Source: Phycisphaerales bacterium (GTDB lineage: Bacteria; Planctomycetota; Phycisphaerae; Phycisphaerales; UBA1924). From it: a stretch of DNA of 64,000 nt. The stretch is taken from NCBI GenBank assembly GCA_029213305.1, contig JARGPA010000001.1, forward strand, positions 1-64,000, given 5' to 3'. Positions 1 to 64,000 of this stretch are shown one piece after another. How positions within the stretch are numbered: position 1 is the stretch's first letter; every line of letters starts with the position of its first letter. The notes under the pieces are model-generated. The model had not been told where the DNA came from and did not search any database. It saw only the letters and a program-made list of their open reading frames with translations. A program made the position numbers and the translations under genes.

Positions 1-324
1 ACGAGTTAAAAATAACCGTAAGTTCATTTTTAACAGAGATTTATGCTAATTGAAATATTTGTTATCTGGGTTTGAAATCCAAAGATTCAATTTGACTTGA
101 ATTTATCCTGAAATCCTGATGTAGACAGGAATTGTGTCAATCTGAGTTGAGTTTAAGTAGAAGCAGAGATTCGGGGGGGCTAGAGTGTTGGCCCTGCTTT
201 TGGTATGCGCCAGAAGCAGTTCATATCAACCGTGCGAACCACACGCTGATTGTTTATTTGGGCTTTTCTGGCCAGGAAAGCATTTTACCAAGGACATGAC
301 CGTGTTGTGGGAGGTGGAGAACTT
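1..324 (+). promoter_or_regulatory. rplK upstream region
   Basis: No gene is visible here. Two inverted repeats stand out. TCCTG near 108 can pair with CAGGA near 125. GCTTTTCT (262-269) and AGGAAAGC (274-281) form an 8-bp stem around GGCC, about 40 nt before rplK. A TAGAGT box at 181-186 lies in the context GGGCTAGAGTGTT, and almost the same context recurs before rpoB at 2947-2959. This could be the rplK promoter or leader, but no convincing -35 box is visible. L1 or L11 autoregulation would fit this position; nothing in the sequence proves it. Confidence 0.35.
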
Positions 325-753
325 ATGGCCGCAAAAGAAGTAACAGAAGTGTTTAAGATCATGGCCCCGGGTGGCAAGGCGACGCCTGCTCCTCCGTTGG
401 GTCCTGTTCTCGGTGCTAAGGGTGTTAACCCTGGGCAGTTCATTCAACAGTTTAATGCTGAAACCGGCGCACTTAACGGCAAAGTCGTTGGTTGTGTTGT
501 CACTGTGTTTAACGATCGCTCGTTTACCTTTGAGATCAAGTCCTCGCCTGCGAGTGTGTTGATCAAAGAAGCAGCGGGTATTGAGAAGGGTTCTGGAGAG
601 CCTCACTCAAACAAGGTCGGAAAAATTACTATGGATCAGTGTAAGAAGATTGCTGAAGAGAAAAAAGCAGATCTTAACTCACATGATATTGATGCAGCAG
701 CGCGGATCATCGCGGGTACAGCCCGTTCGATGGGCGTCGTGGTGGAGGGTTAA
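325..753 (+). CDS. rplK: 50S ribosomal protein L11
   Basis: L11 is a 142-residue protein of the large subunit; it forms the stalk base with the GTPase-associated 23S rRNA. The N-terminal proline-rich segment (GGKATPAPPLGPVLGAKGVN) and the C-terminal rRNA-binding part (NSHDIDAAARIIAGTARSMG) are both present, and the length is normal. The ATG at 325 is chosen because GAGGTGGAG (311-319) lies just upstream; an in-frame extension back to 250 would add an un-L11-like sequence. It is the first gene of rplK-rplA-rplJ, with 3 bp between its stop and rplA. Confidence 0.97.
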   Translation: MAAKEVTEVFKIMAPGGKATPAPPLGPVLGAKGVNPGQFIQQFNAETGALNGKVVGCVVTVFNDRSFTFEIKSSPASVLIKEAAGIEKGSGEPHSNKVGKITMDQCKKIAEEKKADLNSHDIDAAARIIAGTARSMGVVVEG

Positions 754-756
754 ACG

Positions 757-1446
757 ATGGGAATGAGCAAACGTGCTAAGGAAAATGCAAAGCTCGCTCC
801 AGCGTCTCCACTTGAGGCGAATGAAGCATTTGCAGCGTTGAAGAAGTTTGTGCCGGCGAAGTTTGATCAGGCGGTTGAAGTGTGCATGCACCTCGGCGTG
901 AATGTCAAGCACGCGGATCAGATGGTTCGTGGTTCGGTTTCATTGCCTAAGGGTATCGGTAAAGCAAAGCGTGTTATTGCGTTCTGTTCATCCGATCAAG
1001 CAAAGGCATGTATTGAAGCTGGTGCAGTTGAAGCAGGCGGCGAAGAGTTGATGCAGAAAGTTAACGGCGGATGGTTCGACTTCGATGTCGCAATCGCATC
1101 CCCTGACATGATGCGTGTGATCTCAAAGCTTGGTCGTGTTCTTGGCCCTAAGGGGTTGATGCCTTCACCTAAGAATGGGACTGTGACTCCAAAGGTTGCT
1201 GAGGCAGTCGCAGAGTTCGCAGCAGGTAAAGTTGAGTACCGAGCAGACAAGGGTGGCAATGTCCACGCAGTCATCGGCCGGATGAGCTTTGCTGAAGGCG
1301 ATCTGCTAGAGAACTACAACTACTTCGTTGAAACAATCGAACGAGCTCGTCCTTCATCAGTGAAGGGTGAGTATGTAAAACGCGTCACCATTAGTGGAAC
1401 AATGACGCCTGGTGTCCAGGTTAAATCCGCAGCAGCGGCTGAGTAA
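757..1446 (+). CDS. rplA: 50S ribosomal protein L1
   Basis: L1 is a 229-residue protein that binds 23S rRNA at the E-site stalk; in many bacteria it also represses its own operon by binding the mRNA. The sequence is full length and carries the conserved block GRVLGPKGLMPSPKNGTVT and the C-terminal GTMTPGVQV. GGAGGG at 744-749, inside the end of rplK, sits 7 nt before the ATG at 757, so translation is probably coupled to rplK. A second in-frame ATG at 763 is possible but less well spaced. Confidence 0.96.
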   Translation: MGMSKRAKENAKLAPASPLEANEAFAALKKFVPAKFDQAVEVCMHLGVNVKHADQMVRGSVSLPKGIGKAKRVIAFCSSDQAKACIEAGAVEAGGEELMQKVNGGWFDFDVAIASPDMMRVISKLGRVLGPKGLMPSPKNGTVTPKVAEAVAEFAAGKVEYRADKGGNVHAVIGRMSFAEGDLLENYNYFVETIERARPSSVKGEYVKRVTISGTMTPGVQVKSAAAAE

Positions 1447-1458
1447 GGAGGGTCATCG

Positions 1459-2001
1459 ATGAGTAAGCCTATTAAGGAAATGATGATCCGTGAGTACCAA
1501 GATATCTTGGGCGATCATGAAGACGCTCTTGTGATTGGTATGCGTGGGATTGCATCAAACGATACAAATGCGATCCGCTCGGGTCTGGCAGAAAAAGAAA
1601 TCAAAGTGACTGTTGTTCGCAACAAGCTCTTTGGACAAGCATTCGGCGATTCAAAGCTTGCACCACTTTCAGATGTTCTCGTTGGAGCAAATGCTCTCGC
1701 GTTTGGTGCTGAGTCTGTGGTTGAAGTTGCTCGCGAGATTGTTGAAATCGTTAAGGATTTCCCTGGTGTTGAACTCAAGGGTGCAGTGCTTGACGGCATG
1801 CTCTTTGAAGGCGATGAAGGGGTTCGTAAGTTGAGCAAGTTCCCAACTCGCGACGAAGCGATTGCGAAGGATGTTGCATTGATTCTCGGTCCAGGTTCGA
1901 AGCTTGTTGCTTCGGTCAAGGGTCCAGGTTCAAATCTTGCGGGCATTCTCAAAGCGATCGAAAGCAAGCTCGAAGACGGCGAAGCGATCGCAAAGGTTTA
2001 A
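1459..2001 (+). CDS. rplJ: 50S ribosomal protein L10
   Basis: L10 is a 180-residue protein that anchors L7/L12 dimers to the ribosome. The N-terminal rRNA-binding domain contains TVVRNKLFGQAF. The C-terminal helix that recruits L7/L12 is seen at IESKLEDGEAIAK. AAGGAGGG directly after the rplA stop gives a strong ribosome-binding site, and the gap to rplA is only 12 bp. The classical rplJ leader where L10 binds its own mRNA therefore has no room here. The unusual space lies downstream, before rplL. Confidence 0.95.
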   Translation: MSKPIKEMMIREYQDILGDHEDALVIGMRGIASNDTNAIRSGLAEKEIKVTVVRNKLFGQAFGDSKLAPLSDVLVGANALAFGAESVVEVAREIVEIVKDFPGVELKGAVLDGMLFEGDEGVRKLSKFPTRDEAIAKDVALILGPGSKLVASVKGPGSNLAGILKAIESKLEDGEAIAKV

Positions 2002-2211
2002 TTGGAAATACGCCGTTGAGGCGATCTCTACTGAGGTCGTCTCATCGGATTACGAGACATCCGTATTCATCTGACTGGCCCTTGGGTGTATTCGATCTTG
2101 AATCGGATATGCATGGGTTAAAGCGTCGAGCGTTCGGCCCCTCTTGGATGAGCGAATAAGGCACAGTTCTGAATAGTTACAGACGTGCATTGATAACGAA
2201 GGAGTTGGGCT
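2002..2211 (+). promoter_or_regulatory. rplJ-rplL intergenic leader
   Basis: This 210-bp gap has no credible reading frame. In most bacteria rplJ and rplL are separated by much less. GTCTC and GAGAC around 2038-2058 can form a 5-bp stem with a 10-nt loop. The segment ends in AAGGAG before the rplL ATG. It could contain an internal promoter or a translational control element that raises L7/L12 output relative to L10. No convincing -35/-10 pair was found. Confidence 0.35.
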
Positions 2212-2616
2212 ATGTCCGACGAAGCAACAAAGACATTTGACGCAAAGATCTCAAAACTCGGCGACGAACTCGCAGGTTTGACCCTTAAAGAAGCAGTAGA
2301 TCTTGGCGATTACATGAAGGATACTTACGGCATCGAAGCTGCTGCTGGTGGCGGAGTTGTTATGGCTGCTGCTGCTGACGCTGGAGGCGCTGGTGCTGAA
2401 GAGAAGACATCATTCGATGTCATCATCAAGAGCCCTGGTGGCAACAAGATCCAGGTCATCAAGGCGATCCGCGAGATCACTGGACTTGGCCTCAAGGAAG
2501 CAAAGGCTTTGGCAGAAGAAGCTGGCGGCAAGGTCAAAGAAGGCGCAAGCAAGGACGAAGCAGAAGATATCAAGACCAAGCTCGAAGAAGTTGGCGCAGA
2601 GATCGAACTCGCGTAA
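2212..2616 (+). CDS. rplL: 50S ribosomal protein L7/L12
   Basis: L7/L12 is a 134-residue acidic stalk protein that recruits and activates translational GTPases. It has an N-terminal dimerisation domain (to about residue 45), an Ala/Gly-rich hinge and a typical C-terminal domain. That domain carries the helix motif [20 protein letters not shown], which contacts the factors. AAGGAG about 7 nt upstream sets the ATG. Gaps of 210 bp before and 505 bp after isolate it from rplJ and rpoB more than is usual. Confidence 0.96.
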
Positions 2617-3121
2617 CTCTGAGCGATTGGCGCTTGCTGCTTGAGTGGCGTGTTGCTGATCTACAAAATAGAGCAACTCCGTGGAGATCGCGGAGTTTGC
2701 TTATTGGCCTTGGTTGAGTGCGGTGCTCAATCTGGGATGATAAAGACGAGCGTAAAAGTCCGGCGGTACAACATACTGGGTGATGCTAGGGTGTTGTTCG
2801 GTCGGTGGTGATCGAAACGGTTATCAAACGAGTTTGGTGTCGAGTGTCGTATCGGAGATCGATGGAGCAGATTGTTTCCATGTGATCAAGTGTCAGTTCT
2901 CCCGGCTGGAGCAAATTTCGTGCCGGGTGGCTTTGTTGCGCGTCAAGGGCTAGAATGTTTAACCGTTTTAGTTTATCTTGCGGGTATATTGAGCAGCATA
3001 CTGGGGCGGTATGGGCACACACACAATTTTCACCAAACTTTTCACGAAGTTTTCCAACCCAAACACAGTGCAGTCGTTCTGTGTTATTGAGTTGTGAATA
3101 GAACCATCACGAGGTGCTTGG
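2617..3121 (+). promoter_or_regulatory. rplL-rpoB intergenic region with hairpins
   Basis: No supported gene lies in these 505 bp. Three inverted repeats are visible: 2673-2681 with 2691-2700 (CTCCG/CGGAG core, one bulge), 2712-2718 with 2726-2732 (GGTTGAG/CTCAATC), and 2901-2906 with 2922-2927 (CCCGGC/GCCGGG). None is followed by a T-run, so attenuation or processing is more likely than full termination. A TAGAAT box at 2951-2956 shares the context GGGCTAGA(A/G)TGTT with the rplK upstream region and may be a promoter. GAGGTG precedes the rpoB ATG. Confidence 0.4.
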
Positions 3122-6100
3122 ATGGCAGCGACCAAAGTGCGCCAAATGGAGCGTGAGCGCAGTGTTCGGAGTTTCGCTAAACGAGGCGATGCAACGAAGG
3201 TCCCGGATCTTTGGCAAGTGCAAGAGGCCGCTTACGAGCGGTTCCTTCAGAACGAGAAGAATCCCGATGAACGGGATTCAGGCTTGGGTCTTGAATCACT
3301 ATTGCAAGAGATCTTTCCTATTGAATCGTACGATGAGACGATGTCACTTGAATATGTGAGCTACTCGCTTGAGCAGCCTCGCTATACATCTGACGAGTGC
3401 CGCGAACTGCGATTGACCTATGGTCATCCGTTCCGGTTGCGCCTTCGTCTTAAGCGCGAAACACATGGTGATTTGCCTGAGGAAGATATCTACCTCGGCG
3501 AGTTCCCTGTGCTCATGGGCGGCGGCGAATACATCGTCAACGGTGCAGAGCGCGTGATTGTATCACAGCTCCATCGAAGCCCGGGTGTGGACTTCTCGAT
3601 TCTCTCGTCTGAAGGCGATCGTCCATTGCACAGCGCACGGGTAATCCCTGAGCGCGGTTCATGGATTGAGCTCGAAGTAACGAAAAAAGATGTCTTGGCG
3701 ATGCGGATCGACCAGTCAACGAAGTTGACTGCGACGACCTTCTTGCGTTGTTTGGATGAGTCGGTTGCGTCAACAGATGCGATCATCAGCTTGTTCTACG
3801 AAGTAAGCGAGATCAAGGCAAAGGATGTCCATCCTGAGGATTGGGCGGCGGCTTCAATCATTGATACCGAGACAGGCGAAGAACTCGTTCATGTCGGTTG
3901 TCAGGTTGGAGAAGAAGCTGTAGAAGCGATCAAAGCATCGGGACTCAAGACAATCCGTGTGGTACAAAACCCATCGGACTCATTGATTCTCAACACAATT
4001 GCTGAAGAGAAGCTCGAGCAGTTCGACGAAGTCCCAAATGTCGAGAGCGATTACGATCGTGCGATGTTGAAGGTGTACTCTCGTTTGCGTCCGGGTAACC
4101 CGCCGCAGGTTGAAAAAGCGAAGCAGCTCTTCCACGAGAAGTTCTTCGATGAAAATCGTTACCGCTTGGGTCGTGTTGGTCGATTCCGTATCAATCGCAA
4201 GTTTGATATGGACATCGATCCGGATCAGTTGTTCTTGCTCGGGTATGACTTCCTCAAGGTTGTTCAATACATGCTCGATCTTCGAAGCAACCGTCTTGAT
4301 CCAGAAACACAACGCCCTGTTGCGTATGTCGACGATATCGATCACTTGGGAAACCGTCGTTTGCGTACTCTTGACGAGTTGGCAGTTGAAGAAGTCCGTA
4401 AGGGCTTGTTGAAGCTTCGTCGAACAGTTCAAGAGCGAATGAGTGTGAAGGATCCTGAAGAAGTCGCGAAGATTGCAGATCTCGTGAACTCAAAGTCAAT
4501 CTCATCTGCGATTGATTTCTTCTTCGGGCGTTCAGAACTCTCGCAGGTTGTTGACCAGACGAATCCGCTTTCAACACTAGTTCATGAGCGTCGACTTTCA
4601 GCGCTTGGACCTGGTGGTTTGAATCGTAAGCGTGCAGGCTTTGAGGTTCGAGATGTTCATACATCTCATTACGGGCGTGTATGTCCGATTGAAACACCTG
4701 AAGGCACGAACATTGGTTTGATTTGTTCACTCGGTATTTATGCAACAGTCGATGAGTTCGGTTTCTTGCGTACACCATATCGTGTGGTTAAAGACGGCGA
4801 AGTTACTAAGAAGGTTGTCAACCTTCGTGCGGACGAAGAAATTCGTTCAGTGCTCTCGCCTGCGGACGTCCTCGATGAAGAGGGACAGTTCAAACCTGGA
4901 AATGTGCTTGCTCGTGTTGACAGCGATATTGCAGAAGTGAAAGCGAAGGAAGTCGATTATGTCGATGTTTCTCCGAAGCAGCTTGTCGGTATCTCTGCGT
5001 CATTGATTCCATTCTTGGAGCATGACGACGCGAACCGTGCGTTGATGGGTTCAAACATGCAGCGTCAGGCTGTTCCATTGATCAAGGTTGATCCTCCTTG
5101 TGTTGCGACTGGTATGGAGAAGGAAGTCGGTAAGTACTCCGGCATGCTTGTCAAAGCGAAACGCGGCGGAACGATCACCTATGTCGATGCTGAGCGAATC
5201 ATTATCGATAACGCAGACGAGTATGTGTTCCGTAAGTTTGTTGGACTCAACGAACGAACATGTCAGAACCAGAAGCCGATCGTTAAGAAAGGCCAGAAGG
5301 TAAAAGCGGGTCAGGTTATTGCTGACGGTGCTTCGACCCTTCAGGGTGAACTGGCAATCGGACGCAATGCGATGGTCGCGTTCAACACCTTCGATGGTTA
5401 CAACTTCGAAGATGCGATCGTGATCAGTGAGCGTTTGGTGAAAGATGATGCATTTACGAGTATTCATATCGACTCGTACGATGTTGAAGTTCGTGAAACC
5501 AAACTCGGACGCGAAGAGTTCACACGCGATATTCCGAATGTGTCTGAACGGATGCTCCGTAATCTCGATGAGAGCGGCGTGATTCGTGTTGGTGCACGTG
5601 TTGGCCCTGGTGATATCCTTGTTGGTAAGGTTTCGCCTAAGAGCAAGACAGAGCTGACACCTGAAGAGAAGCTTCTTCATGCGATCTTCGGCCGTGCTGG
5701 TGAAGATGTGAAGAATGATTCACTCGAAGTTAGCGCTGGTACGAATGGTATCGTGATCAATACTCGCAAGTTCTCTCGCCGCGTTCATATGAACGAAGCA
5801 CAGAAGAAAGCACTCAAAGCTGAAATCAGCGGTTATGAAGCCGAGCAAGATGCAGCAGCGATCAAGCTCTTCAAAGAGATGACCGAAGCGATTAATGTTG
5901 TTGTTGGTACTGAGATGGTTGACCCGATGACTCGTCAGAAGGTTGGTGCATCGGATATTCCTGAGGTAATCGTCGAGCAGATCAAGACCTTCAATGTCAA
6001 GTGGATCAAGGGATCCAAGGACACGAAGGAAGAAGCAGAAACGGTTTATCGTCAGTACTGGCCTCGTATCGAAGCGGTAGAAGCTGAGAAGCAACGCAAA

Positions 6101-6970
6101 GTCGCGCACATGAAGCGTGGCGATGAGTTGCCCAACGGCGTGCTCGAAATGGTCAAGGTTTACATCGCGACTAAACGAACACTCTCCGCGGGTGATAAGA
6201 TGGCGGGTCGACACGGGAACAAGGGTGTGATTGCACGCGTGGTTCCTGAAGAAGACATGCCGTTTATGGATGACGGTACTCCAGTTGAAGTTCTCTTGAA
6301 CCCACTGGGTGTACCTTCTCGAATGAATGTTGGACAGATCCTTGAGACCCACCTCGGTTGGGCAGCTCAGGTACTTGGATTCCAAGCGGTTACACCAGTC
6401 TTTGACGGTGCAAGCGAAGAGGAAATCCATGCGGCTGTTCGTGAAGCAAACCAGCATGTGCAAACCCGTTGGGCAGATTGCGAAGAGAAAGGCACTTGGC
6501 CTCATCATCGTGAGTTGCTTGCAGAGATGCCAGCTGGTGGCAAGATTCAGTTGTACGATGGACGAACAGGTGAACCATTCAACCAAAAAACAACGGTTGG
6601 ATTCATGTACCTGCTCAAACTACATCACCTTGTCGATGACAAGATCCATGCGCGTGCAACAGGACCTTACTCACTTATTACCCAGCAGCCGCTCGGTGGT
6701 AAGGCACGAACTGGTGGTCAGCGCTTTGGTGAGATGGAAGTCTGGGCGCTCGAAGCGTACGGGGCTGCATACATCTTGCAAGAGCTTCTGACTGTGAAGT
6801 CTGACGATGTTGAAGGTCGAACCAAGATCTACGAGTCGATGGTGAAGGGCACAAACAAACTCGAAGCAGGCATGCCTGTCGCGTTTGATGTTCTTTGCAA
6901 CGAACTCAAAGGTTTGGGTATGAACCTGACACTCGAAAAGAAGCAACTCGAAGGCGGAAGCTTGTTGTAA
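3122..6970 (+). CDS. rpoB: DNA-directed RNA polymerase subunit beta
   Basis: This 1282-residue catalytic-core subunit is complete. It starts MAATKVRQMERER and ends near LEKKQLEGGSLL. The rifampicin pocket region reads GRSELSQVVDQTNPL and then HERRLSALGPGGLNRKRAGF. Compared with E. coli, Phe514 and Met515 are both Val, while the Asp516, His526 and Ser531 equivalents are kept. Late conserved blocks include GDKMAGRHGNKGV and GGKARTGGQRFGEMEVWALE. GAGGTG 6 nt upstream supports the ATG. rpoC follows after about 105 bp, and the two are surely co-expressed. Confidence 0.98.
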   Translation: MAATKVRQMERERSVRSFAKRGDATKVPDLWQVQEAAYERFLQNEKNPDERDSGLGLESLLQEIFPIESYDETMSLEYVSYSLEQPRYTSDECRELRLTYGHPFRLRLRLKRETHGDLPEEDIYLGEFPVLMGGGEYIVNGAERVIVSQLHRSPGVDFSILSSEGDRPLHSARVIPERGSWIELEVTKKDVLAMRIDQSTKLTATTFLRCLDESVASTDAIISLFYEVSEIKAKDVHPEDWAAASIIDTETGEELVHVGCQVGEEAVEAIKASGLKTIRVVQNPSDSLILNTIAEEKLEQFDEVPNVESDYDRAMLKVYSRLRPGNPPQVEKAKQLFHEKFFDENRYRLGRVGRFRINRKFDMDIDPDQLFLLGYDFLKVVQYMLDLRSNRLDPETQRPVAYVDDIDHLGNRRLRTLDELAVEEVRKGLLKLRRTVQERMSVKDPEEVAKIADLVNSKSISSAIDFFFGRSELSQVVDQTNPLSTLVHERRLSALGPGGLNRKRAGFEVRDVHTSHYGRVCPIETPEGTNIGLICSLGIYATVDEFGFLRTPYRVVKDGEVTKKVVNLRADEEIRSVLSPADVLDEEGQFKPGNVLARVDSDIAEVKAKEVDYVDVSPKQLVGISASLIPFLEHDDANRALMGSNMQRQAVPLIKVDPPCVATGMEKEVGKYSGMLVKAKRGGTITYVDAERIIIDNADEYVFRKFVGLNERTCQNQKPIVKKGQKVKAGQVIADGASTLQGELAIGRNAMVAFNTFDGYNFEDAIVISERLVKDDAFTSIHIDSYDVEVRETKLGREEFTRDIPNVSERMLRNLDESGVIRVGARVGPGDILVGKVSPKSKTELTPEEKLLHAIFGRAGEDVKNDSLEVSAGTNGIVINTRKFSRRVHMNEAQKKALKAEISGYEAEQDAAAIKLFKEMTEAINVVVGTEMVDPMTRQKVGASDIPEVIVEQIKTFNVKWIKGSKDTKEEAETVYRQYWPRIEAVEAEKQRKVAHMKRGDELPNGVLEMVKVYIATKRTLSAGDKMAGRHGNKGVIARVVPEEDMPFMDDGTPVEVLLNPLGVPSRMNVGQILETHLGWAAQVLGFQAVTPVFDGASEEEIHAAVREANQHVQTRWADCEEKGTWPHHRELLAEMPAGGKIQLYDGRTGEPFNQKTTVGFMYLLKLHHLVDDKIHARATGPYSLITQQPLGGKARTGGQRFGEMEVWALEAYGAAYILQELLTVKSDDVEGRTKIYESMVKGTNKLEAGMPVAFDVLCNELKGLGMNLTLEKKQLEGGSLL

Positions 6971-7075
6971 AACAATAAGTAAAGCAGGCGTCGTCCGCTG
7001 GTAACAGCGGGCGGCTAGTTCTACACAAGAGTTGAATGAACAAAGAGATTCACTCCTTCACTGGAGAAAATGATC

Positions 7076-11554
<4,479 letters not shown>

Positions 11555-11585
11555 GGCTTGGGTTGATAATCACTACGATTTTACA

Positions 11586-11613
11586 GGGCATCCCATCTGG
11601 GGTGCCCTTTTTT
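11586..11613 (+). terminator. Rho-independent terminator after rpoC
   Basis: GGGCATCCC (586-594 of the 11-kb block) pairs with GGGGTGCCC (599-607), with one T-G wobble and a 4-nt loop, followed by six T. It lies 31 bp after the rpoC stop and closes the ribosomal/RNA polymerase block. Confidence 0.9.
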
Positions 11614-11669
11614 ATGCGCAACGAGAGTGAGTTGTTCAATTGAGCACACAGTGCGCCTACGCTGGGTCT

Positions 11670-12053
11670 ATGCCTGATACTGCTCTATTTGAAGTCTTTG
11701 AAACCCCGTCCGATACGCCGTTTGTTATTGAGCATATCGCGGAGGAGTTCACCTCGGTTTGTCCGATCACGGGTCATCCTGACTTTGGTGTTGTAACACT
11801 CCGATACGAGCCCCGGCCTGCAAATACTGGCGGGAAATGCATCGAGCTCAAAAGCTTGAAACTCTACTACCACTCGTTCCGCAACGAGGGTAGTTTCTTT
11901 GAAGCAGTGACCAACACGATCCGCGAGGACCTTGTGAACGTGATTGATCCAGTCTGGTTACAAATCGAAACTAACTGGAAAGGACGCGGCGGAATCCGCT
12001 CTGTGATCCGAGCGGATCATGGGGAAGTGCCGGCGCATTTCTTGGGGCGGTAA
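11670..12053 (+). CDS. queF: NADPH-dependent 7-cyano-7-deazaguanine reductase QueF
   Basis: QueF reduces preQ0 to preQ1 in queuosine biosynthesis. The 127-residue protein is of the short, unimodular QueF type. It has the active-site Cys in FTSVCPITGHPD, the family motif ELKSLKLYYHSFRNEG and the basic stretch NWKGRGG. The ATG at 11670 is preferred: TACGCT lies at 11658-11663, 6 nt before it, and there is no Shine-Dalgarno sequence, so the mRNA may be leaderless. An in-frame TTG at 11640 would add ten residues. No other queuosine genes are nearby. Confidence 0.93.
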   Translation: MPDTALFEVFETPSDTPFVIEHIAEEFTSVCPITGHPDFGVVTLRYEPRPANTGGKCIELKSLKLYYHSFRNEGSFFEAVTNTIREDLVNVIDPVWLQIETNWKGRGGIRSVIRADHGEVPAHFLGR

Positions 12054-12143
12054 TTTCGTGTTAGGTTGTAATATTCATTGTATTCAAATGAAGTTTCGAT
12101 ATAATTAATCCCTACAAGACAATTTATATAATGGGATTAGTAA

Positions 12144-14192
12144 ATGTTAAAATCCATTCTGTTATTTTTAGAATCCGTCCATAGTTTTACTCTTTGCATG
12201 ATTTTGGGCGCAGTGTTGATTGCGCCGGATGGGTTGGCTGATGGATGGCTATGCCAAGGGCGAGATTATCTTGCCCTGATCAATACTCCTGGGCACGCTC
12301 AACATGTGGAGATTGTTGGATCAACCGCGTTTGTTGCTGATGGATCCTCAGGTTGGTTGGTTATTGATATCAGTGATCCAACAAATATGAATTTGATAGG
12401 ATCGTTCAACACTACTGGAAGTGTTCAATATTTAACGGTTGTCGACAATATTTTATATTTAGCAGCTTCTGAAGAAGGCTTGAAAATGTTTGATATTCAA
12501 GACATTTCGGCACCTCAACTCTTGGGCTCATATTCTGTAGATGGAGCAGTCTGTAAAGAACTGGAAGTCGTTGAGAGCATTGTTTACTTGATAGGTGATG
12601 GAATGGGTCTTCAGATAGTTGATGCAAGCGACCCAGAATCTCCGGTTTTGCTTGGTTCCCACATCACGCTTGGAAAAGCAGTTAGTTTGTCAATAGTGGG
12701 AAACACAGCGTATGTGACAGATTTTTTTAATGGTCTGCAGATTATCGACATCAGTAATCCAGCAGAAACGATGCTGTTGGGCTCGATCGAAACTCAAGCA
12801 AGAGCACAAGGGGTAGAAGTTAAAGGGTCAGTAGCGTATGTTGCAGGTCATCATGCGGGATTAGAAATATTTGATGTGAGTGATTCCGAATTTCCTGAGT
12901 TGATGAGTGTTTATGATACTCCAGGGGTTGCAATTCAAGTCACAGTTGTTAATAGCACTGCGTTTGTTGCAGATGGTAGTGGCGGACTCCAAATTTTAAA
13001 TGTTGAAGAGCCCTCAAACCCTATTTTAATTGGATCATACAGAACACCCGAAGACTCGGTTGGGATCACTATAGATGGGGACATCGCTTATCTTACTGAT
13101 GGTGGTGGGGTGCATCTGATCGATATTAATGATCCTAAGATTTCGCAGGAAATTAATTTGACATCCACTCGAGCGCGTGCGGAGGCTATGACAATCGTTG
13201 GTGATATGGCATATATCACTGATCATTTCAAAGGTTTGCGTATTTACGATGTGAGTAATCGTGCTGAACCCATCTGGGTCAGCACTTACGATACTCCTTA
13301 TTGGGCTTTCGGAGTGACAGTGGTTGATTCAATTGCCTATGTTGCGGATTATGGATCCGGGATCCAGATCATCGATGTAAGTGATGGTAGTGCTCCTATG
13401 TTCCTTGGGGCATACGACACACCTGGGGGAGCGATTGATGTTGTTGTGGTTGACTCGATTGCGTATGTAGCAGATGAGTTTAGTGGTTTACAAATCATCG
13501 ATATCAGTGACCCCGTTTTTCCAGTTTTACTCGGATCGTACGATACGGCTGGGTCAGCTGATGCAGTTGAAGTCATAGAATCTATAGCTTTTGTTGCAGA
13601 CGGGTCAGAAGGTATACTACTGATCGATGTGAAGAATCCGACGAACCCTCAACTGATGGGTTCCTATAATACTCCTTATTGGGCAGGCGGTGTGGTAGTA
13701 GTTGGGCCCATTGCTTATATTGCAGATCATAATTCGGGCATCCAGATAGTCGATATAAGTGATCCGTTTTCGCCTGAGTTTCTAGGGTCCTATGACACCC
13801 CTGGCACGGCGACAGCGATATCTGTTATTGATTCCATTGCATATGTTGCAGATTTAGATTACGGGATTCAATGTATTGATGTGAGTGATCCAACCAATCC
13901 CACTTTGGTCGGACCGATTTTTACGGATGGATGGTCTCGTAATTTGTTTGTAGACGGTCCCATAGCATATTCTGTGAATGGACTAGCAGGAGTTCAATAC
14001 ATTGACTTGGGTGATTGTCCGCCATGTATTGCGGATCTCAATGAGGATGGCACAATCAACTTCTTCGATGTCTCAGCATTCTTGAATGCGTTCGCTAAAG
14101 AAGACCCGCTCGCAGATTTGACTGGGAACGGCACATTTAACTTTTTCGATGTCAGCGAGTTTCTCGCCGCATTCTCGAATGGGTGTCCGTGA
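12144..14192 (+). CDS. secreted LVIVD-repeat beta-propeller protein with dockerin-like tail
   Basis: This 682-residue protein has a hydrophobic N-terminus (about residues 10-32) that resembles a signal peptide. Then come about 14 repeats of roughly 42 residues, each of the form IAYVADxxxGLQIIDISDPxxP followed by LLGSYDTP. These are LVIVD repeats, expected to fold as propeller blades, so 14 would suit two seven-bladed propellers. The tail holds two Ca-loop units, DLNEDGTINFFDVSAFLNAF and DLTGNGTFNFFDVSEFLAAF, ending GCP, as in the dockerin-like anchors common in Phycisphaerae. TATAAT boxes lie at 12100-12105 and 12127-12132. The function is unknown; surface location is inferred. Confidence 0.85.
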   Translation: MLKSILLFLESVHSFTLCMILGAVLIAPDGLADGWLCQGRDYLALINTPGHAQHVEIVGSTAFVADGSSGWLVIDISDPTNMNLIGSFNTTGSVQYLTVVDNILYLAASEEGLKMFDIQDISAPQLLGSYSVDGAVCKELEVVESIVYLIGDGMGLQIVDASDPESPVLLGSHITLGKAVSLSIVGNTAYVTDFFNGLQIIDISNPAETMLLGSIETQARAQGVEVKGSVAYVAGHHAGLEIFDVSDSEFPELMSVYDTPGVAIQVTVVNSTAFVADGSGGLQILNVEEPSNPILIGSYRTPEDSVGITIDGDIAYLTDGGGVHLIDINDPKISQEINLTSTRARAEAMTIVGDMAYITDHFKGLRIYDVSNRAEPIWVSTYDTPYWAFGVTVVDSIAYVADYGSGIQIIDVSDGSAPMFLGAYDTPGGAIDVVVVDSIAYVADEFSGLQIIDISDPVFPVLLGSYDTAGSADAVEVIESIAFVADGSEGILLIDVKNPTNPQLMGSYNTPYWAGGVVVVGPIAYIADHNSGIQIVDISDPFSPEFLGSYDTPGTATAISVIDSIAYVADLDYGIQCIDVSDPTNPTLVGPIFTDGWSRNLFVDGPIAYSVNGLAGVQYIDLGDCPPCIADLNEDGTINFFDVSAFLNAFAKEDPLADLTGNGTFNFFDVSEFLAAFSNGCP

Positions 14193-14207
14193 ACTCGTAA
14201 TAGATTG

Positions 14208-15008
14208 TTACGGATAGTCCTGGCGCGTGGGTCGTACGACGATGTCGCAGATGTGGACATTGGCAGGTTGGCTCACGATGAATCCGATAGATCGGGCAAT
14301 GTCTTCGGGAACAAGCACAGGTCCGAACTTGTCCATAATCTTTCCAAAGCCATCCGGGTCGTATCCTGCGACTTCTTGGAACTCCGATTTCACAATCGCG
14401 GGCTCGATGAGGCTTACCCGGATACCTGAAGGACCCAGTTCGCGCCGCGCCGCTTCTGCGAGTGAGTTGACGGCGAACTTTGTTGAGCCGTACATCGAGG
14501 AGAACGGGGAGATGTGTCTTCCCACAGTTGATCCAAGGATCACGATATCAGTGGGGTGGTTCGTCCAGTCTCTATTCTTTTGAAGTTCCAGGAGCTCTGT
14601 TCCTGCTTTTCGGATCATTTTGGCGACGCCCAAGATGTTCGTCTTGAGCATTGACTCCCATTGGTCTGTGTCAGAAGTCATAACCGATCCATCGAGTCCT
14701 CGGCCTGCATTTGCAACGACAATATCCGCGGGTGACCCAAAGTGGTCATTCCCTGCTTGGAGCATCTGATCAATCACAGAATCTTCAGAAGCGTCTCCAG
14801 TGACACAGATGGCGCGGGGATTACCTTTGAAAGGTCCGTATTGATCGTTGATTTGTCGAGCGAGCTCTTCGATCCGATCCGTTCGACGGGCATTGAGGAT
14901 AATCCCAGCACCTTTGGACGCGAGATCAAGGGCGATTGCTTTACCGATTCCTGCGCTGGCACCAGTTACGACGGCTACTCGGCCAGAAAGTGATGAATGG
15001 TTGGACAT
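14208..15008 (-). CDS. SDR family NAD(P)-dependent oxidoreductase
   Basis: This 266-residue short-chain dehydrogenase has the nucleotide motif TGASAGIGKA near residue 16, NAG in VVANAGRGLDG, and the catalytic Tyr-Lys pair in MYGSTKFAVNSL. Ser is in VILGSTVG. The substrate cannot be read from the sequence. AGGAG 7 nt upstream fixes the ATG. The gene converges on the LVIVD gene (15 bp between stops) and is divergent from the TPR lipoprotein. Confidence 0.92.
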   Translation of the reverse strand: MSNHSSLSGRVAVVTGASAGIGKAIALDLASKGAGIILNARRTDRIEELARQINDQYGPFKGNPRAICVTGDASEDSVIDQMLQAGNDHFGSPADIVVANAGRGLDGSVMTSDTDQWESMLKTNILGVAKMIRKAGTELLELQKNRDWTNHPTDIVILGSTVGRHISPFSSMYGSTKFAVNSLAEAARRELGPSGIRVSLIEPAIVKSEFQEVAGYDPDGFGKIMDKFGPVLVPEDIARSIGFIVSQPANVHICDIVVRPTRQDYP

Positions 15009-15067
15009 TGTGACTCTCCTGAAGGTTCTTTGAGTGTATGCGGGTGTCTATGCCGATAGGATGGGGT

Positions 15068-16414
15068 ATGGACAGACGCACAGAAAATCATTCATCATCA
15101 TCCCATCTTCCTCGATCAGTATCCTTGGCGGCCGCGATGCTCATTTCGAGCATGCTCCTCGCTCAAGCGAGTGGGTGTCAAGCAGTTCGTGAACGCAGAG
15201 CTCAACGAGCTGCGGAACGCGAGGCGAATCGAGAAGCGAAAGAAGCCCAAGTAACAGCGCAACTCCCAAACGCGAATCCAGTCGTGATCGAGAACGAATC
15301 TCAATCTGATTGGATGGAGCGTCAACGGATCGCAAACGAGAATAATACTCGATCAACGCAAACACCAAACGAAGTCGTGCAGGATGATACAAAGATGATC
15401 ATCGTAGATGATCGTCCATCTGCTCAGAACAACCCTTCTGCAAGACAGTCTGATGAACCTGAGATTGAGATTATTGACTCTCGCGAAACGGGGGCATTTA
15501 AGAAACAACCCAAGGAGCAAATGAGTTACGATCGTGCGGTCGCGTTGCATGCTGCAGGCGATCTGACTTCAGCTCTTCGCGAGCTTGAGCGAGCGATTGC
15601 ATTTAACCCTAAGTTCACTATTGCGTTCCTCGAAGCGGGTGACATCTATCTTGAGATGGCGCAGTACGATCTTGCCGAGCGAGAGTTTGCAAAGGCAGTG
15701 CGTTCAGAACCTCGCAACTTTATGGCTCAATACCGACACGCACAGGTGTTGCATCAACTTGGGGAACTCCAACCTGCGAATCGAGCATATCTCAGAGCGC
15801 TCTCGATACGTCCTTCAGATTTCGATGCAAACCTTGGGATTTCGATCGTCCTGTTAGAGCTTGGGAAGACTGAGCAATCATTGCCTTACGGGCAACGCGC
15901 AGTTCGATCCGATCCTCCAAGTGGGCGCGCGAGATTGCATCTTGGGAATGTATATGCCGCGATCGATCAGCATGAAAAAGCAGTCATCGAGTATCAACAA
16001 GCAGCAGAACTGATGGATGCCCCAACTCCAGGGTTGTTGCTGAATATGGCAGAGTCACTCAATCAACTCACACGCTACGCGGAAATGGTGGGGGCGCTCG
16101 ATCAGCTCGTCCGCATGGATCCCAATGCGATTGCATATGAACGACTCGGTTCAGGGTTGTTCCGACTCAAGCGCTACGAAGAGAGTCTATCGGCGTTCTC
16201 AAGTTCAGCAGATTATGATCCAGATCATTATCCTGCATTCAACGGGATCGCGGTATGTGAGCTCAATCAATACCTATGGTCTTCTAAGACGGATGGCGGC
16301 GCACGCGAACGAGCGGTTGATGCAATGCGGAAATCGTTACGGATTGAACGCAAGCAGCCACGGATTGTTGAGTTGCTTCGTCGATACTCAAGTGCGAGTA
16401 GCACAGAGAAGTGA
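15068..16414 (+). CDS. TPR-repeat lipoprotein
   Basis: Predicted 448 residues. The N-terminus has a signal peptide ending in a lipobox (LLAQASGC, Cys about residue 37). A charged Arg/Glu/Ala helix and a low-complexity Asn/Gln/Asp-rich linker follow. From about residue 160 to the end are tetratricopeptide repeats, for example AVALHAAGDLTSALRELERA and DLAEREFAKAVRSEPRNF. It is probably an envelope scaffold. The ATG at 15068 gives the best signal peptide; in-frame starts at 15038 and 15050 also exist. TAGGAT lies 5 nt before 15068 and the sequence before the start is also G-rich, so either leaderless or leadered initiation is possible. Confidence 0.82.
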   Translation: MDRRTENHSSSSHLPRSVSLAAAMLISSMLLAQASGCQAVRERRAQRAAEREANREAKEAQVTAQLPNANPVVIENESQSDWMERQRIANENNTRSTQTPNEVVQDDTKMIIVDDRPSAQNNPSARQSDEPEIEIIDSRETGAFKKQPKEQMSYDRAVALHAAGDLTSALRELERAIAFNPKFTIAFLEAGDIYLEMAQYDLAEREFAKAVRSEPRNFMAQYRHAQVLHQLGELQPANRAYLRALSIRPSDFDANLGISIVLLELGKTEQSLPYGQRAVRSDPPSGRARLHLGNVYAAIDQHEKAVIEYQQAAELMDAPTPGLLLNMAESLNQLTRYAEMVGALDQLVRMDPNAIAYERLGSGLFRLKRYEESLSAFSSSADYDPDHYPAFNGIAVCELNQYLWSSKTDGGARERAVDAMRKSLRIERKQPRIVELLRRYSSASSTEK

Positions 16415-16433
16415 TTAGATCAGTCCTGTTTAT

Positions 16434-17327
16434 TCAAGGGCAACCGCCTGAATAGATGCTCAAGAACGTACTGATGTCAAAAAAGTTCAATGCGCCATCG
16501 TTGTTGAGATCTGCGCTTGAGTCCATAGCGCTAAATCGGGACAAGAATAAACTCACATCAAAGAAGTTGAGAGCGCCACAAGGTGCTGCAATGTCTACTG
16601 GACATGAGTTGTCTTCGACGGACCTTGTTACCCATGTGACGAGATTTCCGATGAGAATCCTGAAGTTTGGATCATTGATCTGATCGACTCCAACTGTGGT
16701 TGATAGGTTCACAACTCGGCCGCCGCAAATATCCCATCCGACGACAGCGCCTGAGGTTTCTCCACCCAGTGAAAAATCGGAATCAAAGAATACCGTTGCG
16801 TTTTCCCTAGGAGCAAGGAATGTTTCTGTGCCGCTGAAGCTTGTTACTGGCATTGTGAAGTTCGCAGGTAACCCCGCAGAGACGATTGGGTCTGAAGTAT
16901 TGAGTGTCATCGAAATTGTTGGGGAAGTTCGGAAACTTGCAGAGGGTTCAATGGGCATACTCGCAGCGAGAACTTGCAACACTCCTCGTGCTTGGACCAT
17001 CCAAACAACCCACTCGGAGAAGATAATCCCTCCCCCTGCTTGAGCGAAGTCGAGGAGTTCAGATTGTGCGTCAATTGGGATATCGCTCTGTGTCCAGTTC
17101 CCGTTACCTTGGATATAGACGACATCGAAAGTGCTGAGATCAAATGCGGCGTCGAATTCCCAATAGTTAGGACCGATTTCTGCAGTGTGTCCCTGACTAA
17201 TTAGAGCATCAACCATTGCTGAATCTGTTGTAGTAGATCCCGCGGACACAATCAGTACATGATCTGCTTGTGCGTGTGTTGAGGCCGCGATGAGTGTTGC
17301 TAGTGCAGCTGGTTTGATAAGATTCAT
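16434..17327 (-). CDS. secreted protein with dockerin-like C-terminal tail
   Basis: This 297-residue protein begins with a signal peptide (cleavage likely after THAQA). The body resembles a class-I-amidotransferase-like/ThuA-like fold, with VVYIQGNGNWTQSDI and GGGIIFSEWVVW; that assignment is tentative. The tail has two units, CGALNFFDVSLFLSRF and DLNNDGALNFFDISTFLSIY, ending GGCP, and matches the tail of the LVIVD protein at 12.1-14.2 kb. The first unit lacks the normal Ca-binding loop. It sits convergently with the TPR gene, 19 bp apart. Confidence 0.8.
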   Translation of the reverse strand: MNLIKPAALATLIAASTHAQADHVLIVSAGSTTTDSAMVDALISQGHTAEIGPNYWEFDAAFDLSTFDVVYIQGNGNWTQSDIPIDAQSELLDFAQAGGGIIFSEWVVWMVQARGVLQVLAASMPIEPSASFRTSPTISMTLNTSDPIVSAGLPANFTMPVTSFSGTETFLAPRENATVFFDSDFSLGGETSGAVVGWDICGGRVVNLSTTVGVDQINDPNFRILIGNLVTWVTRSVEDNSCPVDIAAPCGALNFFDVSLFLSRFSAMDSSADLNNDGALNFFDISTFLSIYSGGCP

Positions 17328-17402
17328 ATGTCCCTCTATCCGTTGTTTGACTTTAATTTATCTCCATTACTTTACATCGAGTTTATTGATTCTTGCAAGA
17401 AA

Positions 17403-17425
17403 AAACACCGCATAGTGCGGTGTTT
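17403..17425 (-). terminator. Rho-independent terminator after gdhA
   Basis: AAACACCGCA (17403-17412) and TGCGGTGTTT (17416-17425) form a perfect 10-bp stem with a TAG loop. Read on the minus strand it lies 35 bp after the gdhA stop and is followed by a T-rich run. Confidence 0.88.
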
Positions 17426-17460
17426 GTGTGAATTGGCTTTGCATTTGAGGTAAACACGGT

Positions 17461-18783
17461 TTACGGGAAGATGCCGCGAACACGGTAGACATCACCGATA
17501 TGGTCAAGTGCTGAAGCGAAAGCAGCTTCGCGGAGTGAACACTTGAGTTGGTTACGGCGCTCCATCGTGCGTTGAGCAGCAACAACCATATGACGATTGA
17601 GCTCGCGGTCAACCTGCTCTGCGGACCAGGTTACTGCATTCTTGTTCTGTACCCATTCGAAGTAGGAAACGGTTACACCACCTGCGTTCGCGAGGATCGC
17701 AGGGATGACTTCGATTCCCTTTTCGTCGAGCTTGCGTTCGCCTGATGGATCACAAGGAGCGTTTGCTGCTTCGGCCATCACCTTACAGTCGAGCCATGCC
17801 GCTTGTTTCTCTTGGATCATTTGCTCAAGAGCACCTGGGATAAAGACATCAACTGGAGTACGGTAGAATGTTTCTTCATCAACAACATCAACGCCTTCGA
17901 ATCCTGCGATTCCACCGGTCTTCATGTTGTGCTCGTAGAGCGCTTTACAATCGATCCCGTTGTCATTGCGGATCGCGCCTGTGTGATCCATTACTGCAAC
18001 GATCGTTGCGCCCATGTCCTGGAGGATCTGGCCGCCCCAGCCGTTTACATTACCGAACCCGAGGAGCGATACCTTCATGCCTTTGATATCGATACCGACA
18101 CCTGGGAGCATTTCTGCGAGTGTGTCTGCAACACCCTGACCAGTTGCTTTGAGGCGGCCGGCGGATCCGCCGTACTCAACTGGTTTACCAGTAACTACAC
18201 GGAGTGCGTCGTGATGTTGATGTGATGAAGACATCATGTATGTGTCTGCGAACCATGCCATGATTTCTGCGGTTGTTCCAACATCAGGTGCGGGGATATC
18301 AACATCTGGACCGATCTGATCCATGATTGCGCTGCAGTAGCGTCGAGTAACTCTTTGGAGTTCACCGTGTGAGATATCTCTTGGGTTAACTTTTACGCCG
18401 CCTTTGCCGCCGCCGAATGGGATTCGGACAACAGCACACTTCATCGTCATGAGGAACGCGAGTGACTTGACATCATCTAGATGTACATCATCGTGGAAAC
18501 GGAAGCCGCCCTTGTATGGACCACATGCGTTGTTGTGTTGGATTCGGTAACCCTTGAAGAGTTTGTGATGTCCATCATCCATCTTTACAGGGAAGTGGAC
18601 CATGATCTCGTTCTTTGGTTGAGCGAGAATAATTCGAGTCCGGTGCTTGAGGTTGATGAGTTCCGCTGCGTCAAGCATTGTGTTGACGGTTTGGAGATAA
18701 AGATTGTTTGGATCGTTTGGGAATCCGAGTTCTTCAGTTACTGATCCTCTTGGTAGTTCAGTAGCGGTTGCAGCTGGAGTCAT
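17461..18783 (-). CDS. gdhA: Glu/Leu/Phe/Val-type dehydrogenase (glutamate dehydrogenase)
   Basis: About 440 residues, typical of hexameric glutamate dehydrogenases that interconvert glutamate and 2-oxoglutarate plus ammonia. Substrate-site motifs are KGYRIQHNNACGPYKGGFRF and GGGKGGVKVNP; PAPDVGTTAEIMAW follows. The Rossmann motif reads GFGNVNGWGG, with Asn where a small residue is usual. A GTG at 18792 would add three residues; neither start has a clear Shine-Dalgarno. A folded leader RNA precedes the gene and a strong terminator follows. Cofactor preference cannot be decided; Asp in VMDHTG is only suggestive. Confidence 0.92.
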   Translation of the reverse strand: MTPAATATELPRGSVTEELGFPNDPNNLYLQTVNTMLDAAELINLKHRTRIILAQPKNEIMVHFPVKMDDGHHKLFKGYRIQHNNACGPYKGGFRFHDDVHLDDVKSLAFLMTMKCAVVRIPFGGGKGGVKVNPRDISHGELQRVTRRYCSAIMDQIGPDVDIPAPDVGTTAEIMAWFADTYMMSSSHQHHDALRVVTGKPVEYGGSAGRLKATGQGVADTLAEMLPGVGIDIKGMKVSLLGFGNVNGWGGQILQDMGATIVAVMDHTGAIRNDNGIDCKALYEHNMKTGGIAGFEGVDVVDEETFYRTPVDVFIPGALEQMIQEKQAAWLDCKVMAEAANAPCDPSGERKLDEKGIEVIPAILANAGGVTVSYFEWVQNKNAVTWSAEQVDRELNRHMVVAAQRTMERRNQLKCSLREAAFASALDHIGDVYRVRGIFP

Positions 18784-18807
18784 GCTTGGCACCCATTCTC
18801 ATTTCGT

Positions 18808-18907
18808 GCGGGAGAATCCCGCTCGACACCTGCAGCATGTTCCCTCGTAATCGTCGAGGTCGCTCCTCCTGCTGCATCGGTGGAGCGTACGGCTTTCCAA
18901 TAAAGCC
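18808..18907 (-). ncRNA. candidate structured 5' leader RNA of gdhA (four hairpins and a pseudoknot)
   Basis: Read 5' to 3' on the minus strand, the helices are these. P1 is GGCTTT/AAAGCC (18907-18902 with 18896-18891). P2 is CGCTCC/GGAGCG (18887-18882 with 18866-18861, 15-nt loop). P3 is CCTCG/CGAGG (18859-18855 with 18847-18843). P4 is GCGGGA/TCCCGC (18822-18817 with 18813-18808). The P2 loop contains TGCAGCA (18876-18870), exactly complementary to TGCTGCA (18837-18831) beyond P3, giving a 7-bp pseudoknot. P4 ends about 25 nt before the gdhA start. No known riboswitch class was recognised. A role in gdhA control is inferred from position. Confidence 0.6.
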
Positions 18908-18919
18908 GACTCAGTGTGA

Positions 18920-18949
18920 ATGGTATCCGATATGGCTCTTGAATCCCAA
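18920..18949 (-). promoter_or_regulatory. possible gdhA promoter
   Basis: On the minus strand, TTGGGA (18949-18944) and TACCAT (18925-18920) are 18 bp apart. Transcription would begin about 18913, just before hairpin P1 of the leader RNA. The match to consensus is moderate. Confidence 0.4.
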
Positions 18950-19066
18950 TTCGGACATAATTGGAAAGTATTTTCGGCGGATAATTTATGACGAATTATG
19001 CGCCTCGGGTTGAGAAGAATGCAGAATCTGATTTTCGAGAGAAATGATGTGCTCAATTCACTTCAA

Positions 19067-19094
19067 TTGAGGGTAAATCTTTGTGCAATATACT
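19067..19094 (+). promoter_or_regulatory. probable rpsA promoter
   Basis: TTGAGG (19067-19072), 16-bp spacer, TATACT (19089-19094). The start point would be near 19101, giving a leader of about 250 nt before rpsA. Confidence 0.6.
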
Positions 19095-19100
19095 GTTCTC

Positions 19101-19352
19101 GCGTCCAGATATGATCTATCCTTCTCTTCCCGGCAATCAGGACTTTGATGTCCGTCGGGTAGGCCGATCTTGCACCCGGATGGTCCGGAGCTGCAAGTCC
19201 GTTTGACTCTTTAGCCGCACTGGTAACAGTGCAATCTGATCGAGTACAGTTCTGTGCTCATTTCAGATGCAGAGACACACGAAGTTGTTTGGCCTGACAA
19301 CTTCGGGAGCGTCACTGCGATACTCGAAAGAGTATGGAAGGATAACACTATT
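19101..19352 (+). ncRNA. candidate structured rpsA leader
   Basis: Several perfect stems are visible: GGAC/GTCC (19140-19143 with 19150-19153); CTTGCA/TGCAAG (19169-19174 with 19192-19197) enclosing CCGG/CCGG (19176-19179 with 19185-19188); GCACTG/CAGTGC closed by a GTAA tetraloop (19217-19232); and ATACTC/GAGTAT closed by GAAA (19320-19335), immediately before GGAAGG. GGACTT (19140-19145) can also pair with AAGTCC (19195-19200), which competes with the first and second stems. S1 autoregulation is known in E. coli; whether this leader does the same is inference. Confidence 0.5.
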
Positions 19353-21137
19353 ATGATCGACGAGAATCTGATCGCGTCACTGGGTATCGCTGACGACGAA
19401 GCGATGGCACTCCTGGGAGAAGCATTCGGTGAAAGTGCTGATTCCGATCTTCGGATGGACACGATCCTGTCTGATCAATCAACTGATCTTCAACCAGGTA
19501 AGCTCATCAAGGGCACCGTCATCGGGTTCGCCGGCGACGATGTTGTTGTTGAAGTAGGCCTTAAGAGTGAAGGTCTCATCCCTCGCGAAGAGTTCTCAGG
19601 GATGACAGAACTCAAGATCGGCGATGAAGTTGATGTATTGCTCGAATCGCTCGAAGGCGACGACGGACTCATCGAACTCTCCAAGCGCAAAGCAGATCGT
19701 CAGATTGCTTGGCAGCGCATCGTTGACACCACAAAAGAAGAAGATGTGGTCGAAGGTACAGTCATGCGGAAAATCAAGGGCGGCTTGCTCGTTGATATCG
19801 GCGTCCCTGTCTTCCTTCCTGCGTCACAGGTTGACATCCGTCGCCCACATAATCTCGATGAGTTCATCGGCCGCAAGGTTCGTGCTGAAATCCTCAAGAT
19901 CGATACCGAACGCCGTAACATCGTGATTTCCCGTCGTAAGCTTGTCGAGCACGAGCGTTCCGCTGCGAAGCAGAACCTCATGTCCAACATCAACGAAGGA
20001 CAGGTCATCACTGGTACTGTCAAGAACATCGCCGATTTCGGTGCATTCGTTGATCTCGGTGGAATCGATGGTCTCTTGCATATCACTGATATGTCTTGGG
20101 GACGCATTAATCACCCATCAGAACTTCTCAAGATCGACGATAAGGTCGAGGTTAAAGTCCTCAACATTGATCGTGATAAAGAGAAGATTGCTCTTGGTCT
20201 CAAGCAGACCGAGTCGTCACCTTGGGAAGAAATCGAAGCGAAGTACCCAGTCGGGTCACGCATCAAGGGCGAAGTCGTCAACATCATGTCCTACGGTGCG
20301 TTCATCCGCCTCGAAGACGGCATTGAAGGTTTGGTCCACATCTCAGAAATGTCATGGACTCGTCGCGTCAATCACCCATCGGAAATCGTCAACCCAGGCG
20401 AAGAAATCGATGTGGTTGTTCTCGAAATCGACAAGAACAAGCAAGAGATCTCTCTTGGTATGAAGCAAACCGAGGTCAACCCTTGGGAACTCGTTTCCGA
20501 GAAGTACCCAAATGGAACCATCGTAACTGGTACTATCCGCAACCTCGCGAACTACGGCGCGTTTGTTGAGATCGAACCAGGAATCGACGGCCTATTGCAT
20601 ATCTCCGATATGTCATGGACTAAGAAGGTTACTCATCCAAACGAGCTCTACAAGAAGGGCGACGAAGTTCAGTGTGTTGTGCTTGATGTCGATCGTGACA
20701 AGCAGCGCATCTCACTTGGTATCAAGCAGCTTTCCGAGGATCCATGGGTCGAAGCGATCCCTGGCGCATACCAACCAGGTATGGTTGTCCGAGGCAAAGT
20801 CACCAAGATCACCAACTTCGGTGTGTTTGTTGAACTCGAAGAGGAACTCGAAGGCCTATTGCATATCTCTGAACTCGCAGATCACAAAGTTGAGAATCCG
20901 CAAGATGTCGTTACTGTTGATGAAGAGGTCGATGTTAAGATCCTCCGAGTCGATATCGATGATCGCAAGATCGGACTCTCACTCAAGCGTGCTCAATGGG
21001 GCGATGCAACCGGTGGCGAAGGTGGAGCACCTGAAGGTGGCGCATCAACCGGTGGCGGCGCTGGCGGCATGAACATCCCAACCCGCGGTGGTATGGATGA
21101 TCATGGTGCGATGGGTACTGACAAGATCGAACTCTAA
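19353..21137 (+). CDS. rpsA: 30S ribosomal protein S1
   Basis: Predicted 594 residues with six S1 RNA-binding domains, starting at about KGTVIGFAGDDVVVEVGLKS and ending with VRGKVTKITNFGVFVELEEE. Domains three to five are the most alike (GLLHISDMSW, HP). The C-terminus is a Gly-rich tail (GGEGGAPEGGASTGGGAGG). The ATG at 19353 is preferred: GGAAGG (19336-19341) is 11 nt upstream. An in-frame GTG at 19254 would add 33 residues unlike S1. S1 helps mRNAs bind the 30S subunit, which matters in a genome where several genes lack Shine-Dalgarno sites. Confidence 0.95.
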   Translation: MIDENLIASLGIADDEAMALLGEAFGESADSDLRMDTILSDQSTDLQPGKLIKGTVIGFAGDDVVVEVGLKSEGLIPREEFSGMTELKIGDEVDVLLESLEGDDGLIELSKRKADRQIAWQRIVDTTKEEDVVEGTVMRKIKGGLLVDIGVPVFLPASQVDIRRPHNLDEFIGRKVRAEILKIDTERRNIVISRRKLVEHERSAAKQNLMSNINEGQVITGTVKNIADFGAFVDLGGIDGLLHITDMSWGRINHPSELLKIDDKVEVKVLNIDRDKEKIALGLKQTESSPWEEIEAKYPVGSRIKGEVVNIMSYGAFIRLEDGIEGLVHISEMSWTRRVNHPSEIVNPGEEIDVVVLEIDKNKQEISLGMKQTEVNPWELVSEKYPNGTIVTGTIRNLANYGAFVEIEPGIDGLLHISDMSWTKKVTHPNELYKKGDEVQCVVLDVDRDKQRISLGIKQLSEDPWVEAIPGAYQPGMVVRGKVTKITNFGVFVELEEELEGLLHISELADHKVENPQDVVTVDEEVDVKILRVDIDDRKIGLSLKRAQWGDATGGEGGAPEGGASTGGGAGGMNIPTRGGMDDHGAMGTDKIEL

Positions 21138-21196
21138 GCGAGTTCGTCGATCGGGGTATATCCTCGAACGATGATACAAAGACGACCAAAAATCGT

Positions 21197-21231
21197 AAAC
21201 GCCCCGACCAACGAGTGGTCGGGGCGTTTTT
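21197..21231 (+). terminator. Rho-independent terminator after rpsA
   Basis: AAACGCCCCGACCA (21197-21210) pairs perfectly with TGGTCGGGGCGTTT (21216-21229) around ACGAG, followed by T. The 14-bp GC-rich stem lies 60 bp after the rpsA stop. Confidence 0.92.
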
Positions 21232-21683
21232 AGTAGTCCCAGGGGCGCTAACGATTATCGGTCAACGCAGGCGAGCCCAAAAAAGCTGCGCGTCGGCGGC
21301 CGCTGGGAGCATCGCGGGCAAATGAAAATGCCCGCGGGGGATTCAAGTCTCAGAGTAAAGGTTGGACTAGCACAATGCGACGAAGCTCAACAAAGTAAGC
21401 ATTGCGACTCGACGGCGAAGCGTGGTCATGATGAAGATGTGTTGCATTGTTGCCATAGTTTGGATTCCTTTTTTCAGTTGTTACGAGAAGAGATGCAACT
21501 CATGTGCCAAAGCAGGGTTGGGCGATCTAACATTCATGCCAACAAGCCTTTCAGAGCTCTGAGGGTGCTTTGGGAATGTGCCAAATGCTTCTCGGACTTG
21601 GATCCATGTGGATCCTTATCAACATGATGCACGAAAACAACACTATGAGTCAACACCTTTTTATACGATGCTTCATTTCACTC
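21232..21683 (+). other. intergenic region with stem-loops between rpsA and the next gene
   Basis: There is no convincing plus-strand gene. TCCCAG (21238-21243) can pair with CTGGGA (21303-21308). GCGGGCA (21314-21320) and TGCCCGC (21329-21335) form a 7-bp stem with an 8-nt loop. A short minus-strand reading frame (21367-21456) is listed separately. A TATACG box at 21662-21667 may be the promoter of the downstream exported protein. Confidence 0.4.
21367..21456 (-). CDS. possible 29-residue membrane peptide
   Basis: A minus-strand frame starts at ATG 21456 with AAGGA 8 nt upstream. It encodes 29 residues: a short polar start, a basic LRRR, then a hydrophobic run AMLTLLSFVAL ending in Cys. This looks like a tiny membrane or lipoprotein-like peptide. 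A stem-loop (21335-21314) follows 31 bp after the stop, and a run of six T on the minus strand lies at 21284-21279. It could be chance; the ribosome-binding site and hydrophobic pattern are the only support. Confidence 0.35.
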   Translation of the reverse strand: MATMQHIFIMTTLRRRVAMLTLLSFVALC

Positions 21684-23507
21684 ATGAAGAAGATTGCTTC
21701 CGATTACCAGTTCGGACTCAGATTGAGCATTCTTTGCTCATTGATTTTGACTGGATCTGTTCATGCTCAACCAAGTGTTCCTGTCTCTGAGAGCTTGGAA
21801 GCGTATCGAATGGTTTCAGAATGGATCAACGATTGGCAAGTCCCGCCGCAAGACAGTGTGGACATTTACACCACTCCGTTGTCTGCAGTTGTTGTATCTG
21901 TCTGGGTAGATGGAAAAGTTATCGGTCGCGGATCGCGTGCGTCACTTGAACCAAGCACAACGCTTGTTTGGAGCGCGGTATCAGATGCGATTGAAAGAAG
22001 CAATGCAAAGCTTCGCACATCCGATGATGATTTGAGCGAGACGGTACTCGAAGCGCTCGCGTCTCGTGTGCTTGTAACACTTGAGATGTCAGATGTGTTG
22101 GTGCCAATGTCGAAATCCGAAATCGAGTTGCCCGGATTTGGGTACACACCAGGTGTGCTCGGGGTTGGAGTTGCTCGTGGAGATCAACTTGCGATTGCAG
22201 GGCCTGAATCGATGCTTGTCCGAAGCACGGATATGACGCAGAGCGCGATGGCGATTGCAAATGATCTCGCAGGAGATGGGAGTGCAGTGCTGAAAACTCC
22301 TCAAGAGTTGATAGAGAGCGGATACAAGTTCTATCGCTTTGAACCGGTTGTGTTGTCGCCTCCTGGAATTGGGATGGGTGCTGAGTTTGTCGATCGCGGG
22401 GGAAGAGTGATTCGTCGTTCAGAGATTAGTATTCAATCAATCACGGATATGTCAGAGAAAGTTGCAGAGCACCTCATCGGGCGAGTCTGGGATGGGAATA
22501 GGGCGTATGGCCTGATGGGGACTCTTGATCCAGTGAAAGGCACAAATGAATCACGATTTGCTCAACCATTCCAACAAGGGCTTGGCGCCTTCGCGTTGCT
22601 TCGGTTTTCAACAAATGGTTCACAACGAATACATCGAGATGCGATGGTCGCAGGAAAGAGTATTTTACGAGACTTAGCAATCATTGAATCCGACGAGCAA
22701 GCTCCGTGGGATGACCAACTGGGTGCGTGTATCGCTGTGATCGCACTGAGTGAACTTCAGCTGGTTGATATTCTAAGTGATAAAGAACTCAACCAACTGA
22801 GAATACAATCTCTCGCGGTACTTGATGGTTTGTATTCGAAAGAATCAGGGTTCAATGAACTTGTTCCAGGGGGTTCACAAGGATTAGTTGCCTACTCGAT
22901 TGTTCGAGCAGGACGCCTTGATCCAACCGATCGGACTGAGCTTGCGCGAAACGCGATTTCACAGTTGATTGAAGATACCCCTGCACCTGCGATTGTCGCG
23001 CAGATGCCCTTTCTTGGATGGGCTCAACTTGAACTCTCAGCAGATCAAGAACAAGTAGTGCATGATACAACATTGATGGATATGCGAGAACTTGTGTGGG
23101 AACACCAACTTCGTAGGGAAGATCTTGCATGGATGGATCGTGATCTTGAAGGGGGGATCGTGTTTACAAGTGCAAAGACACCTCTTCCGAGTTGGCTCTC
23201 GATGCGCCCGTTAGCAATCATTGCAACCATGTTGGGTGATTCGCGATTAACCCCTGGGTCTATCTCGTCTGGAGAACTCCCAAAGCATCTCTCTAAACAG
23301 ATTGAAGCAATCCGGTTTATTCGTCAGTTGTGTGCAACGGACTCGATTCTCCATCTCTATTCGGATCCTGAATCCGCTCAATGGGGGGTACGCATGGCAA
23401 TCTGGGATCAACGAATGCCTGTTGAAGTCGACGCGATGGCCTTACTCACTTTGAGTGAAACAAGTCGATCTCTCGATCAGGTTTTAGCTAAGAGCGCCGC
23501 AGAATAA
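21684..23507 (+). CDS. exported protein of unknown function
   Basis: Not recognised. Predicted 607 residues with a signal peptide (start MKKIASDYQFGLRLSILCSL, cleavage likely after VHA). The N-terminal third has mixed alpha/beta character, including VVVSVWVDGKVIGRGSR and LVWSAVSDAIERS, reminiscent of AMMECR1-like domains. The rest is mainly helical, with segments such as GLGAFALLRFSTNG that could be an alpha/alpha-toroid; both guesses are weak. ATG 21684 gives a clean signal peptide and has no Shine-Dalgarno; frames open upstream to 21570. gyrA follows. Confidence 0.65.
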   Translation: MKKIASDYQFGLRLSILCSLILTGSVHAQPSVPVSESLEAYRMVSEWINDWQVPPQDSVDIYTTPLSAVVVSVWVDGKVIGRGSRASLEPSTTLVWSAVSDAIERSNAKLRTSDDDLSETVLEALASRVLVTLEMSDVLVPMSKSEIELPGFGYTPGVLGVGVARGDQLAIAGPESMLVRSTDMTQSAMAIANDLAGDGSAVLKTPQELIESGYKFYRFEPVVLSPPGIGMGAEFVDRGGRVIRRSEISIQSITDMSEKVAEHLIGRVWDGNRAYGLMGTLDPVKGTNESRFAQPFQQGLGAFALLRFSTNGSQRIHRDAMVAGKSILRDLAIIESDEQAPWDDQLGACIAVIALSELQLVDILSDKELNQLRIQSLAVLDGLYSKESGFNELVPGGSQGLVAYSIVRAGRLDPTDRTELARNAISQLIEDTPAPAIVAQMPFLGWAQLELSADQEQVVHDTTLMDMRELVWEHQLRREDLAWMDRDLEGGIVFTSAKTPLPSWLSMRPLAIIATMLGDSRLTPGSISSGELPKHLSKQIEAIRFIRQLCATDSILHLYSDPESAQWGVRMAIWDQRMPVEVDAMALLTLSETSRSLDQVLAKSAAE

Positions 23508-23568
23508 CCTCAGTATGAAAACACGGTTTAAACTCTAAAAAGCGAGATAATTCAGGCTGGATTTCGTG

Positions 23569-23589
23569 CAATTTTTGGGTTCAAAATTG
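23569..23589. promoter_or_regulatory. inverted repeat upstream of gyrA
   Basis: CAATTTT (23569-23575) and AAAATTG (23583-23589) form a perfect 7-bp inverted repeat with a 7-bp centre. A TATGAT box follows at about 23599. The position suits an operator or promoter-overlapping site. No binding protein can be named. Confidence 0.35.
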
Positions 23590-23696
23590 GTGTTGCGCCT
23601 ATGATATTCGGTGCTAGTTCGTCGGATGATTGAGCAGAATCTTTGTGCTCCATCCGAGTTGAGTTAGACGCATCAGTTCCCATCGGAGAATGCGCA

Positions 23697-26489
23697 ATGC
23701 CAGATAATCTCCCGCCTGACGATCAGCCTCAAAATGGTGCTGATGGGTCATCGGAAAATGATCACAACAACACTGAACCAAGTGTTGATATGAGTACGCA
23801 CACCAAAGCGGTTGATCTTTCGATCGAACGCGAACTTGCAGATTCGTATCTAACTTATGCGATGAGCACGATTATGGATCGTGCGTTGCCTGATGTTCGA
23901 GACGGACTCAAACCTTCGCAGCGACGAATCCTTGTTGCGATGAATGATCTCAACTTACGTCCCAACAAAAAGCACTTGAAGTGTGCAAAGATTTGTGGCG
24001 ATACCTCTGGGAACTATCACCCTCACGGCGAGTCTGTCATCTACCCAACCATGGTTGGGATGGCGCAGAAATGGAAAATGAACACTCCCGTAGTCGATCC
24101 CCAAGGGAACTTCGGATCAATTGACGGCGATCCCCCGGCGGCGATGCGATACACCGAAGCGCGGATGACAAGCGCTGCTCTGGACATGATGGCTGACATC
24201 AAGTTCTCAACTGTTGATTTTCAACCAAACTACGATGATCGTTTGCTAGAACCAACTGTACTCCCTGGTAAGTTTCCGTATTTGCTCATCAACGGCGGTA
24301 TGGGGATCGCAGTAGGGATGGCTACGAGTTTGCCACCGCATAACCCGAGCGAGATTTTCGATGCGATTGTTCGTGTTGTCAATAATCCTGAAATCGAACT
24401 CATGGAACTCATGAGCGATGAAAAAGACGATGACGGCAACATCATCCGTAGGGGTGTGCAGGGCCCTGACTTCCCAACTGCAGGACGGATATTGGGGCGC
24501 AAAGGTATCTTGGATGCATACTCAACAGGTCGAGGTCGAGTAACGGTTCGTGGAAACATGCATGTCGAAGATCGAGGCACAAGAGGCCGTCAACAGATCG
24601 TCATTGATCAAATTCCATATTCACTCGTTCAAAATACACTCGTTGAGAAAATTGTAGATGCAGTGAAGGATGATCGCATCAAAGATATCTCGGATGTTCG
24701 AAACGAATCCGGTCGAAACGCTCAAACCCGTATTGTGATCGAGCTCAAGAAGGGTGCAGATCCAGCAGTTGTTGAAAACCAGCTTTATCAGTGCACTCCA
24801 TTGCAACAAACCTTCTCAATCATCAACATCGCGTTGGTGAATCGTCAACCTCGTACGATGGGGCTCAAGCAAATCATTGAGTGCTATGTTGATCATCGTG
24901 TAGAAGTCATAACTCGTAGAACTCAGCACCTTCTTCGTGAAGCAAAGAAAAAGGCACATGTTCTCGAAGGTATGATTTACGCTGTGATCGATATTGATGA
25001 GATTATTCAACTCATCAAATCTTCGCAGACTCGTGAAGAAGCGATTGGGAAGTTGATGGAGCGTCGATACACGATCCCTGCATCGCATCCTGCAGCTGCG
25101 AAGATTCCTGAGCGATTGATGACAGCAATGCGAGAGTCTGATGACGACGGCGGAGTGCTCTTAACACGAATTCAAGCAGAAACTATTGGTTCAATGCGTT
25201 TGATCCAGTTGGTAGGTCTCGAAATCGAACGACTTGTCAAAGAATACTCTGCGTTGATCGAAGAAATCGAAGGGTACGAAGAGCTGTTGGGTAACCATCG
25301 GATGATCCTCGATATTGTTGTCGCTGATTGCGAAGACATGAAGGGACGCTTTGGTCGGGATCGATTAACATCGATCGAAGAAGCAGCAGGTGATATCGAT
25401 ATTGCTGCTCTGATCCAAGAGCAAGATATGGCGCTGACTATCTCTCACTCTGGGTATGTCAAACGTGTTGCGCTTGAGACTTACCAAGCACAAGGAAGAG
25501 GCGGTAAAGGAATCAAAGCATCGGACTCGAAGGATGACGACTTTGTCGAACATCTCTTCGCAGCATCGACGCATGACGATCTGCTTTGCTTTACCGATAC
25601 AGGCCGTGTGTTCAAAATCAAAGTTTACGAACTCCCAGAGATGACACGGACAACCAAGGGTCGTCCGATCATCAACTATATTGATCTCAAACCTGGAGAA
25701 CGCACTTGTGCGTATCTAGCGATCAAGGACTTTGAGTCTGGTTCAAACTACCTTACATTTGTATCTCGCAATGGAATCGTCAAACGAACAGCGCTCAAAG
25801 CATATTCAAATGTGAATCGCTCAGGTTTGATTGCAGTTGGGTTGAAAGATGATGACAACCTGCTTGATGTACGATTGACAAGTGGGCACGACGACTTGAT
25901 GCTCGTCACCAGTGGCGGTATGGCAATCCGATTCTCCGAGCAAAATGTTCGTGAGATGGGTCGCTCGGCTGCAGGGGTCAAGGGGATCGAGCTTCGTGAA
26001 GGCGCGTCTGTCGTCGGGATCTTGAGTGTCCCGATGGTTCAAGACGATGAAGATCCAGATGTGACACATACCACTAAAGAGATGCTCGATCGCAATCTTT
26101 GTCTATTGACGATTACCGAAAATGGGTACGGCAAGCGGACGCATGTGGATGAGTATCGTGTAAAACCTGAGAATGGACCAATGCGGAGTCAATCCCGCGG
26201 CGGTAAAGGACGCACCGATATCAAGTCAACAGATCGGAATGGTCCGTCTGTAGCCGCGATCGGGATTTGTGATGACCAAGATGTGGTTGTGATTTCTCGA
26301 AAAGGCCAGCTTGTTCGTATGGCAGCGAACTCCATTTCCAGTTATGGTCGAGGTACCCAAGGTGTTCGTGTTGTCGGGCTCAAAGATGGAGACGCTGTGA
26401 TTTCGGCTGCTCGCATTGATGAAACTGATCATTCGGATGATTCTGAGACAGAGACTCCTGCAACGACTGAAGAGTCGGGCAACAGTTGA
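23697..26489 (+). CDS. gyrA: DNA gyrase subunit A
   Basis: GyrA is the DNA-breaking subunit that introduces negative supercoils together with GyrB. At 930 residues it is slightly longer than usual. The catalytic Tyr is in AAMRYTEARM. The C-terminal wrapping domain has gyrase-box-like motifs QGRGGKG and QSRGGKG, which favours gyrase over topoisomerase IV. The quinolone region reads HPHGESVIYPTM, so Ser83 is kept but the Asp87 position is Pro. The N-terminal 30 residues are polar and the C-terminus is an acidic, Thr-rich tail. GGAG (23685-23688) 8 nt before ATG 23697 fixes the start. gyrB is not in the window. Confidence 0.96.
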   Translation: MPDNLPPDDQPQNGADGSSENDHNNTEPSVDMSTHTKAVDLSIERELADSYLTYAMSTIMDRALPDVRDGLKPSQRRILVAMNDLNLRPNKKHLKCAKICGDTSGNYHPHGESVIYPTMVGMAQKWKMNTPVVDPQGNFGSIDGDPPAAMRYTEARMTSAALDMMADIKFSTVDFQPNYDDRLLEPTVLPGKFPYLLINGGMGIAVGMATSLPPHNPSEIFDAIVRVVNNPEIELMELMSDEKDDDGNIIRRGVQGPDFPTAGRILGRKGILDAYSTGRGRVTVRGNMHVEDRGTRGRQQIVIDQIPYSLVQNTLVEKIVDAVKDDRIKDISDVRNESGRNAQTRIVIELKKGADPAVVENQLYQCTPLQQTFSIINIALVNRQPRTMGLKQIIECYVDHRVEVITRRTQHLLREAKKKAHVLEGMIYAVIDIDEIIQLIKSSQTREEAIGKLMERRYTIPASHPAAAKIPERLMTAMRESDDDGGVLLTRIQAETIGSMRLIQLVGLEIERLVKEYSALIEEIEGYEELLGNHRMILDIVVADCEDMKGRFGRDRLTSIEEAAGDIDIAALIQEQDMALTISHSGYVKRVALETYQAQGRGGKGIKASDSKDDDFVEHLFAASTHDDLLCFTDTGRVFKIKVYELPEMTRTTKGRPIINYIDLKPGERTCAYLAIKDFESGSNYLTFVSRNGIVKRTALKAYSNVNRSGLIAVGLKDDDNLLDVRLTSGHDDLMLVTSGGMAIRFSEQNVREMGRSAAGVKGIELREGASVVGILSVPMVQDDEDPDVTHTTKEMLDRNLCLLTITENGYGKRTHVDEYRVKPENGPMRSQSRGGKGRTDIKSTDRNGPSVAAIGICDDQDVVVISRKGQLVRMAANSISSYGRGTQGVRVVGLKDGDAVISAARIDETDHSDDSETETPATTEESGNS

Positions 26490-26499
26490 GAGAGCAAAC

Positions 26500-26856
26500 A
26501 TGGCTGTTGATTGGTCAGACAATATCGTAATTGCAAATCTTGCGGATGAGCCTGCGTTATCAGATGAACTCTCGATGATTTGTGAGCGAATTGAAAACGC
26601 GAAGGAACAAGAGCCTGTACCAAATGCGGTACTCGAGTTCCATGAAGTGAGTTATGTCAACTCATCGAACATTGCTCAGCTCTTGCGTTTGCGTAAAAAT
26701 CTTGAAGCTCATAATCGTCAGCTCGTTCTCAGTGGAGTTTCAGATGAAGTGATGAGCGTGCTTGTCGTTACTGGACTGAATAAAGTGTTCAAGTTTGCAG
26801 CAGATCTTCTTACTGCGATTGCATCAATTCAGATTTCGGAGCCCGATCAAAATTGA
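26500..26856 (+). CDS. STAS-domain protein (anti-sigma factor antagonist-like)
   Basis: A 118-residue single STAS domain. The region FHEVSYVNSSNIAQLLRLRK matches the loop whose Ser is phosphorylated in SpoIIAA/RsbV-type antagonists. It starts 10 bp after gyrA stops; ATG 26500 is preferred over an in-frame start at 26416 inside gyrA because residues between them are not STAS-like. A PP2C phosphatase of the RsbU/SpoIIE type is encoded about 760 bp away on the other strand, so the two may work together. No RsbW-like kinase is in the window. Confidence 0.82.
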   Translation: MAVDWSDNIVIANLADEPALSDELSMICERIENAKEQEPVPNAVLEFHEVSYVNSSNIAQLLRLRKNLEAHNRQLVLSGVSDEVMSVLVVTGLNKVFKFAADLLTAIASIQISEPDQN

Positions 26857-26881
26857 AGGGTCGTTCTAGAGGGCTGACAAG

Positions 26882-27601
26882 ATGCCAATTTTTGCATTCT
26901 TCATCATCGTTGTCATCGCATTGTTGGTAGTGCGTATTGGGGCAACTGCTTTGATGATGACAGGGCTTTCTCGTGATGTTGCAGAGTTTCAAGCGATTTC
27001 TTGTTTCTTCGGAGTTGGGTTTACAACGACCGAAGCGGAAATGATTGTCGGTCATCCCACACGCAGACGAATTGCATCGCATCTGATTATCGCGGGGAAC
27101 ATCGGTTTAACTAGCGCCCTGAGTACTGTGATTATCACCTTTGTAGATAACGATCAGAACTGGCTTGATGACATGATCCCTCTTGAAGGAAGCGGAAAAA
27201 TTTTCTTCAAGTTTGGAATGATGTTGCTTGCGATTCTCATCATCGGCGGGATCTTTCGTCTTCAACTCGTTAAGAAGATCCTTGAAGCGGGGATCAAAGC
27301 TTCGCTTGCCAAGTTTCATAAAGTGAGAGCAATGGATTATGAAACAGTCCTTCGTTCAAGCGACGGGTATGCGGTGATCCAAGTTGATATCGAACCTGAC
27401 CACTCGTTGGTTGGCCGAACACTCGCGGGGATTGAACTGAGCGAGCAGGGAGTGCTCGTGCTTGGTATTCGAAGATCGAACGGCCAGTACATCGGTGCGC
27501 CCCACTCAACGACGCAAATCCTTGAAGAGGATTTGCTCACTGTGTATGGCAAAGAAGAGGATGTCTTCAAAGCACTTGATTTTTACCCAAACAAAGCATG
27601 A
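26882..27601 (+). CDS. membrane protein with C-terminal RCK_C (TrkA-C) domain
   Basis: A 239-residue protein with an N-terminal membrane segment (residues 3-24), a loop FFGVGFTTTEAEMIVG, and two more hydrophobic segments around residues 68-84 and 108-126. It then has a soluble TrkA-C-like domain (about 155-239) with DHSLVGRTLAGIEL and EDLLTVYGKEEDV. The GFTTTE loop recalls Trk-type pore loops but a single short copy cannot make a full Trk channel. It may be an ion-linked regulator. It is 25 bp after the STAS gene and probably in the gyrA operon. Confidence 0.7.
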   Translation: MPIFAFFIIVVIALLVVRIGATALMMTGLSRDVAEFQAISCFFGVGFTTTEAEMIVGHPTRRRIASHLIIAGNIGLTSALSTVIITFVDNDQNWLDDMIPLEGSGKIFFKFGMMLLAILIIGGIFRLQLVKKILEAGIKASLAKFHKVRAMDYETVLRSSDGYAVIQVDIEPDHSLVGRTLAGIELSEQGVLVLGIRRSNGQYIGAPHSTTQILEEDLLTVYGKEEDVFKALDFYPNKA

Positions 27602-27614
27602 GCTGAAGCGTCGT

Positions 27615-28904
27615 TTATTGCGTCGCTTGCACTTGAGACATTGAGTGTGAACTTGCGAGGAACAGAGCAGTAACATCATCAGGTTGATGCAACGATCCAA
27701 TCTGATTGTCGAGATGAGATTCAAGTGTAGAGATTGCATCTGCAAGAGTTTCAATCCCTGAACCAGCTTCTGTCAGTTCTTTAATGTATGTCAGTGTTGG
27801 TCGTTTGCGTTCATCTCCAACTGCATCGGTGCTTGGGAATGCGACTTCGAATCCGTCGGAATAGATAATAAAGACATCACCCGGTTCCATTGTTACAGTT
27901 TCTTGTCCAAACTCAACATCAGGGAACACTCCCAGTAGTGGACCATCAGACTCGATTTGCTCAACTTCTCCGTTGCTTGAACGAACAAGCAAAGATGGGG
28001 GATGTCCTGCGCCAGCAACGGTAATTTCATTGGTGCGTTTGTTGAAGATTGCATAGACACCAGTTGCAAAGCGTGCTTGCTCTCCTTGGTGTTCAGTCAT
28101 TGTATTGTTAAGTCTTTGGAGCGCTTCACCTGGGGGGACAATGCGCTTGTTTTCCCCTTTGCCGTCAACTTTGTGAAGTCCTTGCGTGATGACCATGGTC
28201 ATGAGTGCCGCGGGGACCCCGTGTCCGACTGCATCTGCGAGAAAGATCCCAGTGTGATCTTCATCGAGTTCGATGATATCGTAGATATCACCCGAGACAT
28301 ACGAAGCAGGACGATAAACAATTCCTAAATCGATTCCTGAGATTGTCGGGAGCTTGGTCGGCATGTACTCGCGTTGGATCGACGCTGCGGATTGGAGTTC
28401 TTCGTGGAGTTTGTTGATCTCAGTATGAACCGAGTTGATCGACATTTCAGTGAGACGAAGATCAGTTGTCAGTTGTTGGATCGCGGGTTGGCGCTGTGCG
28501 AGAGTCCAAAGGATGATCGATGCATGTATCGGATCAATTTCTATTGATTCACACATGATCCCTTGGGACCTGAACATGAGCGTTGTATGGTTCAATGAAG
28601 GCGGCACCAGAATCAACGCGGGAGAGAGATGCTCAACCAATGTGTCCATCATTTGGTTGATCGTAGTATCTGAGTCTTCTTCACTCAGCATTATCAGAAC
28701 TGGAGATTGGACAGCGGATTTCTTGGGTTGGATACTCAAGAGTTGATCTGTGGAAATCTGTTTGACACCAATCCCGTGCGTGAGCAGTTGGTGTTCGATC
28801 GAAATCAACAACTGCCCGAGCTGGGTGGTTGGATCCAACGGCGACGAACTTGCAACGAGAATACTTGGTCCGTTGTGGTTCGATCCGGCTATGCGTAGTC
28901 CCAT
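27615..28904 (-). CDS. PP2C-family serine phosphatase (RsbU/SpoIIE type)
   Basis: Predicted 429 residues. Residues 1-150 form a degenerate receiver-like domain (PVLIMLSEEDSDTTINQMM). A coiled linker follows, and the C-terminal 230 residues are a PPM/SpoIIE phosphatase with metal-binding Asp in SGDIYDII and IFLADAVGHGVPAAL, and later GDVFIIYSDGFEVA. Such enzymes dephosphorylate STAS antagonists. GGAGG 5 nt before ATG 28904 fixes the start and rules out a longer frame to 28997. The gene converges with the RCK_C gene (13 bp). Confidence 0.88.
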   Translation of the reverse strand: MGLRIAGSNHNGPSILVASSSPLDPTTQLGQLLISIEHQLLTHGIGVKQISTDQLLSIQPKKSAVQSPVLIMLSEEDSDTTINQMMDTLVEHLSPALILVPPSLNHTTLMFRSQGIMCESIEIDPIHASIILWTLAQRQPAIQQLTTDLRLTEMSINSVHTEINKLHEELQSAASIQREYMPTKLPTISGIDLGIVYRPASYVSGDIYDIIELDEDHTGIFLADAVGHGVPAALMTMVITQGLHKVDGKGENKRIVPPGEALQRLNNTMTEHQGEQARFATGVYAIFNKRTNEITVAGAGHPPSLLVRSSNGEVEQIESDGPLLGVFPDVEFGQETVTMEPGDVFIIYSDGFEVAFPSTDAVGDERKRPTLTYIKELTEAGSGIETLADAISTLESHLDNQIGSLHQPDDVTALFLASSHSMSQVQATQ

Positions 28905-29132
28905 CGCTGCCTCCTCATCATGTGCACACTTGCAAGTTTCCAGAGAAGGAAACACTGCAAGATGCAATGGAATCGGACAAGCAAGTTTGGTTATCAATGA
29001 TGGATACGAATTGCTGATTTAAACGAGGTTATCAGCACGATCAAGCCATCGAATCGCTACGGCCAACACTGTTCATAACTACAAATCGGACCTGAGAGGG
29101 AATCGTATACTCCGGTAATCTTGTTAAACGGA

Positions 29133-29630
29133 TTACTTGGTGAGCGATTGGAGATACTCGATATCGAGCTTGATGAGTTGACCTTCTTCAAGGTTGAGTT
29201 GTTCGAGCATCCCTCCTACGAGTTCGATTGCGTATTGAGCGCTAAATCTCGATGAGTACTTCGGGAGTCGGAGTTCGTAAGCATAGAGTGATTCGGATTC
29301 TGCTTGTTGTTCTTCGACAGGCATGTGATGCATTGCGATAATGCGTCCGGCGCTATCGAGATAGATGATGTCGATATCGAAGTAGCAATCACGCATGACA
29401 AAGCGACGGACCTGTGAATCGGGAAATGTAAAAATCATTCCCTTATCTTCATCAAGATGTTTTCGGCCTCCAAGTCCTAGGTTCCGTGTTTCATCATCTG
29501 CAACAATCTCGAGTTGAAAAGTTCGAGAACCAATTTCAACTGGAACAAAGCCGTCGATGACAATCGGTTTCGAACATCCAGCCATTTCGAACGGGACTAG
29601 CAAGAGTAATAACAACAAGCTCAATTTCAT
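29133..29630 (-). CDS. DUF192-family lipoprotein
   Basis: A 165-residue DUF192 protein. The signal sequence is Leu-rich and ends in a lipobox (VPFEMAGC, Cys at about residue 19). The DUF192 core includes ETRNLGLGGRKHLDEDKGMI, PDSQVRRFVMRDCYFDIDII and AIELVGGM. In other members the RxxxM...FxM/W pattern is retained; here RFVMRDCYFDIDIIYLD fits. Function of the family is not established. It starts 11 bp after gluQ stops, on the same strand, so it is likely co-transcribed. Confidence 0.85.
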   Translation of the reverse strand: MKLSLLLLLLLVPFEMAGCSKPIVIDGFVPVEIGSRTFQLEIVADDETRNLGLGGRKHLDEDKGMIFTFPDSQVRRFVMRDCYFDIDIIYLDSAGRIIAMHHMPVEEQQAESESLYAYELRLPKYSSRFSAQYAIELVGGMLEQLNLEEGQLIKLDIEYLQSLTK

Positions 29631-29641
29631 CAAGGGAGGGG

Positions 29642-30634
29642 TTATGAAAGCAGCCATTGGTCATCCTCGGAAGTAAAGGTAATGTCGTCAGTCCCTAGTG
29701 TATCGAGTGAAAAGCGTTCTTTGAACTCTTGAATCGACATTGGTGCTCTTTCTTTGGTTATCTTGCACCAGAATGCGATGAGCCCGATTATTTGTTCTGG
29801 GGTAGTCCCTCGTTGCGTGTAAGTATCAATCCGTGTGTCGCCGTGGCGTTTGGCAAGTCTGCGTCCATCTTCGCCTTTGACGAGAGGTAAATGTGTGTAG
29901 TTCGGGATTGGTCCAAGTTTGAGTGCGTTGTAGAGCAAGATTTGTCTAGCTGCAGAATCGAGGAGATCACTTCCGCGAATAATTTGGTTTACTCCACTAA
30001 GTGCATCATCTACAACAACTGCGAGTTGATAACTGGGTGTACCTCGCTTTGTCCAAACAACAAAGTCGCCGACGGTATCTAAAAGAGAGAACGATTGAGG
30101 CCCATAAAGGGTATCACAGAACTCAACTGGTTCAGGTGAAACAAGAAACCTCCAGTTGGTATCAACATCGGAAAATAAACATGGGATGCGATCAGGGCGC
30201 AATGAAATATCAAAGATGATTTCATGGAATCCAGGATCCCCAGAATGAGGGGCTGATGCAGCGGATTCAATTTGAGAACGAGATAGGGAACAAGGATAGG
30301 TCAGCTCTTGAGAAGCGAGTTTTTCCATCGCTTGTTGATATCGTTGGATCTGATCTGCCTGGGTGGTTGGCCCCGAATCCCAATCAATTCCTATCCAACT
30401 CAGAGTCTGAATTGTCGATTTAATAACCCCTGGTTTTACGCGAGGAGTGTCAAGGTCTTCGATTCGTAATGCAATATGCCAGTTGTGTTTACGGGCAATT
30501 GCCCAGTTGATGAGAAAGCTCATCGCATTCCCAAGATGAAGTGCGCCAGTAGGGGATGGCGCGATTCGGGTGATCGAGGTTTGATCAGATTGGGGATGGA
30601 ATTTTGGTTCGTGCACAAGAGATTGTGGGTACAC
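29642..30634 (-). CDS. gluQ: glutamyl-Q tRNA(Asp) synthetase
   Basis: GluQRS attaches glutamate to queuosine in the anticodon of tRNA(Asp); it resembles the catalytic half of GluRS and lacks the anticodon-binding part, as here (330 residues). RIAPSPTGALHLGNA is the HIGH-type signature and RRLAKRHGDTR the KMSKS-type one. The usual zinc Cys pair is reduced to YPCSLSR, so zinc may not be bound. The start is uncertain: GTG at 30634 (AGG upstream) or GTG at 30616; the longer frame to 30736 would overlap phhB. queF at 11.7 kb belongs to the same modification pathway. Confidence 0.85.
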   Translation of the reverse strand: MYPQSLVHEPKFHPQSDQTSITRIAPSPTGALHLGNAMSFLINWAIARKHNWHIALRIEDLDTPRVKPGVIKSTIQTLSWIGIDWDSGPTTQADQIQRYQQAMEKLASQELTYPCSLSRSQIESAASAPHSGDPGFHEIIFDISLRPDRIPCLFSDVDTNWRFLVSPEPVEFCDTLYGPQSFSLLDTVGDFVVWTKRGTPSYQLAVVVDDALSGVNQIIRGSDLLDSAARQILLYNALKLGPIPNYTHLPLVKGEDGRRLAKRHGDTRIDTYTQRGTTPEQIIGLIAFWCKITKERAPMSIQEFKERFSLDTLGTDDITFTSEDDQWLLS

Positions 30635-30720
30635 TGGAAGCCTGGGGCAACCGTTGACGACGGAAATGTGTATATCCCTTCGTTGATGAATGTTGGATAC
30701 TTTGAGCTCAGGAGGAGCAG

Positions 30721-31017
30721 ATGGCTGAGCAAGCATTAGAAAAACTGACCCAAGATCAGATCACGACGAATCTTGAATCGAACGATGATTGGGTTGAGCT
30801 CAATGGGCAAATCCAAAGGACCTACGGGTTTTCAGATTTCCTCGATTCAATGAAGTTCGTGAATCAGATCGCGGAGTACGCTGAACAGGTTCAGCATCAT
30901 CCAGATATCTTGATCCGATACAACAAGGTTACGCTTACCGTCTCGACGCATGATGCAGGCGGGATTACACGCAAAGACTTTGATCTTGCGAAAGAAGCTG
31001 ACAAGCTCTTTGGGTAA
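30721..31017 (+). CDS. phhB: pterin-4a-carbinolamine dehydratase
   Basis: This 98-residue enzyme dehydrates 4a-hydroxytetrahydrobiopterin to recycle the cofactor of aromatic amino acid hydroxylases. The complete active-site motif is present: EQVQHHPDILIRY, then VTLTVSTHDAGGIT and a downstream Asp. AGGAGGAG just upstream of the ATG is one of the strongest ribosome-binding sites in the window. phenylalanine hydroxylase (phhA) is encoded at 54.6 kb. Confidence 0.94.
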   Translation: MAEQALEKLTQDQITTNLESNDDWVELNGQIQRTYGFSDFLDSMKFVNQIAEYAEQVQHHPDILIRYNKVTLTVSTHDAGGITRKDFDLAKEADKLFG

Positions 31018-31037
31018 ATGCGACAGGACAAGTAGGT

Positions 31038-31559
31038 ATGCCCGATCAAATCAGGTTATGTGAATCTGAGCGTGTGTTCGTTCGTCGATTGGATACCGAT
31101 GATCTCGATGATCTCTATCAAGTTTATAGCGATCCAGTTGCAATGCAATGGGTCGGCGATGGGAGTCCTATCACACTTGATGAGTCTATCAAATGGATTG
31201 AAGTCACTCTACAGAACTATCAACAGCGTGGGTATGGGATGTTCGCGGCTGTAGAGATCTTGAGTGATCAGATCATCGGGTTCTGTGGACTCGTCCATCC
31301 TGATGGGCAACAACTCCCAGAGTTAAAGTACGCATATCGCAAAGAGTACTGGGGGCAAGGTTTCGCGAGTGAAATCGCAGGAAAAGTTCTTGAATACGCT
31401 ACGAAGACTCTTGGACACTCTGAGATCATCGCAACGATTGCTCCTGAAAACTCTTCTTCTATCCGAGTTGTTGAGAAACTGGGAATGGTGCGCAGTGATC
31501 CTCGAAAGGAAGATGACGGCACTATTACCGAAGTGTATATTTTTAGAACAAGCGAATAA
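31038..31559 (+). CDS. GNAT-family N-acetyltransferase (RimJ/RimL-like)
   Basis: A 173-residue GNAT protein. The N-terminus ESERVFVRRLDTDDLDDLY is typical of RimJ/RimL-type enzymes that acetylate ribosomal or other amino groups. The acetyl-CoA region is seen at AYRKEYWGQGFASEIAGKVL and the C-terminal SIRVVEKLGMV. The substrate is unknown. It lies 20 bp after phhB, probably in the same transcript, and converges with the HNH gene 3 bp away. Confidence 0.88.
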   Translation: MPDQIRLCESERVFVRRLDTDDLDDLYQVYSDPVAMQWVGDGSPITLDESIKWIEVTLQNYQQRGYGMFAAVEILSDQIIGFCGLVHPDGQQLPELKYAYRKEYWGQGFASEIAGKVLEYATKTLGHSEIIATIAPENSSSIRVVEKLGMVRSDPRKEDDGTITEVYIFRTSE

Positions 31560-31562
31560 GAT

Positions 31563-32309
31563 TTACCGAAGTTCGACGGACCAGTATGCTTCATCGAGGA
31601 ACGCTTTCCAAGATGCATATTTCTCATTGTTGAGTTTGATAGAGATCAACGGGTTTCGTTTTGGTTGAATTGGTTTGCGAATCAACTTCATGCTTGCTTG
31701 AACTGGAGTTCGGCCGCCTTTGCGTGAGTTACATCGGACGCAGGAGCAAACTAAGTTCTCCCAGGTATCAGGACCCTGTTGTGTTCTTGGAATGACATGA
31801 TCAATCGAGAGTTCATTTGTTGGGAACCGATGTCCACAGTATTGACATTGATTATGATCGCGTGCAAACAAGTTCCGTCGATTCAGTTTTACTCGTTGTG
31901 CAGGGAGTTTGTCGTAACCTGTTAAACGGATAATGCGTGGGACTGCGATATCAAATCGAACAGTTTTAACCCAATCGTAAAGATCTGGTTCATATTCTTT
32001 TCGAAGTTCAGAGAGTTCTGCCCATGTTGTAAAATCGTAGTTTGCGAAGGATCCATCGTCGGCGTGAATCACTTCCGCGGCTTCTCGAGCAAGCAATATA
32101 AATGCTCGTTTCGCAGATACAACTCGAGATGCAAGATAGTTGCGATTGAGGACGAGAACCTTAGAGTTGAGTCCTTCAGTGTCATATGAGATAGCACCGG
32201 CAGCGATCTCGCTACCGGTGCTTGATATATGGTCTTCAATGCTCTGTGAACGATTGACACTCCCCTTACGGGTGCGTTTCGACTTATTTGCCTTGGGTTT
32301 GCGGGCCAT
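31563..32309 (-). CDS. HNH endonuclease
   Basis: Predicted 248 residues with a basic, low-complexity start, a middle domain beginning VLVLNRNYLASRVVSAKRA, and a C-terminal HNH domain. That domain has CQYCG and CVRC zinc pairs, with LSIDHVIPRTQQGPDTWENL as the catalytic core. This architecture is common as a free-standing, non-mobile protein in bacteria. The ATG at 32309 is chosen because it starts the basic MARKPKANKSK; a longer frame reaches 32381. There is no Shine-Dalgarno; the TA-rich GATATAGATAC precedes the ATG. Confidence 0.85.
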   Translation of the reverse strand: MARKPKANKSKRTRKGSVNRSQSIEDHISSTGSEIAAGAISYDTEGLNSKVLVLNRNYLASRVVSAKRAFILLAREAAEVIHADDGSFANYDFTTWAELSELRKEYEPDLYDWVKTVRFDIAVPRIIRLTGYDKLPAQRVKLNRRNLFARDHNQCQYCGHRFPTNELSIDHVIPRTQQGPDTWENLVCSCVRCNSRKGGRTPVQASMKLIRKPIQPKRNPLISIKLNNEKYASWKAFLDEAYWSVELR

Positions 32310-32478
32310 GTATCTATATCTACCAGTTTTCGGTGCTCTCTTCAACCTTATACGCATGAGAATGCATGAAGGATCGGTCAAGATTCACCTTTGCAGGCTG
32401 CAAGCGTGTTTCGTCCGATTACAACATCCGATAGTTGTTGTCGATCTATACACACCGCGATATGGATACCGAGTTCAA

Positions 32479-34104
32479 TCAGTGTCTGAAATGTCGAATC
32501 CCAGTCGTCATACAAGTCACATCATTCGAGTTGCAAAGCTCAAAGGTTTCGTCGTCTCTCTTTGATCCACCTGGATGGACAATCATTGAGACTCCTGCGT
32601 CGATTAGGATTTGTGGGCCATCCGAGAATGGGAAGAACGCATCTGAGAGAGCGATCGAGCCCTTGCTTAATTCTCCAGCTTTGCGCACTGCGCCCAAGCA
32701 CGATGCAACTCGATCCATTTGTCCTGCGCCGGCGCCGAACAATCTTGCAGTCCCATCGTCTAATCCTCCAAGAAGGACGGCGTTTGAAGATAGTGCTTTG
32801 CAAACGGTTTCGAGCATCGTTGCAGCGGATAGTTGTTCTGCAGAAGGTTGAGGACCCGCGGCGTGTGTCCAGGAGTTTGAATCTGGAACAATCAAATCTC
32901 GATCTTGCACGAGTAGACCCCCAGGGAGGTACTTTGTTTCGGTAAGAATTTCTGGGATTGAATCTCCTACTGCGAGAATGCGAAGATTCTTCCATCGTTG
33001 TTGCAAGAGCTCTAGTGCGTCAGGTGCATACGAAGGTGCGATTACAACTTCAAAGAACGTACCATCTGCAGTGATTCGTTTGGCACCTTCAAGATCTATC
33101 TGAGTTGATGATGCAAGGATTCCCCCGAATGCAGCCATTGGGTCACCTGCGATTGCTTGATCTATCGCTTGTGCGTTTGTGCTCGCTGATGCTGCACCGC
33201 ATGGGTTTGTGTGCTTGAGAACGATTGCAGAATGTTGCACACCTTTGATTCGAGATATTGCACGAACTGTTTCGAGTGCGGCAGATGCGTCGTTGAGATT
33301 GTTAAAACTCAATGGTTTCCCATGGAGTTGGATCGCGTCGAGTAATGAGCCCTTGGGAGATCCGATAGCGCGATATGAAGCAGCGCCTTGATGTGGGTTC
33401 TCCCCGTAGCGTAGAGCATCGACTTTTCTATAGCTCAAAGTCAATGTGTCTGGAGTTGTCGTATCGTTGCGTGTCATCCATTGGGCAATCATCGCGTCGT
33501 AGCTTGCAGTTTGGACAAAAGCTTGTGAAGCGAGTTCTTTGCGAAGTTTGAGCGTCGTTTGTCCATCATTTGCTTTGAGTTCTTCTATTAATGACTCGTA
33601 TTGTGATGGATCAGTCACGATCGCGACAGACGCGTGATTCTTCGCTGCAGAACGGACCATTGATGGTCCCCCGATATCAATCTGCTCAATCGCTTCTGCT
33701 TCGTTTACGCCCTCTTTTGCGATTGTTGATTCAAATGGGTATAGATTGACAATCACAAGATCGATCGGTTTGATGTTGTGCTCTGTCATTGATTGGACAT
33801 GTGAAGGGAGATCTCTGCGTGCGAGTAGGCCGCCGTGGATCTTTGGATGGAGTGTTTTCACTCGTCCGTCCATCATTTCGGGGAAATCGGTGACTTCGTC
33901 GATGGGAATGACAGGGATCGAAGCATCTGCAATTGCTTTTGCAGTTCCACCTGTTGAAATGATTTCAACTCCAAGTTGATGGAGGTATGACGCGAGCTCG
34001 ATGATTCCTGATTTGTCTGATACTGAAACCAGCGCCCGCGCGACTTTGACCTGTTGAGGCCCGGAGTCGGGAGCGATAGCCGCAGCGTGTGCTGAGGAGT
34101 TCAT
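32479..34104 (-). CDS. purH: bifunctional AICAR formyltransferase/IMP cyclohydrolase
   Basis: PurH performs the last two steps to IMP. The 541-residue protein is complete. The N-terminal cyclohydrolase domain has ALVSVSDKSGIIELA, STGGTAKAI and MMDGRVKTLHPKIHGGLL. The C-terminal transformylase has KHTNPCGAAS and AFFPFSDGPQILIDAGV. The last residues end in the usual basic GIRHFRH. The start ATG has GGGA 8 nt upstream. It lies 49 bp downstream of the propeller lipoprotein on the same strand. Confidence 0.96.
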   Translation of the reverse strand: MNSSAHAAAIAPDSGPQQVKVARALVSVSDKSGIIELASYLHQLGVEIISTGGTAKAIADASIPVIPIDEVTDFPEMMDGRVKTLHPKIHGGLLARRDLPSHVQSMTEHNIKPIDLVIVNLYPFESTIAKEGVNEAEAIEQIDIGGPSMVRSAAKNHASVAIVTDPSQYESLIEELKANDGQTTLKLRKELASQAFVQTASYDAMIAQWMTRNDTTTPDTLTLSYRKVDALRYGENPHQGAASYRAIGSPKGSLLDAIQLHGKPLSFNNLNDASAALETVRAISRIKGVQHSAIVLKHTNPCGAASASTNAQAIDQAIAGDPMAAFGGILASSTQIDLEGAKRITADGTFFEVVIAPSYAPDALELLQQRWKNLRILAVGDSIPEILTETKYLPGGLLVQDRDLIVPDSNSWTHAAGPQPSAEQLSAATMLETVCKALSSNAVLLGGLDDGTARLFGAGAGQMDRVASCLGAVRKAGELSKGSIALSDAFFPFSDGPQILIDAGVSMIVHPGGSKRDDETFELCNSNDVTCMTTGIRHFRH

Positions 34105-34153
34105 GTTGATTGTCCCAGTTGGTGTTTATCAGTTCGTGGACGAGAGAGGGCAA

Positions 34154-35329
34154 CTATTTGTGGCTGAACTTTGCGACTGATCCTTCGAGAGTGACGACAT
34201 AGAGATCGCCATCGTCGATCGAGTTCGTTCTGATACCTGCGATTCCTTCGAGTGGAATACGGGAGAGAACATCGCCGCGATCTTTGTCGATTGAGAGGAG
34301 TTCGTATCCTGACCAGACGATGAGTTCGTTTCCTTCAGAAACAGTCATGACCCAGCCGCCGACGGATTCGTTGTTCCAGATCATTTCCCCAGTTGCGGAA
34401 TCAATCGCAGCGAGTCCGGTATCGTTGGTCGTTGCGTAAACAACCCCTTCGTGAAGGGTGTGTTGAACCGTGACAGGTGCACTCGAACGGACGCGCCAGA
34501 AACGGAATCCATCCGCTGCGTCAAACGCGTAGAGTGATTGATCTTTAGATGCGACATAAATCCCAACGCCGTCAGATACAAGATTTGCATCTGATCCGCC
34601 TGCGATTTTGGTACTCATCCCAGTGTGTGCATTGACCGTTTCGAGTGAACGGATTTCTCCATTTTCTGAAATCGCTGCGATGTAGTTATCATCGATCTGA
34701 ATCGCAGGCGTATTGATCGGGCCGTCAAAGCGGTATGACCAGAGCTTGAAATCGTTTACCATCTCGAATGCAAATAGTTCTCCCGAGAGAGTGCCAAAGA
34801 TTGCAAGATTGTCAACGAGCAATGGGGATGTGTTAACAAGAGTCCCCAGCGCATCTCGATCAATTGTGTTTCCGTTGTGGAGATTGAACTCCCATAGATC
34901 GGTATCGGATGCAGTGTAGAGGGTTTCTCCTCTTCTGACTGATTCTTGGAAGAGTGTCGCAGGACGATCAACTTGGCGCGACCAACGGACTTTTCCAGTA
35001 TTCGTTTCTAGGACTGAAAGTGTTGATCCAGATCCTTGGAAGACGAGGATGTCGTCGTATGCAGTTGCATGATCAAGAACAGCGCCAGGTTGGAGTGGTG
35101 GGAATCCAGTCCATTGCCATTCGTATCCGAGCTCGGACCATCCTGCGTGACTGATTTCCCATTCAGGTGCGACAACCTCTGCGTCAGCCGCGTCTGTCTT
35201 CGGGGATGTTGACGATGACGAAGAGCTACAACCTACGGACATGCTCATAGCGACACTGAATGCAGCGGCTGAAATGAGTGAACGGGTGAGCTGATTGCGA
35301 GTTGGGTTCTTCTCGAACGAATGGTTCAT
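34154..35329 (-). CDS. PQQ-binding-like beta-propeller lipoprotein
   Basis: A 391-residue lipoprotein: signal peptide with lipobox SMSVGC (Cys about residue 34), a Ser-rich linker, then PQQ-like propeller repeats such as VLETNTGKVRWSRQV, YAFDAADGFRFWRV and AIDSATGEMIWNN. The overall architecture resembles BamB, the outer-membrane assembly scaffold, but is slightly shorter and the role is not certain. GGAG 8 nt before the ATG supports the start. purH follows directly. Confidence 0.85.
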   Translation of the reverse strand: MNHSFEKNPTRNQLTRSLISAAAFSVAMSMSVGCSSSSSSTSPKTDAADAEVVAPEWEISHAGWSELGYEWQWTGFPPLQPGAVLDHATAYDDILVFQGSGSTLSVLETNTGKVRWSRQVDRPATLFQESVRRGETLYTASDTDLWEFNLHNGNTIDRDALGTLVNTSPLLVDNLAIFGTLSGELFAFEMVNDFKLWSYRFDGPINTPAIQIDDNYIAAISENGEIRSLETVNAHTGMSTKIAGGSDANLVSDGVGIYVASKDQSLYAFDAADGFRFWRVRSSAPVTVQHTLHEGVVYATTNDTGLAAIDSATGEMIWNNESVGGWVMTVSEGNELIVWSGYELLSIDKDRGDVLSRIPLEGIAGIRTNSIDDGDLYVVTLEGSVAKFSHK

Positions 35330-35537
35330 CGAGTCATCTCCGAGGGGGGATGGGTGTGAATGAGTCTTAAGACCGCATTTGTTGATGATTCAATTGAATC
35401 TTCATCAATTGTGGGAGATGCATGATATCCGCTTTAGGTGCGATCTACACAGTTTCGGGGGCATTTATGGACGGCAATTCTCAGTCACAATGCGAATCGC
35501 AATCGACTGTTCGCAGCAGATCGCATACGGTTCGGTG

Positions 35538-36164
35538 ATGTATACCGGGATTATTCAACAACTTGGCGTAGTAAATGAGGTTCAGGAGACCAGATCTGGG
35601 CTCAGACTCAAGATTGATCCACAAGGATGGGACTATTTGCCTAACCCAGGAGATTCTGTCGCGAACAATGGGTGTTGTTTGACACTCGTGGACGCACTCT
35701 CATCATCTCAAGGCATCATGATCTTCGATGCGATCCCCGAAACTCTCTCAAAAACGACACTTGGGGATTGGAAAGCAGGGCAAAGGATCAATCTGGAACG
35801 GCCATTGCGTATGGGGGATGGACTCGATGGCCATCAAGTCCAAGGCCATGTCGATGGGGTAGGAAAAGTCGTCAGAGTTGATCCAAACGATGGGTATCGA
35901 GTTCGGATCGAGCTCTCAAACGAACTCATGCGATTTATGGTCCCGAAAGGATCAATCTGCATTGATGGGATCTCGTTGACAATTGCAGCGCTAGATGTCT
36001 CCGATCAATGGGTTGAAGTTGCATTGATTCCAGAGACACTCGAACGCACGAATCTTGGAGATCGAGTCGCAGGCGATCAAATCAATATCGAAGCAGATGT
36101 GATGGTCAAGACTATCGTGCACACAATGACGCACTATCGAGAGTTCAATAAAAGTGGTGTGTGA
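35538..36164 (+). CDS. ribE: riboflavin synthase, alpha chain
   Basis: Riboflavin synthase dismutates two 6,7-dimethyl-8-ribityllumazine molecules. The 208-residue protein has the usual start MYTGIIQQLGVV and two lumazine-binding repeats, the second with DGISLTIAAL. The active-site Cys is in NNGCCLTLV. The frame opens upstream to 35379 but homologous sequence starts at 35538. There TACGGT lies 6 nt before the ATG and no clear Shine-Dalgarno is seen. No other rib genes are in the window and no FMN riboswitch was seen upstream. Confidence 0.94.
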   Translation: MYTGIIQQLGVVNEVQETRSGLRLKIDPQGWDYLPNPGDSVANNGCCLTLVDALSSSQGIMIFDAIPETLSKTTLGDWKAGQRINLERPLRMGDGLDGHQVQGHVDGVGKVVRVDPNDGYRVRIELSNELMRFMVPKGSICIDGISLTIAALDVSDQWVEVALIPETLERTNLGDRVAGDQINIEADVMVKTIVHTMTHYREFNKSGV

Positions 36165-36482
36165 ATGGATGAGCAACATGAAGAGGTAAGAGAAAAGAAG
36201 ACAACATCGACAGATGATGTTCTCGAAGTTGGATTACTGGTTGTTGTTTTTCTCTTGCTCAGCTTCGTTATTAAGGTGCTAGATGTCTGTTCGTTGGTGA
36301 TTGTTGCTTTCGCATTATTCGGTATCTTGAGCTCTGTGTACAGAATGAGCGAGGGAAACTGGGGGATCGATGTGATCAGTATCTTGTTGGTTTCATTCGT
36401 AGTGCTCTATCTGTACTATTTCGTAAGACCTAAATACAAGAAAACACGCCGATATAAAAAATTCGAACAGCTTTGGTTGTAG
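36165..36482 (+). CDS. small membrane protein of unknown function
   Basis: A 105-residue protein starting directly after the ribE stop (TGA then ATG). It has a charged N-terminus (about 20 residues), three hydrophobic segments (roughly 22-40, 42-60 and 72-88) and a strongly basic C-terminus (RPKYKKTRRYKK). It has no recognised family. The arrangement with ribE suggests translational coupling. ruvC starts 45 bp later from its own promoter box. Confidence 0.6.
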   Translation: MDEQHEEVREKKTTSTDDVLEVGLLVVVFLLLSFVIKVLDVCSLVIVAFALFGILSSVYRMSEGNWGIDVISILLVSFVVLYLYYFVRPKYKKTRRYKKFEQLWL

Positions 36483-36527
36483 ATTTGATGACAACATCAA
36501 CGATTTGAATCGAGTATACTCCTTTTA

Positions 36528-37031
36528 ATGCGAATCCTTGGTATTGATCCTGGCTTAAGAATCACGGGGTACGGTTGTATCGAGGGTGATGTCGTGCGTC
36601 CTAAGATCGTTGAAGCGGGGATTTTTCGATTAGCAACTGGATCACCTGTACCTCCTGTTGCAGATCGGTTGGTTGAGCTTGATCGAGATTTGAGAGAGTT
36701 GATTGAGCGGGTGCAGCCTCAGATTATCGCGGTGGAAGGGCTCTTCGCACATTATGCACATCCTGAGACGGCGGTAAAAATGGCCCACGGGCGCGGAGTG
36801 ATATTGCTCGCGGCGCAGCAGATGGGGTTGACAATCATGGAGTTCAAACCCGCGGAAGTGAAGAAGGCTGCAACTGGTTCGGGTCGAGCAACCAAAGTCC
36901 AGATGCAAGAAGCAATCCAAGCACTCTTTGGTCTTGCAACATTGCCAACTCCTGCGGATGTTGCGGATGCGCTCGCAATCGGGGTATGTGGATTAAGGCG
37001 AGCAGAAGCACAGTCAGGAATCAGCATTTAG
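36528..37031 (+). CDS. ruvC: crossover junction endodeoxyribonuclease RuvC
   Basis: RuvC resolves Holliday junctions. The 167-residue protein keeps the acidic catalytic set: Asp in ILGIDPGLRITGYG, Glu in VEGLF and the C-terminal pair in DVADALAIG. TATACT at 36515-36520 stands 7 nt before the ATG and there is no Shine-Dalgarno, so transcription probably starts at or next to the A of ATG. This is one of the clearest leaderless candidates. ruvA and ruvB are not in the window. Confidence 0.95.
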   Translation: MRILGIDPGLRITGYGCIEGDVVRPKIVEAGIFRLATGSPVPPVADRLVELDRDLRELIERVQPQIIAVEGLFAHYAHPETAVKMAHGRGVILLAAQQMGLTIMEFKPAEVKKAATGSGRATKVQMQEAIQALFGLATLPTPADVADALAIGVCGLRRAEAQSGISI

Positions 37032-37089
37032 CGGATTCGTACTTCATTGTTTGCTCAAAACCTTATGGATCCTTCCTAGACTTGATGAC

Positions 37090-38538
37090 ATGACTTCAGA
37101 ACCTGAAAAAATAGTCGCTCAAGTTCTCATTGTTGAGGATGAACCTGAACATGCAGATGTGATGTCTGAGGCGCTTCGTCGTCCTGGACACATCTGCACG
37201 ATTGTGAACGGGATTGAGTCGGCGGCTGAAGAACTCAAGCATGGATCATTCGATGTGATTGTGACTGATCTGAGGATGCCCGAAAGTGCGGGTAAACATG
37301 GAGTCAGCGCCGACGGCGGGAACGCAGGTATGCGAGTGTTGGATCTTGCACGCGAACTTCAACCCGATGCAGAGACAGTGATGGTCACAGCGCATGGTGA
37401 TGTTCCTACAGCGAGAGACGCATTCAAACACGGCGCATTCGACTTTGTTGAAAAGCCATTAGATCTTGTTGTATTTCGATCTGTCGTGAATCGCGCAGCT
37501 GAACAAGCAGTTGTTCGCGGCGAGACAGGTGAACTGAAGGATCTTGTTCAGCACGACGGATTCGAAGGAATCATCGCAGGATCTGAGGTCATGCGAAAAA
37601 TTCTCAAAACAGTTAAGACAGTCGCGGCTTCAAAGCTCCCAGTGTTGATCACAGGAGAGAGTGGGACAGGGAAAGAACTCATTGCAAAGGCCGTACACGA
37701 GAACTCCCCAAGAATAAAGAAACGATTCGTCACGATGAACTGTGCAGGGCAAGCAGAGAGTTTGCTCGAGGATCAACTTTTCGGACATGTCAGGGGTGCG
37801 TTTACAGGCGCAGAGAAAGATCGCGAAGGGGTCTTTGAATACGCACACGAAGGGACAGTGTTTCTCGACGAAATCGGAGACATGCCTATCGCGATGCAAG
37901 CAAAGCTTTTGCGAGTTCTTGAAAACGGGGAAGTCGTTCGACTCGGTGCGAATGATTCAAAGCATGTGGATGTTCGCTTTGTGAGTGCAACGAATCAAGA
38001 TTTTACTAAGATGACTGCGGATGGATCGTTTCGTCAAGATTTGTTCTTTCGTATTAATGGAGCGCATATTCACTTGCCCCCATTAAGAGATCGGCGAGAA
38101 GATATCCCACGGATTGTGCGGCATGCGATTGCGCAGTTCTCTTCAGAGCTTCTTGCGAACAAACCAATCCCTGAAATCAGTGATGCGGCGATGCTTCGAT
38201 TGACCGCATTTAGTTGGCCGGGCAATGTGCGCCAGTTGCTCAATGTCGTTGAGAATATGGTTGTGATGGCAATTGGTGATACTGAAGATGGTTTACCGAT
38301 CCGGATCGATGTTAGACACATTCCATATGAAGTCTCACAAGGTGAGCAAGATGGCATGAATGAGGACTCTACACAATCAGGTGGGTCACTCGCGGGCACA
38401 AGTTTGGAACAGCTCGAAAAACGAGCAATCCGAGAGACACTCAAGCTTACAGCAGGGAATCGCGAACAAACTGCGAAACTCCTAGGTATCGGCGAACGCA
38501 CACTTTATCGGAAACTTAAAGAATACGGTTTGCGCTAG
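37090..38538 (+). CDS. sigma-54-dependent response regulator (NtrC family)
   Basis: Predicted 482 residues. The N-terminal receiver has VLIVEDEP and the phosphoacceptor Asp in IVTDLRMP, then a roughly 15-residue insert (ESAGKHGVSADGGNA) that normal receivers lack, before a conserved VTAHGD and EKPLD. The AAA+ domain has GESGTGKEL, GAFTGA and FLDEIGDMP; the C-terminus is a Fis-type HTH (TAKLLGIGERTLYRKLKEYG). GAFTGA means contact with sigma-54. The ATG at 37090 has TAGACT 7 nt before it; a TTG at 37051 would add 13 residues. No histidine kinase is adjacent. Confidence 0.92.
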   Translation: MTSEPEKIVAQVLIVEDEPEHADVMSEALRRPGHICTIVNGIESAAEELKHGSFDVIVTDLRMPESAGKHGVSADGGNAGMRVLDLARELQPDAETVMVTAHGDVPTARDAFKHGAFDFVEKPLDLVVFRSVVNRAAEQAVVRGETGELKDLVQHDGFEGIIAGSEVMRKILKTVKTVAASKLPVLITGESGTGKELIAKAVHENSPRIKKRFVTMNCAGQAESLLEDQLFGHVRGAFTGAEKDREGVFEYAHEGTVFLDEIGDMPIAMQAKLLRVLENGEVVRLGANDSKHVDVRFVSATNQDFTKMTADGSFRQDLFFRINGAHIHLPPLRDRREDIPRIVRHAIAQFSSELLANKPIPEISDAAMLRLTAFSWPGNVRQLLNVVENMVVMAIGDTEDGLPIRIDVRHIPYEVSQGEQDGMNEDSTQSGGSLAGTSLEQLEKRAIRETLKLTAGNREQTAKLLGIGERTLYRKLKEYGLR

Positions 38539-38744
38539 GTCCGAATCTAGATACACAACTTAACTCGCTTAATACATATTATAAATGGAAAACAGGGGGG
38601 TAAATTCCTCAGTGTTTTCAAATTTAGTCCTGAGAATGGTGAATTCGCGATCTTTAACCACCGATACCAGTGGTAAGCCGCATTTCGTGTGGGGCGAGAA
38701 TTCATATTTGAGGGGGCTTGAAGCCGCAGACCGGAGCGCTATCG

Positions 38745-40769
38745 ATGCCAGAATCACAACTACAAGAAGTCTTATCGTGCACTAATCTACCGTCTCTACC
38801 TGCGGTTGCAGTTCAACTCCTTGAGTTGACGAGTGATCCTGATGTTGCGATGAGCGACATCGCAAAGCTTGTCCAACAAGATCAAGCTCTAGCCGCGAAG
38901 GTACTCAAAACTGTGAACTCGAGTTTTTATGGGTTATCCACTCCGTGTGGTTCCATTGATCGAGCAATGGGGTACCTTGGACTCAACACAGTGAAATCAC
39001 TTGTGCTCGGATTTAGTCTCGTCGAGACTACTAAGGGTGCGGGGAATGATGGTTTTGATATCGACGCTCATTGGCGAAGAGCAATCATCGGTGCAACAGG
39101 TTCACGAGCAGTTGCAAAGATTGTCGGCGGAATTGATCCTGAAGAGGCATTCACAGCGGCGCTGTTCCAGGATATGGGCATGCTCGCGGCATTTTCAGCA
39201 TTAAAAGAAGAATACACAGACGCGATCAATGAAACGCCGCATAGGGTGCTTTGTAGTAAGGAATCCGATACATTCGGATTTGATCACACGCAAGCAGGGA
39301 ATGAACTCGCAAAGAAATGGAAACTCCCTGAGGAAATTTGCGAAGCGATCCGCTGTCATCACAATCCAGAAATCTCAGAACCCAAACATGAAGCACTCGC
39401 AAGAGTTGTATCCATCGGTACGATCCTTTCCGATGCGATGGATGAGAAAACCGCGAAGTCCGCGATCCGCAAGATCGAGCGAGTCACTTGTGATTGGTAT
39501 GCGAAAAAAGCACCGAATGTAGGTGAGTTGCTCGAAGAAGTTGCAGAGACATCAAAGACTCTCGCAAAGATGTTTGATCAAGAGATCGGGCACATCGCAG
39601 ATACTGCAGATTTGTTGGCACAAGCTCAAGAGAAGGGGATCGAGCATCAAGTTTCTCTTCAGCGCGAAGCAGAAGAGCTTGCAAGACAAGCACACATCGA
39701 TGGATTGACACAAATCGCAAACAGAAAACGATTCGATGCAGAGCTTGATCGTGTGTATGCAGATTTTAATCGTGAACAGACTGAGTTCGGTGTCTTATTC
39801 TTTGATGCAGATAAGTTCAAGAGTGTAAATGATACTTACGGGCATGCTGCAGGAGACGCAGTGTTGGTTGAACTCGCAAAGAGAACAGTTGACACTGTCG
39901 GAGATCGTGGGCTTGTATGCAGGTACGGCGGCGAAGAGTTCGCAGTTGTCATGCAAAATGCATCACTCGATGAATGTGCAGAACTCGCAGAGGTTGTTCG
40001 CGCGACTATTGCAGACAAAATGTTCGACTTGAGCAAGGTTGACGGCGTTCCCGATGAACTTCCAGTGACTGTTAGTATCGGGGTGTCGACTGCGAATGCG
40101 GGGTCGCCAGCGCGTCTCGCAGGTGCAGAACAAATCGTTCAAGAAGCTGACGAGTGTGTATATGCAGCAAAGGCTAGCGGGCGAAACAATGTAAAGGTAT
40201 GGGGACGGTACTCGAAAGAAGAAGTTGAATCTACTTCTGCATCATCATCAGCGCCTGCACCTGCTGAACCAGTAACACCTGCTCCTGTATCAGAGATGAA
40301 AGCGCCTGCTCCAACGCTCACTCCAGTGATCCCACAAAGTAAAAAAGGCGCAAAAAATCAAGGTCGAATCTTACTCGTTGAAGACGATTCTCTCGCGGCA
40401 ACACTTGTGATTTCACTCATCAAGCGTCGAAGCAATGTTGATATTCAATGGGTAAAGAGCGGCACAAAGGCATGTGTACTACTTGAATCTGGGAAATACT
40501 CAGATGGTCACGATTTAGATCTGATCCTATGTGACTACAGCCTACCAGGGTGCAATGGGCACGAAGTGTTAAGGGTTGCAAAGGGAGTTGTGGGTCTCTC
40601 AGATGTTCCATTCTACATGTTGACAGGAAATACCGATGTGGACATGAAGGATGAGAGTCTTCGTCTGGGTGCATCGCTCTTTATTCATAAAGATGAGTTC
40701 TGCGCAGATGTCAATAAATGGCTCGGCGAAGTGCTCAAGATGTTTGCGACAGGCGCGAAAGCAGCCTAG
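38745..40769 (+). CDS. HDOD-GGDEF-receiver fusion protein
   Basis: Predicted 674 residues. Residues 1-270 are an HDOD domain (LPSLPAVAVQLLELTSDPDV). Residues about 320-480 form a GGDEF domain with signature YGGEEF, so cyclic-di-GMP synthesis is likely. An Ala/Pro/Ser linker follows. Residues about 530-670 are a receiver (RILLVEDDSLAATLV, phosphoacceptor in LILCDYSLPG). A receiver at the C-terminal end is uncommon. GGAG 8 nt before ATG 38745 supports the start. It lies 206 bp after the NtrC-type regulator on the same strand, so regulatory linkage is possible. Confidence 0.88.
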   Translation: MPESQLQEVLSCTNLPSLPAVAVQLLELTSDPDVAMSDIAKLVQQDQALAAKVLKTVNSSFYGLSTPCGSIDRAMGYLGLNTVKSLVLGFSLVETTKGAGNDGFDIDAHWRRAIIGATGSRAVAKIVGGIDPEEAFTAALFQDMGMLAAFSALKEEYTDAINETPHRVLCSKESDTFGFDHTQAGNELAKKWKLPEEICEAIRCHHNPEISEPKHEALARVVSIGTILSDAMDEKTAKSAIRKIERVTCDWYAKKAPNVGELLEEVAETSKTLAKMFDQEIGHIADTADLLAQAQEKGIEHQVSLQREAEELARQAHIDGLTQIANRKRFDAELDRVYADFNREQTEFGVLFFDADKFKSVNDTYGHAAGDAVLVELAKRTVDTVGDRGLVCRYGGEEFAVVMQNASLDECAELAEVVRATIADKMFDLSKVDGVPDELPVTVSIGVSTANAGSPARLAGAEQIVQEADECVYAAKASGRNNVKVWGRYSKEEVESTSASSSAPAPAEPVTPAPVSEMKAPAPTLTPVIPQSKKGAKNQGRILLVEDDSLAATLVISLIKRRSNVDIQWVKSGTKACVLLESGKYSDGHDLDLILCDYSLPGCNGHEVLRVAKGVVGLSDVPFYMLTGNTDVDMKDESLRLGASLFIHKDEFCADVNKWLGEVLKMFATGAKAA

Positions 40770-40795
40770 AAAAAACTGTCAAACACCGTTCAGTA

Positions 40796-43735
40796 TTACC
40801 AATCGAGAGTTGCTCTCCACGCTTTTGTGAGATCACTAGTTGTGCTTTTTACTGAACCCCATTCGAGAGTTCCTGAGTTGGTGATCTGTCCGAGTGCGCG
40901 AACTGGGATGTCGCCTAGTGACGATTGCACTGCATCGAAGTCTTCGATTTCTAATACATAGCAAGAAGGCGATTCATCGAAAGCGGTTTTCGCATTCAGA
41001 TCATCGATCCCTTTGAATCCAAGGGAGAGTTCGTCGCATGAACCTGCGATAAGCATTTCAGCAACCGCGACCAAGACGCCGCCGTCAGATACATCGTGTG
41101 CACTCCGAACGAGCCCTGCTTGAATGAGTTGATGAACCGCATGAGCAGTCTTCGGTCCAACTCCAAGATCAAGCGTAGGCATTTGGGAGTCACTCAAGAA
41201 CCCAAGCATTTCAGCGTGTGATCCTGCGAGTTTTCCTTGCAGATTCCCAACGAGTACAAGTTGGTTTCCAGCAGTCTTTGCGTCGGATGTGATGCAGTTA
41301 TTGATATCAGAAACGATTCCCATCCCTGTAATAAGCAGGGTTGGAGGGATCTCGATAGTTTCCCCTGAATCTGTTGTGAACTGATTGTTCAACGAGTCTT
41401 TACCCGAAACGAACGGGGTTCTGTATGCTTTCGCGCCGTCGTAACATGCTTGCGCAGCTCGGACGAGTGAACCAAGGTTCTCAGGTTTTTTACATGATGG
41501 CCAACAGAAGTTGTCCAAGATTGCAACGCGAGAAGGATCTGTACCGACACAGACAAGGTTGCGCATACATTCGTCGATCGCGGCGAGTGTCATGGTATAG
41601 GCGTCGCCACTGAGACCTGTTGCGAGTCCGCATCCAACACTGAGTCCTTGTCCTGATCCGGGGACTGGTTCGACAACCGATGCGTCTCCGGGGCCTACAC
41701 CCTTTGGACCAACAAGTGGTTTGATGACAGTGTTTCCCTGCACTTCGTGATCATACTGACGGATAATCCAATGTTTGGATGCGATATTTGGATGTCCAAG
41801 AAGTTTGATCAAAGCGTCGTTGAGATCAACATCCGTTGTTGTTTCGATTGAAGGTTGTGTAGAACCAGTCCATCGAGCGCTTCGTGTTGGAGTTGGTATT
41901 CCATCATGCATGAAGGACATTGGGAGTCGTCCAACTTCAGTATTCTTGAAGTTCAATACGAGTTCATTATTGTCTGTTCCAAAGTGACCCAGATCCGCAA
42001 GTTCAACATGCTCTTCGTCGCAGATCCGTTGCAACTCAGGTAGGTTTTCTTGAGAGACTGCAAGTACCATGCGTTCTTGAGCTTCAGAGATCCAGATTTC
42101 GGTATATGACAATCCAGCATACTTGAGTGGTGCTTGGTCGAGATTGACGAATGCGCCGATCTTTTCGCCCATTTCGCCGACAGCGGAAGAGAACCCTCCT
42201 GCGCCACAATCCGTGATAGAGCTAAAGAGCGGGCCGCCCTTGGTATCGCGAGCGCGAAGGATTGCGTCAAGGGTGCGTTTTTCTTCGATCGCGTTCCCGA
42301 TCTGGACAGCGTGAGAGAACTCATCTGCATGAGTATCTGTGAGTTCTGCAGAACTAAATGTCGCGCCGTGGATTCCATCGCGTCCGGTTTTGCCACCCAG
42401 AGCGATGATGCGATCGCCCGGGTTTGCATCCCCTGAGATCAGATCGATCGGCATGATCCCGATGCACCCACAGTAGACCAATGGGTTTCCGACATAGCGA
42501 TTGTCGAAGGATACTGCACCGTTGATAGTTGGGATCCCCATCCGATTCCCATAATCACGAACGCCGCCGACGATTTCTGTAAGGATCTGCTTTGGGGGAA
42601 GACATCCTGTTGGAATGTTCTTCATGTCATGATGTGCAACACAAAAGACATCCGTGCTTGCGATTGGTTTCGCGGCGAGCCCAGTTCCGATGATATCACG
42701 GATACATCCACCGATCCCTGTTGCGGCGCCGCCGTAGGGTTCGAGGGCTGATGGATGGTTATGTGTTTCCACTTTGATGCATACAGCGTGCTTGTCGTCA
42801 AACTTGATAATCCCTGCGTTATCTACAAACACTGAAAGGGTCCAATCGAGTCCTTCTTCGATCAGTTCAAATGTTGCAGCTGCGACAGTGGACTTGAGTA
42901 GGTTGTCGATGGTGTAAGATCCATCGTCATGCATTGTCACGCCGGGACGATCTGTTGGTGCGACATCCGCAGTTGGATCACCTTTGTAGTGGATCGTGGA
43001 TTTGAGTGTCTTGTGGACGCAGTGCTCAGACCAAGTCTGGGCAAGAGTTTCAAGCTCAATATCAGTTGGTTCTCGATTAAGATTTTTATAGTGGGTTTGG
43101 ATTGCTTTCATCTCATCGAGTGAAAGGAAGAGATGTCCTTCTCGGGAAAGAATTTCGAGTTGATCATCGTTTAGATCGCGGATATCGACATGTGTGATTT
43201 TGAAATCATGCGCATGCCCGTGGGGGAGTTGCTCTGGGTGGAACGGGATCGCATGGACTCCTGAGACGACAGGGTTTGCAAGGAGTCTTGAAGCAATTGA
43301 TTGAGCTTTAGAATCGGAAACCCCGATCAGGTCATATCTACTTCCAGTTGATACGGTTGCGTCCACGCCTACGAGCGCTTTGATTGCTGCAGTAACTGAT
43401 TGAGCGGGGGGGTCCATCACTCCAGGGAGCGGATGAACTTCGACGAGTGCTCCGCGTGGTTCGGAAGACCCAACAAATGCTCTTTCAGTTACTGGATTTA
43501 TGAGTAGATTCTTGATGATTGAATCGAGTTGGTTTTCGTTTAAATCTGCTTCGATCAGGTATACCTGACATGAATGAGCACCTTCGATTGGTTCTCCGAT
43601 CCCATGTGCAGCGTTGATTAGCGCATGGCCCCGCGGATCTCCCGCATGGGCGGTTGGGTGGACCTCGATGCGATGCACTGTCAGGTGCAGATCGGGTGAT
43701 GAGACGGACGATTGGTCAGTAGTGGTCGTGCTCAT
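40796..43735 (-). CDS. purL: phosphoribosylformylglycinamidine synthase, PurSL-type fusion
   Basis: PurL makes FGAM from FGAR with ATP and glutamine-derived ammonia. At 979 residues it is about 230 longer than stand-alone small PurL because a PurS-like region with two similar segments precedes it ([16 protein letters not shown] and [16 protein letters not shown]). The PurL core carries [21 protein letters not shown]-like sequence (here [18 protein letters not shown]) and [13 protein letters not shown] near the end. No glutaminase domain is present, so a separate PurQ is needed. TACCAT stands 5 nt before the ATG (no Shine-Dalgarno). It is divergent from rnhA, 67 bp apart. Confidence 0.93.
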
Positions 43736-43802
43736 GCTCGATGGTAGACCGTGTTTTCAGGTTCGTCGTGATGTAGGCGCGAACGGGGGGTATGATGGGG
43801 GT

Positions 43803-44288
43803 GTGAAGACACAAAACCAAGCAGAAATCGAATCAACACCTAAACCAACCGTTCAACTCTACACGGATGGTGCTTGCTCTGGGAACCCAGGTCCTGGGGG
43901 TTGGGCATTCTTGCTTCGTCACCCAAAAACCGGGAAGGCCATCGAACGCAACGGCGGCGAAAAAGACACAACCAACAATCGGATGGAACTCTCTGCAGTG
44001 ATACAAGGGTTGAGTGTTCTAACTCGCCCAAGCGAAGTCGAGTTGTACTCCGATTCTCAATATGTCCTCAAAGGACTCAAAGAATGGATGGTGGGTTGGA
44101 AGCGGAAGGGTTGGAAAACTGCATCTAAGCAACCCGTCAAAAATGTAGATCTCTGGAAGCAACTCGATGAACTCCAGAAAGAACATGTCATTCACTTTAA
44201 CTGGGTCCGAGGGCACAATGGACATCCAGAGAATGAGCGAGTTGACGATCTCGCAGTAGAAGCTCGTGATGAGTACGCTCGTCTCTAA
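43803..44288 (+). CDS. rnhA: ribonuclease HI
   Basis: RNase HI degrades RNA in RNA-DNA hybrids. The 161-residue protein has all acidic catalytic residues: Asp in [14 protein letters not shown], Glu in [11 protein letters not shown], Asp in [12 protein letters not shown] and the last Asp in ENERVDDLA. The basic handle KRKGWKTAS is present. The GTG at 43803 is in frame and has TATGAT (43791-43796) 6 nt upstream without Shine-Dalgarno. A longer frame back to 43614 overlaps purL and is not homologous. Divergent from purL. Confidence 0.94.
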
Positions 44289-44542
44289 TCTGCATCCACA
44301 CTATAAACATGTTTCGTGCATACAAGCTTCTCGGACGTAGACGGTTATATGAGTTCGTCTATCTGTTCCGTCTGGGGGGGTGTGGAATGATAGAGAAGGA
44401 TTCAATCCGCCGTCATAACCCGTTGTGATTTCGCATGCTGTGCTCGTGGGTGATGAATCTCATCCGTCAAACAACCGATGAATTGGGATGATGCCCGGGT
44501 TTGTGCCTGGGTCAATTCTGTTGATCTACCGGAGAGCAAGCC
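44289..44542 (+). promoter_or_regulatory. pilT upstream region
   Basis: No gene is seen. GACGGT- and CGTCTA-containing inverted segments around 44338-44362 could form a weak stem, and a GATAGA box occurs at about 44388. The region ends with GGAGAG (44531-44536) before the GTG of pilT. No cyclic-di-GMP riboswitch signature was recognised. A promoter for the pilus operon is expected here, but is not clearly defined. Confidence 0.35.
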
Positions 44543-45598
44543 GTGGAACTCGATGCCATACTTCGTCATGCACACGAATCTGATGCCTCAGATATTCATA
44601 TCGTATCAGGTGAACCCGCCGCGATGCGAATCCATCAGGTGATGACACCCATGAGTGATGTCCCGATGGCGCCAGAGGTCGTCGCGGCGATGTTTGAAGG
44701 GATGTCAAACAAGGAAGTTCGCGAGAACTTCGCACGCGAGAAGGATGCTGACTTCTCTTACGAGATCTCAGGTCTCGCACGATACCGTGTCAATGCACAC
44801 ATGCAAAAGGGTGTCATTGGTTTAGCAATGCGTGCGATTAAAACCAAAGTCCCCCCTCTGAGTGCTTTGGCACTCCCTGAAGTTATCGCACGATTGACTT
44901 ATCTCCCGCGTGGTCTTGTGCTTGTCACTGGGGATACCGGTTCTGGTAAATCGACAACGCTCGCGGCGATGATTCAGTCGATGAACCAACGATATTCAAA
45001 GCACATTATCACACTCGAAGATCCGGTCGAATACATGTTCGAATCTGATCAATGTCTCATTGAACAGCGTGAGCTCGGGCGCGACATGATCAGCTTTACT
45101 TCTGGTTTGAAGCACGCACTTCGCCAGGATCCAGATATTATTCTCGTGGGTGAAATGCGTGACCTGGAAACAACATCACTCGCGATCTCCGCAGGTGAAA
45201 CAGGTCACTTGGTTCTCTCGACACTCCATACAGTGAACGCGTCGCAGACTGTATCTCGTATTATCGACATGTACCCTTCAGGGCAACAGAGTCAGATCCG
45301 TTCGATGCTTTCTACAACGTTGCAAGCGGTTGTATCACAGACACTCTTTACTCGCAGTGATCGGCCGGGGATGGTTCCAGCGGTAGAGACACTCTTGTGT
45401 ACACCTGCGGTTCGGAACCTGATCCGTGAGAACAAGATCTTCGAGATCCCCAACGTGATCGAGACTTCGCGTGCAATCGGTATGTGCTCATTGGACTCAT
45501 CGATTGCAGAGTTGTACTTCAACGGAACGATTTCCAAAGAAGACGCGATTGCGAAGGCCGTGTTCCCAGACAAGCTTGAGCGTCAGCTCGTTGCGTAA
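44543..45598 (+). CDS. pilT: PilT-family type IV pilus retraction ATPase
   Basis: A 351-residue secretion ATPase that powers pilus retraction. Walker A is GDTGSGKSTT, the Asp box is RQDPDIILVGEMRD, and the His box AISAGETGHLVLSTLHT follows. Length and C-terminus match PilT. GTG at 44543 with GGAGAG 6 nt upstream is the start. It heads an operon with a PilC-like platform protein and three pilin-like genes. No PilB-type extension ATPase is in the window. Confidence 0.93.
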   Translation: MELDAILRHAHESDASDIHIVSGEPAAMRIHQVMTPMSDVPMAPEVVAAMFEGMSNKEVRENFAREKDADFSYEISGLARYRVNAHMQKGVIGLAMRAIKTKVPPLSALALPEVIARLTYLPRGLVLVTGDTGSGKSTTLAAMIQSMNQRYSKHIITLEDPVEYMFESDQCLIEQRELGRDMISFTSGLKHALRQDPDIILVGEMRDLETTSLAISAGETGHLVLSTLHTVNASQTVSRIIDMYPSGQQSQIRSMLSTTLQAVVSQTLFTRSDRPGMVPAVETLLCTPAVRNLIRENKIFEIPNVIETSRAIGMCSLDSSIAELYFNGTISKEDAIAKAVFPDKLERQLVA

Positions 45599-45628
45599 GA
45601 ATGTTGATTTGTGTAGGTAGGAGTTGAG

Positions 45629-46855
45629 ATGCCAAACTATCGCTTCCAAGTGAGATCACAGGACGGCAAGATCCAAGCGGGCACCATGGCCGCTGACAGT
45701 GCGAGTTCTGCTGCTGCGATCCTGCGCAATCAGGGAGTTCATGTCCTCGCGGTTGATCAGGATAAAGGTAACAAGTCATCGAGCAGCTTTGCAGAGACTT
45801 TCGCTGCGATCAACAACAAGAAACCGACACAAAAACATGTGCTTGATTTTACGACACAGCTTTCCGTGATGATTCGAGCAGGAATTAATCTCCGTTCAGC
45901 GCTCGATGGGATTGCAGATCAAACAGAGCACAAGATGTTCAAAAAAGTTATCAACGAACTAAAGGCAGATGTTGAGAGTGGTAAACAGTTTTCAGATGCA
46001 CTCTCGCGTCATCCAAAGCTCTTTGGTCCCCTCTATATCAATATGGTGCGCGCATCCGAGATGTCAGGGTCATTCTCTGAGATGCTCGATCGCATTGGTG
46101 GATATATTGCACAACAGATCGAAACCAAGAAAATGGTTATCGGCGCTTCGATCTATCCAGCAATCATCGGCGGCATGGCAGTTACTGTAACCGTCTTCTT
46201 GTTGACATTTGTTTTACCGAAGTTCTATACCATCTTTGAAGGCAAAGAAGATGTCTTGCCATGGGCGACGAACTTCTTAATGTTGCTCTCGAAAACTTTG
46301 ACGGATCAATGGATGTTTATCATGGCCGGCTGCGCTGTGATTGGTGGAGCATGCTTTGCTTTTATGAAAACCGAAGTTGGCGCTTTCTGGGTCGACAAGA
46401 TGAAGCTCACAATCCCAGTATTGCGAACAATGTTCCGTTCGTTGTATATCACTCGATCCCTTCAGACAATGGGTCAGTTGATCAATGCGGGTGTGCCAAT
46501 GCTCGATACTCTTACCATTACTAGTGAGATCTCTGGAAACAAACTCTTTGAGGGGATGTGGCGCAAGGTTCACAGTTCCGTTAAGCAAGGCCGCAAGATC
46601 GCAGAACCATTACAGGGAAACCCGATTTTGCCCAAGGCAGTGATCCAAATGATCGCCGCAGGCGAAGAGTCCGGTAAGCTCGGAGAGGTGCTCGACGAGA
46701 TCTCGGTGTTCTACGCAAAGCAACTCAAGGACCATATCAAAGCAGTTACCGGAATGATCGAGCCCATCATGATCATCCTAATGGGTTCAATCGTCGGATT
46801 TATTGCGATGGCGATCATCCTTCCGATCTTCAAGATGAGCCAGCTCGTCTCGTAA
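45629..46855 (+). CDS. pilC: type II secretion F/PilC-family platform protein
   Basis: A 408-residue inner-membrane platform protein. It has two GspF domains: the first around LSVMIRAGINLRSALDGIAD and the second around TMGQLINAGVPMLDTLTITS, each followed by hydrophobic segments (for example ITVFLLTFVLPKFYTIF-like near residue 190 and IIILMGSIVGFIAMAII near 385). AGGAG precedes the ATG. It is 30 bp after pilT and partner to the ATPase. Confidence 0.92.
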   Translation: MPNYRFQVRSQDGKIQAGTMAADSASSAAAILRNQGVHVLAVDQDKGNKSSSSFAETFAAINNKKPTQKHVLDFTTQLSVMIRAGINLRSALDGIADQTEHKMFKKVINELKADVESGKQFSDALSRHPKLFGPLYINMVRASEMSGSFSEMLDRIGGYIAQQIETKKMVIGASIYPAIIGGMAVTVTVFLLTFVLPKFYTIFEGKEDVLPWATNFLMLLSKTLTDQWMFIMAGCAVIGGACFAFMKTEVGAFWVDKMKLTIPVLRTMFRSLYITRSLQTMGQLINAGVPMLDTLTITSEISGNKLFEGMWRKVHSSVKQGRKIAEPLQGNPILPKAVIQMIAAGEESGKLGEVLDEISVFYAKQLKDHIKAVTGMIEPIMIILMGSIVGFIAMAIILPIFKMSQLVS

Positions 46856-46933
46856 TGAATGCTTGTATTGGGTGGAGTGGAATCTCAACCCATAATTAAC
46901 TGGATTCTTCATGAGTCCGAGGAAGGCATGACG

Positions 46934-47668
46934 ATGCTCAACAAGTTCCATGTACCGAGCAAACTCGCACGGCGACGATCTCAGGTTCAATCTACAAGCA
47001 ACGCAGGGTTCACGCTCATCGAGACTTCGATGGCGACCGTGATTATCGGAGTGGGTGTCCTCGCGATGGTTGACGCTCAATCAGCGTTTATTGTGTCGAA
47101 CCAATGGTCTTCACATGCCGCGAGTGCAACCTTTCTTGCAAATGAGATCAGAGAACTGACTCGGAATCTACCGAAGCATGACCCCGTAACTGGGTTAACA
47201 CTGATAGATGACGGTGAAGGGAACATGGTGATCTCAGGCTGGGGAACCGACGGCGGCGAAGTCACGGTAGATGATTTTGATGATATTGATGACTTCGATG
47301 GGATGACTTTCTCTTTTATTGGTACCCCAGGAATCGATGATAACGATCTTCCAGGTCCAATCGATGCCTTCGGTGAAGTCATCCCCGCATTGAGTATCGA
47401 GGGAAATGAACTCGGATACACAGACAATGCAAATGGTTTCACAGGCGAAGCGATGAATGGATGGTACCAAACCATCTCAGTTGAAAAGATTAATCCATTT
47501 GATACATCAGTAGTGCGATCGAACTCATTCTTTGAGTTGCCCAATGGGAGTTTCCCAGGGCGCGATGTTGATGAGTATCCATTGCGGATCAGTGTCTTTG
47601 TGTTCTATCAAGGCGTGAATGATTTGACCGCGGATCTTGTCACGACAGTGACTTGGATTGTCCCTTGA
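46934..47668 (+). CDS. prepilin-like protein (PilV-like)
   Basis: Predicted 244 residues. A basic leader is followed by the prepilin peptidase site G/FTLIETSMATVIIGVG, with the Glu at +5 of the mature protein. The rest is polar and Asp-rich (DDFDDIDDFDG), with Gly and Asp turns. GGAAGG (46921-46926) is 7 nt before ATG 46934; the in-frame ATG at 46928 and an extension to 46859 are less likely. It overlaps nothing and follows pilC by 78 bp. Confidence 0.85.
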   Translation: MLNKFHVPSKLARRRSQVQSTSNAGFTLIETSMATVIIGVGVLAMVDAQSAFIVSNQWSSHAASATFLANEIRELTRNLPKHDPVTGLTLIDDGEGNMVISGWGTDGGEVTVDDFDDIDDFDGMTFSFIGTPGIDDNDLPGPIDAFGEVIPALSIEGNELGYTDNANGFTGEAMNGWYQTISVEKINPFDTSVVRSNSFFELPNGSFPGRDVDEYPLRISVFVFYQGVNDLTADLVTTVTWIVP

Positions 47669-47751
47669 TTAAGTATGTTCAGTAGTTTTTTGTTTGATTT
47701 GATGCTCGATGAGAAAACATTCCACGCTCGGATGTGAGAGGCCAATAAGTT

Positions 47752-50697
47752 ATGACAAGCCGAGTACACACATCTCGCAATAACAAACTCACGAAATCAA
47801 AGTCGCACAAGCGATCGAAGTTTGCCTCCCGCAAGGGTGTTGCTTCGGTGCTCGCGATGATGTTCTTGATTATGTTCGGTTCACTAGTTGCCGCGATGGC
47901 AGTTGCGTCAACAGGGAACATTCGTACTGCAGACATGCATTTGCATGTCATGCGTGCGATGAGCGCGGCTGAAACAGGTCTAGCAGTCGCAGAGCATCGT
48001 CTCAACGAAGCATCTTCGCGATTTATTATTGCAGAAAGCGATATCGACACAGATGTCTCATGGGCACTCTGGAAGGGTGATAGTTCACTCATTGGCGTTC
48101 ACTTGGTTGCGGATCCGTTTGACGGATATTCAGAAGATGCTCCACCAGCAGGGATTGCAGAAGCTCTCGTCAACGCTCATGCTGCGGATGTGAATATTTT
48201 GACAGGGTTTGATTATGTAGATGATCCTGCGATCGAAGCAGCTCCAGGCGGATTGCCAACGGGTATATATGAAGGAACATATTGGGTTAATACTCCTGCG
48301 ATCCTTGTCGAGGAATGGGTGAACCCTGATGGTACAAATCCGCCTCCGGCGTATCAAATTCGATATGCGCCTCTCGCAGGGGGAGAGTACATCCGCGTTA
48401 TTGTCGAAGGAATCGTTTACGATTTCCAACGCAACAATAAACCAATCCGACGCACCATAACTCGCGATTACAAGGTTGCAAAGACGGTCGATCAAGCAAT
48501 TATTTCCCATTCGAAAATCCTGATCGGGAAAAATGTTCAAATCGAAGGCCAACTCGGAGCAAGGTTTGATGAGGTCGATTTTGCGAATGGCGATCCGATC
48601 GTAATGCGATCAGATTTCTTTGGACTCGATTCGATACTTGATCAGAAGATTACTGATTTCTGGACTGCAATCGGGACTTCAGATGTCGATGGTGATAACC
48701 GTCTTCGTATTGGTCACCCGATCGAGGGTGCCGCGATGCCTGCAGATCAGGATTATGATGGAAGTGGATCGAACGACGGCGCATTTAATGATGCGTCTGG
48801 AGATGGATACCTTGATGAGATGGATATCTTCATTCGTCACTATGACACCAATGGAGATAATCGTGTGACTCTTTCTGCGGATTTGATTCTGGGAACTCGT
48901 GCAGGACTCGATGTGAGTTCTCCAGAGTTTGTCGGATCAGGCGGCGAAGCAATCGACGAAGATCTTGCACTCTTAATTGATGGAGGTAAACCCGATCGGA
49001 ATGAGAACGGGGTTTACGGATTCGTGGATCTCAACAGTAATCGAATCTACGACGCAGAAGATGAAGATCCTGCAGATTACGATCAGATCCACTCAACATA
49101 TCCTGACAGTGAGCTTGGGTGGCGCGATGGATACATCGACGCGATGGATCGTTACGCAAAGGTCCGTGGCGGGTTGATGTTCAAAACATCGTCAAGCGCA
49201 TGGGAAGCAGGGCAAGGCCCGATCGAAGAACGACTTCGGGGAACTATTGTTCCTGATGATGATGAATCTGCATTGGTATTCAATGCGGATAATATGATGC
49301 TTCCAGACATTAACGCGACGAGCTTTGCAGATACTGAGAATGCGTTGATTAACGCTGCAGACGGAGATGCATTCTGGCAACAAGTCGCAGATCAACTGGG
49401 TACAGATGTTAACTCACTCTTGACATGGACATTGGACCAAAACCCATCTGATGATGATGCTCCACATTTGTTCCCGGTATGGGGTGACTCAGATTATGAT
49501 GGACTCCCAGACAACTCTGCGTGGGCGTACTTTGAAAAAGCGCCCTACAACTCCCCGAGTTTTTCGGATGTTTATTGGCGCCCTGTTTTAGAGAATATGG
49601 TATTTCGGAATGTACAGATCCCGATGGGTCTTAATGCATTGTTTGTGAACTGTACTTTCGTTGGTTCAACCTTGGTGAAGACCTATGCGGATAACACACA
49701 TCCGCTCTGGTCTGAGTACGGTACGAATCTGCTTAATGGAACAGGGTTCCCAACTCCGAAGTTTGAACGATTTGTCTACGGCGATGACGCAGGGGAAGAC
49801 GATACGAATGCGCCTCCAACACTTCCTACTACTGCGATACCGCCTGAGCAGATGATTTTAATGACAGAACTATCTATCTCGCCATTGGATGTGGGAGATG
49901 TTCCTGCGAGTGAAATCGCATCATTTGGAACCGGATACAACTTGTTACCTGAAGCGATTGTGATTGATGGAAAACGAGTAACTGATACGAAGTTGTTCTC
50001 GAACAATATTCGATACCATGATTGTCTATTCGTGGGTTCGATTGTGTCCGAAACTCCGAATGCATATACCCAGGTTCGAAACAAACTTCAGTTTACGGGC
50101 GCAACTCAGTTCACAACGATTCATCCGGATGAACCCGAGAATGCGTATCTCAATCCAGATGATAACGATATGGATGACATCTTGACGAGTTCGATGATGC
50201 TTCCAAACTACTCAGTTGATCTTGGTACATTTAACTCTCCTGCGGATCAGAATATTGTGCTCCAAGGCGCGATCATCGCAGGAGTTCTCGATGCACGTGG
50301 AAATACAACAATTGATGGAGCATTGTTGCTCACCTTCGACCCAAACTATGGAGAAGGCCCATTGCTTGATGTGTTTGGGAATCCGATCGGTAACCCTGCA
50401 GGTTTCAACGCGTCACTCGGGTACTTCGGTAGCGGCGATGGCGATTTCGAATCGATCGATCCTGCGGATCTTCCAATCATTGGTGGCGTTCGTATCGTCG
50501 GGTATGACACCAACGGTGATGGGCTTGTCGATGTTTCGTATACTGAACCTCAACCTGCGGGATCAACTCCGATTCCGTTTAATGGATTCGGTAAAATCCG
50601 TCTTCGTCACTCACCTGACATGCGTTTGCCGTCAGGATTGATGCTCCCGTTGTCCATGCCTGCAGTCCGTGGGTCTTACCAAGAGGGTGCAATATGA
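47752..50697 (+). CDS. very large PilX-like surface protein with Asp-rich repeats
   Basis: A 981-residue protein. The N-terminus is basic, then a hydrophobic segment VLAMMFLIMFGSLVAAMAV (about 33-52) followed by RAMSAAETGLAVAEHRL, as in PilX-like minor pilin assembly proteins. It has no strict prepilin cleavage site. The body is Asp/Asn/Gly-rich with several DxNGDxx-type segments (DTNGDNRVTL, DSDYDGLPD, DTNGDGLVDV) that could bind calcium. A beta-helix/adhesin-like fold is possible. It is embedded in the pilus operon and its stop overlaps the next gene. Confidence 0.75.
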   Translation: MTSRVHTSRNNKLTKSKSHKRSKFASRKGVASVLAMMFLIMFGSLVAAMAVASTGNIRTADMHLHVMRAMSAAETGLAVAEHRLNEASSRFIIAESDIDTDVSWALWKGDSSLIGVHLVADPFDGYSEDAPPAGIAEALVNAHAADVNILTGFDYVDDPAIEAAPGGLPTGIYEGTYWVNTPAILVEEWVNPDGTNPPPAYQIRYAPLAGGEYIRVIVEGIVYDFQRNNKPIRRTITRDYKVAKTVDQAIISHSKILIGKNVQIEGQLGARFDEVDFANGDPIVMRSDFFGLDSILDQKITDFWTAIGTSDVDGDNRLRIGHPIEGAAMPADQDYDGSGSNDGAFNDASGDGYLDEMDIFIRHYDTNGDNRVTLSADLILGTRAGLDVSSPEFVGSGGEAIDEDLALLIDGGKPDRNENGVYGFVDLNSNRIYDAEDEDPADYDQIHSTYPDSELGWRDGYIDAMDRYAKVRGGLMFKTSSSAWEAGQGPIEERLRGTIVPDDDESALVFNADNMMLPDINATSFADTENALINAADGDAFWQQVADQLGTDVNSLLTWTLDQNPSDDDAPHLFPVWGDSDYDGLPDNSAWAYFEKAPYNSPSFSDVYWRPVLENMVFRNVQIPMGLNALFVNCTFVGSTLVKTYADNTHPLWSEYGTNLLNGTGFPTPKFERFVYGDDAGEDDTNAPPTLPTTAIPPEQMILMTELSISPLDVGDVPASEIASFGTGYNLLPEAIVIDGKRVTDTKLFSNNIRYHDCLFVGSIVSETPNAYTQVRNKLQFTGATQFTTIHPDEPENAYLNPDDNDMDDILTSSMMLPNYSVDLGTFNSPADQNIVLQGAIIAGVLDARGNTTIDGALLLTFDPNYGEGPLLDVFGNPIGNPAGFNASLGYFGSGDGDFESIDPADLPIIGGVRIVGYDTNGDGLVDVSYTEPQPAGSTPIPFNGFGKIRLRHSPDMRLPSGLMLPLSMPAVRGSYQEGAI

Positions 50698-51335
50698 AAC
50701 ATCTAGTACTCAAACAACGATGTGCGAACAAGTCGAATCATTTTAAGAAGAGTCGCCGTGCATTTAGCATGGTAGAAGTGTTGATCTCACTGACGATTTC
50801 TGCGACTTTGCTTACTGCAACACTTGCGGCATTAAATGCTTCGTTCATCGGGTACAAAGTGACTACTGAGGGTGCGTCCACAAATGTGGTTGCTCGAATT
50901 GTCATGCAACGGTTGACTGCGATGATCCGAACTGGAGATTCTTTCGGGCCGTACCCTGTGAACCCGATCCTGACTCCTGAGCTTGAATCCAACTGGATTG
51001 AGTTTGTTTCGTATCGTGATCCATCAACAAGTACTGAGCGCGTAACTCGTCTTGAAAGACGCGATGGTACGGGTGGGTCAGGCCCTTACGAGTTATGGTA
51101 CATCGTGACAACCTATGTGAATGGAGCATGGGACGACGAGGATGAAGCTCCATTGTTGGTGAATCTCAACGATGTGATTTTCTCGATGGACTACGATGTT
51201 GGCCCGAAACTCAAACGAGTAACAGTTGATTTAATCATTCAACCTGACGATTTGCAGGATGTCGCGATTGGATCACATCTTGAAGCGCCAACGATTCGTC
51301 TTGTTGCGAGTGCCGCGCCACGAATGGAAGACTAA
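50694..51335 (+). CDS. prepilin-like protein (PilW-like)
   Basis: A 213-residue protein with a basic leader and prepilin site A/FSMVEVLISLTISATLLTA, the Glu at +5. The soluble part contains VARIVMQRLTAMIRTGDSFG, typical of PilW/GspJ-like minor pilins, and a beta-rich C-terminus. Its ATG overlaps the stop of the upstream 981-residue gene (ATGA), so translation is coupled. The gene converges on galE 10 bp away. Confidence 0.85.
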   Translation: MKHLVLKQRCANKSNHFKKSRRAFSMVEVLISLTISATLLTATLAALNASFIGYKVTTEGASTNVVARIVMQRLTAMIRTGDSFGPYPVNPILTPELESNWIEFVSYRDPSTSTERVTRLERRDGTGGSGPYELWYIVTTYVNGAWDDEDEAPLLVNLNDVIFSMDYDVGPKLKRVTVDLIIQPDDLQDVAIGSHLEAPTIRLVASAAPRMED

Positions 51336-51345
51336 TCAGTTGCGA

Positions 51346-52398
51346 TCACGCATGTTGCTTGCTTGCGTATCCATTTGGGTGTGCTTTGAGCCAGTTGAAT
51401 GCGCTTGAAACAACTTCGTCTATCTCAGTGATCTGAGCTTCCCAACCGAGCTTTGATTTGATTTTCGTAGGATCGTTGTAGAGTGCGATCGCGTCGCCTG
51501 CACGCTTTGGTGCATCGTGAACAGCGAAATCCACTCCAGAGACTCTTTTGACAGAGTCCAGGATTTCTCTGACTGAGTATCCTTTGCCGATTCCGACATT
51601 AAATGCATCGACATCGCCGAGTTGTGTTGAATCCATCGCGAGCGCGTGTGCGCTGATGAGATCTTCGACATGGACATAATCGCGGATGTTTGTGCCGTCA
51701 GGTGTTGGGTAATCGGTTCCGAAGATAGACATTGAATCACGTTTTCCCAGTGCGGCGTCGATCGCAACAGGGATCAGATGCGTTTCTGGGGTATGATCTT
51801 CACCGAGCATTCCAGTGCGATCAGATCCTGCAACATTGAAGTATCGCATCATCGTGAGAGCAATCGGATTATCTTGCATTGCGCGTTTGATTGCGTAATC
51901 CTTGAGAATATGTTCAAAGTGAAGCTTTGTGAATCCGTATGGAGAAGTAGGGGATTGGGGACAATGTTCTGGGACTGGGATCATGCCCTCAGGAGGATCG
52001 CCGTAGGTTGCACAGGAAGACGAGAAGATGAATCGTTTGATCCCTGATCCTCCGAATGCCGCGTCGCAACCATCGAGTAGGGATATCCCCGAGCTGATGT
52101 TGTTCCGATAATACCATAGAGGATTTTCGACTGATTCTCCGACATATGCGAGAGCACCGAAATGCATGACCGTATCAAGATCGTGTGTTTCGAGTGTTTT
52201 AGTGACGATGTCTTGGTTCCCTAGATCTGCTTCGATGAAATCAAACTCTGTTTGATGAGCACTCTTGAGCATATCCATCGGTTCACGATGTCCACGAAAG
52301 AGGTTATCAAGTGCAACGACGCGATGTCCGTCTTTGAGAAGGCGTTGACAGGCGTGGGAGCCGATATATCCGGCGCCGCCGGTGACCAAAATTCGCAT
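51346..52398 (-). CDS. galE: UDP-glucose 4-epimerase
   Basis: GalE interconverts UDP-glucose and UDP-galactose. The 350-residue protein has TGGAGYIGSHACQRLL, the catalytic Tyr-Lys pair in SPYGFTKLHFE and IFSSSCATYGDP. GGGAG 6 nt before the ATG supports the start. It is divergent from the DUF502 gene; start regions are separated by about 160 bp. Confidence 0.95.
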   Translation of the reverse strand: MRILVTGGAGYIGSHACQRLLKDGHRVVALDNLFRGHREPMDMLKSAHQTEFDFIEADLGNQDIVTKTLETHDLDTVMHFGALAYVGESVENPLWYYRNNISSGISLLDGCDAAFGGSGIKRFIFSSSCATYGDPPEGMIPVPEHCPQSPTSPYGFTKLHFEHILKDYAIKRAMQDNPIALTMMRYFNVAGSDRTGMLGEDHTPETHLIPVAIDAALGKRDSMSIFGTDYPTPDGTNIRDYVHVEDLISAHALAMDSTQLGDVDAFNVGIGKGYSVREILDSVKRVSGVDFAVHDAPKRAGDAIALYNDPTKIKSKLGWEAQITEIDEVVSSAFNWLKAHPNGYASKQHA

Positions 52399-52555
52399 CT
52401 ATTTCTCCCAAGAACAGTTCTGGAAACTCAGATTCTCTTCGGGATTCTACGGCCATGTATTCAACCCGGTTCACGAATGTAGACGACGAAGTGCACTCGA
52501 AGCCGATAGAATCCGTACAATAGACTCCATCTGGGTCATATTGACAAGGAGTGCG

Positions 52556-53422
52556 ATGGCCGAATCTTTCACATCAGACTTTAAACGCTTCTTTTCAAGA
52601 GGTTTAGCGATCCTGCTCCCAACAGCGGTTACGCTGTGGCTGCTCTGGCAAGCATTCGGGTTTATCTTCAATAATGTCGCTCAACCGATCAATAAAGCGA
52701 CTCGGGTTGCTGTAGTTTGGGTCGTTCCCAAGATTTGGGAAGAAGAGAAGCTCCCTGAGTGGTTAGGGATAACTGACGAGGAAGTTGTCAAAGCTCGTGC
52801 AGATAGAGAAATCCGAGACACAGTGACCGACATTGCAGTTCGTACAGAACTTCGCAAAGAAAACCTAGCAAAGTATTGGCGAAGTCATTCATATCTGAAT
52901 CTCTCCGGATTGTTCATCGCGATCATGCTGATCTATCTTGCAGGTGTGTTGCTCGGGAACATCGTTGGTAAGTCGATGTACGCTCGTCTTGAACGACTGA
53001 TTACACGAATCCCAGGATTCAAGCAGGTTTATCCGCATGTGAAGCAAGTTGTTGACATGATCATCGGCGACAACAAAATGGCTTTTAGCAAGGTAGTGAT
53101 TGTTGAGTATCCAAGTGCGGGGATTTGGACAGTAGGTTTCCTGACAGGCAACTCGATCCGAGATATCGATGTTCCGGCTGGTGAAAAAGTTGTCTCGGTA
53201 TTTATCCCGACTTCTCCAACGCCTTTCACTGGATTCACGATCAATCTTCCAAAGACGAAGGTGATTGAGATTCAGATGACGATCGAAGAAGCTTTGAGAT
53301 TTGTCATTACCGCAGGGGTACTCGCGCCAGGTGTTTTCAAAGAAGGTGAAAACGGTGATCAATCCCTCGCGTCTATAGCAGATCAGCTCTCCGTATCAAA
53401 GGATCAAGATTCTAAGAAATGA
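52556..53422 (+). CDS. DUF502-family membrane protein
   Basis: A 288-residue DUF502 protein. Two membrane segments are visible (about 17-38 and 108-130). Between and after them the family motifs IPGFKQVYPHVKQVVD and PTPFTGFTINLPKTKV are present, then EEALRFVITAGVLAPG at the end. AAGGAG (52546-52551) 4 nt before ATG 52556 and a TACAAT box at 52516-52521 support expression from here; a longer frame to 52382 would overlap galE. Function of the family is unknown. Confidence 0.88.
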   Translation: MAESFTSDFKRFFSRGLAILLPTAVTLWLLWQAFGFIFNNVAQPINKATRVAVVWVVPKIWEEEKLPEWLGITDEEVVKARADREIRDTVTDIAVRTELRKENLAKYWRSHSYLNLSGLFIAIMLIYLAGVLLGNIVGKSMYARLERLITRIPGFKQVYPHVKQVVDMIIGDNKMAFSKVVIVEYPSAGIWTVGFLTGNSIRDIDVPAGEKVVSVFIPTSPTPFTGFTINLPKTKVIEIQMTIEEALRFVITAGVLAPGVFKEGENGDQSLASIADQLSVSKDQDSKK

Positions 53423-53474
53423 TGATTCTTGAATATGTGTTGGGTTGGAGAGAATTGACTACAAAGTTGGAACC

Positions 53475-54242
53475 ATGCACGATGCTCATCCTATGAAAAA
53501 TAGAACGAGCGCAGTGTTCGTAACAGGTTGCGGCCGAAGCGGGACTACCGCGTTACGAACTGCTCTCTCATCGCACCCAAATTTATTAAGCACTGGAACT
53601 GAAAATAACATCGTGGGAGATTTGCTCCAGACATGTGATCTTAACGCAACAGTTGAAAGTAGACGCATTTCATTGCAGTTGAGTGAAGACTCATATGAAT
53701 CGCTCTTTGCACAGTTGATCCAAGATCTTATTTTCCCAAATAGCTTTGAGAATGACGATAGTTTGAGGCCGATGTTTGCGACTTGGATCACTCCAGAGTC
53801 TGCTCAGCGTGCATTGAAACTTTTTCCAAAGTCTCAGGTTGTGCTTATTGTCCGCGATGGGATTGCAACAGTTGAATCGAGATTGGCGCATCACAGCTTT
53901 GGGAAGCTCTCATTTGAGTCGCACTGCCAAAAATGGGCAAGCTGGACTTTGTTGTATGAATGGGCTCATGATAGAGATGATTGCATGATTGTCCGCCATC
54001 AGGATCTTGTTACTGAGGCTGAAGCAACGATTAATTCAGTGATTGAGTTCTTGGATCTGCCAAGTAGTGCAGAGCCTGCTCGGATTTTGAATCAGAACCA
54101 ATTCCACCCTACGCCTGCAGATTCACGACCTGTCTGGCAGAACTGGTCAGAACACGATCGCGAGATATTCGTTGAGATCTGCGGCCAAGCTATGGAATCA
54201 TTGGGATATCCCATAGTATGGAAATCAGCATCAATCAGTTAA
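53475..54242 (+). CDS. sulfotransferase-family protein
   Basis: About 255 residues. The 5'-phosphosulfate loop reads VTGCGRSGTTALRTAL and the 3'-phosphate motif VVLIVRDGIATVESRL. These are the two PAPS-binding sites, so transfer of sulfate to an unknown acceptor is likely. The start is uncertain: ATG 53475 or ATG 53493; an open frame extends to 53445. It follows DUF502 by about 50 bp and ends before a strong terminator. Confidence 0.8.
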   Translation: MHDAHPMKNRTSAVFVTGCGRSGTTALRTALSSHPNLLSTGTENNIVGDLLQTCDLNATVESRRISLQLSEDSYESLFAQLIQDLIFPNSFENDDSLRPMFATWITPESAQRALKLFPKSQVVLIVRDGIATVESRLAHHSFGKLSFESHCQKWASWTLLYEWAHDRDDCMIVRHQDLVTEAEATINSVIEFLDLPSSAEPARILNQNQFHPTPADSRPVWQNWSEHDREIFVEICGQAMESLGYPIVWKSASIS

Positions 54243-54266
54243 CGAACCTTGATGGATAGAAAACAA

Positions 54267-54290
54267 AAAACCAGCAGAGCTGCTGGTTTT
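54267..54290. terminator. bidirectional terminator between sulfotransferase and tRNA-Ile
   Basis: AAAACCAGCA (54267-54276) and TGCTGGTTTT (54281-54290) form a perfect 10-bp stem with a GAGC loop. A-runs and T-runs flank both sides, so it can act for the plus-strand gene and for the minus-strand tRNA. Confidence 0.88.
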
Positions 54291-54325
54291 AATCCTTTGG
54301 ATTCATCTGATTTCAAATGATTTAA

Positions 54326-54398
54326 TGGGCCCGGACAGACTTGAACTGTCGACCTCACCGTTATCAGCGGTGCGCTCTACCAACTGAGCTACGGGCCC
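54326..54398 (-). tRNA. tRNA-Ile (anticodon GAT)
   Basis: The minus strand folds as a complete cloverleaf of 73 nt: acceptor GGGCCCG/CGGGCCC with discriminator A, D arm GCTC/GAGC, anticodon loop CTGATAA with GAT at 54365-54363, and T arm GACAG-TTCAAGT-CTGTC. CCA is not encoded. It stands alone, not inside an rRNA spacer. Confidence 0.96.
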
Positions 54399-54612
54399 TT
54401 CGGGTCACGAGTATAGACACGATATCGGCCATCGTCGCCTATCGATGCAATGGGATTTTCAGAACTTGATCCGGGTTGGTTTCTTTGATTTGGCCCTTTG
54501 AGAGGAGTTGGGGTCCAAATTTGGGTCATCCTGCGATATTTGGCATGGAGAATATATAATACAGGAGATTAAGAGCTGTTTTTCGATTCCTTCGTTCCCA
54601 GGAGACTCAAGC

Positions 54613-55530
54613 ATGCGGGCAGATATCACCTACAACAATATTATCGATGGGGATGAGTTTGATCGGGCACAGAAGGCTGCGGACGACTCTGAAGGGTTAT
54701 CCCCTGAGCAGATCAACACTGAATCATTCTATGTAAAACAGAACTATGAACGATACACGAAAGAGAATCATGATGTCTGGAAGGTCCTCTGGGAGAAGCG
54801 ATGGGATGTGCTTGAAAAGCAAGCGTCCAACACTTATCTCGTGGGATTGAGAGCAATCAATCTCAACCCAGATCGGGTGCCTTTGTTGTTTGGTGAAGTG
54901 GACGATCCGTATGAACCTGGTAAAAAAATTACTGGGATCAACGAGTACTTACGGCCTCTCACAGGGTGGCAATCACGCGGCGTTCCAGGGTATCTCCCCG
55001 CGAAAGCGTTCTTTAGTTGCTTGAGTCGGCGCGAGTTCCCTTCGACTGTTGTTATTCGTCCGATGGATAAGATCGATTACTTGCCCGAACCAGATATCTT
55101 CCATGATGTATTCGGACATGTTCCGTTGCACGCAGATCCAGTATTTGCAGACTTTCTCGAAACATACGGCAAAGCAGCTCTTCTCGCAGGTCCTGAGCAT
55201 GAAGAAGCGCTCGCAAGACTCTTCTGGTTTACTGTTGAGTTTGGATTGATTTCTGAAGAAAATCGACTCAAAGTCTACGGATCAGGAACCATTTCCTCAC
55301 ACGCGGAATCAGAGTATGCACTCAATGCTCCTGAAGGAAAGGGCGGCCGACACAACGGACAGATCGAACGCAGAGCATTCGATATGGATCGAGTAATCAA
55401 CACTCCCTTCGAGATTGATCACTTCCAAGATATCGTGTATGTACTCGATAGTTTCGAACAACTTCGCGATGCAATGAATGACTATGCGAATCGTGTACTT
55501 GAAGATTCAAATTCACACGCGCAGGCGTGA
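54613..55530 (+). CDS. phhA: phenylalanine 4-monooxygenase
   Basis: PhhA hydroxylates phenylalanine to tyrosine with a pterin cofactor and non-heme iron. The 305-residue protein has the iron ligands in DIFHDVFGHVPLHADP (two His) and in FWFTVEFGLI (Glu). A 35-residue N-terminal region precedes the catalytic core. AGGAG 8 nt before ATG 54613 sets the start; the open frame from 54508 is not homologous. phhB at 30.7 kb provides cofactor recycling. Confidence 0.94.
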   Translation: MRADITYNNIIDGDEFDRAQKAADDSEGLSPEQINTESFYVKQNYERYTKENHDVWKVLWEKRWDVLEKQASNTYLVGLRAINLNPDRVPLLFGEVDDPYEPGKKITGINEYLRPLTGWQSRGVPGYLPAKAFFSCLSRREFPSTVVIRPMDKIDYLPEPDIFHDVFGHVPLHADPVFADFLETYGKAALLAGPEHEEALARLFWFTVEFGLISEENRLKVYGSGTISSHAESEYALNAPEGKGGRHNGQIERRAFDMDRVINTPFEIDHFQDIVYVLDSFEQLRDAMNDYANRVLEDSNSHAQA

Positions 55531-55554
55531 GCTTTGTTTGGTAAGGATACGAGA

Positions 55555-55800
55555 ATGAAATCGAATGAAAACAGTATGGATCGTGGAATCCGCGTGGTTC
55601 TTGGTTTAGTTGCTCTCGCGGCGTCATACTTCGGGCTGGGAGTTCTCGAAGGTGATCTTGTTGGCATGGTCGTAGCAACGATCGGAGTAATCCTACTTCT
55701 CACAGGACTCGTCGGTTTCTGTCCCGCATATCGTTTGGTTGGGTTAAGCACATGCTCAAAGGAAAGCTGTGGCGATTCTTGTGGCTGTAACAATGAATAA
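55555..55800 (+). CDS. DUF2892 (YgaP-like) membrane protein
   Basis: An 81-residue protein with N-terminal MDRGIRVVLGLVALAA and two membrane segments, the DUF2892 pattern. The usual GFCPAYRLVGLSTC element is followed by a Cys-rich tail (CSKESCGDSCGC), giving seven Cys in the last 33 residues. This could bind metal or be redox active. AAGGA 8 nt upstream of ATG 55555. It lies 24 bp after phhA. Confidence 0.85.
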   Translation: MKSNENSMDRGIRVVLGLVALAASYFGLGVLEGDLVGMVVATIGVILLLTGLVGFCPAYRLVGLSTCSKESCGDSCGCNNE

Positions 55801-55812
55801 GATTGTTGTTCA

Positions 55813-56649
55813 ATGGTTATTCACGATATGAACATCGAAGCTTATCTCAATCGAATCAACTACGACGGTCCCTCCGATCTTAAACCAAACCTCGAGACAC
55901 TTCGTAGGTTACAGATGTGTCATGCTTCCACTATTCCATTTGAGAACTTGGATGTGGTCCTAGGCGTGCCCATCAAGCTCGAACTCTCACATGTTCAGCA
56001 TAAGTTGATTAACGCTAATCGAGGTGGGTATTGCTTTGAGCAAAATGGATTCATGCTCAAAGTGCTAGAAACACTTGGTTATGAAGTAATCGGGCTTTCG
56101 GCTAGAGTAATTTTTTCGGCGGCATCACCCGAGCTGGCTGCGAGAACGCATCTCTTCTCAAAGGTCATGCTCGACGGCACTCCTTGGCTTGTTGATGTCG
56201 GAGTCGGCGGGTTTACACCAACTGAGCCATTGAGAATGGATACCGATGAGCCTCAAGAAACGCTCCACGACACGCGAAGGATAATCCGATCAGATGATCC
56301 AACTGCCGATGGGTTCGATCACTGGTTCCATCAAGTGTTGATCGGCAATGAGTGGAAAAACATTTACGAGTTCACCAACGAGCAGATGCTTGATATCGAT
56401 CGTGAGGTTGGCAACTGGTGGACTAGCGCGAGTCCAAAGTCGACTTTTAAGGACAAAATTATGACGGCGCTCGCGTCGCCTGACGGCTCGCGCCATTCAC
56501 TCTCAACGAATGATTACTACCACCGTAAGCATGGCGAAACAATCGAACACCTGCAGATCGAGACGACGCAGCAGATGCTCAAGATCCTCGAAGATCGATT
56601 CTGCATCGAGCTGCCCGCTGATACAGTATTTGGAATCGCAGGCCTGTGA
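55813..56649 (+). CDS. arylamine N-acetyltransferase family protein
   Basis: A 278-residue member of the arylamine N-acetyltransferase family, which uses a Cys-His-Asp triad. Cys is in RGGYCFEQNG, His in RTHLFSKVML and Asp in LVDVGVGG. The N-terminal YLNRINYDGP and TIPFENLDVV are characteristic. Natural substrate unknown. Start is ATG 55813 or the in-frame ATG at 55828; neither has a Shine-Dalgarno. It sits 12 bp after the DUF2892 gene. Confidence 0.9.
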   Translation: MVIHDMNIEAYLNRINYDGPSDLKPNLETLRRLQMCHASTIPFENLDVVLGVPIKLELSHVQHKLINANRGGYCFEQNGFMLKVLETLGYEVIGLSARVIFSAASPELAARTHLFSKVMLDGTPWLVDVGVGGFTPTEPLRMDTDEPQETLHDTRRIIRSDDPTADGFDHWFHQVLIGNEWKNIYEFTNEQMLDIDREVGNWWTSASPKSTFKDKIMTALASPDGSRHSLSTNDYYHRKHGETIEHLQIETTQQMLKILEDRFCIELPADTVFGIAGL

Positions 56650-56674
56650 TCAATCTATGCTCTAAGATAGCAGG

Positions 56675-57583
56675 ATGAACGAATCACAACTCCATACTCA
56701 TATCTACGCACGATCTCTCGATCTTCTCGCTGGTGGTTCGAGTGATGTTGTTGTTGGACCTGGTGATGATGCAGCAGTGATTCGTTCCATGTCGGGAGAT
56801 CTTTCGTTGCTCTGTGTCGATCAACTTGTTGAAGGCCGACATTTTGAATCAACTACTGATATCGATCTGATTGCAAGAAAAGCAATTGCAAGATCTGTCT
56901 CCGATATCGCAGCAATGGGTGGTACTCCCAGTTGGTCACTCGCAGCGGGAGTATTGCCCAAGGATTATGCTTATGCAAATGAGCTATTCGATGCACTAAG
57001 TCGATGGGCAAAGCATTGGGGATGCCCACTCATCGGAGGAGATATCGCAGCGCATTGCGATGAATCTCACCCTCTTACACTCTCAGTGACAGTGGGAGGC
57101 ACAATGGAGATGGGCACGAATCCAGTTCTGCGAAGTGGAGCTCGTCCTGGAGATCGACTTTATATAAGTGGTTCAGTAGGAAACTCATTTGCGAGTGAAC
57201 ATCATCTTCGATTCGATCCGCAAATCGAGACAGGTCATTGGGCAGCATCGAGCAACGCTCATGCAATGATGGATGTCTCGGATGGAGTTGGAAGAGACTC
57301 GGATCGGATAGCAAAGGCATCGAATGTTCGCATTGAGATTCAAGCAGCAGACTTACCAATGAGCAATGAATGCACGGATTGGAAACAAGCAGTCGCTGAA
57401 GGCGAGGATTACGAGTTGCTCATCGCGCTCGATCCAAAAACATCCTTTGATGACGCTCCAGTTCAGTTGTTGGGTCCAATCGGGATCGTCCGAGCTTGTA
57501 CAGAGCATGAAAAACCCGGATCTAGAGTGATTGATCCGGGAGGCAATGTTCATGATGGTTCAGAATTGGGATGGGATCATTGA
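56675..57583 (+). CDS. thiL: thiamine-monophosphate kinase
   Basis: ThiL makes thiamine diphosphate from thiamine monophosphate. The 302-residue protein has VVGPGDDAAVI, CVDQLVEGRHF, SDIAAMGGTP and the later ATP/Mg motif MMDVSDGVGRDSDRI. The C-terminus GEDYELLIALDP is typical. TAAGAT (56663-56668) is 6 nt before the ATG. GCAGG lies too close to the start to be a good Shine-Dalgarno, so leaderless transcription is possible. The gene converges with the CpeT-like gene, 3 bp apart. Confidence 0.93.
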   Translation: MNESQLHTHIYARSLDLLAGGSSDVVVGPGDDAAVIRSMSGDLSLLCVDQLVEGRHFESTTDIDLIARKAIARSVSDIAAMGGTPSWSLAAGVLPKDYAYANELFDALSRWAKHWGCPLIGGDIAAHCDESHPLTLSVTVGGTMEMGTNPVLRSGARPGDRLYISGSVGNSFASEHHLRFDPQIETGHWAASSNAHAMMDVSDGVGRDSDRIAKASNVRIEIQAADLPMSNECTDWKQAVAEGEDYELLIALDPKTSFDDAPVQLLGPIGIVRACTEHEKPGSRVIDPGGNVHDGSELGWDH

Positions 57584-57586
57584 GAT

Positions 57587-58276
57587 CTAGTTGATTCGAT
57601 CAAAGATGTAGCCGCCTTTGACTGCGCCCCATACATGCTCATCGTTGTCATCAAAGCCGCGGTCCCATGTAATCAAACGATCGAGATGAAGAAATACCTC
57701 ACTTGTCGCGTAAGTTGATCCTCTCAAAGATGACTGACAATCACGGCCGTTAGTTGAACCGATAAATGCTTTTTCATTCTCATCCCATGCAACGCGAATG
57801 GCGCATCCAGTTCGTAGACTGAGATCTGTTGGCGTGCGTGTTGAGAGTGGAGTGCTCTCTTTGAAAGCACCTGCGAACTCGAGTGGGTTTTCAAACGAAT
57901 ATACAGTTGAGATATACTCGTTTGATCCTGATCTTTCCAAGTGATACACGCGCTGGCGATACGGATTGTCCATAGCAGACGCAACTGCTTGCTCAACATA
58001 AAGCCATGGACCGTCATTGCGATCTTGCCAGATTGGGATCATGTTCAGTACAATTTCGAAATACTCTGGGTCCTCGATTGATTGATCAATACTTGAAAAA
58101 GTACCCGTTAGGTATTGAGTGAGTTGTTCAGTTCGATCCGGGTTCATTTGCGCAACTTGATCTTGTACATCGCACGAATTGCTATCTTTGCAAGTTGATC
58201 TGGATGTTGCGCATCCTGTGATTAGAATTGTAAAGGAGCTCAATAGAATGGTTGTAGCTCTGTAACCGTAGCTCAT
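57587..58276 (-). CDS. CpeT/CpcT-family (phycobilin lyase-like) lipoprotein
   Basis: A 229-residue protein whose body matches the CpeT/CpcT family: YLTGTFSSIDQS, PEYFEIVLNMIPIW, PYRQRVYHLE, GSTYATSEVFLHL and TWDRGFDDNDEHVWGAVKGG. In cyanobacteria such proteins attach bilins to phycobiliproteins. Here the N-terminus is a lipoprotein signal (SFTILITGC, Cys about residue 22), and nothing in the window suggests phycobilisomes, so the role is unknown. It overlaps the rnr stop by 4 nt (ATGA), so it is translationally coupled to rnr. Confidence 0.88.
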   Translation of the reverse strand: MSYGYRATTILLSSFTILITGCATSRSTCKDSNSCDVQDQVAQMNPDRTEQLTQYLTGTFSSIDQSIEDPEYFEIVLNMIPIWQDRNDGPWLYVEQAVASAMDNPYRQRVYHLERSGSNEYISTVYSFENPLEFAGAFKESTPLSTRTPTDLSLRTGCAIRVAWDENEKAFIGSTNGRDCQSSLRGSTYATSEVFLHLDRLITWDRGFDDNDEHVWGAVKGGYIFDRIN

Positions 58277-60777
58277 TTTTTCTTACCTTTTCGTTTTTGA
58301 TTAGGGCCTGCTTTGCCCTTTGCATCTCTACGGTAATCTGTTTTGCCTTTGTCTCGTGATTTTGATTTTCGGCTTCTCCGTTGACCTCCGGGAGCTTTTT
58401 TGAACCCGGCGCCTTCTGATTCTCCTAGTCCACCAAAGGTGTCACTCCCAAGAGTGAGTTTGGCAGCAGGTCCCTTTCGTTTCCCCGCTGCACGGCGATC
58501 GCCGTCGGCGACTGTGAGATCCATCCGACGGGTCTGAAGATCAACATTTGCAACACAAACAGTGAGTCGATCCCCGATGGAGTAGCTTCTCCCTGAGTGG
58601 ATATCGACCATAGCGCCGGTGCGATCATCGATCTTCCAAGTCGGCGGGCGCTTCGATCGTGTTGTATCTCCGATGAGATCCTTCTTTGCGATCATGCCGT
58701 CAGCTAGGTATTTCTCGATCTGGACATAGATCCCCTTGGGAGAGACACCAGTTACGCATGCTTCAAACTCTTCTCCGATGTGATCTTCCATCAACTGAAG
58801 AACAAGGAATGCACGAAGCTCTCGTTCCGCGTTGGCGGCATTCACTTCGGTATTCGAGCACTGATTACCGATTTCTGAGAGCTCATCACGATTTGGACAA
58901 TATGGATCATCTCGGAGCTCTCTACCGAGCGCTTTCTTTTCGCCGTCAGTGTTGGGTCGAGCATCGCCGTTCTTTGTTCGTTTCAAGAATGCGAACATCG
59001 CACGATGAAGTGTTAAGTCAGGATAGCGTCGAATCGGAGATGTAAAGTGCGCATAAGCATGAGATGCTAACGCATAATGTCCGATTAACGAGGGGGAGTA
59101 CACTGCTTTAGTCATGGTTCGGAGAACCGCAGTATGCACTGCACGCGACGCGGGAGTTCCTGCGGTTGTATCTAACAGAGCTTGTAGTTCTTCACGTGTC
59201 GGGGATTTAGGAATTCTGAATCCTGCAACCATAGCAGTCTTACGGAGATCATCCACATCACCTGGTGTTGGTTCAGGATGGGTACGGCGCAAGATCGGTA
59301 CTTCAAGTTGAGCAAAGAGGACGGCCATCGCTTCGTTTGCTTCAACCATGAACATTTCGATAAGCGTATGTGTGAACGCATCGTCTTCTTTGAATGCATC
59401 GATGACTTTTCCGTCATCGTCGAAAACGAGTTCAACTTCGGGCAAGTCAAGATGGATCATCCCTGCTTTGTGTCTGCGAGCTTGGATCAATCTCGAAAGT
59501 GTGTTCATATTCTGAACATTTTCGATGAGTTCTTCAGTGTGCGGCGTATCTGTCTTTGCGTGCTCTTTTGCTTCTTCTAGATCACCATCGATTAGGGCTT
59601 GAGCTTCAAGGTAGGTCATCCGTTTGCGGGATTTGATCAATGATTGACAAACCCCTCGCCCAACGACATTACCCATCCGATCGTATCGAATGATACAAGT
59701 TTTTGCGTATCTTAAAACGCCTTCTTGGAGAGAGCAGATCCCGTTTGAAAGCACTTCTGGGAGCATCGGAATCACAAGTCTTGGGAGATAGACGGAGTTG
59801 CCTCGTACTTTTGCTTCTAGATCCAGGGGGGACCCAGGTTCGATATAATGCGCGACATCTGCGATGTGGATTCCGAGTTCCCAACCGCCGTTCTCTAGTT
59901 TCTTCAATGAAATCGCGTCGTCATAGTCCTTCGCGTCTGGTGGATCGATCGTTGTGATGTAATCACCAGTTAGATCGACACGCATATCGAGAGATTCGAT
60001 TCCTTCTGATTCGAACAATGCCATCTCTTCATCGAATCGGCGTGTTGCTTCGCGAGCTTGCTCGACACATGCTTCAGGGAACTCATTACTCGGGAGTGAG
60101 TACGCCGCGATGACCGCTTGTGTTTCGACATCGGGTTCGCCGGCTTCGCCGAGCACTTTGGTCACGACGCCCTTTGCGAGTCGTCCGTGTTCAGGGTATT
60201 CGATAATCTCGATGACAACTTTGTCGCCGTTCTTCACATTCTTGGATTCTGCATCGCGGATGACGATTGGTTCTGTAAGTTCTCGTCCGTCTGGGTAGAC
60301 GATCCATCTACCGTCGCGTTTTTCGATATCCCCAGTAAACTGAGCGCGCTTGCGTGCAACGATGTCGATGACTTCTCCCGCGTACTGGCGCTCCATTGTT
60401 CCGAGTCGATGTTCGCGCCTTTGATCGCGAGAGAAGTAGACACGGACGGTGTCGCCGCTCAATGCTGCGTTGGTGTATTGTGGGGGGATAAAGATATCCG
60501 AACCATGAGCGATTTTTGCAGGTTGGACAAACCCAACACCCGATGCAGTCCCGCGAAAGACTCCGATGAGTTCTCCTTCGTCTGGATGGAAAGGGAGTTG
60601 GATCTTCCCAGTTTCGTCTAGATCGATCACACCCTCCTCAGCCAACTCTCTTACTGCTAATCCGAACTCTTTAACATCATCGATGTTGAGTTCTTTTGCA
60701 ACGAGTGGGATTGGTTTGGGGGTGTAAGTGTCGTGTGAAATGTGGGAGATCAATCGATCTCTAAATCTGCCTGGCAT
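58273..60777 (-). CDS. rnr: ribonuclease R
   Basis: RNase R is a 3'-5' exoribonuclease. The 834-residue protein has N-terminal winged-helix and cold-shock-like domains, then the RNB domain with TIDPPDAKDYDDAISL (catalytic Asp cluster), HYALASHAYAHFTSPIRRYP-like sequence near residue 590 and a C-terminal S1 domain (around FEACVTGVSPKGIYVQI). It ends in a highly basic Lys/Arg-rich tail, as usual. AGGA 5 nt before the ATG supports the start. The divergent ABC gene begins 134 bp away. Confidence 0.95.
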   Translation of the reverse strand: MPGRFRDRLISHISHDTYTPKPIPLVAKELNIDDVKEFGLAVRELAEEGVIDLDETGKIQLPFHPDEGELIGVFRGTASGVGFVQPAKIAHGSDIFIPPQYTNAALSGDTVRVYFSRDQRREHRLGTMERQYAGEVIDIVARKRAQFTGDIEKRDGRWIVYPDGRELTEPIVIRDAESKNVKNGDKVVIEIIEYPEHGRLAKGVVTKVLGEAGEPDVETQAVIAAYSLPSNEFPEACVEQAREATRRFDEEMALFESEGIESLDMRVDLTGDYITTIDPPDAKDYDDAISLKKLENGGWELGIHIADVAHYIEPGSPLDLEAKVRGNSVYLPRLVIPMLPEVLSNGICSLQEGVLRYAKTCIIRYDRMGNVVGRGVCQSLIKSRKRMTYLEAQALIDGDLEEAKEHAKTDTPHTEELIENVQNMNTLSRLIQARRHKAGMIHLDLPEVELVFDDDGKVIDAFKEDDAFTHTLIEMFMVEANEAMAVLFAQLEVPILRRTHPEPTPGDVDDLRKTAMVAGFRIPKSPTREELQALLDTTAGTPASRAVHTAVLRTMTKAVYSPSLIGHYALASHAYAHFTSPIRRYPDLTLHRAMFAFLKRTKNGDARPNTDGEKKALGRELRDDPYCPNRDELSEIGNQCSNTEVNAANAERELRAFLVLQLMEDHIGEEFEACVTGVSPKGIYVQIEKYLADGMIAKKDLIGDTTRSKRPPTWKIDDRTGAMVDIHSGRSYSIGDRLTVCVANVDLQTRRMDLTVADGDRRAAGKRKGPAAKLTLGSDTFGGLGESEGAGFKKAPGGQRRSRKSKSRDKGKTDYRRDAKGKAGPNQKRKGKKK

Positions 60778-60911
60778 ATATATCCTGTTCTCTTGCGGAA
60801 TACTCGCGTTTGGTAGCTGATAGTTTACCGCTTAATCGCTCTAATCGTCGTGTAGATCGGCATTTGTCCACTCAATTAGTGAACGATTGATATTCTGTCT
60901 ACCATCTATCT

Positions 60912-61682
60912 ATGTCTATCGCAGCTCATGAGCTCAGTTTTCGATATCCCCGATCGCAATACGCGATCGACGGAGTCTCATGCGAGATCAAATCTGGACG
61001 AGTTACAGCAATTGTTGGACCCAACGGATCAGGAAAATCGACGCTGATCCGATTACTCTCAGGATTACGATCTCCAGAACTAGGTTCAGTCCTGATAGAT
61101 GATCAGTTGATTGGATCATTCTCCCATGTTCATCGCGCTCGATTGCTCGCGTTTATTGAGCAGCGCCCGCAACTTGCATTCGACTTTGCAGTTCGACGGG
61201 TGATTGAGTTTGGTGCTCATCATCGTGGTTGTTCTCATGATCAAATTGAAGATGCAATCAACCGATTTGAGTTGAGTGAGGTTTCAGATCGGCCATATGC
61301 GAAGCTGAGCGTCGGACAACAACAACGCGTCTCACTTGCTCGAGCATGGGTTCAGATTGGATCAAATCCAAAGGGATATTTGCTCGCTGACGAGCCTTGC
61401 TCTGCGATGGACCCCAAGTTTGTCAATCTGACAATGACGAATCTGAGATCGCTTGCAGACTCTGGAGTTGGGGTAGGGATCGTGATTCATGATCTCACAT
61501 CCGCCGCGAGATGGGCAGATGACGCAATCGTACTCAACAATGATGGGCGACTTGCAGGATACGGCGAAGCACAAAAGTTCCTCAACAGTTCAACGCTAAG
61601 TGATGTGTTTGACATCAATATCCGCCGATTTGAGAGCGATGATGGGCATTCTGTGTTGTATCCGACTTGCTCGACAGAGTGA
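60912..61682 (+). CDS. ABC transporter ATP-binding protein (FecE/BtuD-like)
   Basis: A 256-residue ATPase with Walker A VGPNGSGKSTL, signature LSVGQQQRVSLARA, Walker B LLADEPCSAMDPK, and the late His in VIHDLTSAA. The sequence resembles importers of iron-siderophores or cobalamin. No permease or binding protein is encoded nearby, so the partner is unknown. TACCAT (60900-60905) stands 6 nt before the ATG and there is no Shine-Dalgarno. Confidence 0.9.
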   Translation: MSIAAHELSFRYPRSQYAIDGVSCEIKSGRVTAIVGPNGSGKSTLIRLLSGLRSPELGSVLIDDQLIGSFSHVHRARLLAFIEQRPQLAFDFAVRRVIEFGAHHRGCSHDQIEDAINRFELSEVSDRPYAKLSVGQQQRVSLARAWVQIGSNPKGYLLADEPCSAMDPKFVNLTMTNLRSLADSGVGVGIVIHDLTSAARWADDAIVLNNDGRLAGYGEAQKFLNSSTLSDVFDINIRRFESDDGHSVLYPTCSTE

Positions 61683-61734
61683 ATTCTGCTCTGTTTTTCG
61701 ATTATCTGCATTGAGATGACGATATACTTGTTCT

Positions 61735-62580
61735 GTGTTCAAACAGATCTTTCAGTTCTTAGTCAATAATCCTTGGATCCTGATTCCAATCGGGCTCGGG
61801 GTGTTTAATGGTTCTATCCGACTCAAGCAAAAACTTGATGAACAACGCGTCAAACGAGATGCGCTCAATCAGATGGCGCTAAGACAGAAAGAGTCGCTCA
61901 GAACTGGGCGATCTGGGACGCCTGTTCAAGGGAAAAAGGTACAGCCGTTTTCTGATCTGACTAATCAACAGCCTGTAAGCTCCGAAGAGCTGAGAAAACA
62001 ACGAATTGAAGAACTCAGACAAGAACGAGTTGATCAACTTCGAGCATTGCGTGAGAAAAGAGCAGCAGATGCAACCACTCGCGCTGGAGTTGTTGCGACT
62101 AGTTCGAGTATGGTTCCTACGAAACCTCAACCTACTGCTCGTCGTGCAGGGCAGCCATCGCCCGCTACGAATCCTTCCGGGATTGTTCGTTCGAAGAGCG
62201 GGAAACTAAAGACACCTACTCAATCTGCGAGTCAAAGATCGCGGGTTCTTGGACAACAACTTCAACAGAAACAACAAACCCGGGGTCGACAACAAGTCAA
62301 GACGAAACCGAACCGTCGTACTGTCGTCGCAACTCCACCTGTTTCAACTCAAAATCAATCTAGTCGGACAGTGAGTCGAAAACAGCCTTTGGACGCGTAC
62401 GCAAAGAAACCCAAACACGCGATCAAAGGGAATACCCAATCAACTCAGACAGATGTTTCAGTTCGTTCAATGTTGAGAAACAAGAATACCATTCGACAAG
62501 CAATCCTGATCCGTGAGATCATGGATACCCCTGTTGGGCTTCGAGAGAATGAAATATCCTCAGGCTCACTCTTCTCCTGA
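61735..62580 (+). CDS. basic, membrane-anchored protein of unknown function
   Basis: A 281-residue protein with one N-terminal hydrophobic segment (residues 12-25). A short coiled Arg/Glu helix follows (ELRKQRIEELRQERVDQLRA), then a long Lys/Arg/Gln/Ser/Thr-rich disordered region. A conserved-looking C-terminus reads NTIRQAILIREIMDTPVGLR, a motif I associate with planctomycete proteins of unknown role. The start is GTG 61735, with TATACT (61723-61728) 6 nt before it and no Shine-Dalgarno. No family was recognised. Confidence 0.65.
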   Translation: MFKQIFQFLVNNPWILIPIGLGVFNGSIRLKQKLDEQRVKRDALNQMALRQKESLRTGRSGTPVQGKKVQPFSDLTNQQPVSSEELRKQRIEELRQERVDQLRALREKRAADATTRAGVVATSSSMVPTKPQPTARRAGQPSPATNPSGIVRSKSGKLKTPTQSASQRSRVLGQQLQQKQQTRGRQQVKTKPNRRTVVATPPVSTQNQSSRTVSRKQPLDAYAKKPKHAIKGNTQSTQTDVSVRSMLRNKNTIRQAILIREIMDTPVGLRENEISSGSLFS

Positions 62581-62687
62581 GTGAGAATGTGCTTAATGAG
62601 TGCAAATATCTGTATTTTTCACACTCAGCAATGCATATGAAAGTCGAGTTTCATGATGTCTGATGCTTTCACTCGATATACTTCTGT

Positions 62688-63512
62688 ATGCTAAGAAACG
62701 CAAAAGCACAGTCTTGTTTGCTCAGATGCTCGTCCATGATCGTGATGATCGGTTCTTTGTATGGATGTGGTACCTTTGATAATGTTCCAAGAGGGACAGA
62801 GAGTTTACTCGAAGTGATTGTGCCGCAAACTTCTCCATCAGAAGCAGCGGAGATGGCGACAGACGAATACAGCGCAGAGAACCGTTACCGTGGAACGACA
62901 TTGCTTTCCAATGCAGACTTTGGTGGCGACGGGGTTTATCTCGAACTCTATCTCGATGGAATGAGCGATCCAGATTCAGGTGTTCGTAGTGCATCAGTTC
63001 GTGCACTTGGACGTCACGGCGATCCTGAGCATGTAGAATTGATTATCTCTGCTTTGGATGATGAGAATCGTATTGTTCGTGTCGAAGCAGCAAGAGCACT
63101 CCAACGCGTCCATAGTGAGACTGCGATTGAACCATTGATTCATGTTGTCAATGAAGAGAATGAGAAGGATGTTGATGTTCGCGCCGCGGCTGCAGACGCT
63201 CTCGGGCAATATCGCGAGAGTGAAGTTGTACAAGCGCTTATTAGTGCACTCAAAGATGCAAGACTCGTTGTCAACAATCGTGTTCAACATTCTTTGCTCA
63301 TGTTGACAGGACAGAACTTCGGGATTGATCGCCGTGCTTGGATTGATTGGTACAACGATACCGATGATTTGTTCGAAGCAGCTCAACCTTACACATATCC
63401 AGTTTTTAATCGCAAAAAACGGATCGTTGAGTATCTTCCGTTTGTGCCTCAACCACCAAATGAAACGACTTCGACTCCAGTTGGTATGGATCCGATCATC
63501 GAAGACGAATAA
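62688..63512 (+). CDS. HEAT-repeat lipoprotein
   Basis: A 274-residue protein with a lipoprotein signal (MIGSLYGC, Cys about residue 27) followed by HEAT repeats, for example SDPDSGVRSASVRALGRHGD, DENRIVRVEAARALQRV and VDVRAAAADALGQYRES. The C-terminus is less regular and polar. HEAT lipoproteins usually act as scaffolds. TATACT (62677-62682) lies 5 nt before the ATG and there is no Shine-Dalgarno. The preceding gene stops 107 bp upstream. Confidence 0.85.
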   Translation: MLRNAKAQSCLLRCSSMIVMIGSLYGCGTFDNVPRGTESLLEVIVPQTSPSEAAEMATDEYSAENRYRGTTLLSNADFGGDGVYLELYLDGMSDPDSGVRSASVRALGRHGDPEHVELIISALDDENRIVRVEAARALQRVHSETAIEPLIHVVNEENEKDVDVRAAAADALGQYRESEVVQALISALKDARLVVNNRVQHSLLMLTGQNFGIDRRAWIDWYNDTDDLFEAAQPYTYPVFNRKKRIVEYLPFVPQPPNETTSTPVGMDPIIEDE

Positions 63513-63679
63513 TGATGGGATGAGTCTGTTAACTCTTCCAACTAGATCTTAGAGGGTCCGAGAATCTTCTGATTTGGATTGAGTTTGCACTGAGTACTTC
63601 TTATAACCGATGATTAACTAGGAACGGTGCTTCATGTGAACGAGGCCGTGATATTTGTACATCCATCGGAGCGATCCAT

Positions 63680-64000
63680 TGCTTGCAGTTCGTCGATCAC
63701 AAAGTGAAATCTTCCTCGATCGTTCCGCGCCGGAACCGAGCCCTGAAGATGGGCAATCTATTGTTCGGCCGACACTTGTGTTGATCGGGCAAACAGACGC
63801 GGACGTATGTAGTGGACGAGTAGATCACACTGGTATCCTCGGACACCAGTTTGTCGGCGTCGTCGAAGCAAGCGATCAACCCGCGCTCATTGGGAATCGA
63901 GTCGTAGGGAATGTAAACATAGTCGATGGGAGTTCACAACTCGCACGGCGTGGACTCTCGAATCATGATCCAGATAGAGGCATTCTTGGACTGCGCGGAG
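63680..64000 (+). CDS. medium-chain dehydrogenase (alcohol dehydrogenase-like), 5' part
   Basis: Open to the window edge (107 codons seen). The start TTG 63680 has CGGAG 7 nt upstream, and the protein begins LLAVRRSQSE. Conserved features of zinc-type medium-chain dehydrogenases are present: TDADV, GILGHQFVGVVEA and VVGNVN. The usual zinc ligands are missing: the catalytic Cys before TD is Gly, GHE is GHQ, and the four-Cys structural loop is replaced by VDGSSQLARRGLSNHDPDRG. It may be an inactive or zinc-free member. The C-terminal half is not in the window. Confidence 0.75.

Follow-up and report, generated by a model that had tools for sequence, protein, structure and literature searches.

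The window analysed here, a stretch of 64,000 nucleotides from a Phycisphaerales bacterium, carries on its minus strand a gene for glutamate dehydrogenase, gdhA (17461..18783), whose product matches NCBIfam GdhA_Arch with an E-value of 4.8e-118, under that model's equivalog cut-off. Its ATG start codon (18783-18781) is kept in relatives and is preceded, at a distance of 6 nt, by a GGGTG resembling a ribosome-binding site (RBS; 18790..18794, minus strand), and the motif GG[AG]TG recurs 6-9 nt before the ATG in 14 of 15 same-genus leaders. A GTG at 18792 was considered as the gdhA start and is unlikely, as it falls within the conserved RBS and the relatives support the ATG. Further upstream, a -35-like TTGGGA (18944..18949, minus strand; TTGGGC in most close relatives) and a -10-like TACCAT (18920..18925, minus strand) are separated by 18 nt and together form a putative sigma70-like promoter (18949-18920), recognised from its sequence and absent from the list of a consensus promoter scanner. 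TTGGG stands about 18 nt ahead of the -10 in most relatives of clade A, one of two subclades, and the -10 itself reads TAYVAT (AATCAT once) in all 17 aligned leaders; transcription is expected to start about 7 nt downstream of it. The divergent neighbor of gdhA is rpsA, with 18784-19354 of the window lying between the two genes; this arrangement (also L098-L177) was found in 18 of 18 checked loci of the leader-bearing genera and also in many members of the Phycisphaerales family that have no leader. GAAAATACTTTCC (18963-18975, minus strand), which precedes the -35 by about 13 nt, is kept in several clade A relatives and is possibly an operator or UP-like element of gdhA.

Between this promoter and the gdhA ATG (18949-18784), the minus strand holds four perfect hairpins: P1 (18908-18890; CGGCTTT-ATTGG-AAAGCCG, 7 bp), P2 (18887-18861; CGCTCC...GGAGCG, 6 bp, with CC/GG pairs continuing beyond an A.A mismatch), P3 (18859-18843; CCTCG-ACGATTA-CGAGG, 5 bp) and P4 (18822-18808; GCGGGA-TTC-TCCCGC, 6 bp), the last ending about 13 nt ahead of the RBS. 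The P2 loop contains TGCAGCA (18876-18870), which can form seven perfect pairs with TGCTGCA (18837-18831), so that P2 would be stem 1 of a pseudoknot. The original prediction had described these hairpins and the exact complement of the P2 loop with every letter correct, and had misjudged a single spacing, since the 3' strand of the knot begins 5 nt past P3 rather than seven. Its view that such a fold was unlikely by chance also holds. The fold of the window's leader beats 200 of 200 dinucleotide shuffles (z -2.9), and in a search blind to sequence, which asked for 6-7 bp of stem and a loop able to form a pseudoknot of 5-7 bp, its score was matched in 2 of 1000 dinucleotide shuffles, so that the window's leader taken alone is already improbable as an accident. 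The minimum free energy (MFE) fold, being nested, favors the long-range TGCAGCA/TGCTGCA helix over P2; such a fold is unable to draw both together, a shortcoming of the program that does not count against P2.

Relatives were reached through GdhA, i.e., 16 genomes of the same genus, including the window's own, in which the upstream region was available, and three of a second genus. The whole order of promoter, P1, P2, P3, pseudoknot, P4, RBS and gdhA was found in 14 of the 15 other same-genus genomes (15 of 16 with the window) and in two of the three second-genus genomes, and the placement between a plausible promoter and the gdhA start, claimed at the outset from the window, is the same in the relatives. 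In every leader P1 starts 5-12 nt past the -10, so that it would be the first element of the expected transcript. In clade A the end of P4 closely precedes the RBS, and in clade B and L073 an extra hairpin lies between the two. P3 differs in sequence and length among relatives, most of which allow some local hairpin to be drawn at that position. There is one copy of the leader per genome, and it lies upstream of gdhA only. Two loci, L074 (genome G144, same genus) and L035 (genome G081, second genus), have an intact gdhA and no recognisable CAGC/GCTG knot, from which it follows that the knot is dispensable; in L035, a tight tetraloop hairpin occupies the place of P2.

Within the knot, the 5' strand contains CAG in all 17 leaders, as GCAGC in 14 of the 15 of the same genus (GCAGT in one) and as TCAGC in the second genus, and GCTG of the 3' strand is likewise present in 17 of 17. 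The 5-bp core can pair in each of them, and in the second genus (L036, L096) it has become TCAGC/GCTGA, within CTCAGC/GCTGAG in L096, a compensatory change of both sides from G-C to U-A. In the main genus, an L1 of 3-5 nt crosses a stem 2 of 5-7 bp with 0-2 nt between the stems, lengths that fit the coaxial stacking classical for H-type knots, with P3 inside the last loop; in the second genus L1 is 1 nt. Outside the knot core almost no unpaired base is kept between the subclades, with differences in L1, L2a and L2b as well as in the joining segments. A DNA similarity search with the leader across the family brought up the leader of one relative clearly above chance, and it was because of this high divergence that homologues had to be found through gdhA. 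The two subclades are too divergent for MAFFT to register, yet they retain the helices.

Since MAFFT had mis-registered clade B against clade A, the 17 leaders were aligned by hand in segments around the helices, and covariation was judged against a null in which the changes of each column were re-placed on the GdhA protein tree in 2000 rounds. P2 was paired in 95% of cells (52% in the null), P4 in 87% (53%) and P1 in 86% (73%), and in none of the three was the covariation score reached by any of the 2000 nulls; single positions of P2 show as many as four types of pair. These helices thus covary beyond phylogeny. The pseudoknot was paired in 87% of cells against 82% in the null and its covariation was weak, being reached by 74 of 2000, because its GCAGC/GCTGC core hardly varies. 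The covariation among Phycisphaerae that the original prediction had proposed as its check is therefore strong for P1, P2 and P4 and weak for the knot. As the helices had been placed by eye, P2 alone was rerun with free placement on shuffled flanks; the real leaders showed 6.65 of 7 pairs, whereas none of 1000 rounds gave a mean above 5.76. With 29 G-U pairs to 13 A-C mismatches, the balance favors the gdhA-sense strand as the one that folds; P4 alone has the opposite trend, chiefly at the first position of that helix, which is usually unpaired.

The leader was also confirmed by independent searches. A descriptor with no sequence preference returned the CAGC/GCTG knot as its top choice in 12 loci of the same genus and in both of the second genus; in more distant members of the family it never did so. 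Two covariance models were built, R1 from N-padded clade A sequences (with row L033 carrying a shortened P4 loop) and R2 from clade B sequences only. R2 detected L110 (26.4 bits) and L108 (22.0 bits), both leaders of clade A, precisely at their place before gdhA, with E-values that are rough owing to a short calibration, and L195, the leader of L073, was matched by both models. Cross-detection between the two was partial, both missed the second-genus leaders, and R1 run across the family gave matches at chance level outside the genus. No match at the gathering score was found in the window among the 4227 families of Rfam 15, and none at E<=2 in eight relatives, in keeping with the initial remark that no known class was recognised. 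By context the nearest are the glnA (glutamine-I) and Downstream-peptide RNAs, likewise structured leaders of nitrogen-metabolism genes, i.e., those for glutamine synthetase, PII, glutamate synthase and ammonium transporters (PMC2864571). In contrast to these, the leader described here is known solely upstream of gdhA in Phycisphaerales, and in the window at 18700-19400 their Rfam models found nothing at a threshold as lax as E<=10. No gdhA leader RNA was found in the literature searched.

With helices and knot kept while their letters changed, this leader of uncultured Phycisphaerales is very probably a real, uncatalogued control element. As to what it does, on balance we lean towards a gdhA-specific, lineage-restricted, cis-acting pseudoknot leader of about 130 nt that probably acts on translation initiation. 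Transcription would proceed from the upstream promoter, P1 would form a cap at the 5' end of the RNA, P2 would coexist with the TGCAGCA/TGCTGCA helix in an H-type pseudoknot carrying P3 in its last loop, and P4 would stand directly ahead of the RBS. The most likely action is that the ease with which the knot opens sets translation initiation, through access of the ribosome or S1 and together with mRNA stability, and a bound protein or the state of growth would probably modulate this opening, rather than a metabolite held in a classical deep-pocket aptamer. The scarcity of conserved unpaired bases is more in line with a leader that is structural or bound by protein than with a classical metabolite aptamer, and a protein or the ribosome is accordingly the likelier reader. 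E. coli S1 has been reported to unfold structured leaders at initiation (PMC3858243); a link of S1 to this leader, suggested by rpsA being the divergent neighbor, is only a guess. No direct translational switch can be made out, as no RBS-sequestering (anti-SD) helix is conserved among the leaders compared, and a scan for terminator-like sites found no intrinsic terminator in the leader. Sequestration of the RBS by the 5' strand of P2 was considered and rejected, its duplex energies being like those of shuffles and other lineages being devoid of the complementarity; only in four species, L067, L068, L070 and L071, can that strand pair with the CGGGTGC of the RBS region, over 7 bp if G-U is allowed. 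An upstream ORF from the ATG in the window's P2 loop was also rejected, the ATG being missing in most relatives.

Some of the same evidence could be read otherwise, as a constitutive 5' stabiliser of the mRNA and enhancer of translation that senses nothing. The position of P1, where the transcript is expected to begin, conservation of structure rather than of unpaired bases and the failure to find a switch partner all suit that reading, but a knot core that is nearly invariant across divergent lineages exceeds the needs of a 5' hairpin, and we regard it as unlikely. A new class of metabolite-binding riboswitch, sensing glutamate, glutamine, 2-oxoglutarate or ammonium and gating gdhA translation through the H-type pseudoknot, also appears improbable. 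It draws on that near-invariant core, on a compact architecture like that of small translational riboswitches, on the position of the leader solely upstream of a nitrogen-assimilation gene, and on the lack of a convincing glutamate synthase (PF01645) in the window's own genome (G000), where the only match is weak and partial, at 26 bits over profile positions 195-305; this genome, 92% complete, may thus lack glutamate synthase (GOGAT) and have GDH as its main route to glutamate. Against it, unpaired positions outside the core are not kept between the subclades, no conserved alternative fold sequesters the RBS, and the element serves one gene in two genera only, in contrast to most metabolite riboswitches. 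A feature of the DNA or of the opposite strand, e.g., an operator or a leader of rpsA, could appeal to the recurrent divergent arrangement with that gene but is most improbable, given that every relative has P1 right after the gdhA -10 and the end of the structure beside the gdhA RBS, that the rpsA start is about 450 nt off with a promoter-like site of its own near 19067, and that the G-U bias favors the gdhA strand. The original prediction, of a leader that works as a riboswitch or binds a protein and so controls glutamate metabolism, stands as far as a cis-acting structured gdhA leader is concerned, on the strength of conservation, covariation, position and single occurrence; in invoking a ligand or protein and control of glutamate metabolism it reached beyond the data, and the scarcity of conserved unpaired bases speaks somewhat against a classical metabolite aptamer.

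The leader, with its putative H-type pseudoknot, has counterparts among known RNAs. preQ1-I and SAM-II are small translational riboswitches of the H-type, in which the loop of a stem-loop pairs with a downstream strand near the start codon. The gdhA leader pairs its loop downstream in the same manner, but some 50 nt separate its knot from the start codon, P3 sits in the last loop, the RBS lies outside the knot, and conserved unpaired pocket bases are lacking. Among ribosomal-protein leaders, that of the S4 alpha operon is a pseudoknot that acts on translation. The same is described for the rpsO/S15 leader (PMC8470358). Both resemble the gdhA leader in having a pseudoknot conserved in structure, and differ in that a protein ligand is known for them alone and that the gene downstream of the gdhA leader encodes a metabolic enzyme.

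An uncatalogued, covariation-backed RNA element here precedes the central enzyme of ammonium and glutamate metabolism in bacteria that have been little studied. Should it bind a nitrogen metabolite, it would found a new riboswitch class, and should it bind a protein, it would tie glutamate dehydrogenase to translation or nitrogen status. The leaders of the relatives supply ready-made compensatory variants. Elsewhere in the window, the proteins encoded at 16437-17327 and 12144-14192 share similar dockerin-like ends (LNFFDIS...), which NCBIfam dockerin_GC confirms for that of 16437-17327.
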